Positions 1 through 64,000 of a DNA stretch of 64,000 nucleotides are shown here, in pieces; position 1 is the stretch's first letter, and every line of letters begins with the position of its first letter. The position numbers were made by a program, and so were the translations under genes. The stretch is taken from assembly GCA_964017185.1 (NCBI GenBank), contig OZ024877.1:8348006-8412005 (forward strand), given 5' to 3'. The notes under the pieces were generated by a model. It ran no database searches and was not told where the DNA came from. It saw only the letters and a list, made by a program, of their open reading frames with translations. This DNA is from Rugalucina vietnamica (Eukaryota; Mollusca; Bivalvia; Lucinida; Lucinidae).

Positions 1-23
1 AGCACAGAGAAGAATTGTCAAAC

Positions 24-1311
24 TCAGATAAACCGGAAATATATTCTATAGTCCAAGACAGGTGCCGAGTTACACAAGTCAGTGTCACAAGCACAAAATC
101 CAATATCATGGTCCCCTCTCGTTGACTTTGTCCATGTACATGCCGAGTCTGGGTAGTTGGGGGTACAAAACCTCACCACGTAACCAGCTGTAACAAGGGA
201 AATGTCTATCTCAAAACCAACTAACTATTTGTTGCATGCCCATGTCTATATGCTTAATCGCTTGGTAGATAATTCTAAGAAACAACATTGTACGTTTATT
301 TAAAAATATATACCCTGATTTTCACTTTCCATTGGCCGTTCGTATTTTTTTTTTTTTATTTTATTAAGAAAATCATGATTTTTTGTCATATATTCGCTGA
401 GCGATTTGAATGTTAACTTATGTTTGTTCTGTCTTTCGATAAAATTTCAGATATAAAAAATATTTTAAACGTTTAGAAAAAGGGTTACGTACAGTTATCC
501 CGTTTTGTTTTAGCACACCTTCCGTAACAGGTCTCGATGTTTGCTAAGCTCGCGTTGAAGTTATCATTACAATTCTTACACTCATAGCATCGGAGACCAG
601 AACTGAAAATATATAATAGAGGACTTTGTCATAACAAAGATGTTGTTCATATAAACGCTAGCTTACTTTCATACTTTTAGATGAACTGCAAAGGACTAAT
701 ATGAAAACAAGATGTGTTAAGTTTACGAATATAGATGTCACCTCGCCTGTTATATGTTGCTAGCCTGGGTTCCAGTCTGATCTTTTTTTTTTCCCTTTTA
801 TATTTTCCGTTTCTTGGTCAAAAATGCTTTTCGGGGTATTTGTGATGTCTTTTAGCACATTCTTCTTTGATTCTGATTTGGGACTTTCCTTCAACAGTCG
901 CTTTGTCCTCGAAATTGATCTTATAAAGTTCACGGAATCTTTGGTTTGTGAAACAAAATTATCCGAGTTTTTTGCTTTCGTAAGGCACGAATTACACACA
1001 ATATTTCCAAGAATAACATTGTCTCCTACCAATTTTTGTTTAGAACTTTTGAAACCTCAGTTTCTTGCCCATGTTTAAAAATCTTAATCCTCCATTTTGG
1101 ATCTATTAATTTAGCACAAAGTAAACATAATCCATCGTTATTCACATTTTTTTCTTGGAGTTTCTATGTACGCCGGAACATGTCCAGCTTCCATGCTGAT
1201 CAGCTGATAATGGCGGATGATGCAGCCTCTTTCTCCTTATCGCGCCTCGTTATCGAATTTATTACGTCATATTAAAACAATAAGCTATAATTAGATTAAT
1301 CGGCTTATCGG

Positions 1312-1351
<40 letters not shown>

Positions 1352-1909
1352 TAATAATAATAATAAAAACGTCCCAGACGCCAATATCTACCGAAGTCAA
1401 TAACGGCTACCGATTTCTTTGATGTGAATTTTTTTACTATGATCTCTTTGTCGGAAAGAATTAAAAATGTAGGAAAAATATATATTGACGACTGGACCCA
1501 GGCTAATATGTTGCATATCTTGTCCTTAACAGGAATGCACGTTTAGAAAGAGTTCACCTTGGTTGTTATGATAAAATTATTATACGTAATAAAAATACGC
1601 AATATACTGAGATTGATTAAAATTTTATGAAATCTGTTCATAACGAAAATTGAAGATAGCCATGGAGGCACATACAGTGAAGTCTGAACTAATGTATACA
1701 CCCTTGTGCACATCATGTGCTCGCCATGTGCACTTTGCGTGAGCTAAATCTGAGACATGAGTTGCACCTGATGTTCATTTTAAGTGCACTCCAAGTTCTG
1801 GCACCTCTATACCCCTACCTGTACCTGTAGTTCACTTTGGCTGGTGTTTGATGATACCACTTACCTGTATTTGCTGTATCAGCAGTACAGGATAATGAAA
1901 TGGTTTTGA

Positions 1910-1940
<31 letters not shown>

Positions 1941-2263
1941 TTTGCCTTATTTTAAGTTTGTCTTATTTTTATTTTTCTAGTATAATATCTCCTCTAATTT
2001 AATGTTCCTTTGGGGAAAATAAGCAATTTACATATTTGTTTTCCTTTCTCTATATTTTTGTTCCTATTTCTTTTTTTTTTTTTATTTATTAATCTTCTGT
2101 AGTCATTATTACTTTCTTTCTTAATCTCTCTTTTCTTTCTGTCTGCTTTGCAAAATTGCGTCAAATATATAATCCTATTCCGCAAGGTTTAAACAAAGGA
2201 ACGCATGTAAATGTCTATATATCCTAAAATTTAGGATTTTGTTTTCAGAACATAACCAAATTT

Positions 2264-2318
<55 letters not shown>

Positions 2319-4720
2319 TTCGAATCGATTGAAATCAGAGGAAAGCAGTGGAGGTCCAAAGACAGCAGTCAAGGTTTGTCAAGCGAACAGAATCATAAAT
2401 CATTAATTTCCGTAAGCCTTCTTTTGAAAATTTTTAGATCGATCAAGTACATGTATACTCAATATCTTATCCAGGACAAATTTGTTCAATAAAATTAAAG
2501 AAGCTCAAACTTCGAGGTTTATGGTCCTTTAATCCATTTTATAACCTGTCATAAAATATGAGCATGTTCGTAGAGAAATAATTTTTCAACAAAATTGGAT
2601 ACGGAAGGTTCGAAATTCATTGGCGGGCTCACAGTTTGTTTTTTGTTGAAGTGTCACATGTAATAAAGGACACGACAGGATCATATAGTACACTTAACCT
2701 TTTAAGGAGACCAGTTCAATAAAGGATAAAATTGAAACAAGACATATTGAAGACATATCAGTATAACAAGAGGATAGCACCTTTTTGCCTTAATTTCAAA
2801 TAAGACAATTAAATCAAACACAACAGAAATCTTCAATGAGAACTGGCGAAACCGAAAGCAAGACTGAAACACATGACAATGTTGATCACGCTTTTAATCA
2901 GCTATATGTACCTGTTTTGATTGAGTTCTGAATATAAAGCTAAAGAATGCAATCGAAACTTTTTGCACAGACCCAACTCACAAATATACACCACCTCATT
3001 AAGACGTGTTCACACTGCCGATCAGATCAACCCGACCAAACCCGATCATGCGGTCGGGGGTTGATCGAGTTTGATTGGCGGGAGTGGTCTGGACGGTCGT
3101 CTTTGGACGGCATCACTCGGGCTTCCTTCCTGATAATTTTTGACATGTCAAAAATATTCGAGTAGACATCGTGTAGCAAACCGCTCGGGAAGCGATCGAA
3201 AACGAATCGAGAATCAGTCGAGTAGGGGTCGGGTCGGTCGAGTAGCGATCGTGTAGAGATCTACCTAGATCGGGATTGAAATATTTGCCGACCAGGACAC
3301 GATCAGCCCGACCTAAGTTCGACCACTACCCGATGCTTACTCGATCAACACGATTCCTACACGAGCCGAGGTCCAGATCAAGCCGATTTCTATACGCTCC
3401 CAGATCCATATCCGATCCCATTCGATCTCACTCGATCTCTAACCGATCGTACACGATCACTTCTCGACGAGTACCCGATCGCTATCCGACTTTGCACACG
3501 CGCAATGAGCTTCAATACGTTCCTTCAAAAAGGCGCAAAGAAATTAATCCATCTGTCATTAGTCGCTCGGTACTTGAAGACAGAAGTAGAAACTGATGCC
3601 GCGAACAGGTAAAAAGGCGCGTCTTGCCGTTGCTGCTGTGTTAGCAGATACGATCTCAACAGGGGCCCTACGTGACGCCCTACGCAGAAAAAAAAGAGAA
3701 AAAAAAGTGTTAGCAGATACGGCTTTGCCAGAACCCAGCCCCCAGAAGGCTAAAAAGGGGAAAGGGGAAACAGCGGTCAGCACCAACGCCAGTTGAATTC
3801 GATGACTCCCGCGATGACTCTCCTGCTACTACACACACGATTGCAGGGGCACCAACATACTCTACAGAGGTACTTTAATTTTATTAATTTTGATACCGTC
3901 AATCATTTTAATGATCGTTTGTCGCAAAGGGATCGAGCAATGGTCTGGTTTGTCTGGAATTGTTCGTGTAAGAATCGAGTAATTATCGCGGTGTTCGCGA
4001 ACAGATCGTCACGTAGGGCTCCTGTTGAGATCGGTATGCTCGAGCAGTGATCGGGTTGCCAGTCGGGTTGAAGTCGTGTAGGAATCTTGAGTGCTCGTGC
4101 GGCTATCGGGTATGATCGAGTAGCGCTCGAGTAAAAGTCGTGTTCAGGCCATTTATCGAGCTCGGTCGGAAACTTTTGGCAAACGGGACGATCGAGTTAA
4201 TGTGATCGGCAGTGTGAACCCAGGCAAACGCACTAGTCAACTACGCCCAGATACATGTATGAATATCATACGGTAACCTTATTGCATACATGTACATGTA
4301 CAATGTGATACAATGCTTGTGTGTTTGTTTATTTTTCTGCATTGAAGCAGTCAATATCTATGGTCACATCGGTACGTTGTCTCTATTTTATGGGACTTTT
4401 ATCCCCATTGAGGATGTCATGACAGCCAACAAGTACTTCAACTATAACCATCATGCTTATACGTATGACTTGTATTGTTTTAAATGAACCACATTTCCTG
4501 GCATGCTCATATCAAAGCGGCAGATAGTCAGTCAAAGGAGTATAAGTCTTGCCTGCATCTATCTCTTTAAGCCCCGATGGGCCCACAATGTGATACTAAA
4601 ACCCATTCGGAGAGCACACAGACAGATAACCCAGTATAAGGCAAAATGCATTCAACATTACCTCGCATATATAAACATCAACAAAAATATTCTAGTGTAT
4701 AACCAATGCATATTCACCAT
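24..4720 (-). CDS. Ly6/uPAR-domain protein A, tail-truncated (3 exons)
   Basis: Small secreted protein of the LU (three-finger) fold; the ligand cannot be told from sequence. Exons on the minus strand are 4662-4720 (signal peptide starting MVNMHWLYTRIF, donor GTAATG), 493-602 and 24-187. They join in phases 2 and 1 to give 333 nt, or 110 residues. Ten cysteines lie in the LU order: CYECKNC, then C-x3-C, two single cysteines, then FCACDTDLCN. Intron 1 is 4 kb and contains a fold-back transposon (3008-4219). Compared with paralogue B, one T is missing near position 38. This shifts the frame so the protein ends after RIYFRFI and lacks the hydrophobic C-terminal tail that would act as a GPI-anchor signal. 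It may be a secreted form or an early pseudogene. Splice sites and cysteines are otherwise intact. Expression is not shown. Confidence 0.8.
760..1180 (-). pseudogene. Frameshifted zinc-binding (ZAD-like?) fragment
   Basis: On the minus strand two frames join across a short A run near 1043-1050. The upstream frame reads CLLCAKLIDPKWRIK and the downstream frame reads NIVCNSCLTKAKN, followed by a Lys/Ser-rich stretch that stays open to 760. Two CxxC pairs about 40 residues apart recall zinc-finger-associated (ZAD) domains found in transposon-derived proteins. One base change in the A run would join the frames, so this is a decayed copy or a sequencing error. It lies in intron 1 of Ly6 gene A, in the same orientation. 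The family assignment is a guess. Confidence 0.3.
1312..1366. repeat. (ATA)n microsatellite
   Basis: About 18 tandem ATA/TAA triplets with one interruption. It lies inside intron 1 of Ly6 gene A. Confidence 0.95.
1911..1938. repeat. Poly(A) tract, 28 bp
   Basis: Uninterrupted run of A. No adjacent retroelement was recognised. The flanks 1370-1910 and 1939-2262 hold AT-rich intronic sequence with nothing else identifiable. Confidence 0.95.
2263..2320. repeat. (TTTA)n microsatellite
   Basis: About 14 tandem TTTA units. The following 2321-2950 is intronic DNA that partly matches the duplicated locus at 20140-20490; no other feature is seen there. Confidence 0.95.
3008..4219. mobile_element. 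Fold-back DNA transposon with 10-11 bp GATC-type subrepeats
   Basis: The ends are perfect 17-bp inverted repeats: GTTCACACTGCCGATCA at 3008-3024 and its complement at 4203-4219. Both arms are filled with degenerate units built on TCG(A/T)GTAG or, inverted, CTAC-CGATC, spaced about 10-11 bp (clearest at 3165-3265, 3315-3490 and 4060-4165). The duplicated locus at 20480-20500 lacks the whole block, which supports mobility. A 66-codon frame at 3596-3796 is Ala/Lys-rich and contains the repeat GTTAGCAGATAC twice; it resembles no transposase I know. The segment near 3650-3676 is repeated inverted near 4010-4033. Superfamily and target duplication could not be settled. Confidence 0.65.
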
Positions 4721-5050
4721 TTAAGCATATCTTATTAACTCGGTTGTCGATAAACAAAGTTTTTGTGGTGTGTAACACAAACCATTTAATTGCTATAATA
4801 ATGTTTTCTTCAGGTGTAAAATACCTCAGATTGTTAAAATATAATGAATGCAGTCGCGCTACATAGAATGTGTACCTCAACCTTTACATTATGAAAGTTC
4901 ATTTTCTACATCACGAGTTTTATGTTCTGTTGATAAAAACTTGACCATGATTTTCTTGCAGTTAGCACCGACGAATTGTCATAAAGTGGTCGAAACAATA
5001 CCATCACTGCAGAACGAACTTTTAGATAAAAGGTCAGTCAACGTTTAGTG
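4240..5050. repeat. Segmental-duplication block around Ly6 exon 1 (copy A)
   Basis: This stretch matches 20490-21060 and 21330-21450 over most of its length. Landmarks include CGCCCAGATACATG, the GAGGATGTCATGACAGCC stretch and the signal-peptide exon. Together with exons 2 and 3 at 1-620 (matching 19131-19850) and 8150-8760 (matching 22780-24300) it shows that the whole locus was copied. Sequence from 5050 to 5312 shows nothing further. Confidence 0.75.
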
Positions 5051-5312
5051 TAAAATGCATAACGTAAGTTCAACAGCTGATCTTACAACACCATTCATCC
5101 CACTGATTTCTATTATTGTCAGGCGATTACTTCTTCCACACATCCCTTCAATATTCATCATTCCTACTTGTACTTTTTATATCAGAGTTCTTGTGGTTGT
5201 GCCGTGTGGCGGCCCTAAAAAGTCTCCCCGTACATCCATTTAATGCTCTTATTTTTCCAATCCTCAGGGATTGCTTGGAATCAGTTTGTATTTTCCTATC
5301 TCTAACTACCAC

Positions 5313-5862
5313 AAACCCGCCAGTAACTTTGTGTTACTGATCGTTCCAAGTCGATACTTCTGTGGTGGTTCTTTTTGTTTTATGTCTTCGTGTTTAAAAT
5401 ATTTTTGTGCTGTTGGCGCCTTATGTATGTTTGCATATTTTTAGTTAAGTTAAGGTAACTGAGTGGCCACCTATTGGGAAAATAGCTGCTCATTCGGCTT
5501 ACGAAGTGTTTTCGAGGTATAAGTACCTGGGCCCAGTTGTTCAAAAATAACGACATTGTTAGTTAACATTTCGTTAAAATTTCAAACTTTAAAATTACAA
5601 ATGCACTGTTATTTTTTGTTGAAAAAATGTGAGAATCCTTTGCACTGCAAAGGATTCTCACATTTTTTCAACAAAAAATAACAGTGTATTTGTTACTTTT
5701 GCTGATATTTGCTTAACAAATTTATGTCTTAACGATATCGTTAAGCTAACGATGCTTTGAACAACTGGGTCCTGATTGTTAGTTTGGTTTTTTCCCACCT
5801 TGGTTTTTGGAGTGGGAGTCTTTTTCTGATTGCGCCTTTTCCTGATCTTTGCCTACTTGTAC
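5313..5862 (+). mobile_element. NAI 3'-UTR fragment, split by a MITE
   Basis: Matches the 3' UTR of the long Naiad at 43742-44018, from the hairpin CAGTAAC-loop-GTTACTG to the terminal GCCTACTTGTAC. No coding part is present. The homology is interrupted exactly at CTG by the MITE at 5530-5771. A second fragment lies tail to tail at 6217-6607. Confidence 0.8.
5530..5771. mobile_element. PIF/Harbinger-like MITE with CTG target duplication
   Basis: Inserted in the Naiad UTR. The uninterrupted sequence reads ACCTGATTG, and here CTG is duplicated at 5527-5529 and 5772-5774. Terminal inverted repeats are GGCCCAGTTGTTCAAA and GGACCCAGTTGTTCAAA. The core is a perfect palindrome with 41-bp arms centred near 5651. 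Three-base duplications are typical of PIF/Harbinger. The element is 242 bp and non-coding. Confidence 0.75.
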
Positions 5863-6216
5863 TTTTTCATCACTTGTTCAGTCATTTGTTCAGTCATTTT
5901 CAGGTGCCTGTTCACAAAGTGCCGTGTATATCTTTGTTGAAGCTTGTTGGTCAGATGGCAAGTCAACCCTCTAAAACGCTGTGTGTTAGTAAGTCAGTTA
6001 GTGTGTTAGTCACACTTGCATTAAAATTTGAAACTTTTGAATGAAGAATACTAGGGATTTGAAATAAAATATACATATTCCTCATGAAAAAATAGTTACC
6101 CCGTACTTTTTTCTCATATCACAGAGTTTAGCCCCTTTTCTGAATTATGCCCCTTTGAAAGCTTAATTTGAAATTCTTTTGTGCAAGCTATCTCAACACG
6201 TATTTGAGATAGAAAA

Positions 6217-6607
6217 AGGTACAAGTAGGCAAAGATCAGGAAAAGGCGCAATCAGAAAAAGATTCCCACTCCAAAAACCGAGGTGGGAAAAACCAGACTA
6301 ACAATCAGGTACTTATACCACGAAAACATATCGTAAGCCGAATGAGCAGCTATTTTCCCAATAGGTGGCCACTCAGTTACCTTAACTTAACTAAAAATAT
6401 GAAAACATACATAAGGCGCCAACAGCACAAAAAAAAAAATTTAAACACCAAGACATAAAACAAAAAGAACCACCACAGAAGTATCGACTTGGAACGATCA
6501 GTAACACAAAGTCACTGGCGGGCTTAAACCTGTTTTACAGGATCCTAACCTCACCCTCAGCTTCTGCAGTGGTTCATAACATTTAGTTAGTTATTCGGTC
6601 CTCGTAG
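6217..6607 (-). mobile_element. NAI 3'-UTR fragment (inverted)
   Basis: Reverse-complement copy of the Naiad 3' UTR starting at GGTACAAGTAGGC and ending in the CGGTCCTCGT stretch. It inserted in a local repeat: sequence at 6055-6200 plus 6630-6660 is continuous in the related stretch 7480-7700. Confidence 0.8.
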
Positions 6608-6758
6608 AGCCTTCATATTTTGCATACTGATTTGAGCTGAGGAGTAGATCACCTGATTAACTTTTGAAAGCTGTATGTTAAATTTTGACAGAATTACACA
6701 ATGTTTAAATTTTGACTGATTATTCCAATTTGCGGTGACTTTTGAAACTTTTGGACAG

Positions 6759-6761
<3 letters not shown>

Positions 6762-6814
<53 letters not shown>
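6762..6814. repeat. (ATA)n microsatellite
   Basis: About 17 tandem ATA units. Confidence 0.95.
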
Positions 6815-6815
<1 letters not shown>

Positions 6816-6819
6816 TTTT

Positions 6820-7760
6820 TACTTAAAGAGGATGATATATTTACTGTCTGTTTCGTAGTGTGTGATAATGGTTTTTCGCAGATATTTTACAACTGTTCAA
6901 ATGTAGAAGAAATATTTTCTTGCAACAATTAAGCATCTAGTTTGTCGCAAAATGTGCAGCAAAAATTTTGAAAATCGGTTGACAAATGGAGAAGTTGTGG
7001 TCAAAAACATTTTTGAATAGGGATTTCCTGTACAAAAATTTCATGGAAGGGAGGTAAATATTTTCCCGTAAAAAATTTAAATTCTAGCTATTTAATAATG
7101 ATTGCTCAAAATTATTATAAATTGACACAAATGACATACCTGAGACAAAATCTTTATGATCAGGTAAAAATTCACGAAAAATATGCATTTTCACGATCAT
7201 CGATTATCTCCCTTGACAATGCAAAATCCCTATGCAAAATTTATTTTGGCCATAAAAAACTTTGTTTGTTCATCGATTTTTTCCAAAATTTTGGAGGTCC
7301 TATTAGGACAAACTAAGATCAAGATTTTGACATGAAAATAATTTTTCTGTAGTCCCCCATACAAAAATTTTCTGCGAAAAACCATTATCAGAGGCAAGTT
7401 TTTAGACTGTAGTACATAAAATAATCTCACATATGGTCCTCTTAAAAGTAAAAGATATATTAACATAGTTATATACATCTGTACAAAAAATGCTAGGATT
7501 TTGAAATTTTATATACACATTCCTCATGAAAAAAGATGATCCATATTTTTCCCATGTCATAGTTATGCCCCTTTTCTGAATTAATCCCCTTTGAAAGCAA
7601 AATTTGAATATCTTGTGTGCAAGATGATTTCAAGATGTATTTGAGCTATATTTGGCAAAATGGTTTAGGCCGAGGAGTAGATCACATGATTAACTGTAAA
7701 AGCACTGATTTTCGTCAAAAATTTAAAGAATTACAGAATTTTGATAGATTTCACTTTTCG
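6820..7760. repeat. Unclassified local repeat, no gene
   Basis: 7480-7700 repeats 6055-6200 plus 6630-6660 (shared landmarks TTCCTCATGAAAAAA and GAGGAGTAGATCAC). The stretches around 6860-7040 and 7320-7410 share short inverted matches such as GATAATGGTTTTTCGCAGA. No coding potential is convincing. From 7760 to 8150 nothing is recognised. Confidence 0.45.
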
Positions 7761-8329
7761 GTGAATTTGGCCATATTAAACTTATGGACAACCATATAGT
7801 TGGAGGCATAGTGTTTGTATAAAGAATAGCGACCGAAATGGGGAAAACTTACGATCTGGTGTTGAAAGATGACAAAAAGTATTTGAACAGGTGGTGGTTA
7901 TTCAGATTGCCATTAAATATGGAACGCCTTTCGGACATCTAAAAGAAGACTTGTCAGACAAGTAAACAGTCTGTAACTCTCGATAAAGGAAAATGGGCTG
8001 TGGTTATGTGTAAACTCATTGGAATATATGATTTAGATAAGATTTAAACGAAATTAGATTATTAAGTACTGTTTCGGTTGGTTACAAATTGATTTTATTT
8101 AAACGACGTTGAAATGGCAAGGCGGAGAAAATATTTTCTAACACGGTTTGTAGCTTAATGTGAAAGAGTGTATACCAGGTTGTTCAAATGACATATCCTA
8201 ATGTGTCGATGAGTTCATGAGCAAGACCAAACTCACGAACGGCTGACACCTGTTTCATCATTAGTTTATCTTAATTATGAAACAGAACACAACTGATGTG
8301 GTTAACCATTCTAAGTAAATGAAACATAC

Positions 8330-8388
8330 CTTTCATGTATAACAAGCAAGAACAGCACTCCGGTAAATAACCAGTATATATTCGTCAT
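8330..8388 (-). CDS. Orphan Ly6 signal-peptide exon E
   Basis: ATG at 8388 opens a 59-nt exon encoding MTNIYWLFTGVLFLLVIHE plus AG, followed by donor GTATGTTTC. Length, phase and composition equal exon 1 of genes A, B and C. No matching exons 2 and 3 lie between it and exon 1 of gene A. Either it is an alternative first exon for gene A (its phase fits exon 2 at 493-602) or it survives from a lost gene. Its duplicate is 23645-23703. Confidence 0.6.
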
Positions 8389-8874
8389 TTTCAAACTTTT
8401 TATCATACTCTATTTATTGAATAAAGTTGTTTTTATGCTATTAACTTAGGTTAGATATGTGTGACGATATATTTATTTCAAAATTATAGTTTATAAATCA
8501 ATAGTTGTGAAATACACAGGCTAGGTTAAAATGAAATAATTTCAAAAGATGAAACTTGATATGGCAATACTACGTAGGTGTTTCGCCCAAATTACAAGCG
8601 ATTATCTACCTTTTAAATTTGGTAAATAAAAAGGATATTTGTAGTTTGCATGATTACAATTGCATTTGCATACGTTGTATTTAGCTTTTAGACTGAAATT
8701 GATGTATGTTGGTAATCAGTAGACGCGTGTGAATATGATCATTTTCAGACAGTTCCTTCACCCACCGAGTTTTATCAGACTTTATACCAGTAAAAGTACA
8801 CGCATGCACAGTTATTCGTAATACGATTTAAATATTTTATACAATGTCCACATACAAGTTCATTTTAATTTGAG

Positions 8875-9056
8875 CCGCCGCAATCTGCATAGGCGCTGAT
8901 TTGCTAAACGGATAGTACAATTCCTCTACTTTCTAAATCCAAAAATTCCAGCCTCTTACTTTCTTTTGTGTCTGTATAGCCCCGGTTTGTGTCGAACCTG
9001 GTCGGAACCCAAATTGTTGGTTTTCTCACGCATAGGCTTACTTAATCTCTCGTCAC
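8875..9056. mobile_element. TGA-MITE, internally deleted copy
   Basis: Begins GAGCCGCCGCAATCTGCATAGG and ends ATTGTTGGTTTTCTCACGCATAGGCT. It matches the full elements at 22445 and 37304 but has lost the central palindrome. Confidence 0.7.
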
Positions 9057-9118
9057 TGACATTCCTACTCCATTATCCTGTAATAGTTCCATCAATCGTT
9101 ATATACAGAAGTTTGATA

Positions 9119-9357
9119 CCATTACGAAAACAAGCCCATGTAATATACAGAGATTTTTTAAGTTGTAAAAATTGAAAATTTTCAGTAAAGATTATGGGTA
9201 CACGGTAGAACCGCCTCGTCGTGGCGGTTCTAACGAGTACCCACAATCTATGTTTTGGAGCAAAAATAAGAAAAATAGGTATCCCCTGCAAACCCCAGTT
9301 TTACTATATAAAAGTGGGGTATAAGAGGTATTTATTTCACGGACATGTTTTCCTGAT
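9119..9357. mobile_element. TATA-FB fold-back element
   Basis: Central palindrome around 9206-9240 (GAACCGCC / GGCGGTTC flanked by GGGTAC / GTACCC), ends ACGAAAACAAGCCCATG and GGACATGTTTTCCTG. Contains CTATATAAAAG near 9304-9314. Seven copies of the family are present in the window. No coding capacity. Confidence 0.7.
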
Positions 9358-9547
9358 GACATGTCACATGCAGAAGATCTAAAACTATAGCTAGGTCACC
9401 TTTCCATGGTCCGAACCTAAAGCTTTGGCCAAGGAAAATGATACTGTTGGAGATGTACATGTACTTATATTATTACATTGATTTTAATAACCTATCTGTA
9501 GAAAAGCCAAATCTCTAGGGCTCCTATTTGTTAGAGTTATCTTTATG

Positions 9548-10490
9548 ATCTTTATTTGGCATGTAATAACAGAAAGGCCCTTTTCACTTCCAGTGACCAA
9601 AGTCGGTATAAGACGCTTTTAGGTGAGGGCCTTTCGACACCAGAATTTCATGGTGACTTGGTTTACAAATTTAAGAAACTTATAGGAAGGAATGATTTTT
9701 CTTTTCAGTTCAGAAAAATCATTACTCGTTACAGACGTATAGGTTATAACTTGAATGTTATGTGCGACAGTCTGCATGCTTAGTTTTTAACCCAATCATG
9801 GTTGATAACTATGCTGCCTTCTTTAATTGCAAAATCGGTGGGTCGGGCGTCAGACTCTATGATTGCCCCGACTGAAAGCTATTCATTTTAGTTGGTTGTG
9901 GCCGGAGCTTCTTGTCTGTTGCTTGGCCTACCGATGTCCAACTGGTGTTTTTCTTTTGCTCCGGAGTTAGTAAGTTATTCGGCGCCCAGGGTTCTCCATC
10001 GTCGGGCAGCTTACTCAATCTGCGAGTCCTGGATTTTGATTCATCAGGATGTTTATCATGATTTATTGGTTTGTTCTTGATGATTCATTGACTAGTTAGA
10101 GATTCGCCACGAGGACCGAAGAACTAAGTAAATGTTATGAACCACAGCAGAAGCTGAGGGTGAGGTTATGTCCATGTAAAACCGGTTTAAGCCCGCCAGT
10201 AACTTTGTGTTACTGATCGTTCCAAGGCGATACTTCTGTGGTGGTTCTTTTTGTTTTATGTCTTGGTGTTTAAGTTTTTTTGTGCTGTTGGCGCCTTATG
10301 TATGTTTTCATATGTTTAGTTAAGTATAGGTAACTGAGTGGCGACCTATTGGGGAAAGCTGCGCATTCGGCTTACGATATGTTTTCGTGGTATAAGTACC
10401 TGATTGTTAATTTAGTTTTTTCTCATCTCGGTTTTTGGAGTGGGAAACTTTTTCTGATTGCGCCTTTTCTTGATCTTTGCCTACTTGTAC
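9548..10490 (+). mobile_element. NAI copy with internal deletion of the RT core
   Basis: Homology to the long Naiad starts in the RT domain (LYLACNNRKALFTSSDQSRY) and jumps near 9615 to KTLLGEGLSTPEF, skipping about 665 bp that include the YLDD motif. The C-terminal FRKIITRYRRIGYNLNVM follows, with one inserted base before DSLHA, then the complete 3' UTR to GCCTACTTGTAC. It is not functional. Confidence 0.85.
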
Positions 10491-10494
10491 AAAT

Positions 10495-10640
10495 TGATCG
10501 AACTGAGTACCCGTTTACTAAATTTTACAAAAGTACGAATTGACCAAACTGAATTTGTTACGAATTGGCCAAACTGAATTGGGTACGAACAGACTCGAGA
10601 ACAAATCGACTTGAGTACAAATGGACTCCAAAATGTGACC
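10495..10640. repeat. Degenerate ~30-bp tandem array
   Basis: Three to four imperfect copies of GTACGAATTGGCCAAACTGA directly after the Naiad 3' end. Origin unknown. Confidence 0.5.
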
Positions 10641-10930
10641 CAGACATCAGATACTCGAAGTTTGAATAGCTCACACCATTATATTTATGTTGCCTGGATT
10701 AAAGATAATCCATCCGCTCATGTGGCCAAAGGAAAATAAAAGGTTAACAATGACCAGAACTGAACCTGGCTGCAGCAATAAGAAACCGACGCCTCATCGA
10801 AAAGCAGAGATGAGAAACAATCAAAATTACTCAAACAGAGCACGCTGTATATCATATTGCAAAGGCCATTCTATCAGCTGTTTTTTTATGAAAATGTGTA
10901 TGTGAAATCCAATACCAAAATATATTTAGA

Positions 10931-10939
10931 TATATAAAT
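10931..10939 (+). promoter_or_regulatory. TATA box of orphan Ly6 exon H
   Basis: TATATAAAT lies 84 bp before the ATG at 11023 and is followed by GGTTTCAACACC. The same TATA-GTTTCAAC arrangement precedes gene C at 28693. Confidence 0.5.
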
Positions 10940-11022
10940 GGTTTCAACACCTCCCAACACATATCTTTGTCAACCGCAATTTTGCAAGGTACAATAAAGT
11001 CGTTTATTCAAATGTGGAAATC

Positions 11023-11075
11023 ATGGCGTGGGCAAGTTGGATGTTTAATTTCATATCAATGGTTGGACAGAAGAG
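11023..11075 (+). CDS. Orphan Ly6 signal-peptide exon H
   Basis: ATG at 11023 opens 53 nt (MAWASWMFNFISMVGQK plus AG) ending at donor GTAAGAG, phase 2 as in the other Ly6 first exons. Promoter and exon resemble gene C (TATA box, GTTTCAAC, TGGATGTTT). No plus-strand exons 2 and 3 follow before 28 kb, so this is a relic or an unused start. The hydrophobic core is weaker than in the other copies. Confidence 0.45.
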
Positions 11076-11161
11076 GTAAGAGAACCTAGAACTATTGCTT
11101 TCATAGACTCGCCTTAGTGACCATGTATAGTTCTAAGGTAAGGATTAATCAGACATTGGTG

Positions 11162-11246
11162 CAATCACTACCGCAGTCCCACCAGGCATTAATCAATCAC
11201 TACCGCAGTCCCACCAGGCATTAATCAATCACTACCGCAGTCCCAC
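11162..11246. repeat. 32-bp tandem repeat, 2.7 copies
   Basis: Near-perfect direct copies of a unit beginning CAATCACTACCGCAGTCCCA. Confidence 0.9.
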
Positions 11247-11249
11247 ATT

Positions 11250-11425
11250 AAAATCGAGGTGGGTAACAACCAAAATTACGATTCTCAGTGATACGAAGAA
11301 TATGCGATAAGCCGGGTAGCAGGTATTTCACCAAAGGTGGCCACTAAGTTACACGATCTTAACGACGGTTACATGTAAATATATGAAAACGCTTAAAACA
11401 AGCACAAACATAACACATATCGACA
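11250..11425 (-). mobile_element. Diverged NAI 3'-UTR fragment
   Basis: Reverse-complement similarity to the Naiad UTR (AATCGAGGTGGG, GATAAGCCGGGTAGCAG, GGTGGCCACTAAGTTAC) with many substitutions. Confidence 0.55.
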
Positions 11426-11433
11426 TTTCATGA

Positions 11434-12735
11434 TGCACTGAAAATCATTTATGGTCCAAAGAGTTCTGGAGCCACCACATTGCTCAGTGCAGATGGAAGC
11501 ACTCTTCTCACAGATAAAGAGGCTATCTTGAAAAGATGTGCAAAACATTTCGATAGTGTGCTAAATCGACCATCAAGAATCAATGAGGATGCAATCTTCA
11601 GACTTCCACAGATAGAGTGCAATGTTCTGTTATATGAATTTCCAACCGTCATGGAAACAAGAAAAGCAGCTCAACAAGTGTCATCTGGCAAAGCTCCAGG
11701 TACAGATGCAATTCCTGCATAGGTCTATAAGGCCGGGGGGCTACCCATGGCAGAGAAACTGACAGAGTTGTTTCACTGTATGTGGAGGTAGAGGGCTATC
11801 CCACAAGAATTTAAGGATGCATCCATAATGCACATATACAAGCGGAAAGTAAATTCACAAGTCCTATCCATTGATGGGTAGATACTGTCAAAAATTCTTT
11901 TGAACCGGCTGAATGTTCATCTTGAAAGGGACTTATCCAAGAAGGTCAATGTGGATTCAGAAAAGACAGGGGGACATGATCTTCACAGCAAGACAGCTTC
12001 AGGAGAAATGCCAGAGCAAAATATATAGATCTATACACCGCGTTTGTCGACCTCACCAAAGCGTTTGACACAGTTAGTCGTGGTGGACTCTGGAAAATCA
12101 TGACCAAGTTTGGCTGTCCACCCAGATTCATAGCAATGGTGAGACAATTTCATGATGGCATGCAGGCACGTGTGCAAAATGATGGAGAGTTCTCTGAACC
12201 CTTTAAGGTAACAAATGAGGTCAAACAGGGCTGTGTTATGGCACCAACACTGTTCAGCATGATGTTTTCTGTCATGCTCATGGATGCTTTTCAGAACAGT
12301 GATACTGATCTTCCAATCAGGTACAGTTTTGATGGTAATATATTCAACCTTAGAAGGTTGCAAGCAAAAACTAAGGTGTAGACTAATGTGCTAGATGAGC
12401 TCCTCTATGCAGATGATATGGATAAGAATGCAAGCTCAGAGGCAAAAATGCAAAGAGCCATGGATCAAGTCTCACAGTCATGTGATAACTATGATCTCTC
12501 AATCAGCACAAAAAGATAGAGGTTGTACACCAATCAGCACCTGGAAAACCGTACAATGAACCAACCATCACTGTGAATGGACAAAAACTGAAAGTTGTTG
12601 ACAAATTCACCTACCTGGGAAGCACTCTTTCCAGAGCAGTGCACATTAATGATGAGGTCATTGCCAGAATTGCAAAGGCCAGTGTGGCATTTGGAAGACT
12701 CCGTGCAAATGTCTCTTAGCGAAATGGAATCAAAA
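11434..12735 (+). pseudogene. Decayed LINE reverse transcriptase, 5' part
   Basis: Non-LTR retrotransposon polymerase with many stops and small indels. Recognisable blocks in order are GKAPGTDAIPA (RT start), FKDASIMHIYK, a mutated QCGFRKDRG block, AFVDLTKAFDTVSR, NEVKQGCVMAPTLFSMMF, LLYADDMD (catalytic YADD) and FTYLGSTLSRAVHINDEV. The reading breaks at GIKR, where a Naiad is inserted in reverse (12736-14047), and resumes at 14048. This domain order and the C-terminal ARIGLVSHQR segment are common in invertebrate LINEs; I cannot name the clade with certainty. Confidence 0.8.
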
Positions 12736-14047
12736 GGTACAAGTAGGCAAAGATCGGGAAAAGGCGCAATCAGAAAAAGATTCCCACTCCAAAAACCGAG
12801 GTGGGAAAAAAACAAACTAACAGTCAGGTACTTATACCATGAAACATATCGTAAGCCGAATGAGCAGCTATTTTCCCAATAGGTGGCCACTCAGTTACCT
12901 TAACTTAACTAAAACTATGAAAACACACATAAGGCGCCAACAGCACAAACAAAATTTAAACACCAAGACATAAAACAAAAAGAACCACCACATAGGTATC
13001 GACTTGGAACGATCAGTAACACAAAGTTACTGGCGGGCTTAAACCGGTTTTACAGGTACCTAACCTCACCCTCAGCTTCTGCCGTGGTTCATAACATTTA
13101 GTTAGTTATTCGGTCCTCGTGGTGAACCTCTAACTAGTCAATGAATCATCAAGAACAAACAAATAAACCATGATAAACATTCTGATGAATCAAAAACCAG
13201 GACTCACAGATTGAGTAAGCTGCCCGACGATGGAGATCCCTGGGCGCCGAATAACCTACTAACTCCGGAGCAAAAGAAAAACACCAGTTGGACCCCGGTG
13301 GGCCAAGGAACAGACAAGAAGCTCCGGCCCCAACCAACTAAAATGAATAGCTTTAAGTCGGGGCCATCATAGAGTCTGACGCCCGACCCACCGGTGTGTA
13401 ATTAAAGAAGGCAGCATAGTTATCAACCATGATTGGGTTAAAAACTAAGCATGCAGACTGTCGCATAACATTCAAGTTATAACCTATACGTCTGTAACGT
13501 GTTATGATTTTTCAGAACTGAAAAGAAAAATCATTTATTCCTTTAAGTTTCTTAAATTTGTAAACCAAGTCACCATAAAATTCAGGTTCCGAAAGGCCCT
13601 CACTTAAAAGCGTCTTCCCCTTTGGGAATACAAGTCTTTGATTTAGACCACCGATGTAAATTTTTGAAATTGCAGCAAAAATGTCTGGCTTTCGCGGACA
13701 GTTTTGTAAAAGGTCACTGACGAAGGTTCATTACCCGAAATTGTACAATATGGCCCATCTTCTCGCTTTCAATGCTTTACTGCTTCCAAAGGATCTAACA
13801 ATTATTTTTATTTAACCCAACATTATATTTGGAAATCAATTCATAGTGTCTACGATAAAATTTAGAAAAGGTTTTTCGAAGTTTATGATACCGATAGCCC
13901 TGTTGGAGAAGTTTTGCCGTTAAACATTTATTTCGAGCGTTGAAGTCTGTAACATGATTGCAGACTCTAGCAAACCTAATAAGCTGCGAAATGTATACAC
14001 CATAAGAAGCACGACGAGGAACGTCACCATCCAAAAAAGGAAAATTA
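12736..14047 (-). mobile_element. 5'-truncated NAI inserted in a LINE
   Basis: Reverse-strand Naiad: 3' end GGTACAAGTAGGC at 12736, complete 3' UTR with the conserved hairpin at 13014-13032, then the C-terminal RT portion (KLLQQGYRYHKLRKTFSK). It ends 5' at [13 protein letters not shown] near 14047. A GGC repeat (13617-13797) splits the coding part and further stops are present. The host LINE reading resumes almost at once on the far side, so little target was lost. Confidence 0.85.
13617..13797. mobile_element. GGC repeat copy nested in the Naiad
   Basis: About 180 bp interrupting Naiad coding homology. It shares CCGAAATTG-CAATATGGCCCAT and GCTTCCAAAGGAT with copies at 17880-18090, 28470-28620 and 45715-45905. 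The exact interruption shows it is mobile. No tRNA-like boxes seen. Confidence 0.6.
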
Positions 14048-14640
14048 AAGTCTACAAGGCTGTGGTACTGCCAACCCTCCTGTATGCATGCGAGACCTGG
14101 GCAGTATACCAGCGTCATGCAAAGAGACTTAACCATTTCCATTGAGAAAGCTGTTATAAATCAAGTGGCTAGACAAGATCCCAGACACAGAGGTCTTGAA
14201 GAAAGCAGGGATGCAAAGCATGCATACTGTCTTAAAGCTAGCACAGCTAATGTGGACTGGCCATGTTATAAGAATGTCTGATGAGCGACTTCCAAAGAAA
14301 GTCTTCTATGGAGTACTACAAGAAGGAAAGCGCTCTCAAGGTGGCCAGAAAAACGCTACAAAGACACCCTCAAAGCCTATCTGAAGGATGTTGACATACC
14401 AATTGGTCTTGGGAACAGACTGTACAGGAGCGATCAATGTGGTGAGGTCTCATTAACAAAGGAGCAGCTCTGTATGAAATAAGAGAATCTGTGAAGCTGA
14501 AAGAAAGCGCAGAGAACGCAAAGCTAATACCAATGGGCCACCAGCTGATTCAGCAACATTGACTTGCTCTACTTACATCCGACAGTTTAGAGCTAGAATT
14601 GGCCTAGTCAGCCATCAAAGAACTAACCAACACACACACC
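14048..14640 (+). pseudogene. Decayed LINE reverse transcriptase, 3' part
   Basis: Continues the element of 11434-12735 after the Naiad insertion: [39 protein letters not shown], then the C-terminal RARIGLVSHQRTNQH. The usual second zinc-binding cysteine of that terminal motif is Tyr here. Frames change around 14140 and 14360. It ends at TGA near 14636. The following 14640-15030 shows nothing recognisable. Confidence 0.8.
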
Positions 14641-15034
14641 TATTCAAGAAAAAATGATGGTCTTTTTCACTAGTGAGAGTCGAACGTACAGGATGATCCA
14701 GAATATCTGATACCATTTCAACCTTTAATAACTTTGTTTCTGCAGCATATTCATTTTTAAAATCTACATGTATATAAAAATCATCTACAATGGTTCACGT
14801 TTTGCTTGGTATACATGCAAAGTACATAAATCTCTGATATGTTAAATAGAATTGGTCGTCAAAACTTTGGTTTATGACGTCAATATTGGATTACGATTGC
14901 GTCAAGGCTGGTGTGATAACTTCCTTTTTTCTTGATATGACTCTTGAATGAAAACGTAAAGTAACCTAAACCAAATACTTTTTGAAAGCTGAAACACCTA
15001 TTTGTTGAAGGGTTTGAAAATTAACGCCACAAAT

Positions 15035-15190
15035 TTGAGCCGGCCCATGGGAAAACCAACAATTTGCATATGCGAAAACAAAGGCGCGGTTACCGCGAAG
15101 CTGATCAGCGCCTTTGTTTTCGCTACACAGATAGTACACAACCTCTTCTACTTAACTCCAAAATTTCAAGCTTCTAGCCTTCTTCTGTGA
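15035..15190. mobile_element. TGA-MITE fragment
   Basis: Left end GAGCCGGCCCATGGG plus central palindrome (GAAAACAAAGGCGC / GCGCCTTTGTTTTC), missing the right terminus. Confidence 0.7.
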
Positions 15191-15427
15191 CTTACAGCCT
15201 GATTTGAAGCAAGAAACTGGCGAAGATTACGAAAACATTTTGAAATTCTCGTATTTGTTGTAAATCGGACACACAGCCGTATCATACAGTTATAGGCTTG
15301 AAATGTACCAAATAGAATGTTACAAAACAAAGGAGCACTCAGCTGATACGCACTTTTGTTAAATCATACTCAAAAAGCTTGCTTGCTTTCGGTATTGCTC
15401 AGTTAGTCAACATCTGATGCCATGCCG

Positions 15428-15618
15428 TCAATCCAGAACTTTCGGAAACAGAAAGTGCCGAAAGTCATCCAAAATGTCGACAATTATTTTGCAGCTGCGT
15501 TACAGAAATCTATATTGCATGAACAGGGCGTGGTATGTTATACTTGATACTGCTTCGCCAGTTTCTTGTTTTCTACAGGGACCCTCTATTTATATAAGAG
15601 AACTAAGTCTCAACATAT
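15428..15618 (-). pseudogene. Dead Ly6 last exon next to gene D
   Basis: Aligns with exon 3 of gene D along its length after an intact TTTTAG acceptor. The first cysteine codon is changed to Ser, a TAA stop follows within ten codons, and only one of the two CxC cysteines is recognisable (CSCNxxxC has become FMQYRFL). The stop aligned with that of gene D is TGA at 15430. A tandem copy that has decayed. Confidence 0.65.
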
Positions 15619-15694
15619 CTAAAACACACAATCCAAGTGACAATGGAAACACGATACATGTATTAGTGGTTGTACGAAGCTCATGTTTATGCAG

Positions 15695-16474
15695 TCAATG
15701 CATAACTTTGGAAAGAATAAAGATCCCAAAAATGAGGCCGAACGTCATCAAAAGTTTCGCCACCGGTGTGGTGGCACCGTTGCAGAAATCTTCATTGCAC
15801 GCACAGGCGTCGTATCTTGTACTACTTGACTTGCCAGTGCTCACCCTTGTCGGTCTACAGTCACCCTCAATGTATTCCAGAGAACAAAGCCTCACCACAT
15901 CTGAAAACACGTAAGAAGAGTGACAAGGGGAATAAGATAAACCTTTCAAGATTATTTCAGCTCATATGAGACGGGCCAATCAGTAGGTGGGGCGAAAACG
16001 GGAGATCCCAGAGAAAAACCACCTGACACACCCGCAAGCAGAACTTGGATTGTCTCACATGTGGCCAGAGCGGGGCTCAAACCCACACCAGGCACAGCGG
16101 TGAGTTTTTTTTTCACATTAGCAAGAGCCATGTAGTTTTGACATCAGTTTGGACTTGACACGATGTTGTTCATGGAACTACGAATCGCATTTCAGTTCTA
16201 TAGATTTGTTAAGACTTTGCATCAGACATGTAGACGTAACACTTGGATTATCGATTATACATGTCGTGTATCATTTAACAAAATTGTATACTGGTGAACA
16301 ATGTTGTTGTTTATGTTAAACACTGTCTTAACGAATATTTTTCCCGACATGGAGTTTAACATACCATCATTCTTTTTCGATTTCTCGCATGATCCAGTAC
16401 AGTTGATAATGTTTGCCTCGTTTTTGTTGAATGGATCTTGACAATAGTTACACTGGTAGCACTGCAGAGCATGG
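15695..16474 (-). CDS. Ly6/uPAR-domain protein D (exons 2-3; first exon not found)
   Basis: LU-fold surface protein. Exon 2 (16365-16474, 110 nt, acceptor TTTTGTCAG, donor GTATGTT) encodes HALQCYQCNYCQDPFNKN and continues to GSCEKSKKND. Exon 3 (15695-15900) encodes VVRLCSLEYIEGDC, then ACACNEDFCN and a hydrophobic tail LLMTFGLIFGIFILSK ending VMH, a good GPI-anchor signal. Ten LU cysteines are complete and phases match genes A-C. No signal-peptide exon was found between 16475 and 19130. A first exon further upstream (23645 or 20905) could be used only by splicing across gene B. Probable gene, 5' end unresolved. Confidence 0.75.
15941..16105 (-). mobile_element. SINE copy (tRNA-derived, truncated)
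   Basis: Close match to the SINE at 31795-31994 from the ACCTTTCAAGATTATTTC tail to the B-box region (GGGGCTCAAACCCACAC), lacking the A-box end. It lies in the intergenic stretch just upstream of exon 3 of gene D, inside its intron. Confidence 0.65.
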
Positions 16475-16982
16475 CTGACAAAATAAACATCACATAATAC
16501 ATCAAACATTCTTTTTCATACACGTTAGCAGCTATGTACGTATAAAGTTGTTTAGAGAACCTGTTGACTCTTAAATAGCGACCATACTTAAAAGTTTGTC
16601 CATTTTTACAGTTGAAAGGAATATTGCATTTTTACACGGGGTATGATATTATGTTTCGATCTCTGCTATCATTAGGTCAATCTCCAGAAATAACAGTGAA
16701 GAACCAAGGTGGACATTCACGTGATACAAATCGAATGATTGAAGCTGTGACCTGTAGTATGGCCTAAACCTGGACACACATCTTACATTTTCAGGTTTCA
16801 TCTGTCAAATTCTACTATAGTTTAGAAGTTAAACCGATTTAATACATAGACGTGAAGAAAATATAAGTTATATATACTTAACACCAAAAGTTACTTCACC
16901 CGAAAAGAAATGCACTGATCGGCCGATACATCAAACAGTTTTTTCATACATATTAGCAGCGATGTACGTATAAAGTTGTTTA

Positions 16983-17043
16983 GATCCAGTACAGTTGATA
17001 ATGTTTGCCTCGTTTTTGTTGAATGGATCTTGACAATAGTTAC
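16983..17043 (-). pseudogene. Ly6 exon-2 scrap
   Basis: A 60-bp piece identical to the middle of gene D exon 2 (TGTCAAGATCCATTCAAC and on to ACTGGATC). It is joined to intron sequence (16936-16982, matching 16516-16560) in the reverse order to gene D, so a duplication breakpoint lies here. A Naiad fragment follows at 17056. Confidence 0.7.
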
Positions 17044-17055
17044 TTGGTTTTTCAT

Positions 17056-17512
17056 TGTTATTGTTAGAGAGGGTGTTGAGGACGGTGCTCTTAAAGCTTG
17101 GAAAAGAAGTATCTTCACTATTGTGGATAAGCGTATAAAGTTTTATTCACAGAATACTAATCTTTTACCGCCTAAGCCCATATCGTGCTTTAGGCATTTG
17201 AAGCAGGGTATCCAAGAATTCCATAAGAAGTATGTCTTGGTTCCAGCAGACAAGGCCGCAAACAACGTTGTTGTTGTTTGTAGGCTTCACTATATTAACA
17301 CCTTAAAACAGGAGCTTGATGGTACCAGGGCTTATCAGGAGACAGATACTGATGAAATGTCCGTAGTTAATGCTCTCTTAAATGAATTACCCGTTAAGTT
17401 GTCTGTTTGTGTCAATGAAGGCCAAGACAAACTTCCTACGATGTATTGGTTACCTAAGCTTCACAACAGACCGTACAAGGCCAGATTTATTGCTAATTCT
17501 AGTTCTGGGTTA
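17056..17512 (+). mobile_element. NAI RT fragment (intact reading)
   Basis: 152 codons without a stop, from EGVEDGALKAWKRSIF through KYVLVPADKAANNVVVVCR to KARFIANSSSG. It is homologous to 41720-42145 of the long Naiad and retains LLNELPVKLS, which that copy has lost. Both ends are truncated. It abuts an inverted Naiad UTR at 17513, a head-to-inverted arrangement typical of Penelope-like elements. Confidence 0.85.
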
Positions 17513-17840
17513 GCCGAGTGAACAGCTATTTCCCAATAGGCGGTCACTCAGTTACACGAAGTTAGCCAAAACTATGAAAACGCACATAAAGTTCAAAAGT
17601 CGACTCCAAAACATAAAACAAATAGAACCACGAAAGAAGTATTGCCTTGGAACGATCAGTAATATAAAACTACTGAGGGGGGGGGGGGGCTTAAATCGAT
17701 TTTATCTTCCGCAGGGGGTTCAAAATAATTAGTCAGTTGTTCGATCTTCGTGGTGAATCTCTGCCTAGTCAATGAATCATCGACAAACAAATAAATCCAG
17801 ATAACCACCATGATGAATCAAAACGAGGACACACATAGCT
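17513..17840 (-). mobile_element. Variant NAI 3'-UTR fragment
   Basis: Reverse-complement variant of the UTR (CCAATAGGCGGTCACTCAG), including the hairpin region near 17657-17675, a G12 run and the GTGGTGAATCTCTGCCTAG stretch. Confidence 0.7.
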
Positions 17841-17879
17841 GAAACCATTGTTAATGTCAAAAAGGGCATCTTCCAAAGA

Positions 17880-18090
17880 ATATTTCAATTATTTGACCCC
17901 GTTTAGGCATGTGGCTTTGATTTAGATATCCCTCGTGTCAAGTGTTGAAATTGCGGTGTATTTACATGTATCTGGCTATCGTCGCCGGTTTATAAAGGGT
18001 CACTGATGGGGGTTCAGTTCCGAAATTGCACAATATGGTCCATACTACCTCCCTTTGAAGGTTTTCACTACTTCCAAAGGATAAAACGTT
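17880..18090. mobile_element. GGC repeat copy
   Basis: Shares GACCCCGTTTAGGCATGTG, GAAATTGCACAATATGGTCC and CACTACTTCCAAAGGATAAA with the copy at 45715-45905. From 18100 to 19130 nothing else is identifiable apart from a C-rich fragment near 18700-18930 with distant similarity to 25131-25230. Confidence 0.55.
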
Positions 18091-19133
18091 TTATATTTTA
18101 TTGACCTGAAAACGTCACTCCAGTGTGTTGTTCAAGCAGGGAAATTCGAGTTAATTTGAACTTAAATAAGCATTACAATAACATCTCTTAAAGACTTAGT
18201 CTTCAAACTTAAAAAAATAACTACAGTAACACATCAATAGCTATGTGATTTGAAAAAAAACCCAAACATTATTTTGACCCCTTGCATGTTTTAAAGGGAC
18301 GTGTTACTGCATACTGTCATTAAAATCCTTAAAATTTCGCCCACCTAATGCGTAATTAGTTGGGCTTCAATACTTATCAAATACCCGAAAAAACTATCTA
18401 GAAAAACAGGATAAAGTTACTTTTGGCTTTGAGTAGATTCGTGGATAACTTCCTGCCATGTGAGAACAGTCATATTGATATGTTACTTACATGTAGTCAT
18501 TTAGCGCACAACAATAACGCGAAAGTCTGGTACTCTCTTAAACTGCATAGACTGTAATTAACTTCATCCATATATCCTTACTTACTTACATACATTCGTG
18601 CTGACTGACCGACAAATGGTTGACTGCTTAAAAGTTCTGAGTCTGCCTGGGAAAAATTAGTCAAGCCGTCAATACGGAATTTATTAGTTTACTTGACTAG
18701 TTAAATTTTATACCACATATTGCATGCCATGACATCCAAGTGTGTGTAAAAATCCCATAAAATGAAGGCAAAATTCCGACACGCCAATTGCTGCTGACTT
18801 GGACGTAAAGCAACACATAAAAAAGAAAACAAAAAATGAATAAACTTGCGTATAGTGTGTGACGTGAGCAGGGAAACAGATAGAACTACATACATATGTA
18901 CCGTTTTAGGGCATTGCATATTTTGTTGCATTCACTGCAGTACAATTATAACAGAAAGGAAAATAAAATATTCTGTATAGTTTTTATAGGATTTTGTAAA
19001 AAAAAAAAATGTCTGAAAAGAACATATTATCTTAAGGGTCTAGTATTATCATAGCATTTGTTAGATTCGCAGCCCGATTGCTGTCATAAATTCTAAATCT
19101 GCTTCCGGAAACAGTAATTTCATATAAGATATA

Positions 19134-20963
19134 TTAGTGATAAAGAGCATAGAGAAGAATTGTCAAACACAGATAAACCGGAAAGTATATTTTATAGTTC
19201 AAAACAGTTGCCGAGTTGCATAAGTCAGTGTCACAAGCACAGAATCCAATATCATGGTCCCCTCTAGTTGACTTTGTCCATGTACAATCCGAGTCTGGGT
19301 AGTTGGGGGTACAAAACCTCACCACGTAACCAGCTGTAACAAGGGAAAAGGCTATCTCAAGACATACTAAAATAAATACTGTATGCCAATGTATGTGTTT
19401 ACAGTAATTGATTTTAGAAAAACGGAGCTCGCTTGGTATAAATACGCTGAAACTTCGCAATACTTTGAAACAGGTATACCCTGAATTTCGATTTAAACTA
19501 TTTTACTTTTATTTGTTTTCAAGAAAATAATAATCATACATTATCTGAGTAAATTTTGATTATTTCTTATTCTTTATTATTTACAACTTATATCAATTAA
19601 TATTAATCGTGCTTTTACTCATATTTGAATGAAAAGTGTCCTTTGATATGTTCCCAATAATGAATTTTTATTGATTCCGATATGAAAGAAACTTAAACGT
19701 CAAGAAAAGGGTTACGTACAGTTGTCTCGTTTTGTTTTAGCACACCTTCCGTAGCAGGTTTCGATGTTTGCTAAGCTCGCGTTGAAGTTATCATTACAGC
19801 TCTTACACTCATAGCATCGGAGACCAGAACTGAAAATATATAAGACGAACTTCAAGTTTCTACATAAGCGTACTACAGGTTAAAGATTTTCCAACTTATT
19901 TTAATACATTATGATGAACTAAAAAGGAATAATACAAATGAGATAACGTGTTAAATCTACAGATAGAAATTCACCGCGATTTTCATGTCATGAGTGAAAG
20001 TGTAAATTTAGAAATTAGCCTTGACAGAACTGTATGTTTAGAAACGCGTTTATCTTATTTGTTATACAATCTTTTTTTTCCGTTTTAAATATGCAATGCA
20101 CTTAGATTGATATATGAAAAAAATAGTTTTGCTTATGATAGTCATGGAGGCATTTTCGTGTAAGACAATTATTCATTTAATGTGGATGTGGAATGGTAAA
20201 ATTTTATGGGCGTGCTCGCTGGTTTTGTTTGTGACGAACATGTCAAGTGTAATAAGGGGCAAGACAGGACCCATATGTATGTATTTAACCTTTTAAATCG
20301 AAACGGAACCAACCACAGAACAACATAAGCAAGAGATTAAGGATAAAACGTTGAAACAAGACATATACCTCCATAAGACAATTAAATCAAACGCAGAAGA
20401 AACCTTTCGAGAGAACTGTGTAGATCCCGGTTTTATTCAGCGCTATGCACCTTATTTGATTGAGTCCTGAATATAAAGCTGAAAATATGTAATCACGCCC
20501 AGATACATGTCCATGTATGAATAGTATACGTTAACCTAACTGCATACATGTACATGTACAATATGATATTTTGTTTGTTTCAATTCATGTATTCAACAGC
20601 CACGGTCATGTCGGGGCGTTTCCCCATAAATGAGGATGTCATGACAGCCAACAAGAACTTCAGCTATAACCAACCAAATGCGCCTCAAATGCTTATACGT
20701 ATGGATTGTTTGAAATGAACCACATTTCCTGGGCATGCTCATACCAGAGCGACAGATAGTCAGTAAGAGGCATATGCATGGAGGCACAAGCAGTCCATCT
20801 GTTTCTCTAGGCCCCGATGGGCGGGGTCCACAATGTGATACTAAAACCTGTTCGAATAACACAAAGACAGATATCCCAGTGTAAGGCAAAAGAGTCAACA
20901 ATACCTCGCATATATAAACGTCATCAAAAATATTCCAGTGAATAACCAATGCATATACGCCAT
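19134..20963 (-). CDS. Ly6/uPAR-domain protein B, GPI-type (3 exons)
   Basis: Complete paralogue of gene A. Exons on the minus strand: 20905-20963 (signal peptide MAYMHWLFTGIFLMTFIYA, donor GTATTG), 19720-19829 (CYECKSCNDNFNASLANIE onward, donor GTACGT) and 19134-19333 (FCTPNYPDSDC, then GFCACDTDLCN). The joined 369 nt encode 122 residues. Ten cysteines follow the LU order. The C-terminus, after YKIYFPVYLCLTILLYALYH, is hydrophobic and ends at the stop, as expected for a GPI signal. The predicted protein is secreted, then anchored at the outer cell surface. Intron 1 is short (about 1.1 kb) beside the 4 kb of gene A. The ligand is unknown. Confidence 0.85.
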
Positions 20964-21071
20964 TTCAGCATACCTTAACGTCCTTATATTATTAACTCAG
21001 TTGTTGATAAACAAGTTTTTGTGGTAAAACTAAGGTCACTGTAACAAAAACCATATAATTGCTACAATAAG

Positions 21072-21307
21072 TGAGCCGCCTCGTGGGAAAACCAACAATC
21101 TGCATAGGCGAAAACAAAGACGCAGATCAGCTTCGCGGTAACCGCGAAGCTGATCAGCGCCTTTGTTTTCGCTACACGGATAGTACAATTCCTCTTCTTC
21201 TTAACTCCAAAATTTCAAGCTTCTAGCCTGCTTCTGTAGCTGTACAGCCCGGTTTGTGTCGGACCTGGTCGGAAATCACATTGTTGGTTTTCCCACGATG
21301 TGGCTCA
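21072..21307. mobile_element. TGA-MITE, full-length
   Basis: TGAGCCGCCTCGTGGGAAAA and TTTTCCCACGATGTGGCTCA at the ends; central palindrome GCTTCGCGGTAACCGCGAAGC inside a longer inverted repeat of GATCAGC and AAAACAAAG. Non-coding, about 236 bp. Inserted in the duplicated block relative to gene A. Confidence 0.85.
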
Positions 21308-21435
21308 AGTTATATATTCAGTTGTAAAATACCTCAGATTGTCCCAAATATACCGCTAAATACGAGAATGTATACCTAAGTACACTGTAAAATTTTATAT
21401 TCTAAATTACGAGTTTTATATTATATATGAAGATG

Positions 21436-21755
21436 AAAAAAAGTACAAATAGGCAATGATCAGGAAATGGCGCAATAAGAAAGAAATTCCCACTCCATAA
21501 ACCGAGGGGTGGGAAAAAGTAAAATGACACTTACGTACGTATACCATGAAAAATGTCGTAAGCCGAGTGAGCAGCTATTTCCCAATAGGCGGCCACTCAG
21601 TTACCCGAAAAGAACTAAAAATATGAAAACGTACATAAGGCTCAAACAGTACAAAAATTGGACTACAAAACACAACACAATTAGAACCACAACAGAAGTA
21701 TCGCTTTGGAACGACCAGTAATATAAAATTACTGGGGGGGAGGGGGGCTTAATCA
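21436..21755 (-). mobile_element. Variant NAI 3'-UTR fragment
   Basis: Reverse-complement UTR variant. The conserved hairpin is CCAGTAAT-ATAAA-ATTACTGG at 21715-21735, with changed but still paired bases. Confidence 0.75.
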
Positions 21756-21984
21756 TTGGTCATTTGAGTTTTCTTGCAGTAAGCTCCGACCAGACGAAAT
21801 ATAATCACTGCAATACAAATCTCTAGATAACAGGCGTTTTCAAGCCCAATAATCACTTATGCAACGTTTTAGAAATTGGTTGAAAATGGCTGAACAAGTG
21901 ATGAAGATATTAAAGAAGAAGACCGGCCCGTGGCATTACGTTATGCAACTTTATTGTACGTCAAGTACAGGAAGGGATACCCAC

Positions 21985-21990
<6 letters not shown>

Positions 21991-22019
<29 letters not shown>

Positions 22020-22066
22020 AGATAAGATAAGATAAGATAAGATAAGATAAGATAAGATAAGATAAT
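21991..22066. repeat. (GATAA)n microsatellite
   Basis: About 15 perfect pentanucleotide units. 22067-22440 is unique-looking sequence with no feature seen. Confidence 0.95.
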
Positions 22067-22444
22067 TTATTATCCAATTATGGACCATAACATGGTATGA
22101 AATTTACGTGCAAATGTACATGTCATCACAATTAAGTTGATTGGTGAAAACCAAAATCAAACATTTGAAAACAGGAAAACATACATACACATAATATACG
22201 ATAATAAATATAAAATGATACTGCTGTGTGGCTCACATCGCAATATCTTTCATAAAACTGAACGATAAATCAAAGCAAACATGTGTAACAAGTATGGTGT
22301 CCAAAATGGGTCAAAACTAACGGTAGCGTTCGAACGCTGCATTTATTGGCATGAATGGAGCATTTGGACATGCTCCTATGAACGGCATGTGATGGGTAAT
22401 GTAAAGAAATACTGGGATCCTCATATCTAAGAAACAGGGCTATA

Positions 22445-22669
22445 TGAGCCGCCTCATGGGAAACCCAACAATCTGCATAGGCGAAAACAAAGACACAGAT
22501 CAGCTTCGCGGTAACCGCGAAGCTGATCAGCGCCTTTGTTTTCGCTACTCGGATAGTACAATTGCTCTTCTACTTAAATCTGAAATTTCAATCTTCCAGC
22601 TCTTTTCTGTCCAGTTTGTGTCGGACCTGTTCGGAAACCACATTGTTGGTTTTCCCACGAGGCGGCTCA
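22445..22669. mobile_element. TGA-MITE with TA target duplication
   Basis: Ends TGAGCC / GGCTCA, flanked by TA at 22443-22444 and 22670-22671. Terminal inverted repeats run about 28 bp; the central palindrome is intact. TA duplication points to the Tc1/mariner group. Confidence 0.85.
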
Positions 22670-23054
22670 TATTTGTTCAGGCGATTTAACACGTAAACAC
22701 GACAAAGTTGATAAATCATTTAGTTTTGCTTAATTCATTCGGTGAAAGGGGGTACAGATTGCATAAATTACACAGCAGATGATGAATTTTGTATAAAGTC
22801 TCGATGAAATCATGAACAAGGTAAGGGCCAAACTCACGAATACCTAGCATCTGTTTCATCATGACTAATTTGTCTTATGACCCTGTGTTCACTGACGGGA
22901 TCTTAATGACCTATAATACCATTTTGTAAACATGTCGTGGCAAAGGTCACATTGGTTCCTTGTTCCGTTAACAGGTAAACGGGATAAAGGCGGTCACGGG
23001 TGTGTGACAATAAACAATGCAAGGATTATAAGTACATTTACCAAAACAATATTG

Positions 23055-23568
23055 TGCCGCCGCATGGGAAAACCAACAATATGCATGGACGAAAACAGAG
23101 GCGCAGATCAGCGAAGCTGTGATCCATTATGAAACATGCCCATGCAATATACAGAGATGTTTTTAGCTTTAAAAAAATGAAAATTTTCAGTGGAAAATTT
23201 TAGTTATTTTTCTTATTTTTGCTCAAAACATAGATTGTGTGTACAAGTTAGAACCGCCTCGCCGAGGCGGTGGCGAGGCGGTTCTAACGAGTACCCACAT
23301 CCTATGTTTTGGAGCAAAAATAAGGAAAATAGGTTTACCCCTGCATACCCCAGTTTTACTATATAAAAGTGGGGTTCAAGGGGGTATACTTTTCACGGAC
23401 ATGTTTTCCTGATGCAGCGTCTTTGGTTTCGCTATACGGGTAGTTCAATTCCTCTACTTTCTAAATCCAAAATGTCCAGCCTCTAACCATCTTCTGTGAC
23501 TGGGCAGCCCGGTTTGTGTCGGACCGGGTCGGAACCCAAGTTGTTGGTTTTCTCACGCACAGGCTCAA
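23055..23568. mobile_element. TGA-MITE split by a TATA-FB element
   Basis: The left half (23055-23126, GCCGCATGGGAAAACCAAC) and right half (23415-23568, to TTTTCTCACGCACAGGCTCA) belong to one TGA-MITE. The TATA-FB at 23127-23414 sits between them. Confidence 0.7.
23127..23414. mobile_element. TATA-FB fold-back element
   Basis: Ends near GAAACATGCCCATG and GGACATGTTTTCCTG. The centre is GAACCGCCTCGCCGAGGCGG followed by a second partial copy GGCGAGGCGGTTC. Contains CTATATAAAAG near 23359. Confidence 0.7.
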
Positions 23569-23644
23569 TTATGAAACTAAAGACAACTGTCGGTCGTACA
23601 ACTGATGTGTTTAGAAATAAGCATTTTAAAGAAATGAATCATAC

Positions 23645-23703
23645 CTTTCATGTAAAACAACCAAAAACAGAACTCCGGTAAATAACCAGTATAGTTTCGC
23701 CAT
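23645..23703 (-). CDS. Orphan Ly6 signal-peptide exon F
   Basis: ATG at 23703 opens 59 nt encoding MAKLYWLFTGVLFLVVLHE plus AG, then donor GTATGATT. It is the duplicate of exon E (8330-8388) and occupies the equivalent place upstream of gene B. Preservation of frame, phase and donor in both copies suggests use as an alternative first exon. Confidence 0.6.
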
Positions 23704-23931
23704 TTTCAAACTTTTTAAACCTCACTGTTTACTACTTAATTAAGATGTTTTTTTTATGAACTGAGGTTAGGTATGTGTGACGATATATTTATTTCAAAAT
23801 CATAAGTTGTGAAATATACACAGGGTACATGTAGACTACTATTGTGAAGCTAAGTTAAAAATGTTGAGTTTCAAAAGATGAAACCTGATATAGCAAAGCG
23901 TAGGTGTTTGACCAAATTATATCTAATTATA

Positions 23932-24166
23932 TGAGCCGCTGCATGAGAAAACCAACAATTTGGGTTCCGGCCAGGTCCGACACAAACCGGCCTGTACAAT
24001 CACAGAAGAATGTTAGAAGCTTGAAATTTCGGATTTAAGAAGAAGAGAGATTTACTATCCTTGTAGCGAAAACAAAGGCGCTGATCAGCTGTTCAGTTAC
24101 TGCACAGCTGATCTGCGTCTTTGTTTTCGCATTTGCAAATTGTTGGTTTTCTCATGCAGCGGCTCA
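23932..24166. mobile_element. TGA-MITE with TA target duplication
   Basis: Flanked by TA at 23930-23931 and 24167-24168, inverted orientation of the core. The duplicated locus near 8597-8610 lacks it, giving an approximate empty site. Confidence 0.85.
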
Positions 24167-24411
24167 TAAAATCTCACCTTTGACTACTTTCTGCATCCAC
24201 GTGACTATCACTGATTTTAATTACATGCAAACATCTGCCGTTTAAAAAATGGTACTTGTAGTTTGCATGATTAATATTGCATTTCTATCTAAGTTTGGAT
24301 TTTATCCTTTTTTGTTATAAACACAGTGATCGTTTGGTATGATCATCTGCAAAAAGGTAAAGGTCCTTCACCATACCAGTTATATGCTCAGCTGTTTATT
24401 ATTACGATCTA

Positions 24412-24646
24412 AATAGGTTTCATTACGAAAACTTGCACATGCAAAATAAAGAGAATTTTTTCAGCATTAAATATTGATAATTTCAGTGGAATAATTTTGA
24501 TAGGTTTGCTAGAAACATTGATTGTGGGTTCTAACGAGTACCCATAATCTATGGTTTGGATGAAAAATAAGGAAAATAGGACTGGTATACCCCTGCAAAC
24601 CCCAATTTTACTATATAAAAGTGTTGTTTTTTTTTTCAAGGACAAT
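24412..24646. mobile_element. TATA-FB fold-back element, diverged
   Basis: Ends CATTACGAAAACTTGCACATG and a degraded right terminus (AAGGACAATATG). The central palindrome is largely lost. Contains CTATATAAAAG near 24611. 24650-24920 shows no feature. Confidence 0.6.
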
Positions 24647-24924
24647 ATGTAAATAGGTTTTATGCAATACCTTTACCTATTCGCAGATTGCCAATATAAA
24701 GGACAACGTTCAAGATGTACTTATTTCAATTGCCCATTCATCTGTTAAAATACCACCTGCTGGACTCTTTCTGCTGTTATCTGTATACGAAGAGTATTTT
24801 GTGTTATGTAATAGACATAAGATGGTGATCATTTGAAGAAAAGCCCACATCATTGGATGTTTTTACCTGCATTTTAATCTTCTGTTCCGCTGCAGATGGT
24901 GTGGAGAGTGGAAAGTAAAAGAGT

Positions 24925-25045
24925 CGCCTCATCATGAGAAACCCAACAATCTACATATGCGAAAACAAAGCCGCAGATCAGCTTCGCGGTAACCAACACT
25001 TTTTTTTTCGCTACACAGATAGTACACTTCCTCTTCCTCCAAGAA
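24925..25045. mobile_element. TGA-MITE fragment
   Basis: GAGTCGCCTCATCATGAGAAACCC to the GATAGTACACTTCCTCTTCC stretch; right end missing. Confidence 0.65.
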
Positions 25046-25280
25046 AAGTGGTTCAAGTCAAACCATCCATACAAACCTTGGTTAAGATGGGTGGTTATAT
25101 TTGAAGCAATTTTCGGATGTCATGACGTTCTTATTTTAAGTAAAAGTCCCATAACATGGAGGCAACGACCCGACATGACCACAACTGTTGACTGGGACGT
25201 AGAGCGTCAGTGCAAACAAAACAAACAAGTGTAATCGAAGTGGACGTATGTTGCCAGAAAAGAATGTGTCCATATAGAAA

Positions 25281-25388
<108 letters not shown>

Positions 25389-25560
25389 AAAACAATAAAG
25401 CGTTTGTGAAAAAGGTCCTACTCCAGATCGTGTCAATTACCATCTTCCATTTTTCTACAATTTCCGCGCTTTAAAATATTATATGTAGCCAACGCCTTTG
25501 TTTCATAGACCATGCGTTTCTTCTACAGTCCAGTGAGGTACGTAGGCTCCGCTTTTCATA

Positions 25561-25989
25561 AGGTACAAGTAGGCAATGATCAGGAAAATACGCAATCAGA
25601 AAGAAATTCCCACTCCAAAACCGAGTGGGAAAAAGGTACAAGTAGGCAAAGATCAGGAAAAGGCGCAATCAGAAAAAGATTCCCACTCCAAAAACCGAGG
25701 TGGGAAAAAACCAAACTAACAATCAGGTACTGATACCATGAAACATATCGTAAGCCGAATGAGCAGCTATTTTCCCAATAGGTGGCCACTCAGTTACCTT
25801 AACTTAACTAAAAATATGAAAACATACATAAGGCGCCAACAGCACAAAAAATTTTTATACACCAAAACATAAAACAAAAAGAACCACCACAGAAGTATCG
25901 ACTTGGAACGATCAGTAACCCAAAGTTACTGGCGGGCTTAAACCGATTTTACATGGCCATAACCTCACCCTCAGCTTCCGCAGTGGTTC
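25561..25989 (-). mobile_element. NAI 3'-UTR fragments, tandem
   Basis: A short copy of the 3' tip (25561-25636) followed directly by a longer copy (25637-25989), both starting at GGTACAAGTAGGCAA. Such tandem stacking is described for Penelope-like elements. Confidence 0.8.
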
Positions 25990-26054
25990 AGTGATATACA
26001 AGAAATAAGAAAAAACATATTAAGAAAATACTAAACATAGATACCAACGTTTAA

Positions 26055-26310
26055 CATGAATAACGGAAAGCAGGGTGAGCAGCTATTGAAGGTATTAGGT
26101 GGTCACAGTGCTAGCTTGGACAGAACAAGTAAAATGCAGAGGGCTAAGTGAACAGCCAAATTATAATCGGGTGGCCACAAAGCCATGCAACATAAAACTG
26201 GTAATCGGGATAACTTTGATAAGTGTGAACCACAACAGTAGTACCGCCTTGGAACGGTCAGTTATAAATAACTGGGGGGCTTAAAAAATAACTAAATTGA
26301 CAATAAGGTA
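26055..26310 (-). mobile_element. Strongly diverged NAI 3'-UTR variant
   Basis: Keeps the order of UTR landmarks (GCAGCTATTG, GGTGGTCACAG, GAACCACAACAGTAG, TTGGAACGGTCA). The hairpin is CAGTTAT-AA-ATAACTG at 26259-26274, with fully exchanged pairs. Confidence 0.6.
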
Positions 26311-26900
26311 CTTAAATCGTCTTAAAGAACCTGAAATTTGTTTAGTCTTTCGTTGGTGCAAATGTTTGGTATGTAAGTTCTCGTTTTTGTTCATCCTACT
26401 TACAATCCTGTCATAATCTTAACTTAATTCTGGTGTTTTGGCTGCTCTTCTTTATCTATACGTACCTTAGATATGTAATAACACCAACATTGGTTATAAG
26501 TCACCAATTTCAGTTTTAGCACTTTGAAAAGGTCGCGTGATCCTTTGTCAAATCGAACTGTTTAAAAACTAATCGGACCTATCCTGTGTCGTGGCAATAT
26601 TTCGTACGTAATCTCCAAAACTTGTGATCGCAGACTTCGTACGGCTGTCGCAAGGCTGATGTAAAACAGGCATAGCACTATGAATGAGTATGCCTTGATT
26701 GCCAAAGTGCTACAAAATGATCATACTGACGAAGATCTTAAAAAAAATGAAACACATACGGTGAACGGACGCCAGACATATTATCTTGGGAGATCTCGGC
26801 ATGCTTCGACATTGGAAAATAACACGGTACTAATATTTATTACTTTCGAAGATCCGCCAAACGTGCCCATGTGTTTAACCCCATACTCACCACTGTCAGA

Positions 26901-27723
26901 TACTAAAAGAATCTATGATAGGGTTGAGGCCGAGACAAGGAAATCTCAGGAAAGTTTTCAGATTATTCAAGACTCATCCGAGGCTCTGCCGAGGATGAGA
27001 CTCGAATAATCTGAAAACGAGCCTGAGATTTCCTTGTTGAGGCTCCAACACCATCATTGATTATTTTTCTCACCCACCTTTTAAAACATTTTGACTCTGA
27101 ATAGGCTTCAAGTTCTGTTCAGGCAGCCATTTTGTTTGAACATAAAACAATATGCAAATTAACCAGTAACACAAATAAAATAATTTTGTATTTGCACTCA
27201 CCTTACAAAAATATTAAATCATTATTTTGTTTTATTCACAAAATTCCCTACAAAATTATTTTTTTAGATTTTTATGAGAGCAGCAGACTACAATTACTCT
27301 TGATATCTTCCTGAAATTAACACCTGCTAGGCTATTTTTGTCTCTGACAGTTGACACCAAGCTCATCACTTCCTTATATGGAAGTAAGCATGAGGTGTAC
27401 ATTTCTATTAGCTAAATATAGAAATGATTGACATTTTGAGACAGCTAAAATTGTACTAGTACTGAGACAGAAATTTCTCACCCACCAGACAAGCATATCC
27501 CTTTGTGTGCCTGTCTGAGATATTTCTGTCTCAGTACTAGCACAATTTTAGCTGTCTCAAAGTGTCAATCATTTCTGTATTTAGCAAATAGAAATGTACA
27601 CCTCATGCTTACTTCCATATAAGGGAGTGATGAGCTAGGTGTCAACTGTCAGAGACAAAAATAGCCTAGCAGGTGTTAATTTCAGAAAATATCGAGAGTA
27701 ATTGTAGTCTGCTGCTCTCATAA

Positions 27724-27774
<51 letters not shown>

Positions 27775-28165
27775 CCAGGAGTTTTGTGAATAAAGAAAAA
27801 TGATGATTTAATATTTTTGTAAGGAGAGTGCAAAAACAAAATTAGTTTTATTTGTTTCATTGGCTAATTTGCATATTGTTTTATTTCCAAACAAAATGGC
27901 TGCCTGAACAGAACTTGAATGCTATTCAGAGTCAAAATTTTTTAAAAGGTGGGTGAGAAAAATAATCAATGATGGTGTTGAAGCCTCAACAAGGAAATCT
28001 CAGGCTTGTTTTCAGATTATTCAAGTCTCATCCGCGGCAGAGCCTCGGATGAGACTTGGATAATCTGAAAACTTGCCTGAGATTTCCTTGTCTCGGCCTC
28101 AACCCCATCATAGATTCTTTTAATCTCAGACAGGTACACAAAGGGATATGCTTGTCTGGTGGGTG
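26901..28165. mobile_element. 1.26-kb fold-back palindrome
   Basis: Two arms of about 620 bp, inverted around 27515. Landmarks in both arms include AGAATCTATGAT at the outside, the CTCATCCGAGGCTCTGCCG hairpin, GGCAGCCATTTTGTTTG, GTCTGCTGCTCTCATAA and CACCTCATGCTTACTTCC towards the centre. Each arm contains its own palindrome (26938-27030 and 27990-28090). The central segment ACAAGCATATCCCTTTGTGT recurs inverted at the right end (28130-28160). A 43-bp poly(A) (27729-27771) interrupts only the right arm. No coding sequence. Fold-back class transposon is the simplest reading. Confidence 0.75.
27729..27771. repeat. Poly(A) tract
   Basis: About 43 A residues inside the right arm of the fold-back; the left arm has only TTATTTTTTTAG here, so it expanded after the palindrome formed. 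Confidence 0.95.
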
Positions 28166-28174
28166 AAAATCATC

Positions 28175-28445
28175 ACGAAAACACGTCCGTGTGAAGTATA
28201 TCCCCCCTGAACCCTACTTTTATATAGTAGAACTGGGGTAAGCAGGGTACCTATTTCTCTTATCTTTGCTCCAAAACATAGATTGTGGGTACTCGTTAGA
28301 ACCGCCTTGTCGAGGCGGTTTTAACGCGTACCCATAATCTATGTTTTGAGCAAAAATAATAAAAAATATCTCTTATTTTTTTCAGCTGAAAATTTTCAAT
28401 TTTTACGACAAAAATCTTTGAATATTGCATGGGCAAGTTTTCGTA
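28175..28445. mobile_element. TATA-FB fold-back element (reverse)
   Basis: Left end ACGAAAACACGTCCGTG, right end GCATGGGCAAGTTTTCG. Centre GAACCGCCTTGTCGAGGCGG. TATA motif in reverse near 28210-28220. Confidence 0.7.
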
Positions 28446-28469
28446 ATGTAAATTGCAGTATTCTATTCT

Positions 28470-28620
28470 TGTTCATAAAGGGTCACTGGTGTGGGTTCAT
28501 AACCCGAAATTGCGCAATATGGCCCATACTATTTCCTTTTGAATGTCTTCACTGCTTCGAAGGGATCAACTTTAAAATTTTATCTCTCTTCGCCCGAAAT
28601 CAAAGTTATATATTTTTTTA
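28470..28620. mobile_element. GGC repeat copy
   Basis: GGGTCACTGGTGTGGGTTCA, CCCGAAATTGCGCAATATGG and CACTGCTTCGAAGGGATCAA match the other copies. It ends about 70 bp before the TATA box of Ly6 gene C. Confidence 0.55.
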
Positions 28621-28691
28621 GTATATTTTTCAAGGTCCTATTATTTTTTATGTTGTTATGAAAATTTGAAATTTGAAATTTAATGCCAAAC

Positions 28692-28702
28692 TATATAAAT
28701 AG
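28692..28702 (+). promoter_or_regulatory. TATA box of Ly6 gene C
   Basis: CTATATAAATA lies about 70 bp before the ATG at 28769 and is followed by GTTTCAACG. The same TATA plus GTTTCAAC block precedes orphan exon H, so it is conserved between paralogous promoters. Confidence 0.6.
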
Positions 28703-28768
28703 TTTCAACGACGCCTATTTATCATTTTAACATTTTTGCGAGTGCGATTGTATCTAAACGCAGCAGTC

Positions 28769-29839
28769 ATGGTATGGACAAAATGGATGTTTGCCGCCAT
28801 TTTTACTGTTGCTTTTGGATATGCAAGGTATGTGAGTTTAGAACATCTTCTAAGCCTGTCAGGATATCAAAAGAGTCATACATGTACAACAGAAAAATGT
28901 AGAAAAATATAAAGATAACGAGGTCGTTTTTGTCGTAATATTATATGTCGTAGTAAATAAGTATAATCAAGATTGTTTCAGTTAGTAAAAACATATTTAT
29001 TCTTTAGTTATAAATTCACAATATCATATACAAAGAATACAAGATATACTTAAACCGGTTTTTCAGGACCCTAACATCGTCATCAGCTTCTGCAGTGGCT
29101 CACGACAATTAGTTGGTTGTTCGGTCGTCGTGGTGAATCTCTACCTTTTCAATGAATCATCACGGACAAACACACCATGAGGAATCAAAATCGAGGACTC
29201 CAGATATAATATGCTGTCCGGCAATTAGAGATAACTGAAAATCTGGAGCAAAAGAAAAGTACTAGTTGAATCACGGTGGGTCAAGCAACAGACAAGAAGT
29301 TCCGACTCGAACCAACTAAAATGACTCTAGTTTAAGAGGGTACCATCATAGAATTGGACATTCGACCCACCGGTGTGCTTTTTTAAAAGGAAGCACATTT
29401 ATCAATCGTGCTTGGGTTTTAAAAAAGTTAACATGCATTTCATAATACTGTGCCAATTTTCACTTTTAATCTTAAAATTTATTTCATTGAATCTTATAAG
29501 ATTATTAATCTCAAGTTACAATCTTAAGTGTACCAACTCCTTGTTTTAATAATGACCTCATTCTAACTCAACCATGTGTATTCACAACCCCGCCAATTTT
29601 GAATACAACTGATTAATTATTTAATTTACGATGCTTTTAAATGTTTTAGGCTCACACTCAAATGATTCATATGCTTAGATCGTAAATATTTGTTTTGTAA
29701 TGGATTGAATATGCATGTGTTTTAAGTACGTATGTATGTTTATGAATATATGTTTTATGTATGTTTCATGTTTTAGAGAGGATTGTATGTTAGATAAGTT
29801 CCTGTTTGTACTTAATATGTAATCCTCTCAAAATAAAGA

Positions 29840-29882
<43 letters not shown>

Positions 29883-31453
29883 TTGAGCAAAAATAATAAA
29901 AAATAATTATTCATTCCTTATAATTCCAACTTTGTCTCGTTACACGGCATTTGTTTACATTGTTTTGAATTTTTCTAGCCAGCGGAAGGAAAATAGAGCA
30001 AAACGGATTTTCATGAGGCAGCCATCTTGAAAATTTCCAAAGCATAGAACTCACTTCTCGCAATTAATAGAAGCTATATCTGGCCTGTAAAAGCGGGAGC
30101 TTTAAAACATCTCCCCTTCATTCAAAATTGTTCTTTTGGGAGACAATATCGCCGTCTGGACCGACAGAAAGACATGTCGATTTTGAACTGGGGCTCGAAA
30201 CATTAGAAATTCAAACGTCAAGTTTCAACACACAACAAGAAAATTAAAACACTTACCGTACGATGTTCTGTTAACAGAAAAAGCGCCCATGTTAATAAAA
30301 ATTCCAAATATTCATTTCGACGCCTTCAAAACGCGTTCTTCCATTGTTTTTATGACGTTTAGATTTGGTGATGTCAACGTTTCTTCGAAGAAACGTCACG
30401 TAATCACGTACCGTCGCGCCGTTTTTAAGGTGAAAACTGAGTATTCTTACGCATTGCTTTTATCGGAGTATAAAGTCTTCAAAACAACCAATCAGAATGT
30501 AGGAAATTAGTAAAGTTGGAATTATAAAGCTATATCCTCCACGTTTGTAACGTATAATGACGTAACGTTTGTAACGTTCTTTTTGTTTTATGTCTTGGTG
30601 TTTAAAATTTTTTTGTGCTGTTGGCGCATTATGTATGTTTTCATATTTTTAGTTAAGTAAAGGTAACTGAGTGGCCACCTATTGGGAAAATAGCTGCTCA
30701 TTCGGCTTACGATATGTTTCATGGTATAAGTACCTGATTGTTAGTTTGGGTTTTTTCCCACCTCGGTTTTTGGAGTGGGAATCTTTTTCTGATTGCTTCT
30801 TTTCCTGATCTTTGCCTACTTGTACCTTTTTCTAACTGATGTGATAATTCCTGTAAGTTTCTTGAATTTGTAAAATTTGGAAATCAATTCATATTGTCTG
30901 CAGGGGGCCAGTAATAGCATAGTCTAAGAATGTACGAGTGTGTGTATTGTGTTTTCAGTTATGGTTTGGAATGCTATCAGTGTGTGTATTGTGATGATCC
31001 ATTCAAGCTGGGAGAGGCCAATATTGTGAACTGTTCTGGATCGTGTGAGAAGGCAAAACGGAATGGCAGTAAGTGACATTATTTTATTAACCTACAGGTT
31101 ATTATACAGCTGTATTTGTTTTTGCCATTTCTTCATAACAATTATCCTGACCAGACTAGGTTGAAAACTAATCAGTCAAAACTCGTCGAAAAACGCACAT
31201 GAAATTTTCGCAATTATATTTTTGCAGATTAAAAGTCCTTATCGTATTTCTTTTATTTACAGAAACTGTGCGACTTTGTTCCCCAGACTACGTAGATGAT
31301 AACTGTATCTTTCACATAAGTCAACAGACATTGAGAACACGAAACGCATGTGCCTGTAATAAAGATTTGTGCAACAGAGGTCGCTCCAGCAAAAAGGCGA
31401 GATATATGTACATTATGTTTTGCGTGATTATGGTTTTGTTTATAATTTCTTGA
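28769..31453 (+). CDS. Ly6/uPAR-domain protein C, GPI-type (3 exons)
   Basis: Only plus-strand complete member of the cluster. Exons: 28769-28827 (signal peptide MVWTKWMFAAIFTVAFGYA, donor GTATGTGAG), 30959-31068 (acceptor GTTTTCAG; ECYQCVYCDDPFKLGEAN onward, donor GTAAGT) and 31263-31453 (acceptor TTATTTACAG; VRLCSPDYVDDNC, then ACACNKDLCNRG). The joined 360 nt encode 119 residues with ten LU cysteines and a C-terminal hydrophobic stretch (YMYIMFCVIMVLFIIS) preceded by basic residues, a likely GPI signal. Closest in sequence to gene D. Intron 1 (2.1 kb) contains Naiad fragments and a microsatellite. A TATA box lies at 28692. Function beyond a surface LU protein is unknown. Confidence 0.85.
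29050..29440 (-). mobile_element. NAI 3'-UTR/coding-end fragment
   Basis: Reverse-complement match from TAAACCGGTTTTTCAGGACC through GAAACTCTGG-type UTR landmarks (GTGGGTCAAGCAACAGACAAG) to the ACCCACCGGTGTG that corresponds to the polymerase C-terminus (CTPVGR). In intron 1 of Ly6 gene C. Confidence 0.75.
29841..29882. repeat. (ATT)n microsatellite
   Basis: About 14 ATT units after CAAAATAAAGACATT, an AATAAA-like context suggesting a retroelement tail. 29890-30560 (intron) shows no recognised element. Confidence 0.9.
30571..30828 (+). mobile_element. NAI 3'-UTR fragment
   Basis: From TTCTTTTTGTTTTATGTCTTGG to GCCTACTTGTACC, plus orientation, 130 bp before exon 2 of Ly6 gene C. Confidence 0.85.
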
Positions 31454-31794
31454 AAAAAGTCATTGATTTTCTTTCACAGATAAGTACATTTGTTGTTGTA
31501 AATATCATGGTATTGAGCTATATTGGTAATAGACCAAATCTGAAATTTTGTGTTCTGTATCACCCTCAGGAAGAGAATTTTCATGGTAGCAAGTAAATGT
31601 ATCTTCCTGTGGGCGGTACAAAATTAAAAATGGAAAAAAGTAAAACAAATATTTTAAAAAAAGAAATAAGAATCTCTACGTTGAGTCCAGAGCAGTAGGG
31701 AAGGCGTCAAACAACTATTCCATTGTTTCCAGCTTTGTTCGCTGTCCAGAGCCGTGACAATTGTTCATTACTTTTTATTTAAATTCAGTTTTAC

Positions 31795-31994
31795 GTCCCT
31801 TTCAAGATTATTTCAGCTCCTATGAGACGGGCAAATAAGTAGGTGGGCGAAAACGGGAGAACCCCGAGAAAAACAACCTGGCACACCCGCAAGCAGAACA
31901 TGGCGTGTCTCACATGTGGCCAGAGTGGGGATCGAACCCACACACAGCGGTGAGATGATCGAGTGATTAAGAAACAGCGCTCGGCCACTGGGGC
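31795..31994 (-). mobile_element. tRNA-derived SINE
   Basis: Read on the minus strand the head is tRNA-like. The A box is AGTGGCCGAGCG (complement of 31976-31987) and the B box is GGGTTCGATCCCC (complement of 31926-31938), with spacing of a Ser/Leu-type tRNA. The acceptor stem does not pair, so it is not a tRNA gene. The body ends in a tail CTTGAAAGGGACGTAAAACTG. A second copy is 15941-16105. Confidence 0.7.
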
Positions 31995-32194
31995 TGTTGT
32001 TCATAAACAGAAAAAAGTTCAGGTTTAGGCGGTTTTCGTGGGAATGTCGTTGTTGCACTTTGTATATATACTCAGTGGCTGGCAGCGCCAAAGATGATAT
32101 AAATTTGCACGTGACAGCGGTAACCCATGGTAGATGCGTGGTTTCGAAGCGAAGAAAGCAATTTAATGATGGAAGTTATTGTTTACATACAGAA

Positions 32195-32340
32195 AGATTT
32201 AAATTCAGATTTTTAGCTTTCACTGGATGATGAAAACATTACGTTGTTTTACTATCTAAGAAGCTAAAAATCTCATTGTCACTGAAGCTGTTTATGTAAT
32301 TCATCATCTAGTGAAAGCCAAAAATTTAAATAACAATATT
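32195..32340. repeat. Palindromic repeat, MITE-like
   Basis: ATTTAAATTC-TTTTTAGCTTTCACTGGATGATGAA on the left is mirrored by TTCATCATCTAGTGAAAGCC and TTTAAAT on the right. Non-coding. No target duplication established. Confidence 0.5.
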
Positions 32341-32439
32341 TATATTTAGATCTTATATAATTACTCAAGTATCATTTTCATTCCCCATACCGTCACTGAT
32401 TTTTCGAACTGCCTTTGATGTAGGATATTCTACCAGAAA

Positions 32440-32653
32440 TGAGCCGCCACATGGGAAAACCAACAAGCAGCATAGGCGAAAACAAAGGCGCAGAAGCTTA
32501 TCAGCGCCTTTGTTTTCGCTACACGGATAGTATACTTCCTCTTCTTCTTAAATCTGAAATTTCAAGCTTCTAGCCTGCTTCTTTGACTGCCCAGGCCGGT
32601 TTGTGTCAGACCTGATCGGAAACCACATTGTTGGTTTTTCCACGAGGCGGCTC
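32440..32653. mobile_element. TGA-MITE, full-length
   Basis: TGAGCCGCCACATGGGAAAA and TTTTTCCACGAGGCGGCTCG at the ends; shortened central palindrome. 32660-33300 holds no further feature and contains the 3' flank of the FN3 gene. Confidence 0.8.
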
Positions 32654-33306
32654 GTTTATTGGGGGTGATCATAGCAGAGAAGCAAAATATAGTTATGTCC
32701 CTTTAACCTAGTCGTCGAACAGCCAAAACGAAAAATTTCATACCTAACGCCACAGCGATACGCAACGGGCGTCACACCAACATGATATAATAAGCTACAT
32801 GTACATAATTCGTTGGCGGTGACGTCGCTCCCACCCATAGACATGGCATACATCACATAAATGTAAATACAGCCGCACAAGATAGTGTATACTGTGAAGG
32901 TAGCATATGATAAAAATGCATTAAAATTCCGAATGCGCAGGCGAACCTGAACCATTTTTTTCACTATAGGGAGTCGTAGTCCGTGTTGCCTTACGATCGA
33001 GAGCTCGTCACAGTCGAACTGTACAAAAGTTGGTTCCTTTAAATTATTTGACCATCACAATTGTTGTTAAAGTTATCCAATTAAGAATATATTCTGTCTG
33101 TGTTAAAGTAAAAATATTGAAAATGAATTAATTAGGTAAACGACATCTCAGTTCTATTTTATCGTACATTTCCTGATTTCAGTTCAGTCCGAAATATTAT
33201 CTTTGTAGACAAATTATAACTTACAAGGAATTTGTCTCTCGACAATGGCTATCAGAGTCTGCAAATAACAACATAATGGTTTCCTCCAACAAGTCGGTCT
33301 TCGATT

Positions 33307-35112
33307 TCACACGAAGTCATCAATAAGCTGATCGATTTCTTCCTTCATATCGGGCTCTGTAGAATTCTGGATCGGTAGGTTAGATTCCTGTAACGTCGCA
33401 GCGAGCTGCCTCATTTGCGATTTAATGCTTAAAACACGTTTCCTTACCAACTGGTCATATTCGCGGCCCTTCTTATTTACAAGGAGGCCTATTTCTGATT
33501 GTGCTTTTTCGCAATCAGATTTTAAGCTTTCCATCATATGTTTAATAGCCATTTTCTGTGTGTCAGGATTAAATTTGAGTATGGCTGAAATGCCATCCAT
33601 GGCGGGCATGATGTTTTGCTTCGACACTTCACCATATGTTTCGGCTATGTGGGACACAAAATATGCTATCTGAGATACAGAAATAATCTGGTCATACAGC
33701 ATATCTCTCTTCAAATGTGACATGTTGTATCCTTGGAGAGCGTGTTTTCCTGTGATTTCGGATAGTCCTATGAAATTGTTCAAGCTAATATCCATTGAAC
33801 ATGAGAGAATGTTTGATATTGTCTGAAAGAAGTGCACCACTTTACCCCAAGACTGCCTTAAATTACCAAGCTCTACCAAACCTTTGCCGAGGACATCCAG
33901 TATTTCTTCAAAGTCAAATTTTTCTAAGTTGATTTTTGCAACATCTCCTAGTACCTTTGCAAGCCTCTCGCTTTTCTCACCGAAATCACTTGACAATCTG
34001 TCGTAGCTTTCTTGAGCTTTTCGAAGATTTTCACACGAGAGTTTGGCTTTGAGTTTAGCATTTTCAAGCTGGGTTTTTACTACTCCGCCATCTACGTTAT
34101 CCGTTATCTGCCATGATTCTCTGCTTGGTGCTTGTTTATTAGGACAAGCTTCCATAAGTTCCTGTCCTTCAAAGGCAATACCATTGATATCAGCTTGAAG
34201 ACCTCTGATTCCATCAGTGATAGACTTCGGTAAAGCAGTGTTTGAAAAATCACGCGATGATTTCTCTATCTGTTTGCAAAAGTCAATACCCTTTATACAT
34301 AACTGCACAACCCTTTTCTTTATAGAACAATCCATTACCGATACTACTCTATCACGAATACTGTTAAGCTTAGCTTGGTAACTATAAACGTTTGTTATCA
34401 GAGTCTGGTCGATTTTGGCATCTTTATCAATGCATTGGGAAAGTGCAGAAATGACCGAATGCAAATGTATGGCCTCTCCATACGCCTTCATTTCGTTTTC
34501 ATCGATTGCCTTTTCTGATGAGTGTGTAGAAGTCGACTGCGTGGAAGATTTTTGTTGTTTTTCACGTTGCTGTGTTTGCACCGGCTTTGTCACGAACTTC
34601 ACGACAGCGTTGACACCAGATGTTATTCCATCTACTACTTGCATACCTAATGCACTCCAGCCCCCAGGGATGTCTGAAATGGCCTCCTCAAATTTCTTTT
34701 CTGCACTTTGAATTGAACTGCGTAATTGTTCGTACTGCTTAGATAGAATTTCTTTCTCGTTCTTGATTCGCTCTCTCTCCTCTTTTAGAACATCCAGATT
34801 GCACCGCTCCTTAGTAAGTTGCCTCTCATAGTGACCTTTTGTTCCAGTGCAAGCTTCCTGTAGCTCACCAATAAGTTCCATAACACTGTGTATGCCTTCT
34901 TCCGTCTCTTGGGCTCGTTTTAGACACTTGTCAGCGATGTTCTTCATAGCAGATATTGGAAGGTGCAGATATTCCCCAAGCTCCTCGTTTGACGCAGTCA
35001 TAATCATTTTGACTGCTCCGGTAAGGTGCGTTGGTACAGTATCGGAGTACAAGCGAATTTGTTCCATGTTAGTCTGGGCTGTATGAAACACTTCCCATGT
35101 AGCATTGGCAGT
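33307..35112 (-). CDS. Last exon of the FN3/coiled-coil gene
   Basis: 1806 nt in phase 0 after acceptor TTTTACAG, ending in TGA at 33307-33309. It encodes 601 residues: helical N-terminal part, charged coiled coil (about 924-1004 of the protein), a Gly-rich hydrophobic stretch GGWSALGMQVVDGITSGVNA, a Gln/Ser/Thr-rich linker and a long helical C-terminus (to IDQLIDDFV). The first methionine-like start inside (35091) is not the true start: reading continues upstream to the splice acceptor. Confidence 0.85.
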   Translation of the reverse strand, partial: TANATWEVFHTAQTNMEQIRLYSDTVPTHLTGAVKMIMTASNEELGEYLHLPISAMKNIADKCLKRAQETEEGIHSVMELIGELQEACTGTKGHYERQLTKERCNLDVLKEERERIKNEKEILSKQYEQLRSSIQSAEKKFEEAISDIPGGWSALGMQVVDGITSGVNAVVKFVTKPVQTQQREKQQKSSTQSTSTHSSEKAIDENEMKAYGEAIHLHSVISALSQCIDKDAKIDQTLITNVYSYQAKLNSIRDRVVSVMDCSIKKRVVQLCIKGIDFCKQIEKSSRDFSNTALPKSITDGIRGLQADINGIAFEGQELMEACPNKQAPSRESWQITDNVDGGVVKTQLENAKLKAKLSCENLRKAQESYDRLSSDFGEKSERLAKVLGDVAKINLEKFDFEEILDVLGKGLVELGNLRQSWGKVVHFFQTISNILSCSMDISLNNFIGLSEITGKHALQGYNMSHLKRDMLYDQIISVSQIAYFVSHIAETYGEVSKQNIMPAMDGISAILKFNPDTQKMAIKHMMESLKSDCEKAQSEIGLLVNKKGREYDQLVRKRVLSIKSQMRQLAATLQESNLPIQNSTEPDMKEEIDQLIDDFV

Positions 35113-36447
35113 CTGTAAAACATTTATTCAATATTTTAAGGCAAGGCGATTAATGCAATATGTGGAAAAAAGTTAAGAGAATCCTACTATCTATCGTCAA
35201 TTGGATACAAACAAATGTCTTCATTGCAATCATCCAGTTTTATACTGATAAGATAATCAGGTCTGAAAGAGTAGGGAATGGGATTCATCAAAAGGTAATA
35301 GTAGGCAATGATCAGGAAATGGGGCGTTCAGAAAGTAATTCCCACTCCAAAAACGGAGATGGGGAAAAACTAAATTGACACTCAGGTACTTATACCAAGA
35401 AAACATATAGTATGCCGAGTGAGCAACTATTTCCAAATAGGCGACCACTCAGTAACCCGAACTTTACTAAAATATGAAAACGTACACAAGGATTACCACC
35501 ATGATGAATCAAAAACGAGGACTCACAGATTCAGAAAGCTGCCCGACGATGGAGATCCCTGGGTGACTGATTTAAATAGAAAAATCCTAACCTAAAGAAA
35601 CGGGCTCAATAATAAACAATATTGAATCAATACCGAAACGTAACCGACTTAAAGGCGATACTTCTGTGGTGGTTCTTTTTGTTTTATGTCTTGGTGTTTA
35701 AAAATTGTTTTTGTGCTGTTGGCGCCTTATGTATGTTTTCATATTTTTAATTAAGTTAAGGTAACTGAGTGGCAACCTATTGGGAAAATAGCTGCTCATT
35801 CGGCTTACGATATGTTTCATGGTATAAGTACCTGATTGTTAGTTTGTTTTTTTCCCACCTCGGTTTTTGGAGTGGGAATCTCTTTCTGATTGCGCCGTTT
35901 CCTGATCTTTGCCTACTTGTACCTTTTTAATGATAAATACGATTGTATAGACTACGAAAGAAAACGAACGTTTAATTTAATACACAGTTTTGAAGGGACG
36001 GGTATAATTTATGAGGTACGCAGACTTAACTTTGCTTTTGCTGACCGTCTACCAAAACAAATTTCCTCGCCGTGAGACTGTCGTTTTGGTATACAAAGGT
36101 ACAAGTAGGCAAAGATTTCCACTCCAAAAACCGAGGTGGGGAAAAACCAAACTAACAATCAGGTACTTATACCATGAAACATATCGTAAGCCGAATGAGC
36201 AGCTATTTTCCCAATAGGTGGCCACTCAGTTACCTTAACTGAACTAAAAATATGAAAACATACATAAAAAAAAAGTAAAAGTAGGCAAAGATCAGGAAAA
36301 GGCGCAATCAGAAAAAGTTTCCCACTCCAAAAACCGGGGTGGGAAAAACATACTAACAATCAGGTACTTATACCAAGAAACATACCGTAAGCCGAATGAG
36401 CAGCTATTTTCCCAATAGGCGCCAACAGCACATAAAAAAAACAACAA

Positions 36448-36500
<53 letters not shown>

Positions 36501-39500
36501 ACCAAGACATAAAACAACAGTTTGTATCCGATGTTAGAACATGTAAAATTGACGATGGAAATATAACATTTTTACCTGCACTACAGATGCACGAAATGAT
36601 TTTGGATGCTTAAGGTATCTGAAACCATTCCTTGGAATATGTTTGTCGATTGGAAAGTCTTTCATAGTCCCTATAAGCATCAACTGTCCCAGAAAGGCTA
36701 TAGTCATTGGTGCCGGAATGAGAAATTCTTCCCATCCTGCGTGTTGAGACAACATAGTTTTTGTTTGTTCCATCATGTCAGTTTCATTGCAAATACTGTT
36801 GGAGACTTGGTTGATGGTGGCAATTGTTCTTACAGCTGACTTAGCGCTCGCAGTTGCCATCACAACTTGATGATCTGTAAAACGAAGCACTACGAAAACA
36901 TGACCATGCAATATACAGACATTTTAAAAGTTTAAAAAATGAAAATTTTTCTGTAGAAAATTTTTGATATTTTTCTTATTTTTGCTCAAAACATCGGCGA
37001 GGCGGTTCTAACGAGTACCCACAATCTATGTTTTGGAGCAAAAATAAGAAAAATAGGTAAACCCCTGCATACCCCAGTTTTGCTATACAAAAGTGAGGTT
37101 CAAGGGGGTATACATTACACGGGCATGTTTTCCTGATTTATAAAGATGTTCTTACCAAGAAATAACACCCGAAACTCTGAGCACCAGTCGGCTATTTGAA
37201 AGAGTAAAATAAAACAATATTTGTTTTTTCTTGCTATTGTACAATCGTGCATAGTTGTTCAAGAGGCAAAAGTTAGCAGTGGGTCTACGTAGGAATTCAC
37301 ATATGAGCCACCGCATGGGAAAGCCAACAATCTGCATAGGCGAAAACAAAGGCGCAGATCAGCTTCGCAGTAACTGCGAAGCTGATCAGCGCCTTTGTTT
37401 TCGCTACACGGATAGTACAATCCCTCTTCTTCTTAAATCCGAAATTTCACGTTTCTAGCCTGCTTCTGTGACTGTACAGTCCGGTTTGTGTCGGACCTGG
37501 TCTGAACCCCAAATTGTTGGTTTTCTCATGCACGGGCTCATATGTCAGCTCGGGGTAAAAATTAGGCTCGTCTTTTACGAATGACCAAGGACCACCTTGT
37601 GTTCGAACACAAGAATTGTAACACCGTAAAATGTTATTGATGAGCATGTTAAAAACAACTGCAGCGACTCATGGTCGAATTAGAATGATACAGTAACAAA
37701 TACCAACCCTTTTTGTGCTCTAAAACATGGATGTTTGTCCATGAGGCATCAGCATCTGCTATCATTTTCAGTTTAGTAGAAAATTCAGATATGCCAGACC
37801 CATCCCATGTTATGGCAAAGGAAGCTGCTTCGGGCATAGACAGATGACTAGCCAGTTCCTGCAGTGGTTTAACCAATGCTGTTAGATCATAAAGGTACTT
37901 CACTTGGTCGTCCAGAACTTCTGCTCGTCGGGCGGCGGTGGAAACAAACGCAGTCAATTTCCTGAGCCTTGAGCTGATGTCGGACTGATCGCTTAATTGT
38001 TTCCGAAGTGAGGAGATGTTGTTATCTAAGACAGAGATATTTCTGCTCAAGCTTTCTTTCTCTGATTTGTTATCAGAGAGCTTCGACTCAAATTCAGAAA
38101 TCGCTCCTTTCTTTTCTTCCACACGTTGTTTTTGGTTGTCTGTGTTCGCTTGAGCGTTACCTACCACATTTCGAGCGGCATTCACATTCTCTTCGAGAGT
38201 TGTATAACTAACCGCCACCATTACCCTTCTAGCTATCCAACCAACAATTGGTATTTTAAGTAGGCCAGCGCCAACCTGGTCTCGTTCTCTCTTTGCATCA
38301 GCTAACTTCTCCTCTGCTGTATTCTGTGCCCTCACAGCATTTTTATACTCTTCTTTAGCTCGCCTTTTTTCTTCCCTCAGTCTTTTCAGTTCTTTATCAT
38401 TTTCAGCTATGGTCTGTTCCAATTTTTCAATTTCACGCTCTTTTGCCTCCCGTTCTCGTACACGTTCTGCTTGTTCTGCAACGATTCTTACTATTCGCGC
38501 ATTTAATTCCTCATTCAAATAAAGAGCTTTTTCATTTGCATCATTCATGCACATAGATGCTATCATTGCGAATTTCCTCACTTTAGATGCTACTTTTTGT
38601 ATTTGCCGATACGTTATGGACATCTCGAGTGGGCGGACAGAATCCACAACAGCTTTGAGATTTTCTAGTCCTCTCTTGAACGACTCGCAGACCTGTGCCA
38701 TTCCCCACTCCTCTAATACCTCGTCCCTTACTCTCGACATACTGGAAGCTACAGCCAGGTCAGCACCTACGATACAATTAAACCAATGTAGATCAAGACA
38801 TTTCTATATATTTTCTTGCAGGTCTTGTGGCAATGTTTTTATGATTAACCACTGTTTATATTTTGTACAGTCACCTATACTTTAAAGCAGATACAAGACA
38901 AAAACAATACACACTTTTGAAACAGCTGATTTTGATAAATGTCTGAAAATTGTTAGTTATAGTGAAAACTATAAACATAAACACACACATTCCATAAAAA
39001 TTCAAATAAAATGCAAAAATGTGGTATATATAAACAATAAGGCACCTAACTTTATAATGGTGACGTATACAATAACCAAGTAAGGTAACTGGTCAACTAT
39101 GTTTATATTGCCGTCATCGGAGCCCTACTATCTCTGATATTGCTTGTACGCAGAGCCAACCTGTGTCATATTTACAAAATCTAACCATGAAAGTGATGAC
39201 CGTCCTGCCCGTAACACATTTTAACTGCTTTTGTCTCTTTTTGTGCACGACGGTTTTGTTTCTTTGGTAATAGTCCCGGGGGATAATCCGGTAAGGAGCT
39301 AGTCTTCTTACGTAGTGTTGTTTTCCGTAGCGGTTAGTGCTATCTGCTTCTCCAACCGGTTTATGTGCTGGGATACTAAATTCAATTGTTTTAAATCTGC
39401 GCTTTATCCTTACTTGGTTTTAATCAATGTATTACCTACCGATAGGATGTGCAATTTCAGATTGCTGGCTAGGTTTTCCAATACCAGCTTTGTTCACAGC

Positions 39501-42500
39501 TTTTATTCTAAATTGTACAGACACACCCTGTTGAAGATTCTTCATGTAGGTGCAGAAAGTCTGGGCATCAACGCTGCACCTGTGCTCCCAGGAGGAGCTG
39601 GATAACAGTTTACTCTCGACTATGTAGCTCGTTACTTTGGATCCCCCATTCTTCTCAGGTTGATCCCATGACAGTTTACAAGACTGGCATGTAACATCGT
39701 AGATCTCAGGTTTTATAGGACTTCCTGGTGGCTCTGAGAACAATAATTATGACGCTGTTTTGTCATATACATGTATAAGAAAACAATTAGGTTTACAGGG
39801 ACATGAATGAAGGGACAAATGCTGTCTGTTAAAATAACTGCCTGACAGGCACGAATATATTTAATGTAAGCGGTAGGTCTAGTGAGTGGAGGAATGATAT
39901 AACAAAGCCAACCACAAGCCACCGAAAGAACAACAGTCCTTTCTACTATGAACAGCAAAATATAGATATTCAATATAACGAATGTATTTTAAATGTTGTT
40001 CTTACCAATTGCTTCTACTTCCCTTGAAACATCTCCCACTTTTCCTTCTCCCTTTTTATTCTCTGCGATTACTCTGAACTGGTACTTTTGGCTGATGATG
40101 AGGTTTGACACGTTAAATGTATTTCCTCTAACAAGTCCATGGTTCAGTCTGCTCCATCCGAAACCACCGAAACGATTTGATTCAACATGGAACCCACGTA
40201 CAGGTGATCCTCCGTCATCATCAGGCTGGCACCATGTTAATACGCAGGACTTGGAATCAATGTGAGAAACTGTTGGTGTGTTAACAACTCCGGGTACATC
40301 TAGGAAAAGATGAGGTACAATGAAAACAGAGCATGTCTCTGTTTAGTTATGCAATTGACCAGTAATCTTTCATAAAACTGCCTCAAAATGAATGGCTACA
40401 TCTGTTACATAATCTTCAGATTAGGTTATCTCCACTCAAATCACCAATTTTACGTAAATATATTAATCCGTTCAAGAGACCTGGAATGTACCCTAGTATT
40501 TCTGAGTGCAATGCCAAGAAGTGCAACTGTTGCAATCATTTATGCTCTAAGACTACTATCACTTCATCTGTGAATGGTAGGACATTTTCAGTGGTTAATG
40601 ATTCTGATTTAGACTGAAAATCAATGGATCTTGTATATGTTCTTACTTGAAATACAAACAATTGTAGGATGCAATATAATGGACAGACTTGTCGAACTTT
40701 GCAAAAACGATTTGGTGAGCACTATCGTAGAATCAGAAAGCCCAAAAATAATGATACCTTTCTGTGCCAGCATTTTAAGCGCACTGGTCATTCTCCCAAT
40801 GATGTTAAATTTAAACCAGTGGAGAAAATCTCATATGATGAAAATTCTTCAGTTAGATTCAAAAACATTAAACAATTTGAAACTGAACTTAAATGGATGA
40901 AATTACTGCAAACACCCTTTCCACTGGGATTTAACGACAACATTTACCATGAAGGCAATATTTCCAAAATGCCCGATTTTGATGTACTTACACTTTCAGA
41001 GTCTCCTTAAACGTAAATCTAGATCTTATGGTCTACGGAAAAAAGGGTAATGACAAACGTAAACTGTGCGCTGCATTGAAATTGAACATTTCCCTTAATG
41101 ATTTAGCTGTTAAACTAAGGATTCACGGTCGACATCCAATGCTGTCTTATCTTATTTCTCTACCTATTGCTGCATTACGTTCCTTGGACACAGAGGCTAA
41201 TAGATTTTACGATAGAAATCATCAATAGTATGACGCTGCACTGTTAACAAGATGTTATACTCAGCATGCTCTTCGTCGATTTATCGATTCCGAATCTAAT
41301 CACATTAGAAGTTTTATTAAAATTCCTTTCATCAATAAAGGAATTGACTTTATCGATTTACCAAGCATATTCCAGGATATATCAGTGATACAGTCTATAC
41401 CTACCTACTTCCAAAATTCAGAACCTCCTATTATTTGTTACAAATATAACAAACCAATCAGAAATACTATTTTTAATTTCAATAAACTTGTTTCTGATCT
41501 TGATATCCATGCTAATACTCCTAAGTCTTGAGATTGTAAAGATTCAAAATATGTTTATCAACCAGCTGGACATATAGTTACTGAAAATTTAAAAATAATT
41601 TCGGATTCTAGAATTCGCAATTTTTTTTCTAAAGGTCCGAACTATAGATTCCCTTCCTACATTAACTTCGACAAATGTAGAGAGGTGATTGCATCTGCAT
41701 TAAATGATTTCGGTAATCGATGGTGTAAACGAGAGGGTGTTGAGGATAATGCTCTTAAAGAATGGAAAAGAATTATCTTCACTACCGTGGATAAACGTAT
41801 TAAATTTTATTCACAAAATACTAATCTTTTACCTCCTAAACCCAAATCGTCATTTAGGCATTTGAAGCAGGGTATCCAAGAATTTCATAGAAAGTATGTC
41901 TTGGTTCCGGCAGATAAAGCCGCTAACAATGTTGTTGTCGTTTGTAGGCTTCACTACGTTAACACCTTAAAACAGGAGCTTGATGGTACCAGGGCTTATC
42001 TGGAGACAGATACTGATGAGGTGTCTGTAGTTAATGCCCACTGTTTGTGTCAATGAAGGCCAAGACAAACTTCCTACGATGTATTGGTTACCTAAGCTTC
42101 ACAAAAGACCATACAAAGCTAGATTTATTGCAAATTCTAGTTCTTGTACTACCACTGAACTTTCTAAATTATTAACTTCCTGTCTTACAGCTATCAAATC
42201 TCATGTTATAAGATACTGTGAGACAGTGAATGAAACTTCAAATAAAAATTTGTTTTGGTCAATTAAAATTCTGGTGAGGTGCTCAGTAAATTGCAGTGTA
42301 GAGGGTTCCGTGCGACAAACTTGTCCACATATGATTTTTCTACTCTGTGTACAACATTACCACATAATCTAATTAAAAACCAACTTCTAAATTTGATAGA
42401 GTAGACCTAGGGCATTAAAAACTATGGTTCACTTTATTTGGCATGTAATGACAGAAAGGCTTTTTTTCACTTCCTCTGACCAAAGTCGGTATACACTTTG

Positions 42501-44663
42501 GTCATGTCAGAATGTGTGCGACGCCTTATCCTATCTCCTTGATAATATTTATATTAGATTTGGGACCAAGTTATACAGACAAATTGTTGGAATTCCGATG
42601 GGTACAAATTGCGCACCTCTCGTAGCTGATTTATTTTTATACTGCTACGAAAGAGACTTCATGGATTCTCTTAACCATGATAATCAAGCTGATGTTATCG
42701 AGGCTTTTAATTCCACATCTAGGTACCTCGATGACCTTTTGAACATTGACAACCCTTATTTTGAAGGTATGGTCAATCAAATTTATCCATCTGAACTTCA
42801 GTTGAACAAAGCCAATATCTCAGATACCGAAGCCCCCTTTTTAGATCTACATCTTTCTGTTGCAAATGGATTTGTTTCTTCTAAAATTTATGATAAGCGC
42901 GATGACTTTGATTTTGATATAGTAAATTTTCCATTTTTGGATGGTGACGTTCCTCGTCGTGCTTCTTATGGTGTATACATTTCGCAACTTATTAGGTTTG
43001 CGAGAGTCTGCAATCATGTTACAGACTTCAACGCTCGAAATAAATGTTTAACGGCAAAACTTCTCCAACAGGGCTATCGGTATCATAAACTTCGAAAAAC
43101 CTTTTCTAAATTTTATCGTAGACACTATGAATTGATTTCCAAATATAATGTTGGGTTAAAGACGCTTTTAAGTGAGGGCCTTTTGGAACCTGAATTTTAT
43201 GGTGACTTGGTTTACAAATTTAAGAAACTTAAAGGAATAAACGATTTTTCTTTTCAGTTCAGAAAAATCATAACACGTTACAGACGTATAGGTTATAACT
43301 TGAATGTTATGCGACAGTCTGCATGCTTAGTTTTTAACCCAATCATGGTTGATAACTATGCTGCCTTCTTTAATTGCACGCCGGTGGGTCGGGCGTCAGA
43401 CTCTATGATGGCCCCGATTTAAAGCTATTCATTTTAGTTGGTTGGGGCCGGAGCTTCTTGTCTGTTGCTTGACCCACCGGGGTCCAACTGGTGTTTTTCT
43501 TTTGCTCCGGAGTTAGTAGGTTATTCGACGCCCAGGGATCTCCATCGTCGGGCAGCTTACTCAGTCTGTGAGTCCTGGGTTTTGATTCATCAGGATGTTT
43601 ATCATGATTTATTTGTTTGTTCTTGATGATTCATTGACTAGTTAGAGATTCACCACAAGGACCAAATAACTAACTAAATGTTATGAACCACTGCAGAAGC
43701 TGAGGGTGAGGTTAGGTACCTGTAAAACCGGTTTAAGCCCGCCAGTAACTTTGTGTTACTGATCGTTCCAAGTCGATACTTCTGTAGTGGTTCTGTAAAA
43801 TGTTTTGTGCTGTTGGCGCCTTATGTATGTTTTCATATTTTTAGTTAAGTTAAGGTAACTGAGTGGCCACCTATTGGGAAAATAGCTGCTCATTCGGCTT
43901 ACGATATGTTTCATGGTATAAAGTACCTGATTGATAGTTTGGTTTTTTCCCACTTCGGTTTTTGGAGTGGGAATCTTTTTTGATTGCGCCTTTTCCTGAT
44001 CTTTGCCTACTTGTACCTTTCTTTACACTATCTATTCAAACTTATTAATAATTGTTTTGATAAATGAAAGGTTCTTACCAATTGTCTCTATAACATCTGA
44101 TATCGGCCCTGGTGGGCTCTCTCCAAGCTTGTTCACGGCAATCACCCGGAAACGATATCCATCATCACTCTTCAGTCGCCTGGTACAAAACCGCGTGCCT
44201 ATGACAAACCCCTCTGTTAATCGTGACCATCCTGTCGCATCAGAGTGATATTCAATATGATAGCCAATAATTGCTGTACCGCCATCGAAGTAAGGCGGTT
44301 TCCAAGATATTTCGCAGCAGACACGGCTACTTGTAACTGCACATGGTGCTGAAGGTGGGTCTGGTATGCCTAAAATATACGCACCAATGTTATCTATTGG
44401 TGTTGCCGGTTGTATATGCTGTACCTAAAGTAAGACATTACCGCATCCCCAACTTATGTGCCTTTATTTCTCATATAAAATATGGAATACAACTTAAAAT
44501 AAGGAATTATTCTTTCAAGCTATAACAGCAAATATTTAGACTTACTCTTTTAAGTTAAGTGTCCTCAGTGTTGAGTGGCGTCTCGTCTTGGATAATTCTG
44601 TGTTCTAAGAGGAATACAATCGAAGAAAAATTCAATAAACCCTCATGGTCCTAAATTGAAAAC

Positions 44664-44724
<61 letters not shown>

Positions 44725-46658
44725 TGAAAATGATCGTCTCATCCCTTGGACAGAAATGGCTTAATGCCTACCAGCAATTTCAACACACTCCGACTCTGGG
44801 CCTCCCACGCCACACCCTATCTTATTCACAGCAGCCACTCGGAATTGACAGAGTGTTCCTGGCTTCAACTTTGTAAAACAATAATGGGTTTCCTCTATTG
44901 TTTCTTTCGCAGCTTCTGTCCAGCCACAGCTCGAGTGTGTTCTCAGTTGCAGCCGATAACCAATGACCGGCTTTCCTCCATCGTCGGTGGGCGGGGACCA
45001 TGACAGCAAACACGAGCGACAGGTCACGTGATTAGCAACCGGTTTCGATGGCGGTCCTGGAACTATTCGAATTGAAGCAAACATATCAGGATATGAACTA
45101 TGGAGTAAGAACGGACAGTTAAAGAATCAATACAACAAGACATTACAATCAAAGCACACTAAATAGCATGATGAGATGACAATAACTACCGCCTGGCTGG
45201 TACCGTCAATGCATAAATAAATCACAAAACGCTCAGTAAAACATCAGGAAAACATGGCCGTGCAATACATACCCCCTTAAACCCCACTTTTATATATACA
45301 GTATAGTAAGACTGGGGTTTGCAGGGGTATGCCTATTTTTCTTATTTTTGCTCCAAAACATAGATTGTGGGTACTCGTAAGAACCGCCTCGGCGAGGCGG
45401 TTCTAGCGTGTACCCACAATCTATGTTTTGAGCAAAAATCAGAAAAATATCAAAAATATTCTCACGAAATTTTAAATTTTTACAGGTGAAAAATTCTCAG
45501 TATATTGCATGGGCAAGTTTTCATTATAACTGTGAAAAACTGGAAGATTTTACGGAGGCATTTGCGATACTTTTACTGCAGCTGGTGTTGTGTCGTGTGG
45601 CGGCCTTAAAACGTCACCCCGTACATCATGCATAGTGCAAATTATATTTGTCTTTAAATCTTTTGAGGTCAGTAAGTATATTCATAGTATGAAATTGTAC
45701 GTTTAGAGTCATCATCTAGACAATGTTTTTATTATTTGAGCCCGTTTAGGCATGTGTTTTTGATTTAGACTTCCCATGTGTAAATGTTTTGAAATTGCAG
45801 TATGTGAATCTGGCAATCGTCGCCGGTGTATTAAGGGTCGCTGATGAGGGTTCAATAACCGAAATTGGGCAATATGGCCCATATTTAATCCCTTTGAAGT
45901 CGTACTTTCTCTTTTTAAACAGAAATCCATAAAATTTTGAAAATTCATTCAGAATGTAAGTTTCCGAGTATAATGTGTTCGTATATACTGGACTATTTTG
46001 TTCGATGTACTATATAGAAAACACACAAATATCAATGTCAATAGTATGGCGTTCTACTCCACTTTTTTTTATTAAAAAAGATATCAAGAATACGGAATAT
46101 ATAGAGGATATTCAAGTTTTTTGAGTGAATATGAGTTTTATTTTATTGAGCGAAGTGAAATTTTTTTATATTTCATGAGTGCCGAAGGCACGAATGAAAT
46201 ATATAATTTTTCACTTCACGAGATGAAATAAAAGTCATATTCACGACAAAAACTTGAATTTTCTTTTTATTAAATTGCATGTAGTCATTGTAACGTTGCG
46301 CGCTAAAGCATATGACGTCAAAATCTTAAATGACGTCATTACATCACGTCATTACGTCGCTATTGTGTGTGAACGTTCATTGCGTCAACAATAGCATAGA
46401 TTATAAAATTTAGTTATGTATAAATTAGAAATGAAACGGTGGAATCGTAATTTGCGTATTCCCAAATCTTATATTTTCACATGTGAAAATATAACTTTTT
46501 TATCTTTTCACATGTGAAAATATAACTTTTTCAAATATTGGTTATATTTAATACATATTTCTCTATATTTCATCACTTGCCATATAATAAAAATGGGAAC
46601 ATGATTTACCTGTTTTTGCTTTGTTAAAACTGGCCACTCCTTGTTGTTGTGAAGGCAT
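33307..46658 (-). CDS. Four-FN3, duplicated coiled-coil protein (8 exons, 1458 aa)
   Basis: Exons on the minus strand: 46610-46658, 44772-45056, 44079-44369, 40006-40299, 39440-39733, 37708-38766, 36576-36874 and 33307-35112. All borders are GT/AG; phases are 1 six times, then 0; the sum 4377 nt is exactly 1459 codons. No signal peptide (MPSQQQGVASFNKAKTG), so probably cytosolic. Residues 17-404 are four fibronectin type III domains, one per exon, each with PP near the start, an unusual Cys pair before the core Trp (TCRSCLLSW, CCEISW, TCQSCKLSW) and a VNK-G-G ending. Residues 405-857 and 858-1458 are mostly helical: coiled coils flank hydrophobic segments at about 570-594 and 1005-1034. I do not recognise a named orthologue. 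An intron contains a whole antisense Naiad. Confidence 0.85.
35285..36510. mobile_element. Cluster of four NAI 3'-UTR fragments in an intron
   Basis: Fragments 35290-35575 (minus, variant), 35650-35925 (plus), 36097-36265 (minus) and 36273-36510 (minus) lie within intron 7 of the FN3 gene in tandem and inverted order. The last contains a 50-bp poly(A) expansion at 36450-36499. Confidence 0.8.
36576..36874 (-). CDS. Exon 7 of the FN3/coiled-coil gene
   Basis: 299 nt, acceptor TTTTACAG, donor GTAAAA. Encodes DHQVVMATASAKSAVR, an amphipathic stretch with PAPMTIAFLGQLMLIG, and ends KSFRASVVQ. Joins phase 1 upstream to phase 0 downstream. Confidence 0.8.
36889..37135. mobile_element. TATA-FB fold-back element
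   Basis: Ends ACGAAAACATGACCATG and GGGCATGTTTTCCTG; half the central palindrome remains (CGGCGAGGCGGTTC). In intron 6 of the FN3 gene, starting 15 bp upstream of exon 7. The TATA motif is changed to CTATACAAAAG. Confidence 0.7.
37304..37540. mobile_element. TGA-MITE with TA target duplication
   Basis: Flanked by TA at 37302-37303 and 37541-37542. Ends TGAGCCACCGCATGGGAAAG / TTTTCTCATGCACGGGCTCA. Palindrome GCTTCGCAGTAACTGCGAAGC at the centre. In intron 6 of the FN3 gene. Confidence 0.85.
37708..38766 (-). CDS. Exon 6 of the FN3/coiled-coil gene
   Basis: 1059 nt, acceptor GTATCGTAG, donor GTTGGT (weak). Encodes residues 405-757: a short helical lead, an Arg/Glu/Lys-rich coiled coil (about 483-568), hydrophobic LLKIPIVGWIARRVMVAV (about 570-594), a second coiled coil to about 690 and a mixed tail. 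The weak donor is supported by the phase match with exon 7. The open frame continues past it to 37649 but that part is intronic. Confidence 0.8.
39440..40299 (-). CDS. FN3 domains 3 and 4 (two exons)
   Basis: Exon 40006-40299 (294 nt, DVPGVVNTPTVSHID to SREVEAI) and exon 39440-39733 (294 nt, EPPGSPIKPEIYDV to SEIAHPI). Each is one complete FN3 domain between phase-1 introns, the usual modular layout of extracellular and muscle FN3 proteins. Confidence 0.85.
40615..40650 (+). other. Two candidate selenocysteine (UGA) codons in the endonuclease
   Basis: TGA at 40615-40617 follows SDLD and precedes KSMDLVYVLT. TGA at 40648-40650 follows LVYVLT, where Penelope-type GIY-YIG domains have the first Cys of the CCHH zinc motif. 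Both are in the frame of MQYNGQTCRTL. A third lies at 41529-41531 in the CxC linker. Confidence 0.65.
41529..41531 (+). other. Candidate selenocysteine codon in the CxC motif
   Basis: Reading is TPKS-UGA-DCKDSKYVY; the linker motif of Naiads is CxC, so the UGA replaces its first cysteine. Confidence 0.65.
43743..43761 (+). other. Conserved 3'-UTR hairpin of Naiad
   Basis: CAGTAACTTTGTGTTACTG: a 7-bp stem with a 5-nt loop. It recurs in every UTR copy that covers the site, with paired changes in variants (21715, 26259). Confidence 0.65.
44079..45056 (-). CDS. FN3 domains 1 and 2 (two exons)
   Basis: Exon 44772-45056 (285 nt, GPPSKPVANHVTCRSC to SECVEIA) and exon 44079-44369 (291 nt, GIPDPPSAPCAVTSS to SDVIETI). 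Both are symmetric phase-1 exons with the FN3 signatures W-PP-DGG, YRLQ or YHIEY, and FRV-AVNK. Confidence 0.85.
44667..44724. repeat. (CT)n(CA)n microsatellite
   Basis: About 19 CT followed by 10 CA units, 48 bp from exon 2 (3' border 44772) of the FN3 gene. Confidence 0.95.
45240..45535. mobile_element. TATA-FB fold-back element (reverse)
   Basis: Ends CAGGAAAACATGGCCGTGC and GCATGGGCAAGTTTTC, centre GAACCGCCTCGGCGAGGCGG. In intron 1 of the FN3 gene. Confidence 0.75.
45715..45905. mobile_element. GGC repeat copy
   Basis: GAGCCCGTTTAGGCATGTG, GAAATTGGGCAATATGGCCC and TCCCTTTGAAG landmarks. In intron 1 of the FN3 gene. Confidence 0.55.
46111..46258. mobile_element. Palindromic MITE
   Basis: TTCAAGTTTTTTGAGTGAATATGA at the left is mirrored by TCATATTCACGACAAAAACTTGAA at the right. 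The centre is GAGTGCCGAAGGCACGAATG. About 148 bp, almost entirely inverted repeat. Confidence 0.7.
46313..46361. promoter_or_regulatory. Cluster of CRE-type sites
   Basis: Two perfect TGACGTCA octamers (46313-46320, 46331-46338) and two half sites (CACGTCAT, TTACGTCGC) within 50 bp, about 300 bp downstream of the first coding exon of the FN3 gene. A CREB/ATF-binding enhancer is possible. Confidence 0.4.
46463..46545. repeat. Tandem TTTTCACATGTGAAAA palindromes
   Basis: Two copies of the 16-bp perfect palindrome, each followed by TATAACTTTTT. Next to the first coding exon of the FN3 gene. Confidence 0.7.
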
Positions 46659-46659
46659 T

Positions 46660-48035
46660 TTACTACAAAATAAAATCGAAGGTTAGAAAGTTAGAATGAA
46701 ATATGAGTTTGTCTTATACACTGGACTGGACAAAATACAAATGGCTGATATGTAGCAGCGGTACAGGCTGACTGAGTTCGACATTTCTATAATTTACCTT
46801 CTTGGACTAGCCGACCACGCCCAGAATATACACCTATACAGTAACCTATTTGCCCAATTATATAAGCAATTAGACTCGACATGGCACCACTTTCGCGAGG
46901 ATAAACACTACGAAAGCAAGCTAATCAAATTCCAATTCTGGCGTATGTCACGTACTGGATAGGAGATGCGCATGCAGCAGAGGAAAAGTTCGCGAGAACT
47001 TAATTTTTGCTAATATTTGCAAATTGGTTGCCTCCAGTATTCAAAGTTCTCGCTAATAAACTTTATTTATTAAACTCTTTAAAAGAGTCACTATAAACAT
47101 TAAAGAATACATGGACACTCACTCGCGAATTCAAGAACTCGCTAACAATGCGGAAGTAGAAAAATCGCGAAATAAAAGTCACGCGAAACTTTCCGGATTT
47201 ACAGTACTTCCGCCATAGGTTCTCATTTTTTTATGAGAAACTCCATTTATCTGTTTAAAAATAAAAGCTTTTGGTTGGAGTGTCATGCACTACTATATCG
47301 TTTATCAGTATGTCAAGATCAGCCTTAAAATAAAATGATTATCCGTTAAATACTTTGACCGTGCCGCTTTTACTCACGTGACTGGATCGAGCGCATATTG
47401 TTATTAGGTAGAACAGCTATCGTAACTTTGACCGTGTCGCTTGATACCACTCTACATATTCATGCGAAGATTTCATGATGAGAAATAGGTAATGTCAACA
47501 TTCACGTGTTTATTTTTTGACAGCGTATTGCCCCGCTACACTAATTAATGGTTTATCATACTCACGTGTCTGAATTACGATAACTGCTATACCTAATACA
47601 GAATTGTCCCCATTTCCGCAAACGGTTCTCGTCAAAGGCTGTTCCTCGCAATACTATTTTATATATCAAAAAGGGCTTGGCATGCACTTGTCAACAATTT
47701 ATTATTCTTTCATATGCAAGCAAGATTTTTACACTCACACTTTCCGCCTGCACCCTGGAAGCCCAAATATAAGGGTCTCATGCGTCCCCATTTCCGCACA
47801 TCTGTCCCCAAATCCACAAACGCAATCAGATCAGTAAAATTCACATACAAAGAAGTGAAGGAAACTCTTCTTTGTGTATAAAATGGTTGTGGTGAACTAT
47901 GACCAGGCGCATCGTAGTATAATACACTTCCGCTCTGCCTAAGACCTAACCAAATCAATGGATCATGTTCGACGAACAACGTTATTACAACGTATATTCC
48001 AGATTTTCACTGGACCTAATAACCAGGTATAAAGT
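46660..48035. other. Upstream region of the FN3 gene, no gene found
   Basis: 46660-46950 should hold the 5' UTR and promoter of the minus-strand FN3 gene; no clear TATA box. 46985-47215 has repeated CGCGAGAAC/CTCGCTAA words and may be repeat-derived. 47580-47830 repeats GTCCCCATTTCCGCA. No convincing exon. Confidence 0.4.
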
Positions 48036-48037
48036 GT

Positions 48038-48140
48038 TATTTATTTATTTATTTTTATTTATTTATTTATTTATTTATTTTTATTTTTTATTTATTTATT
48101 TATTTTTTATTTTTTTATTTTTTATTATTTTTTTTTTTTG
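48038..48140. repeat. (TTTA)n/T-rich tract
   Basis: Imperfect TTTA and TTTTA units with a final T run of 11. Confidence 0.9.
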
Positions 48141-48351
48141 ATGCATTCCTGTTCTATAGGCATTGTCTTAAAGAATCTGACCGACATCACTTTTTCATCA
48201 TTGAGGGTCCCAGTCAACAATATGCCAGAAGCTCAAAGTCTGATATTTGTTACAGATCTACATGTACATGTAGGTTGCACATGTAGGTTGCGGTTTAGAG
48301 GATCGTATGGACATTTTATAGGTTTATATCATAAAAAACGGCTGTTTGCGG

Positions 48352-48424
48352 AGGCCTTTCAGGGGTTTTGAGATCTGGGGAGAAGGATAATTTATTTTCA
48401 GGGATCTATGGAGAACTAGATTCT

Positions 48425-48481
<57 letters not shown>

Positions 48482-48931
48482 AAATTGAGGTTTGAACTCC
48501 TACTAATCAACAATTTTCAATCATGTCGGACGGAGCCACCGCTTCCTGGGCATTAACCAGTACTCTGAGGAGTTAGTGAGACGATATTTCTGTCATTGTC
48601 ATCACTTATTTAAAAGAAACAATCACTGACAAGACTTTTTTACGTCCAGATTATGCTGCGTTTACGTGAAGTCGAGCACTCTTGTTATGAATGGCTCTTG
48701 TTTGTAAATACGACTGCTCAAAAACAAATGCCCTACGAGGACCCTACCGGGTTTGGGGATGGGGGCTTAGTTCCCTGCTCTCTGAAAGAAAATTGCCTTT
48801 CTCCCCAGCTCCTAAGAATGTGTTCGTCAAATCCCTGCTCCCTAACACCCCCCCCCCCGAATCTAGTTCTCCGTAGATCCCTGAAAATAAATTACCCTTC
48901 CATCCAGATCCCAAAACCCCTGAGAGGCTCC
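48352..48931. mobile_element. Inverted-repeat element with (TG)n inside
   Basis: 48352-48425 (CAGGGGTTTTGAGATCTGG to GAGAACTAGATTC) returns inverted at 48858-48931 (GAATCTAGTTCTCCGTAGATC to GAGGCTCCC). The left arm is followed directly by a (TG)n tract at 48425-48480 and the right arm is preceded by C9. An element with microsatellite edges or two opposing copies of one repeat. Confidence 0.5.
48425..48480. repeat. (TG)n microsatellite
   Basis: About 27 TG units; the Cys-Val open frame through it is not a gene. 48935-49240 shows no feature. Confidence 0.95.
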
Positions 48932-49245
48932 CACAAAGCCTGGAGTAAGGATATGCACTGCTGTACATGCACCTATTGTCTGTAGTAACAAAACCATGTT
49001 GATCCATTCATTTTCAATTGTATTAAGACCGAGTAATCTGTGAATTATTATCGAGCAACATAATTCCTAGGTCGGCCCAACCCTTTGTACAGAATTCCTC
49101 TTTCATTAACATGACTTTCCTGGTCATTCTCTATGACACGAACTGCCGGGATTACATAATTCCATGTTTACATGAATTGTTTTGGTAATAAGGTGTGCCA
49201 CAGTCAACATTTTACAGTCAGATCCGGCCGGAGCTACCAGCCTAA

Positions 49246-49542
49246 TGCACTAGACATTTGTAACCACGGCCCCACTCCCGGGGAATAGCGGTGATAATCC
49301 CCGCTAAAGCCCCCGGGTGACCTTGTGGGTACTGCTTATTGGTAAATCCACTGCTGTTTTCCCCCGCAGCCTGCTATATTTTTCATTTCACATTTTCATG
49401 GCCCTTTTTGCATTTATAAAGCAAATCCCGGTTATTTCCCCAGCCCTGCCGTGACATAATTTTGATCAAGACCCCGCTCATTTCCACTGCTACCCCCACC
49501 CTGCCCCGGGGGTGGGGGCCGTGATTACAAATGACTAGTGCA
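49246..49542. mobile_element. MITE with TAA target duplication
   Basis: Ends TGCACTAGACATTTGTAA and TTACAAATGACTAGTGCA, with inverted similarity about 40 bp into the GGCCCC-rich subtermini. TAA flanks at 49243-49245 and 49543-49545. 297 bp, GC-rich, non-coding. The 3-bp TAA duplication suggests PIF/Harbinger; the CACTAG end also recalls CACTA elements. Confidence 0.7.
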
Positions 49543-49555
49543 TAACCCAAAAGCT

Positions 49556-49625
49556 GTGGGAAGTTAATGCGTCTTGCTCGAGCCTTTGATACGACACCCT
49601 ACCACCGAGCCACTGCGCTCCTCCC
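49556..49625 (-). mobile_element. Possible SINE head (tRNA-like A box)
   Basis: On the minus strand GCGCAGTGGCTCGGTGGTAGG resembles a tRNA A box. No good B box follows, so only a degenerate SINE or tRNA relic is supported. 49630-49925 shows nothing else. Confidence 0.3.
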
Positions 49626-50229
49626 ATGTATACAACAATTGGTGAAAAATGAAAGAAGAGTCGAGAGTATAAGATCCTCATTACAGTATTTATCTTCTCT
49701 TTCTGAAACAACAATTATAATGTGGACAGTGGAATAGGTCATTCAAATTGCCATCCTAGCATCATGAAAAACAAGTTTGCGAAACTGAGGACGCACCATG
49801 CCCTTCTTTGATATGGAATTTTTTTACAGCATTTATAAATTATCAATTAATTTTCATGTATACATACCTGACAAAATTTGTCTTCCTTCCTTGAATACTT
49901 TCTATTGTATTGAAGATAACGATTAGATGGCGTAATATTTTTGAAATTTTGACTGGCAATAGCGATTTTACGTTAAAGTGGCTGCTGCCAGTTGACGGGT
50001 AATAGCGATTTTACGTTAAATTGGCTGCTGCCAGTTGACTGTCACCAGCCATTTTTACGATAAATCGCTGCTGCCAGTCAACTGGTTACAGCAATTTTAA
50101 CATAAAATAGCTGCTGATAGTTGACTATTATATTTTACAAATTATTATTTGTACATAGATGAAGTAAAGACAATGTAAGTGTTGTCAAGTAAAAATGTAT
50201 CAAATGAAAGGGTATCTACACAATTGACA

Positions 50230-52050
50230 TTACTGTGTTGTAAAAAGTGTCCCATTTTAGTTCAAAGCATGTATATTATGCTTGTAGAATTCTTCTTGGC
50301 TTCAGTTTTGGACTCGTAAACCAGTTTGTCGCGTGTTCGATGCATTTCGGATTTCTTAATTATTTTGAATGAGCCTTTTTTGAAGCTAGCACTTATCTCA
50401 CTTGACTTAGACGCCCAATTTGTATTCAGTTTAACATGTAACATGTTGGTATACATTTATTATTATTCCCATAATTTGCCAACGTTTGTAAAAGTAGTAT
50501 GGTGCAACAACATTGAGCGCTGGTCTATCTAGTGCATGTACATGTAGTTTATGACTTGCTTTTTGCATTGTTGCAACATTGCAAATTTACAAAGTTCAAG
50601 TCTCTGTAATGCACCAGCCTGACCCCGAACGTGATAAGGTCAAAGGGTCTTTCTAAAAATGTGCAAAAATCTGTTCGATTCCGGAATTGTCCGTGCTAAC
50701 AGTAGGAATCGGGACAAATTAAGAATCTATTATTTTCCTTGCACAAAGTAGGTTTGGGGACAAAAGTAGGAATATTATCTCTTCTTAGGGCGTTTCAAGC
50801 TACAATATACTTCTCTGAATATTATTGTTTTTTCATGACTGCTCTGTTGTCATTTTAGTGGTTTGCATTCTGATCATTGTTGGTCTTTGCCAATGTTTAT
50901 AAACATATTTATATGATCATTCTTCCTGTCCCCCTGATCCAAGATCGGTAATTTAATGTGCACTAAGTATAGGCAATCTGCTAGGATAAAGGTGTGACTA
51001 AGATAATTGATCTTTGCGGCATCACATTAGCTGTTGACCATGGACGTACAGGTATTTAGCATTGAATAAATAAATGCTTAAATGCTTAAACATTGCATTT
51101 ATTCAGCCAACATCCTTCACTGCCAGAACTGGTACTGACTTGGTCGGATTCTATGGCTTTCTTGCAACGGCCTGTTATCAAAACGGTGGACGGAATAATA
51201 ATAATATTTATTCCTTAGACCTAACCAGAAGTAGCGAATAAAGCGTAATTCTTTTTTGTGACTTTTATTTTCTTTTGATTTTTTTTTTTTTCATTTGACT
51301 TTTTATTCCTTCCCAACTCTGCTACATTTTACATGATTGTTTTTTCCTGTGACCTTTATGTCCTATTTCCATTAAAACAGAAGATTACAATAAGGATAAG
51401 GCCGAAAACGTTGTAGGTACACTGACGAGTGTCAAATATGTTATCATTAAAACATGGTGTGTCGAATGTCTTCTTTTTGTTGGGCCTATCCCGATTCAAT
51501 GACACCTTTTTCTGATATATAGCCAATCAAGCATTATTCGATCACATGGTCAAACTGTGGAGCCGCGTCATAAAAATGTCTTCGGGATTTCTGATTAGCT
51601 CTGAGTCAGGACAGGACATGCAGACACAGTTAATGTCTGGAGGTTTGATATAAAATGCATTGTGCTAAATAAGTAGTGAAAAGATGGGGCGTTGGCTAAA
51701 GCTGTGTTTAGGCTGCACATATGTTTTGATTAAAAAGGTCAAATATAGTTTTCTTGTGGTGCGGCTCAGGTGTCATTAAAAACAAGAATACCCCTAAATT
51801 GTTTTTACAGTACGCGTGTTAGAACTTCTCTTTTCACACCTTGAGGCATTTTATGACAACTTGCGTTTGAGGAGTATTAGTGTTCGCCCCAATCTTTGAT
51901 AAACCGCATCCTTTAGAAGAATTGCAAAATTTGATTAAATACGCATTTAAAGATTTAAAAAATAAGGGATGCATACTGTGTGTTTACATTTTTTTAAACT
52001 GGCCGACTGAATGAATGACGCATCGTCTGAGGGTCGATATTTTTTCAGAC
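50230..52050. other. Interior of the 4.6-kb element, no gene
   Basis: No reading frame with recognisable protein content, no tRNA and no known repeat from 50230 to 52050, apart from short AT-rich runs. Confidence 0.4.
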
Positions 52051-52149
52051 TTTCATTTTAAATAAACAGTGCAACGAACAGGACTACCGGGATAAACCGG
52101 GAAACTTTTCGAATCTTGCTAAAATTCACGGTTGGAGACTTGAATATCT

Positions 52150-52845
52150 GTTTATCCGTCCGTCCGTCCGTCGTCGTCCACAATTTCAAAGATCTTCTCT
52201 GAAACCGCTTGGCCGATCTAGTTGAAATTTTATGTGGAGCCTCCTTGGGTAGTGGCATTTCAAGTTTGATTGCGAAGTCCGGGTCACATGACCAAGATGG
52301 CCGCCACGCCCATATATGGTAAAAACCACTCAAAAATCTTCTTCTCCAGAACCGGTGGGCCGATTTCCACGAAACTTGGTATGTAGCTTCGGGGACTTTA
52401 GCCCATCATAGTTTGATAAAATGATGACCCTGGGTTGACCTTGACCTATTTTAAGGTCAATTTTGGAAATATAGGCTTTTACATGGGAAAAAGTGAAAAC
52501 TATGGATTTTTTGAAAACTATTGCAGCCTGAGACCTGAAAAGTGGTAGATGCAAACAACTAATGGAGTAGATGAAGGTATGTGATTAATTTAGGTCAAGG
52601 TCATCTCTTGACCTTGGCCAGTCTGTCGTCCATACACACTTTTCAAAGATCTTCTCTGAAACTGCTTGGCCAATCAAAGTGAAAATTTATGTGGCGCATC
52701 CATGGGTAGGTGAGACGAAAGTTTGATTGCGAAATCCAGGTCTCATGACCAAGATGGCCGCCACGCCCTTATATGGTAAAAAAAAAACACTCAAAAATCT
52801 TCTTCTCCAGAACCGGCAGGCCGATTCTCATGAAACTTTATATGT
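52150..52845. repeat. Dispersed repeat, two direct copies
   Basis: 52190-52390 and 52640-52845 share AAAGATCTTCTCTGAAAC, TGACCAAGATGGCCGCCACG, CATATATGGTAAAA-type and AATCTTCTTCTCCAGAACCG segments. A third relative is the core of 55850-56550. The CAAGATGGCCGCC word is close to a YY1 site. Confidence 0.7.
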
Positions 52846-53660
52846 ACCGTTTCATTCTGCCAGCAGAATGGGCAGAATGGGAAAATCGACAAAGTCATTT
52901 TCATTCTGCTCATCATCTGCTATTTTGCTAACTTTACCGTCTCATTCTGCCAGCAGAATGGGCAGAATGGGAAAATCGACAAAGACATTTTCATTCTGCT
53001 CATTCTGCTATTTTGCTAACTTTGCACTTTACCGTTTCATTCTGCCAGCAGAATGGGCAGAATGGGAAAATCGACAAAGTCATTTTCATTCTGCTCATTC
53101 TGCTAATTCTGCTATTTTGCTAACTTTACCGTTTCATTCTGCCAGCAGAATGGGCAGAATGGGAAAATCGACAAAGACATTTTCATTCTGCTCATTCTGC
53201 TTTTTTGCTAACTTTACCGTTTCATTCTGCCAGCAGAATGGGCAGAATGGGCAGAATGGGAAAATCGACAAAGACATTTTCATTCTGCTCATTCTGCTAT
53301 TTTGCTAACTTTACCGTTTCATTCTGCCAGCAGAATGGGCAGAATGGGCAGAATGGGAAAATCGACAAAGTCATTTTCATTCTGCTCATTCTGCTATTTT
53401 GCTAACTTTATCGTTTCATTCTGCCAGCAGAATGGGCAGAATTAGAAAATCGACAAAGACATTTTTCATTCTGCTCATTCTGCCAGTTTGCTAACTTTAC
53501 CATTCCATTCTGCTCATTCTGCCAGTTTGCTAACTTTACCGTTTCATTCTGCTCGTTCTGCCAGTTTGCTAACTTTACCGTTTCATTCTGCTCGTTCTGC
53601 CAGTTTGCTAACTTTACCATTTGATTCTGCTCATTCTGCCAGTTTGCTAACTTTACCGGC
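52846..53660. repeat. Minisatellite, ~90-bp units of alternating GCAGAAT/ATTCTGC
   Basis: Seven long units (85-97 bp, each starting TACCGTTTCATTCTGCC) then four short units (about 40 bp, ending CCAGTTTGCTAACTTTACC). Units contain GCAGAATGGGCAGAATGGG and its near complement, so they can fold on themselves. Both strands stay open over long stretches, giving Q/N-rich or F/S-rich repeats; I regard these as incidental. Confidence 0.9.
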
Positions 53661-53924
53661 TTGCTTTTACATGGGAAAAAGTGAAAACAGTGTACACGAC
53701 CATGTTTTCGACTGAAGATTAAATATTTATTATTCAGTTTGTTTTCCATGTTTGTATTTGTATTTATATGTATTTATTTCACATGTATATATGTTGTACT
53801 CTCCAATAAGACGTATGACTTACGGAATAAAGAATTGAATTGAATTGAATGCGCAAAATAACATGTTATGAACTATTCTACACATAGTTTGGATCAATTT
53901 AAATTCATGAAACAAACTTTTTCA

Positions 53925-54146
53925 TTCCGAAAATACGCCCATGCAAAATACAGAGATTTTTTACGTTGTAAAAATAGAACATTTTCATCATTTTTTCCTA
54001 TTTTTTTGTTCAAAACATAGATTGTTGTTCAGGCCTCAGGTTCTAACGAGTACCCTCAATCTATGTTTTGGAGCAAAAATAAGAAAAACAGGCATACCCC
54101 AGTTTTGCTATATAAAAGCGGTGTATCTAACACGGACATGTTTCTA
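53925..54146. mobile_element. TATA-FB fold-back element, diverged
   Basis: Ends GAAAATACGCCCATGC and AACACGGACATGTTT; reduced central palindrome; CTATATAAAAGCGG at 54108-54121. Confidence 0.65.
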
Positions 54147-54529
54147 GTCAATTTCATGTATTTTTATTACCCGAATTTTTGACACCAACAAAAAAGATAA
54201 CTAAAAAAGTAACAGAAACCAAAAAAATACCCTTTCATTTGATACATTTTCTACTCATATTCAGTTGACAACTCTTAGACTGTCTTTACTTAACATAAAA
54301 GTCAACTGGCTGCAGCATTTTTAATAATGATAAAATTGTCATAACCAGTTGACTGGCAGCAGCGATTTATCGTAAAAATGGCTGGTGACAGTCAACTGGC
54401 AGCAGCCAATTTAACGTAAAATCGCTATTACCAGTCAACTGGCAGCAGCCAATTTAACGTAAAATCGCTATTGCCAGTCAACTGGTACTAGACCTTTCCA
54501 TTGAAATAATGCGATTACCGTTACTTTAT

Positions 54530-55700
54530 GAAACTAGACAAAATCTGTGTAGTAAGTTATTAATTAAGTAACTAAGTAAGTAAATTCTTTATTTTACGAG
54601 GGTGACCCATTTGGCAGGACAAATCTTCCTTGGGGATATAACATGGCATGACACAATCAAAGCAATAAATTCAAAAACATACATGTGTGTTCATCCAAAG
54701 ATGACGGCATCACTTGTTAAACGTTTCATCAGCATCAGACGTCGACGTCAAAACGATTAACGCAGGAGCGTCAGCGAAAGCGCTACAATAACGAAAATCG
54801 ATAGAAGGATTTAAACCAGGTCAAACGATGGTCCCGGAAAAGTCGAAACCGCGCGATATCACCTTACTCAATTTTAATCAAAATGAAAATCAGTTGTTGA
54901 ACCCTTGATTTTGTTTCAGTCAAAAACGCATCTTCAGAGGTTTTACACAGTGTTAAGAATATTTAAAACAACTGAGACAATTATGGTCGTATTTAGCTTT
55001 ACGGAATAGTGGAATGTGGATTAATTCATTCATAGCAAACAATGATAATAACCATGTCAATCATGAAGATCATGGTAATGGTTGTAGCAATGAAATTTAT
55101 GCTGTTGAATTATAATACGAATATGTAGTGTTACTTACCAGTCTGAAATTTCGCTAGAAAATATCAAAGTACGTTTGTTTTTCAAGTGTTAGTATGTAAC
55201 CTGTCATATCATAAATCATATCGCACCAACAGCTTATATCTTAAGAATGTCGAGTTTTCCATTTTCGTTTTCAGTTTGGCTACAAATCAAAGTCTAAAAA
55301 CACATGCGTTAGTGCATAAAGCTTTACGTGTATTATCAAGTGACCATCTTTAGACTTTGGAAAACTCCCGAAAGTAAGTAAATACTGAAACATCGTTTCT
55401 TATGTACATTTTCATATTTTAATAAGAAGTCGCAACATATCAGACTCTGCACCTGAGTACCCGTTGTAGGTATTTTTAAAACATGATGTAAGCATTAACA
55501 TATTTTTCCATTAGGCGGACAAAGCTTAGTCACGATCGAGTTTTATATACACACTTAAGGTGCGACCATTTGATTTTATGTGGTGGGGGAGGGGCGGGGG
55601 GAGTCTGGAAGATGTTTTGAAAGATAATTTGAGGACCGAATTCGAAATTTGTCCGAAAAAATATCTAGGACAAGGTAAATTCTATTGAATGTATTGCATT
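54530..55700. other. Non-genic stretch
   Basis: No exon, repeat family or RNA gene is recognised. A 29-bp poly(A) lies at 55705-55733. Confidence 0.4.
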
Positions 55701-55735
<35 letters not shown>

Positions 55736-55849
55736 CAGGGACCGCGTCGCGAGTGAAACCAGAGGACCAATGGTCCTGTAAACCCTAACCTGAGATCTGA
55801 GATATACACCAATAAGCTTGTTTGACTACAAAGGTTAAATACATGTATA

Positions 55850-56550
55850 GGGTCAGAATAGCCCCTGGGGTTAATTTATTTTTCAAATTAGTAAATATGC
55901 TGTCCACTTGCCCATTTCCTGAAAGTTTTTTCCCTTCAATGTCAATTTAACAGTTTTCTGCATATATGACATATTTTGACCTTGTCGTGAAATCTGATAT
56001 GGTGATCACATGATCATGATTTATAAACACAATATAGTACCCTAGTCTTAATTTCCACATATCAATTGATAAGTGAACTAGAAATTTAAGATTCTGAAAA
56101 CAATTTTGACTCTGTGGATGGGTCTGTCCCTGCCTTGGGGCATTATATAACCATAATAATCAAAGATCTCCTTTTCCAAAATAGCTTGACCAATCAAAGT
56201 CAAATTTTATATGAATCATCTGTATGAAGGGGAAACCAATGTGATTATAAATAAACTAGGTCACATGACCAAGATGGCCGCCATGCCCATATATGGTAAA
56301 ACACCTCAAACATCTTCTTTGCAGGAACTACGGGACCTATTGCAACGAAACTTGATAGGTAGCAATTAAGACTTAGATATAAATCGTGATCCTGTAATGA
56401 CCTTGACAGATTAAAAGTTCAACATAGGTCACATATGCAGAAAACCGCGAAAATGACACTGAAGGGAAACGCTTTCAGGAAATGGGCAACTGGACAGCAT
56501 ATTTTTGAATTTAAAAAAGAAATAAACCCCTGGGGTTATTCTGACCCTGT
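55850..56550. mobile_element. 700-bp element with ~130-bp terminal inverted repeats
   Basis: The left end AGGGTCAGAATAGCCCCTGG and the right end complement CAGGGTCAGAATAACCCCAG continue inverted through ATATGCTGTCCA and GCCCATTTCCTGAAAG. The interior carries the CAAGATGGCCGCC repeat. Non-coding. Confidence 0.75.
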
Positions 56551-56589
56551 CTTAGAGCTATATACATGTATGTGACCTTTATATACGTG

Positions 56590-57105
56590 TATATGATAGA
56601 AAGGCTTTTTCACCTCCTCTGACCAAAGTCGGTATACACTTTGGTCATGTCAGAATGTGTGCGACGCCTTATCTTATCTCCTGGATTATATTTATATTAG
56701 ATTTTGGACAAATTGTTGGAATTCAGATGGGTACAAATTGCGCACTCTCGTAGCTGATTTATTTTTATACTGCTATGAAAGAGATTTCATGGATTCTCTT
56801 AGCCATGAAATTCAAGCTGATGTTATCGAGGCTTTTAATTCGACCTCCAGGTACCTCGATGATCTTTAGGAACATTGACAACCCTTATTTTGAAGGTATG
56901 ATCAAATTTATCCACCTGAACTACAAGTAAACAAAGCCAATATCTCAGATACCGAAGCCCCCCTTTTAGATTTACACTTTTCTGTTGCAAATGCATTTGT
57001 TTCTTCTGAAATTTATGATAAGCACGATGACTTTGATATTGATACAGGAAATTTTCCGTTTTTGGATGGTGACGTTCCTCGTCGTGCTTCTTTGTATATA
57101 CAGGT
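56590..57105 (+). pseudogene. Decayed Naiad RT fragment
   Basis: Covers the RT palm: CDALSYLLDYIYIRF, broken GIPMGTNCAPL, VADLFLYCYERDFMDSL, STSRYLDDL followed by a frameshift, then LLDLHFSVANAFVSS and [13 protein letters not shown]. Indels interrupt the frame several times. It ends about 460 bp before the regulatory sites of the LINE. Confidence 0.8.
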
Positions 57106-57228
57106 GCGTTCACTTATTAATATACCCATGCGATATTCACAAATAAATTGACAACGTTTCTGGTTTTTGAATCGTCACTGGCAAGAAATAGACAACTGGA
57201 TGAATCTGTTTATAGCAACCAACCAACC

Positions 57229-57254
57229 GAGTTGTTGCCGCGCAGCGGCAACAA
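57229..57254. repeat. Perfect hairpin GTTGTTGCCGC-GCA-GCGGCAACAAC
   Basis: An 11-bp stem with a 3-nt loop inside a longer imperfect inverted repeat (AGCAACCAAC to GTTGGTTGCT). Role unknown. Confidence 0.6.
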
Positions 57255-57559
57255 CGAGGAGTTGGTTGCTTTTACGATTAGAAGTTCTGTTCTGTTCTAT
57301 TCTGTTTTGCAGTATGAAGACGTCGATTTTTGTGTGTCATTCAACTTCCGGAAAATTTTACCGCAGTCGAATTCCGCCAAGCGAATCCATTTAATCTTAC
57401 AAATAAAACTATGCTAGAGTTGTGATAGTTCAAAATAAAATTATACAAGAACAAACAAACGCTCGAAACTGCGTTTGAAATGCAAAACATGTTTTTTCTT
57501 TACTTTCGTTTTATCATTATTTTTCCTCTTACAAGCTGTGGTTCATTCTCTCCGTAGTT

Positions 57560-57800
57560 GTTACATGGGTATGACGTCACGGTAAACAAATGGCGGCTGG
57601 GTTTTTAAATTTCGGAGAAAAATAAAAAAGTTTAAGCAAAAAATCGGTAGTTGCAAGGAGGAAAAGGTATAAAATTGATATAGAAATAAACTTTAAGCTA
57701 ACGGCTATCAATTCCTATACACGACCGGAGCTGTCAACTAATATAAACTGAAAAAACGCCGATCCGATGTGTTTCTAACGGTCGAGGGACAGCAAGTAAC
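57560..57800 (+). promoter_or_regulatory. Probable LINE 5' UTR/internal promoter
   Basis: A perfect CRE TGACGTCA (57572-57579) and a YY1-type core AAATGGCGGC (57588-57597) lie 20 bp apart, about 220 bp before ORF1. LINEs carry internal promoters, and human L1 uses a YY1 site near its start. The true 5' end of the element is not defined here. Confidence 0.4.
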
Positions 57801-57805
57801 GGCTT

Positions 57806-60800
57806 TTGAAAGGGCAAAGATTCGTTGATTTATCAATGATGGCACACGTAAAAGTGTATATAGATGGAGCATGTCGAAACAATGGCCACAATAACCCACA
57901 GGGGGGTTGTGGTGTCTACTGGGAGCCAATTCATCCGTTGAATTCAAATGAAAAACTTCGAGGAGAACAACAGACCAACAACAGGGCTGAGCTTTCGGCA
58001 GCTATCATGGCAGTGTCACAGGGGATTACCCTCGGATTTACAGAGCTAGAGATCATTACAGACAGTAAATATGTTAAACTTGGTATAACCAAATGGATAC
58101 ATGAATGGAAGATCAATGGTTGGAAAACTGCAAAGGCTGGAAAAAAGAAAGGAGATGTATTAAACAAAGATTTATGGGTGATGCTAGATGCTTTATCAGA
58201 CCAACTGAATATTATATGGACATGGGTGGAAGGACATCAGGAAGTAGAGGGAAACCTTCAGGCAGACACCTTGGCGAAGAAAGGAATAGCAGTAGACAGG
58301 TATGTTTGGCAGGATATTGGGATGGAACTATGTAGAAATATGAACATTGACTGTGGATTAGATGATAATAATGGTAAAATGACACTCCAGAAGACACCAG
58401 AGAAGGCTAAAAATTCAGAGAACACAAGGTTTTCATGCAGATCATGTTCAGTAGATTGCATTGAGGGAGAAAATAGTATCCAATGCCATGAATGCAAATC
58501 TTGGACCCATTACAATTGTTCTAAGCTCCCACCCTATCAGCTTTTCCTTTATGAGACCACGCAAAGAAAATATACCTGTGAATTTTGTGCAGACATTGAT
58601 GAGGAAATTATAAAGGAATATATGACAAAGGAAGAAATAAAAAAAGAATACAAAACAAATACAGAAGCTAGGTCTGAAATACCCACAGAGAATGGACAGG
58701 ATAGAACAATGAAGATATCAACTGTTTCCACACAAACAGATGCAAGTTTTCTCATGACAGATCAAACATCTACATCATGTCAAACAGAAGGACCTATATT
58801 AACAGATGAACGACTAGAGACAAAAGATCTATCTGAATCAAAATTATGTCAGAGAGAAGAACAGGGTGATAGTACAGGTAATAAACAAGTATATGAGTCA
58901 CCGCAAACAGGTGAGCAGTCAACAAGGTCAAACTGTATTAATCAGGATTCCATGTCAAGTCAAACTGAAGAACCTTTTTATGACTTTCAGTTATTCAAAA
59001 CGTCCACAATCACCATTCTTCAAGAATCATTTGTTACAGCATTTGATAAAATCAATGAATCAATCAGGACAATGAATAAAAACCAATCAGAGATTGATGA
59101 CATGAAACAGTGCATTACAAGACTTACCAAAGAAAATGAAAAACTGAAAGAATCTGGATCAAAGGAGTTAAAGGATGTGCCAAAGGCAAAGATTGATTGT
59201 CAGAACTGTAATGACAGTACAGCAAGAATAGAGAGACTGAACAAGATATTAGCTACAGAAAAAGAGAAATCTCAAAAAAGCCTACACAATATAACATTAG
59301 AGAAGGAGAATCAAATTTCTAAGATAGAGGCAGAGACAGGGCTCATGAGACACAAACTTGAAATTTCAGAAAAGAGGAACAAAATGCTTGATCAAGAAAT
59401 AAATGCCCTTGAAAAGCGATTAGAAGTGAAGAATGACTGTATTTCTACTCTAGAGGCACAGATAGGTAACATGTCACATAAAATTTCAAAGATGGAAGAT
59501 GAGATTATGTCGTGGAAACTCCATGAATGTCGAGCTGAAAAAGAAAAGGGATTTCAGCAAGTAAAGGAGAAATGCCAGAATGTGACAGATCAAGGTGCAA
59601 ATGCCAGCACAAACATTAACAAAGACACAGAGAAAGATGACAACCATCAAACCCCTACAAAAGGACCACAGACAAAAAGTGCCAAAGCTCCTCAAAGCCA
59701 GACCTCCATACCAGAAGATACATTGGAACAAAATATAGATTCAAAGAAACCAAAAGTCAAAATAGTAGGGACATCCAATATAAAATATATTAGCCCAGAC
59801 TATATCGGAGAAAAGGAATTTGAAGTCTCAAAAGTAACCAAATATACCTTGGATGAAACAAAAACATATGTGGAAGAACTATCCAACAAAGAAGTATACG
59901 ATTCATTTATATTGCACTCTCTCTGCAATGATGTAAGTCGTAAATCTCCAGAGGAATGCTCTGAGCAAATGAAAAGCATTCTCAGCATTATTTCCAAGAA
60001 ATACAAGGAGGTCAAAGTAATTGTTTCCTTAGGGCTACCACGATCAGACAATAACCTGAACTACCGGATTGAAAAAACAAATGTGCTCATCAAAGAATTG
60101 ACTTCTGAAATGGAAAATGTTTACATCTGTGATAACAGTAACCTATTCTACAGAGGGGAGGCGCAAAAAGGCATCCTTAATGAAGATGGTATCCACCTAG
60201 CAAGGGACGGAACAAGAAAACTGGGGAGAAATATGAAGGAAGCTTTATGGGGTACATTTGATATCCCCTTTATTACTAGATTAGAAACAAACAAAGAAAG
60301 CCATGATAGGACAGAAACACCAGTCAGAGACACAAATTCACATACTAAAAGTCCACAGAATACTACAGGAGGAAACATGACAAAACCTGCATGGAAGGAG
60401 GTGAACAGACAGAACCCTACACCATTTGGGTCATTGAATGAGGAAAGTGAATATCATTACAAATCACCACAAAATGGACAGAATGATGATAGACAATGGT
60501 ATCATAAAACACAATATGAAAGGCAGACATATCATACACAGGACAGGGACCGAGGTAGACAATATAATTACGACGCACGAAATAGAAACAGACAACATGA
60601 TGCATGGGACGATGATAGGGAATCACAGTATAAGCGGGGTACACATGACGTGGAAGAAAGGCAGTCTCGTTACAGGAGGCAGGGCAACAACTGGCGTTCA
60701 CAAGATTATGGCCGTAGGCAGTCACATGACAACAACCGAGAGATGGACAGGGGCTCCAACAATAATCGGAATAGGGAAAGGCTATGGCATTCTGACCATG

Positions 60801-60964
60801 GCTTAGCTGATCAAGAAAGGGGCTCGTATTACAACCGGGGCTCACATTACGAAGATTGGAGGGCAGATCAACATAGGGGCTCACGAAGAGAGAGGAGGTC
60901 GCAATACTATTGGGATCAGGACAATCAGAACTACTATGACAAGAACTTTACATATTACATGTAG
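57806..60964 (+). CDS. LINE ORF1: RNase H1 + PHD + coiled coil + SGNH esterase + Arg-rich tail
   Basis: 1052 residues. RNase H1 domain at about 13-165: YIDG (D20), TNNRAEL (E62), ITDSKYV (D86), GHQEVEG (H144) and NLQADTLA (D154), plus the WI-EWK-NGWKT basic loop of eukaryotic RNase H1. PHD finger at about 209-263 with C4HC3 ligands C211, C214, C227, C230, H235, C238, C258, C261. Acidic/Ser-Thr region, then coiled coil about 400-600. SGNH-type esterase at about 648-815: GTSN (block I), SLCND (block III), DGIHLARDG (block V). Tail 870-1052 rich in Arg, Tyr, Gln and Gly, probably RNA-binding. PHD plus esterase is known for CR1-like ORF1; RNase H in front is unusual. ATGs at 57836/57839 are alternative starts. 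Intact, so probably recent. Confidence 0.9.
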   Translation: MKGQRFVDLSMMAHVKVYIDGACRNNGHNNPQGGCGVYWEPIHPLNSNEKLRGEQQTNNRAELSAAIMAVSQGITLGFTELEIITDSKYVKLGITKWIHEWKINGWKTAKAGKKKGDVLNKDLWVMLDALSDQLNIIWTWVEGHQEVEGNLQADTLAKKGIAVDRYVWQDIGMELCRNMNIDCGLDDNNGKMTLQKTPEKAKNSENTRFSCRSCSVDCIEGENSIQCHECKSWTHYNCSKLPPYQLFLYETTQRKYTCEFCADIDEEIIKEYMTKEEIKKEYKTNTEARSEIPTENGQDRTMKISTVSTQTDASFLMTDQTSTSCQTEGPILTDERLETKDLSESKLCQREEQGDSTGNKQVYESPQTGEQSTRSNCINQDSMSSQTEEPFYDFQLFKTSTITILQESFVTAFDKINESIRTMNKNQSEIDDMKQCITRLTKENEKLKESGSKELKDVPKAKIDCQNCNDSTARIERLNKILATEKEKSQKSLHNITLEKENQISKIEAETGLMRHKLEISEKRNKMLDQEINALEKRLEVKNDCISTLEAQIGNMSHKISKMEDEIMSWKLHECRAEKEKGFQQVKEKCQNVTDQGANASTNINKDTEKDDNHQTPTKGPQTKSAKAPQSQTSIPEDTLEQNIDSKKPKVKIVGTSNIKYISPDYIGEKEFEVSKVTKYTLDETKTYVEELSNKEVYDSFILHSLCNDVSRKSPEECSEQMKSILSIISKKYKEVKVIVSLGLPRSDNNLNYRIEKTNVLIKELTSEMENVYICDNSNLFYRGEAQKGILNEDGIHLARDGTRKLGRNMKEALWGTFDIPFITRLETNKESHDRTETPVRDTNSHTKSPQNTTGGNMTKPAWKEVNRQNPTPFGSLNEESEYHYKSPQNGQNDDRQWYHKTQYERQTYHTQDRDRGRQYNYDARNRNRQHDAWDDDRESQYKRGTHDVEERQSRYRRQGNNWRSQDYGRRQSHDNNREMDRGSNNNRNRERLWHSDHGLADQERGSYYNRGSHYEDWRADQHRGSRRERRSQYYWDQDNQNYYDKNFTYYM

Positions 60965-60984
60965 AATTATTTCATTCTATGGAC

Positions 60985-61060
60985 TCTGGGCCACAAAAAG
61001 AAAATGTGCGCTTTAGGGATAGATCAAATAGTTAGGAATGCTTTGCTATTTAAAATCGCA

Positions 61061-61092
<32 letters not shown>

Positions 61093-61130
61093 AATTTTAT
61101 TTCCTAAAGCACACATTTTCTTACTTTTTG
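60985..61130. repeat. Inverted repeat with T27 loop between the LINE ORFs
   Basis: GAAAATGTGCGCTTTAGG at about 61000-61017 is mirrored by CCTAAAGCACACATTTTC at about 61103-61120 (one mismatch), separated by a 27-bp T run (61061-61087). It may be a small MITE inserted in the 600-bp inter-ORF spacer or an RNA structure used for ORF2 translation. The rest of 61130-61570 is AT-rich with no feature. Confidence 0.55.
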
Positions 61131-61571
61131 GCTTGTTTGAATACATGATTTATTGAAATTATTCAGTACATTATTGATTCGGTTAATTGTTCACATGCTT
61201 GTAAAAGTATTTTGATATGAATACAAAAGTTGGATACATAATACAATTAACTTATATGGTAGCTACCTTGAATATGACGATTTTCACAATTTACATCTAC
61301 ATTTGACATGTTTGACATTTACTCTAAATTTATGGAAAATCCGACTTTATTTTTAGAATGTAAACCGGAAGTAGGTTAGCCAAAAAGTAGGTTTACCTAA
61401 ATGAAACAACAACAAGAATTCTGGTTATTTCGTTCCTCTATATTCTTAAATAACTACAAAAATTGTGTTGTAAGGATACTAATTGAACCTTGATTAATGC
61501 AAGAGCATAACTGTTTCCTTTTTTTTCCTGCAACAACTTGATTTTTTGTTTATCAACTTATATTTATATCC

Positions 61572-64000
61572 ATGCTGTCAAAAAGTAAAAGTTCAATGAC
61601 GTCTTCTTTTGTATCCATATGCTCATGGAATGTAGGTGGTTTGTTTTCGAAAACTTTGAACAAGGTCAATGACTCAAATTTTTGTAAAGAGTTATTGTCC
61701 CATGATATTGTATTTCTTTCTGAAACACACACAGGCTATGAAACTAGGATTTTACTCGACGGTTTTCAACACTTTCCAGTATGTAGGCCTATATCATCAA
61801 ATAACAGATACTATGGGGGATTGGCTATATTAATTAGAAATTCAATAAGACAAGGTGTTAAAATTCTGAAGAATACTAGCTCAGAATACCAATGGATTAA
61901 ATTATGCAAAAACTTCTTCCAACTAGAGAAAGATATTTTCATGTGTTTTTCATACATTTCTCCATGTATTTTTCAAACTAAAGCGGATACAGATATCATT
62001 GATGATATCCTTAAAGACATTAACTCATTTAGAAACATTGGAAATATAGTTTTATGCGGTGACTTAAATGCTAGAACAGGGTCAGAACTAGATTTCATTT
62101 TAGATGATACAGATGAATATATACCTATGGACCCTAAATATATTATTGATAAAAATATTCAAAAGCGTAGAAATCAGGATTCGAAGGTAGATGAAAGAGG
62201 AAAACATATTATTGACTTATGCATTTCATCGCGGATGAGAATCTTAAACGGTAGAACAACGGGAGACCTATTAGGAAAATGTACTTGTCAAAAAACAAAT
62301 GGCTTCAGTACCGTGGACTATGTTCTAACGTCTGAGGAATTATTAAAAAATATTATCTACTTTCATGTGCATGAATTTAAACCTTTATTCTCAGACTGTC
62401 ACAGTAAAGTTTCATTTAGTGTTAAAGCTTCGTTTAAACCACAGGTTTTCACGACAAATGATGGAAAAATGCCATGCCAATATAAGTGGACACAATATTC
62501 GCCGGAAAAGTTTAAAAGAGCACTAAATAATTTTGAAATTAAGTCGCAAATTGATGCTTTTATTTCAACTCAATTTGACATAAATGATCAGGGAATAGAT
62601 TCAGCATGTAGCAAATTTGAAGATATAGTCATTAGTGTTGCTAAACAAAGTTTAAGCAAGAAGGAAATTAACAGGACTAGATATAATAAAAGTAAAAAAT
62701 GGTTCGATGAACAATTGTATATTAAACGAAGAGATCTCAATCGAAAAGCAAGCAATATGTTTAACAATCCTTTTATTAGATCAATTAGAGACTCTTACTT
62801 TAAATGCTACAGACAGTATCGTAAACTAGTTAAATATAAGAAGAAAAATTTCACTAAAACTGTAATTTCACAGTTAGATGAATTAGAAACAAAAGACCCA
62901 AAAACGTATTGGAAATTAGTAAATTCTCTAAAAGATGAGTCTGACTCAGAAAGCCCCGAAAAGTCTATCGATTCTAATACATGGCATGATTATTTTGTAA
63001 ATTTAAATTCGGTGGAGGACAAATTTAAAGACAGATGTGATATACTTGATAAAAAGCTTGAGGCATCAAATGAGGTAACATTTAACTTATTAGACAGCAC
63101 AATCAAAGAAAAAGAAATTCAAGATAATATTAGTAAACTTCATAATAACAAAGCAACGGGGTTAGACACAATAAAAAACGAAATGCTTAAGCATGGAATT
63201 ACAGAATTTATTCCTTGTTTAAGAAAACTATTTAATCTCGTTCTCTCGTCAGGTATTTATCCCTCCTCTTGGGCAACTGGTTATATCTCTCCAGTCTTTA
63301 AGACTGGGGATTCATCACAACCTGAAAATTACAGGGGTATTACTATTACGTCCAATGTAGGTAAATTATTCAACCAAATTTTAAATTCAAGGTTAGACAA
63401 ATTTCTTGATGAAAACAAATTAATAAACAAATCACAAATTGGATTTACAAAAAATGCAAGAACCCAAGATCACATGTTCGTTCTAAAAACTCTTATTGAT
63501 AAATATACACACAAAAGTGGCGATAAATTATATGCCTGTTTTGTTGACTTTAAAAAAGCATTTGATTCGGTTATTCACCCTGGTTTGAAATTAAAATTAA
63601 AGGAGTTAAATATAAGTGGTAAATTCTATGATGTTATCAAGAATATGTATTCGAAAAGTAAATTATGTGTGAAGTTAGGGGATACCCATACAAAGTTTTT
63701 TACATCAGGTAAAGGTGTTCGTCAGGGTGATGTTTTAAGTCCAAACTTGTTTAAAATATTTATTAATGATTTCCCTAATTATTTGTCAGAATGTAAAGAT
63801 CCTGTTAATATTAATAACAACGTTTTACAGTGTTTAATGTATGCTGATGATATCGTTCTATTTTCAACATCTTTAGAGGGGCTTCAGCAAAGACTTAATG
63901 GATTAAACCAGTTTTGTAAAGAATGGTGCCTAGATTTAAATGTTTCTAAGACAAAGATTTTAATATTTAATAAGGGAGGAAAATTAATTAAAAATACTTT
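61572..64000 (+). CDS. LINE ORF2: AP endonuclease + reverse transcriptase (truncated by window end)
   Basis: Open from ATG 61572 (in-frame alternative 61596) to the last base. The endonuclease has SWNVGG (Asn), FLSETHTG (Glu), GDLNARTG (Asp/Asn), STVDYVLTS (Asp) and FSDCHSKV (Asp-His), so all catalytic positions are present. It nicks target DNA to prime reverse transcription. RT blocks follow: NKATGLDTIKNEMLK, FKTGDSSQPENYRGITI, SQIGFTKNARTQDH, ACFVDFKKAFDSV, GVRQGDVLSPNLFKIF and the catalytic YADD near 63842. The sequence is CR1/L2/Jockey-like. No stop or frameshift seen in 809 codons. Together with ORF1 this is probably a young, potentially active element. Confidence 0.92.
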   Translation, partial: MLSKSKSSMTSSFVSICSWNVGGLFSKTLNKVNDSNFCKELLSHDIVFLSETHTGYETRILLDGFQHFPVCRPISSNNRYYGGLAILIRNSIRQGVKILKNTSSEYQWIKLCKNFFQLEKDIFMCFSYISPCIFQTKADTDIIDDILKDINSFRNIGNIVLCGDLNARTGSELDFILDDTDEYIPMDPKYIIDKNIQKRRNQDSKVDERGKHIIDLCISSRMRILNGRTTGDLLGKCTCQKTNGFSTVDYVLTSEELLKNIIYFHVHEFKPLFSDCHSKVSFSVKASFKPQVFTTNDGKMPCQYKWTQYSPEKFKRALNNFEIKSQIDAFISTQFDINDQGIDSACSKFEDIVISVAKQSLSKKEINRTRYNKSKKWFDEQLYIKRRDLNRKASNMFNNPFIRSIRDSYFKCYRQYRKLVKYKKKNFTKTVISQLDELETKDPKTYWKLVNSLKDESDSESPEKSIDSNTWHDYFVNLNSVEDKFKDRCDILDKKLEASNEVTFNLLDSTIKEKEIQDNISKLHNNKATGLDTIKNEMLKHGITEFIPCLRKLFNLVLSSGIYPSSWATGYISPVFKTGDSSQPENYRGITITSNVGKLFNQILNSRLDKFLDENKLINKSQIGFTKNARTQDHMFVLKTLIDKYTHKSGDKLYACFVDFKKAFDSVIHPGLKLKLKELNISGKFYDVIKNMYSKSKLCVKLGDTHTKFFTSGKGVRQGDVLSPNLFKIFINDFPNYLSECKDPVNINNNVLQCLMYADDIVLFSTSLEGLQQRLNGLNQFCKEWCLDLNVSKTKILIFNKGGKLIKNT

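Follow-up and report, generated by a model that had tools for sequence, protein, structure and literature searches.

Three in-frame UGA codons at cysteine-type sites and a predicted SECIS spanning the stop codon of a Naiad retroelement

Introduction

Three TGA codons stand in frame in a retroelement copy within the window analyzed here, the whole 64-kb stretch OZ024877.1:8348006-8412005 of a 1.09-Gb animal genome, and they raise the question of whether they are scars of decay or codons that were once read as selenocysteine (Sec). Selenoprotein-encoding Naiads have reportedly been found in clams and spiders; these elements are said to carry an N-terminal GIY-YIG endonuclease, a CxC linker, a reverse transcriptase (RT), and several Sec codons, to occur in tandem copies, and to have no canonical hammerhead ribozyme. 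The literature listings searched contained no account of selenoprotein Naiads. The original prediction was that the window copy descends from such an element, and this descent is well supported in our analysis by the conservation of the TGAs, the cysteines of relatives, and the presence of a predicted SECIS element. Judged from sequence, the window copy is dead and very probably descends from a Naiad, active until recently, whose three UGAs would be read as Sec.

The window copy and its family

The copy occupies positions 40409 to 44020 of the plus strand and aligns over up to 3.6 kb with copies L031 to L048 of the same Penelope-like element (PLE), at about 96% identity; the longest of these extend upstream of position 40409, so that the window copy is 5'-truncated. 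Two minus-strand fibronectin-type exons flank it, and it is oriented antisense to both; one of these open reading frames (39989 to 40342) was recognized by eye, and the other (44032 to 44424) matches titin and twitchin chains in the PDB. Compared with intact L031, the window copy carries 70 substitutions, 33 deleted bases, and 3 inserted bases over codons 88 to 1102, which bears out the frameshifts reported for it earlier. It also has two TAG codons that had gone unmentioned, at codon 360 (41226 to 41228, plus strand) and codon 761, both lesions of its own that occur in none of the other 37 aligned rows. With its indels, substitutions, and two TAG codons, the window copy is therefore dead. The first two TGAs are the only ones in the window frame from 40366 to 41010, while the frame from 41229 to 42095 holds the third and an extra TGA at 42054 to 42056. 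That extra codon falls outside the two blocks in which no further in-frame TGA had been noted, and the earlier observation stands.

The intact frame is complete in L031 and L032 and comprises 1101 codons in L031, the first Met being codon 25. Most copies are 99.4 to 99.7% identical to L031, and a few are lower (e.g., L034 at 98.3% and L047 at 98.0%). The long copies all end at one precise 3' position and have different flanks, which, together with their high identity, indicates recent movement; these sequences thus point to a Naiad family that has been mobile recently. A tandem arrangement, in which a 3' end is joined to a 5' end, was seen in L031 and L034, and the SECIS of a neighboring copy was found upstream in 6 of the 13 loci scanned. 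No hammerhead ribozyme reached the Rfam cut-off in the 64-kb window or in ten long loci.

Domains of the frame

In the single frame of L031 and L032, a GIY-YIG endonuclease lies N-terminal to an RT recognized by eye. The RT part was located in the window at 42040 to 43416 (plus strand) by tblastn with residues 640 to 1100 of the L031 frame, and the motifs FSTLYTTLP, GIPMGTNCAPLVADLF, and YLDD were read by eye in L031. Pfam RT models gave no match in the window or in the L031 frame, no RT match was obtained from the PDB, and no relative of the Naiad RT was found among viral contigs. A CxC linker is typical and diagnostic of Naiads, and it is present between endonuclease and RT as U-D-C (codons 461 to 463). 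On these features, an N-terminal GIY-YIG endonuclease, a CxC linker, and a putative RT in one frame, the element is a Naiad.

The endonuclease part of the window frame (40411 to 41004, plus strand) scored 22.5 bits with Pfam GIY-YIG, just below the cut-off of 22.6, and the endonuclease domain of L031 scored 27.3 bits; GIY-YIG was not listed in a Pfam scan of the full 1100-aa L031 frame. A structural model of the L031 endonuclease (overall mean pLDDT, 63.0; block means, 66 to 88 over residues 31 to 150) had the catalytic domain of I-TevI as its best Foldseek match (1ln0; probability, 1.00; E = 5.8e-3; target TM, 0.69), with no Foldseek match at E <= 0.001.

Three UGA codons at cysteine-type sites

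All three TGAs lie on the plus strand exactly where they had originally been placed. UGA 1 (codon 157 in L031; 40615 to 40617) stands at a conserved Cys just 5' of the endonuclease's GIY strand, UGA 2 (codon 168; 40648 to 40650) at the first Cys of a presumed CCHH zinc motif, and UGA 3 (codon 461; 41529 to 41531) at the first position of the CxC linker. For the two endonuclease sites, a genome search with Pfam GIY-YIG listed 150 matches, from which 16 were fetched across score groups and 14 retained (L071 to L081 and L084 to L086); L082, a decayed copy in which Phe replaces the first Cys, and L083, by eye an SLX1-like host gene, were left out. The UGA 1 and UGA 2 columns are both Cys in 14 of 14 of these sampled endonucleases, all of Penelope type and from the same genome; several of them are close kin and so represent fewer families. 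The claim that these UGAs occupy expected Cys positions is upheld. In the endonuclease alignment (A2), with UGA written as Cys, there are 10 invariant columns, those of UGA 1 and UGA 2 included. The L031 endonuclease has U-x4-C and H-x5-H, which we take to be its CCHH motif; the UGA 2 column, C64, H83, and H100 are invariant in the alignment.

The other Penelope-type endonucleases thus resemble that of the Naiad in having GIY-YIG with C...C..C and H residues but differ in having Cys at both sites and no UGA, where the Naiad has UGA. In three of them the domain order also differs: the frames of L074, L075, and L077 stop at most 8 codons past the endonuclease piece, so that the endonuclease is C-terminal there, whereas it is N-terminal in the Naiad. 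Downstream of L077 and L074, respectively, L088 and L089 hold C2H2-like zinc fingers in another frame after the end of the endonuclease frame. Another element forms a head-to-tail array at G000:C15:425918-437860, where a Penelope-type endonuclease match recurs four times at a spacing of 3893 bases, the frames being 484 to 964 codons long.

The first genome search listed 45 matching places, and 30 loci were cut out, the window's own among them; TGA was present at all three sites in 29 of 29 other loci. In a set of 38 nonduplicate copies projected on the L031 frame (L002 to L020, L031 to L048, and the window copy), TGA was found in every covering copy, that is, in 33 of 33 at codon 157, 33 of 33 at codon 168 (five copies giving no coverage of these two codons), and 38 of 38 at codon 461. 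No other copy examined had TGT or TGC at these sites, in keeping with the conservation that the original prediction had proposed to look for. A stop codon is also found at the UGA 3 site in an older inverted fragment in L047.

Had the three TGAs arisen as random nonsense mutations in a dead copy, the visible damage of the window copy, with its two TAGs, 33 deleted bases, and 3 inserted bases, would be in keeping, but the TGAs recur in every other examined covering copy and were therefore already present in the ancestor of these copies, while the TAGs are absent from the 37 other rows. It had been argued that Cys codons become TGA only by transversion, which is correct, and that random decay would seldom take this path; indeed, about 5% of one-step new stops from L031 codons are Cys to TGA, and the chance of random decay producing three such changes out of three is about 1.5e-4 (2.1e-4 unweighted). 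We rejected decay as the source of the TGAs, an origin that is hardly credible. Any recent expansion from one master would leave UGA in all young copies, so selection on UGA is not proved by the number of copies alone.

A predicted SECIS across the stop codon

The Rfam model SECIS_1 (RF00031) matches positions 43397 to 43464 of the plus strand with 37.3 bits (cut-off, 35; E = 4.3e-5), and its position explains why no convincing SECIS had been found by eye in the 3' untranslated region (UTR). This predicted SECIS straddles the stop codon of the Naiad frame: the UAA (43420 to 43422, plus strand) lies within the apical loop, and the first two of the apical A's are those of this codon. The core consists of AUGA at 43405 to 43408, the apical AAA at 43421 to 43423, and GGA at 43450 to 43452. 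The 5' arm codes for the last residues of the frame (...SDSMMAP[T/I]). With a 15-bp basal helix, one strand of which is also coding, the structure spans 43381 to 43480 of the plus strand, its 5' half being coding up to the stop codon. The fold of 43381 to 43481 has a free energy of -58.7 kcal/mol (z = -8.83), equaled by 0 of 200 shuffles. Because the SECIS starts 5' of the stop codon, it escapes any scan confined to the 3' UTR, and it would have escaped one of the range once suggested for this purpose (43423 to 44018). Its position warns that elements of this sort go unseen when only annotated 3' UTRs are scanned.

The core is largely retained among 23 aligned rows, with AUGA kept in 18 and the apical AAA, the stop codon UAA, and GGA in 20 each. 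Only two Rfam hits reached the cut-off in the 64 kb, both of them SECIS_1 inside Naiad pieces; the second (13311 to 13378, minus strand; 39.0 bits) lies in a Naiad 3' fragment at 12725 to 13616 on the minus strand. Nine of ten long loci have a SECIS above the cut-off (ten hits), L033 being the only one below it, and no other Rfam family reached the cut-off in these loci. Among 20 old 3' fragments, the SECIS scored above the cut-off in 5 and at E <= 1 in 14, with no hit in 6. A SECIS is thus found here and in most of the other copies examined, which leaves the predicted Sec reading standing.

Host selenocysteine machinery

Two tRNA-Sec loci above the Rfam cut-off were found in the genome, and ARAGORN read both as tRNA-Sec with the anticodon TCA. 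Every one of the 14 control prokaryotes gave a match to the Rfam tRNA-Sec model as well, 5 of them above the cut-off, so that the ARAGORN reading carries the point. The eEFSec-specific domain gave one match (E = 1.2e-37) and was found in 0 of 14 control genomes. The tRNA-Sec search returned, in addition, 22 weaker matches (40 to 46 bits), several of them grouped on C2 near 27.8 to 27.9 Mb.

These findings bear on whether UGA might be read as Cys or Trp in a variant code. Such a code would suit the placement of UGA where Cys is expected, but the frame has 29 ordinary TGT/TGC codons elsewhere, which speak against a general reassignment of UGA and led us to reject it; the host tRNA-Sec(TCA) and eEFSec, together with the SECIS, argue for Sec instead. 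We give a variant code next to no chance.

Integrity of the frame and selection beyond the UGAs

Of the 38 copies, 23 show neither indels nor further stops in the aligned part of the frame. These are L031 and L032 over all codons, 13 copies to codon 1018, where the cut-out locus ends, seven 5'-truncated copies (L044 ending at codon 734), and L003, the match of which ends at codon 727, inside its locus. The other 15 copies, the window copy included, have indels or a further stop.

Variants present in at least two copies were taken as older changes of the active lineage and singletons as mostly postinsertion changes. There are 27 shared variants, all past codon 216, of which 18 are silent and 9 replacing; 22 of them (14 silent and 8 replacing) lie beyond UGA 3. 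The codons give a neutral expectation of 3.06 replacing changes per silent change with transitions weighted twofold (binomial p = 4.9e-6), a p value that overstates selection since the ratio among singletons, at 1.71 (130 replacing and 76 silent), is itself below the computed neutral value. Compared directly, shared variants and singletons differ over all codons (Fisher p = 0.0058) and also when only singletons in codons after UGA 1 are counted (109 replacing and 73 silent; Fisher p = 0.012), though most shared variants split L034, L047, and the window copy from the rest, so that the lineages are not independent. In codons 1 to 157, which few older copies cover, there are no shared variants, and 21 singletons are replacing and 3 silent. 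The shared variants being mostly silent, the frame 3' of UGA 1 and UGA 2 was under purifying selection, which says that the frame 3' of the UGAs was translated in the active element.

Decoding of the UGAs as Sec would not be needed if the family were nonautonomous, with the UGAs terminating and mobilization provided by the proteins of another Naiad, or if low ordinary readthrough without Sec sufficed. Many copies are 5'-truncated and the genome has other PLE families with open frames, as might be expected of such a family, but 23 of 38 copies show no break in the aligned part of the frame past the UGAs, shared variants in that frame are mostly silent, a SECIS above the cut-off sits at the end of the frame, and all three UGAs occupy Cys-type sites, of which sites 1 and 2 were compared with relatives. 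No Naiad with Cys at the UGA sites, the donor that nonautonomy calls for, was found among the best 40 candidates scored in each genome search, but one could exist. We regard nonautonomy as improbable, and decoding of the UGAs as Sec is the preferred reading.

Proposed decoding and relation to known systems

If the UGAs are so decoded, two Sec residues would lie in the endonuclease, one at the Cys before the GIY strand and one at the first Cys of the zinc motif, and the third would lie in the CxC linker. The single SECIS, at the frame's 3' end, would serve all three UGAs, with Sec supplied by the host tRNA-Sec and eEFSec. Most likely, the full-length endonuclease-RT would be made only when all three UGAs are decoded as Sec, and short N-terminal fragments would be made otherwise. 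Zinc may be liganded by Sec both in the endonuclease and in a CxC knuckle. We infer that Sec is inserted, that it binds metal, and that it offers a gain over Cys.

Because the stop codon lies inside the SECIS loop, every terminating ribosome must open the SECIS. We suggest tentatively that this is a natural SECIS, in a eukaryote, that shares sequence with its own reading frame and is melted by the terminating ribosome, so that translation and UGA recoding compete; our guess is that this opening would act as a brake on recoding, and with it on the output of full-length endonuclease-RT.

The family agrees with what is reported of clam and spider Naiads in its N-terminal endonuclease, CxC linker, RT, several UGAs, and tandem copies, and in showing no hammerhead at the cut-off. 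The kind of element is, by those reports, already known, and the position of the SECIS is the fresh and unusual detail; a SECIS in this place may be new or may also occur in published Naiads. Were the host neither a clam nor a spider, the family might also represent a further, independent origin of selenoprotein retroelements. SELENOP-type host selenoproteins with multiple Sec residues likewise have several UGAs served by SECIS signals at the 3' end, but SELENOP is a host gene with its SECIS in the 3' UTR, whereas the Naiad is a mobile element with one SECIS straddling the stop codon. Retroelements dependent on the host selenium machinery would tie their transposition to selenium supply. With near-identical intact copies, three UGAs, and one strong predicted SECIS, the use of Sec in the endonuclease of a mobile element is directly testable here.

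Older pieces of the family

At 43730 to 43793, in the 3' UTR of the Naiad, a twister-P1-like match is weak (20.2 bits; cut-off, 67.2) and probably due to chance. The inverted fragment in L047 was considered as a distinct Naiad subfamily, which was dropped, since its best other matches (the best 40 of 5979 candidates being scored) are 90% identical and scattered and include no closer group; we read the fragment, from its sequence, as an older member of this family. A decayed 3' fragment at 29049 to 29437 gave 40 matches, itself included, and 20 short pieces from the other 39 apparently belong to the same family. Besides the element itself, the window contains 16 more BLAST pieces of this Naiad family, counted as those longer than 100 bases with less than 98.5% identity to L031; they span 5163 to 57102 on both strands, and 13 of them are 3'-end pieces.
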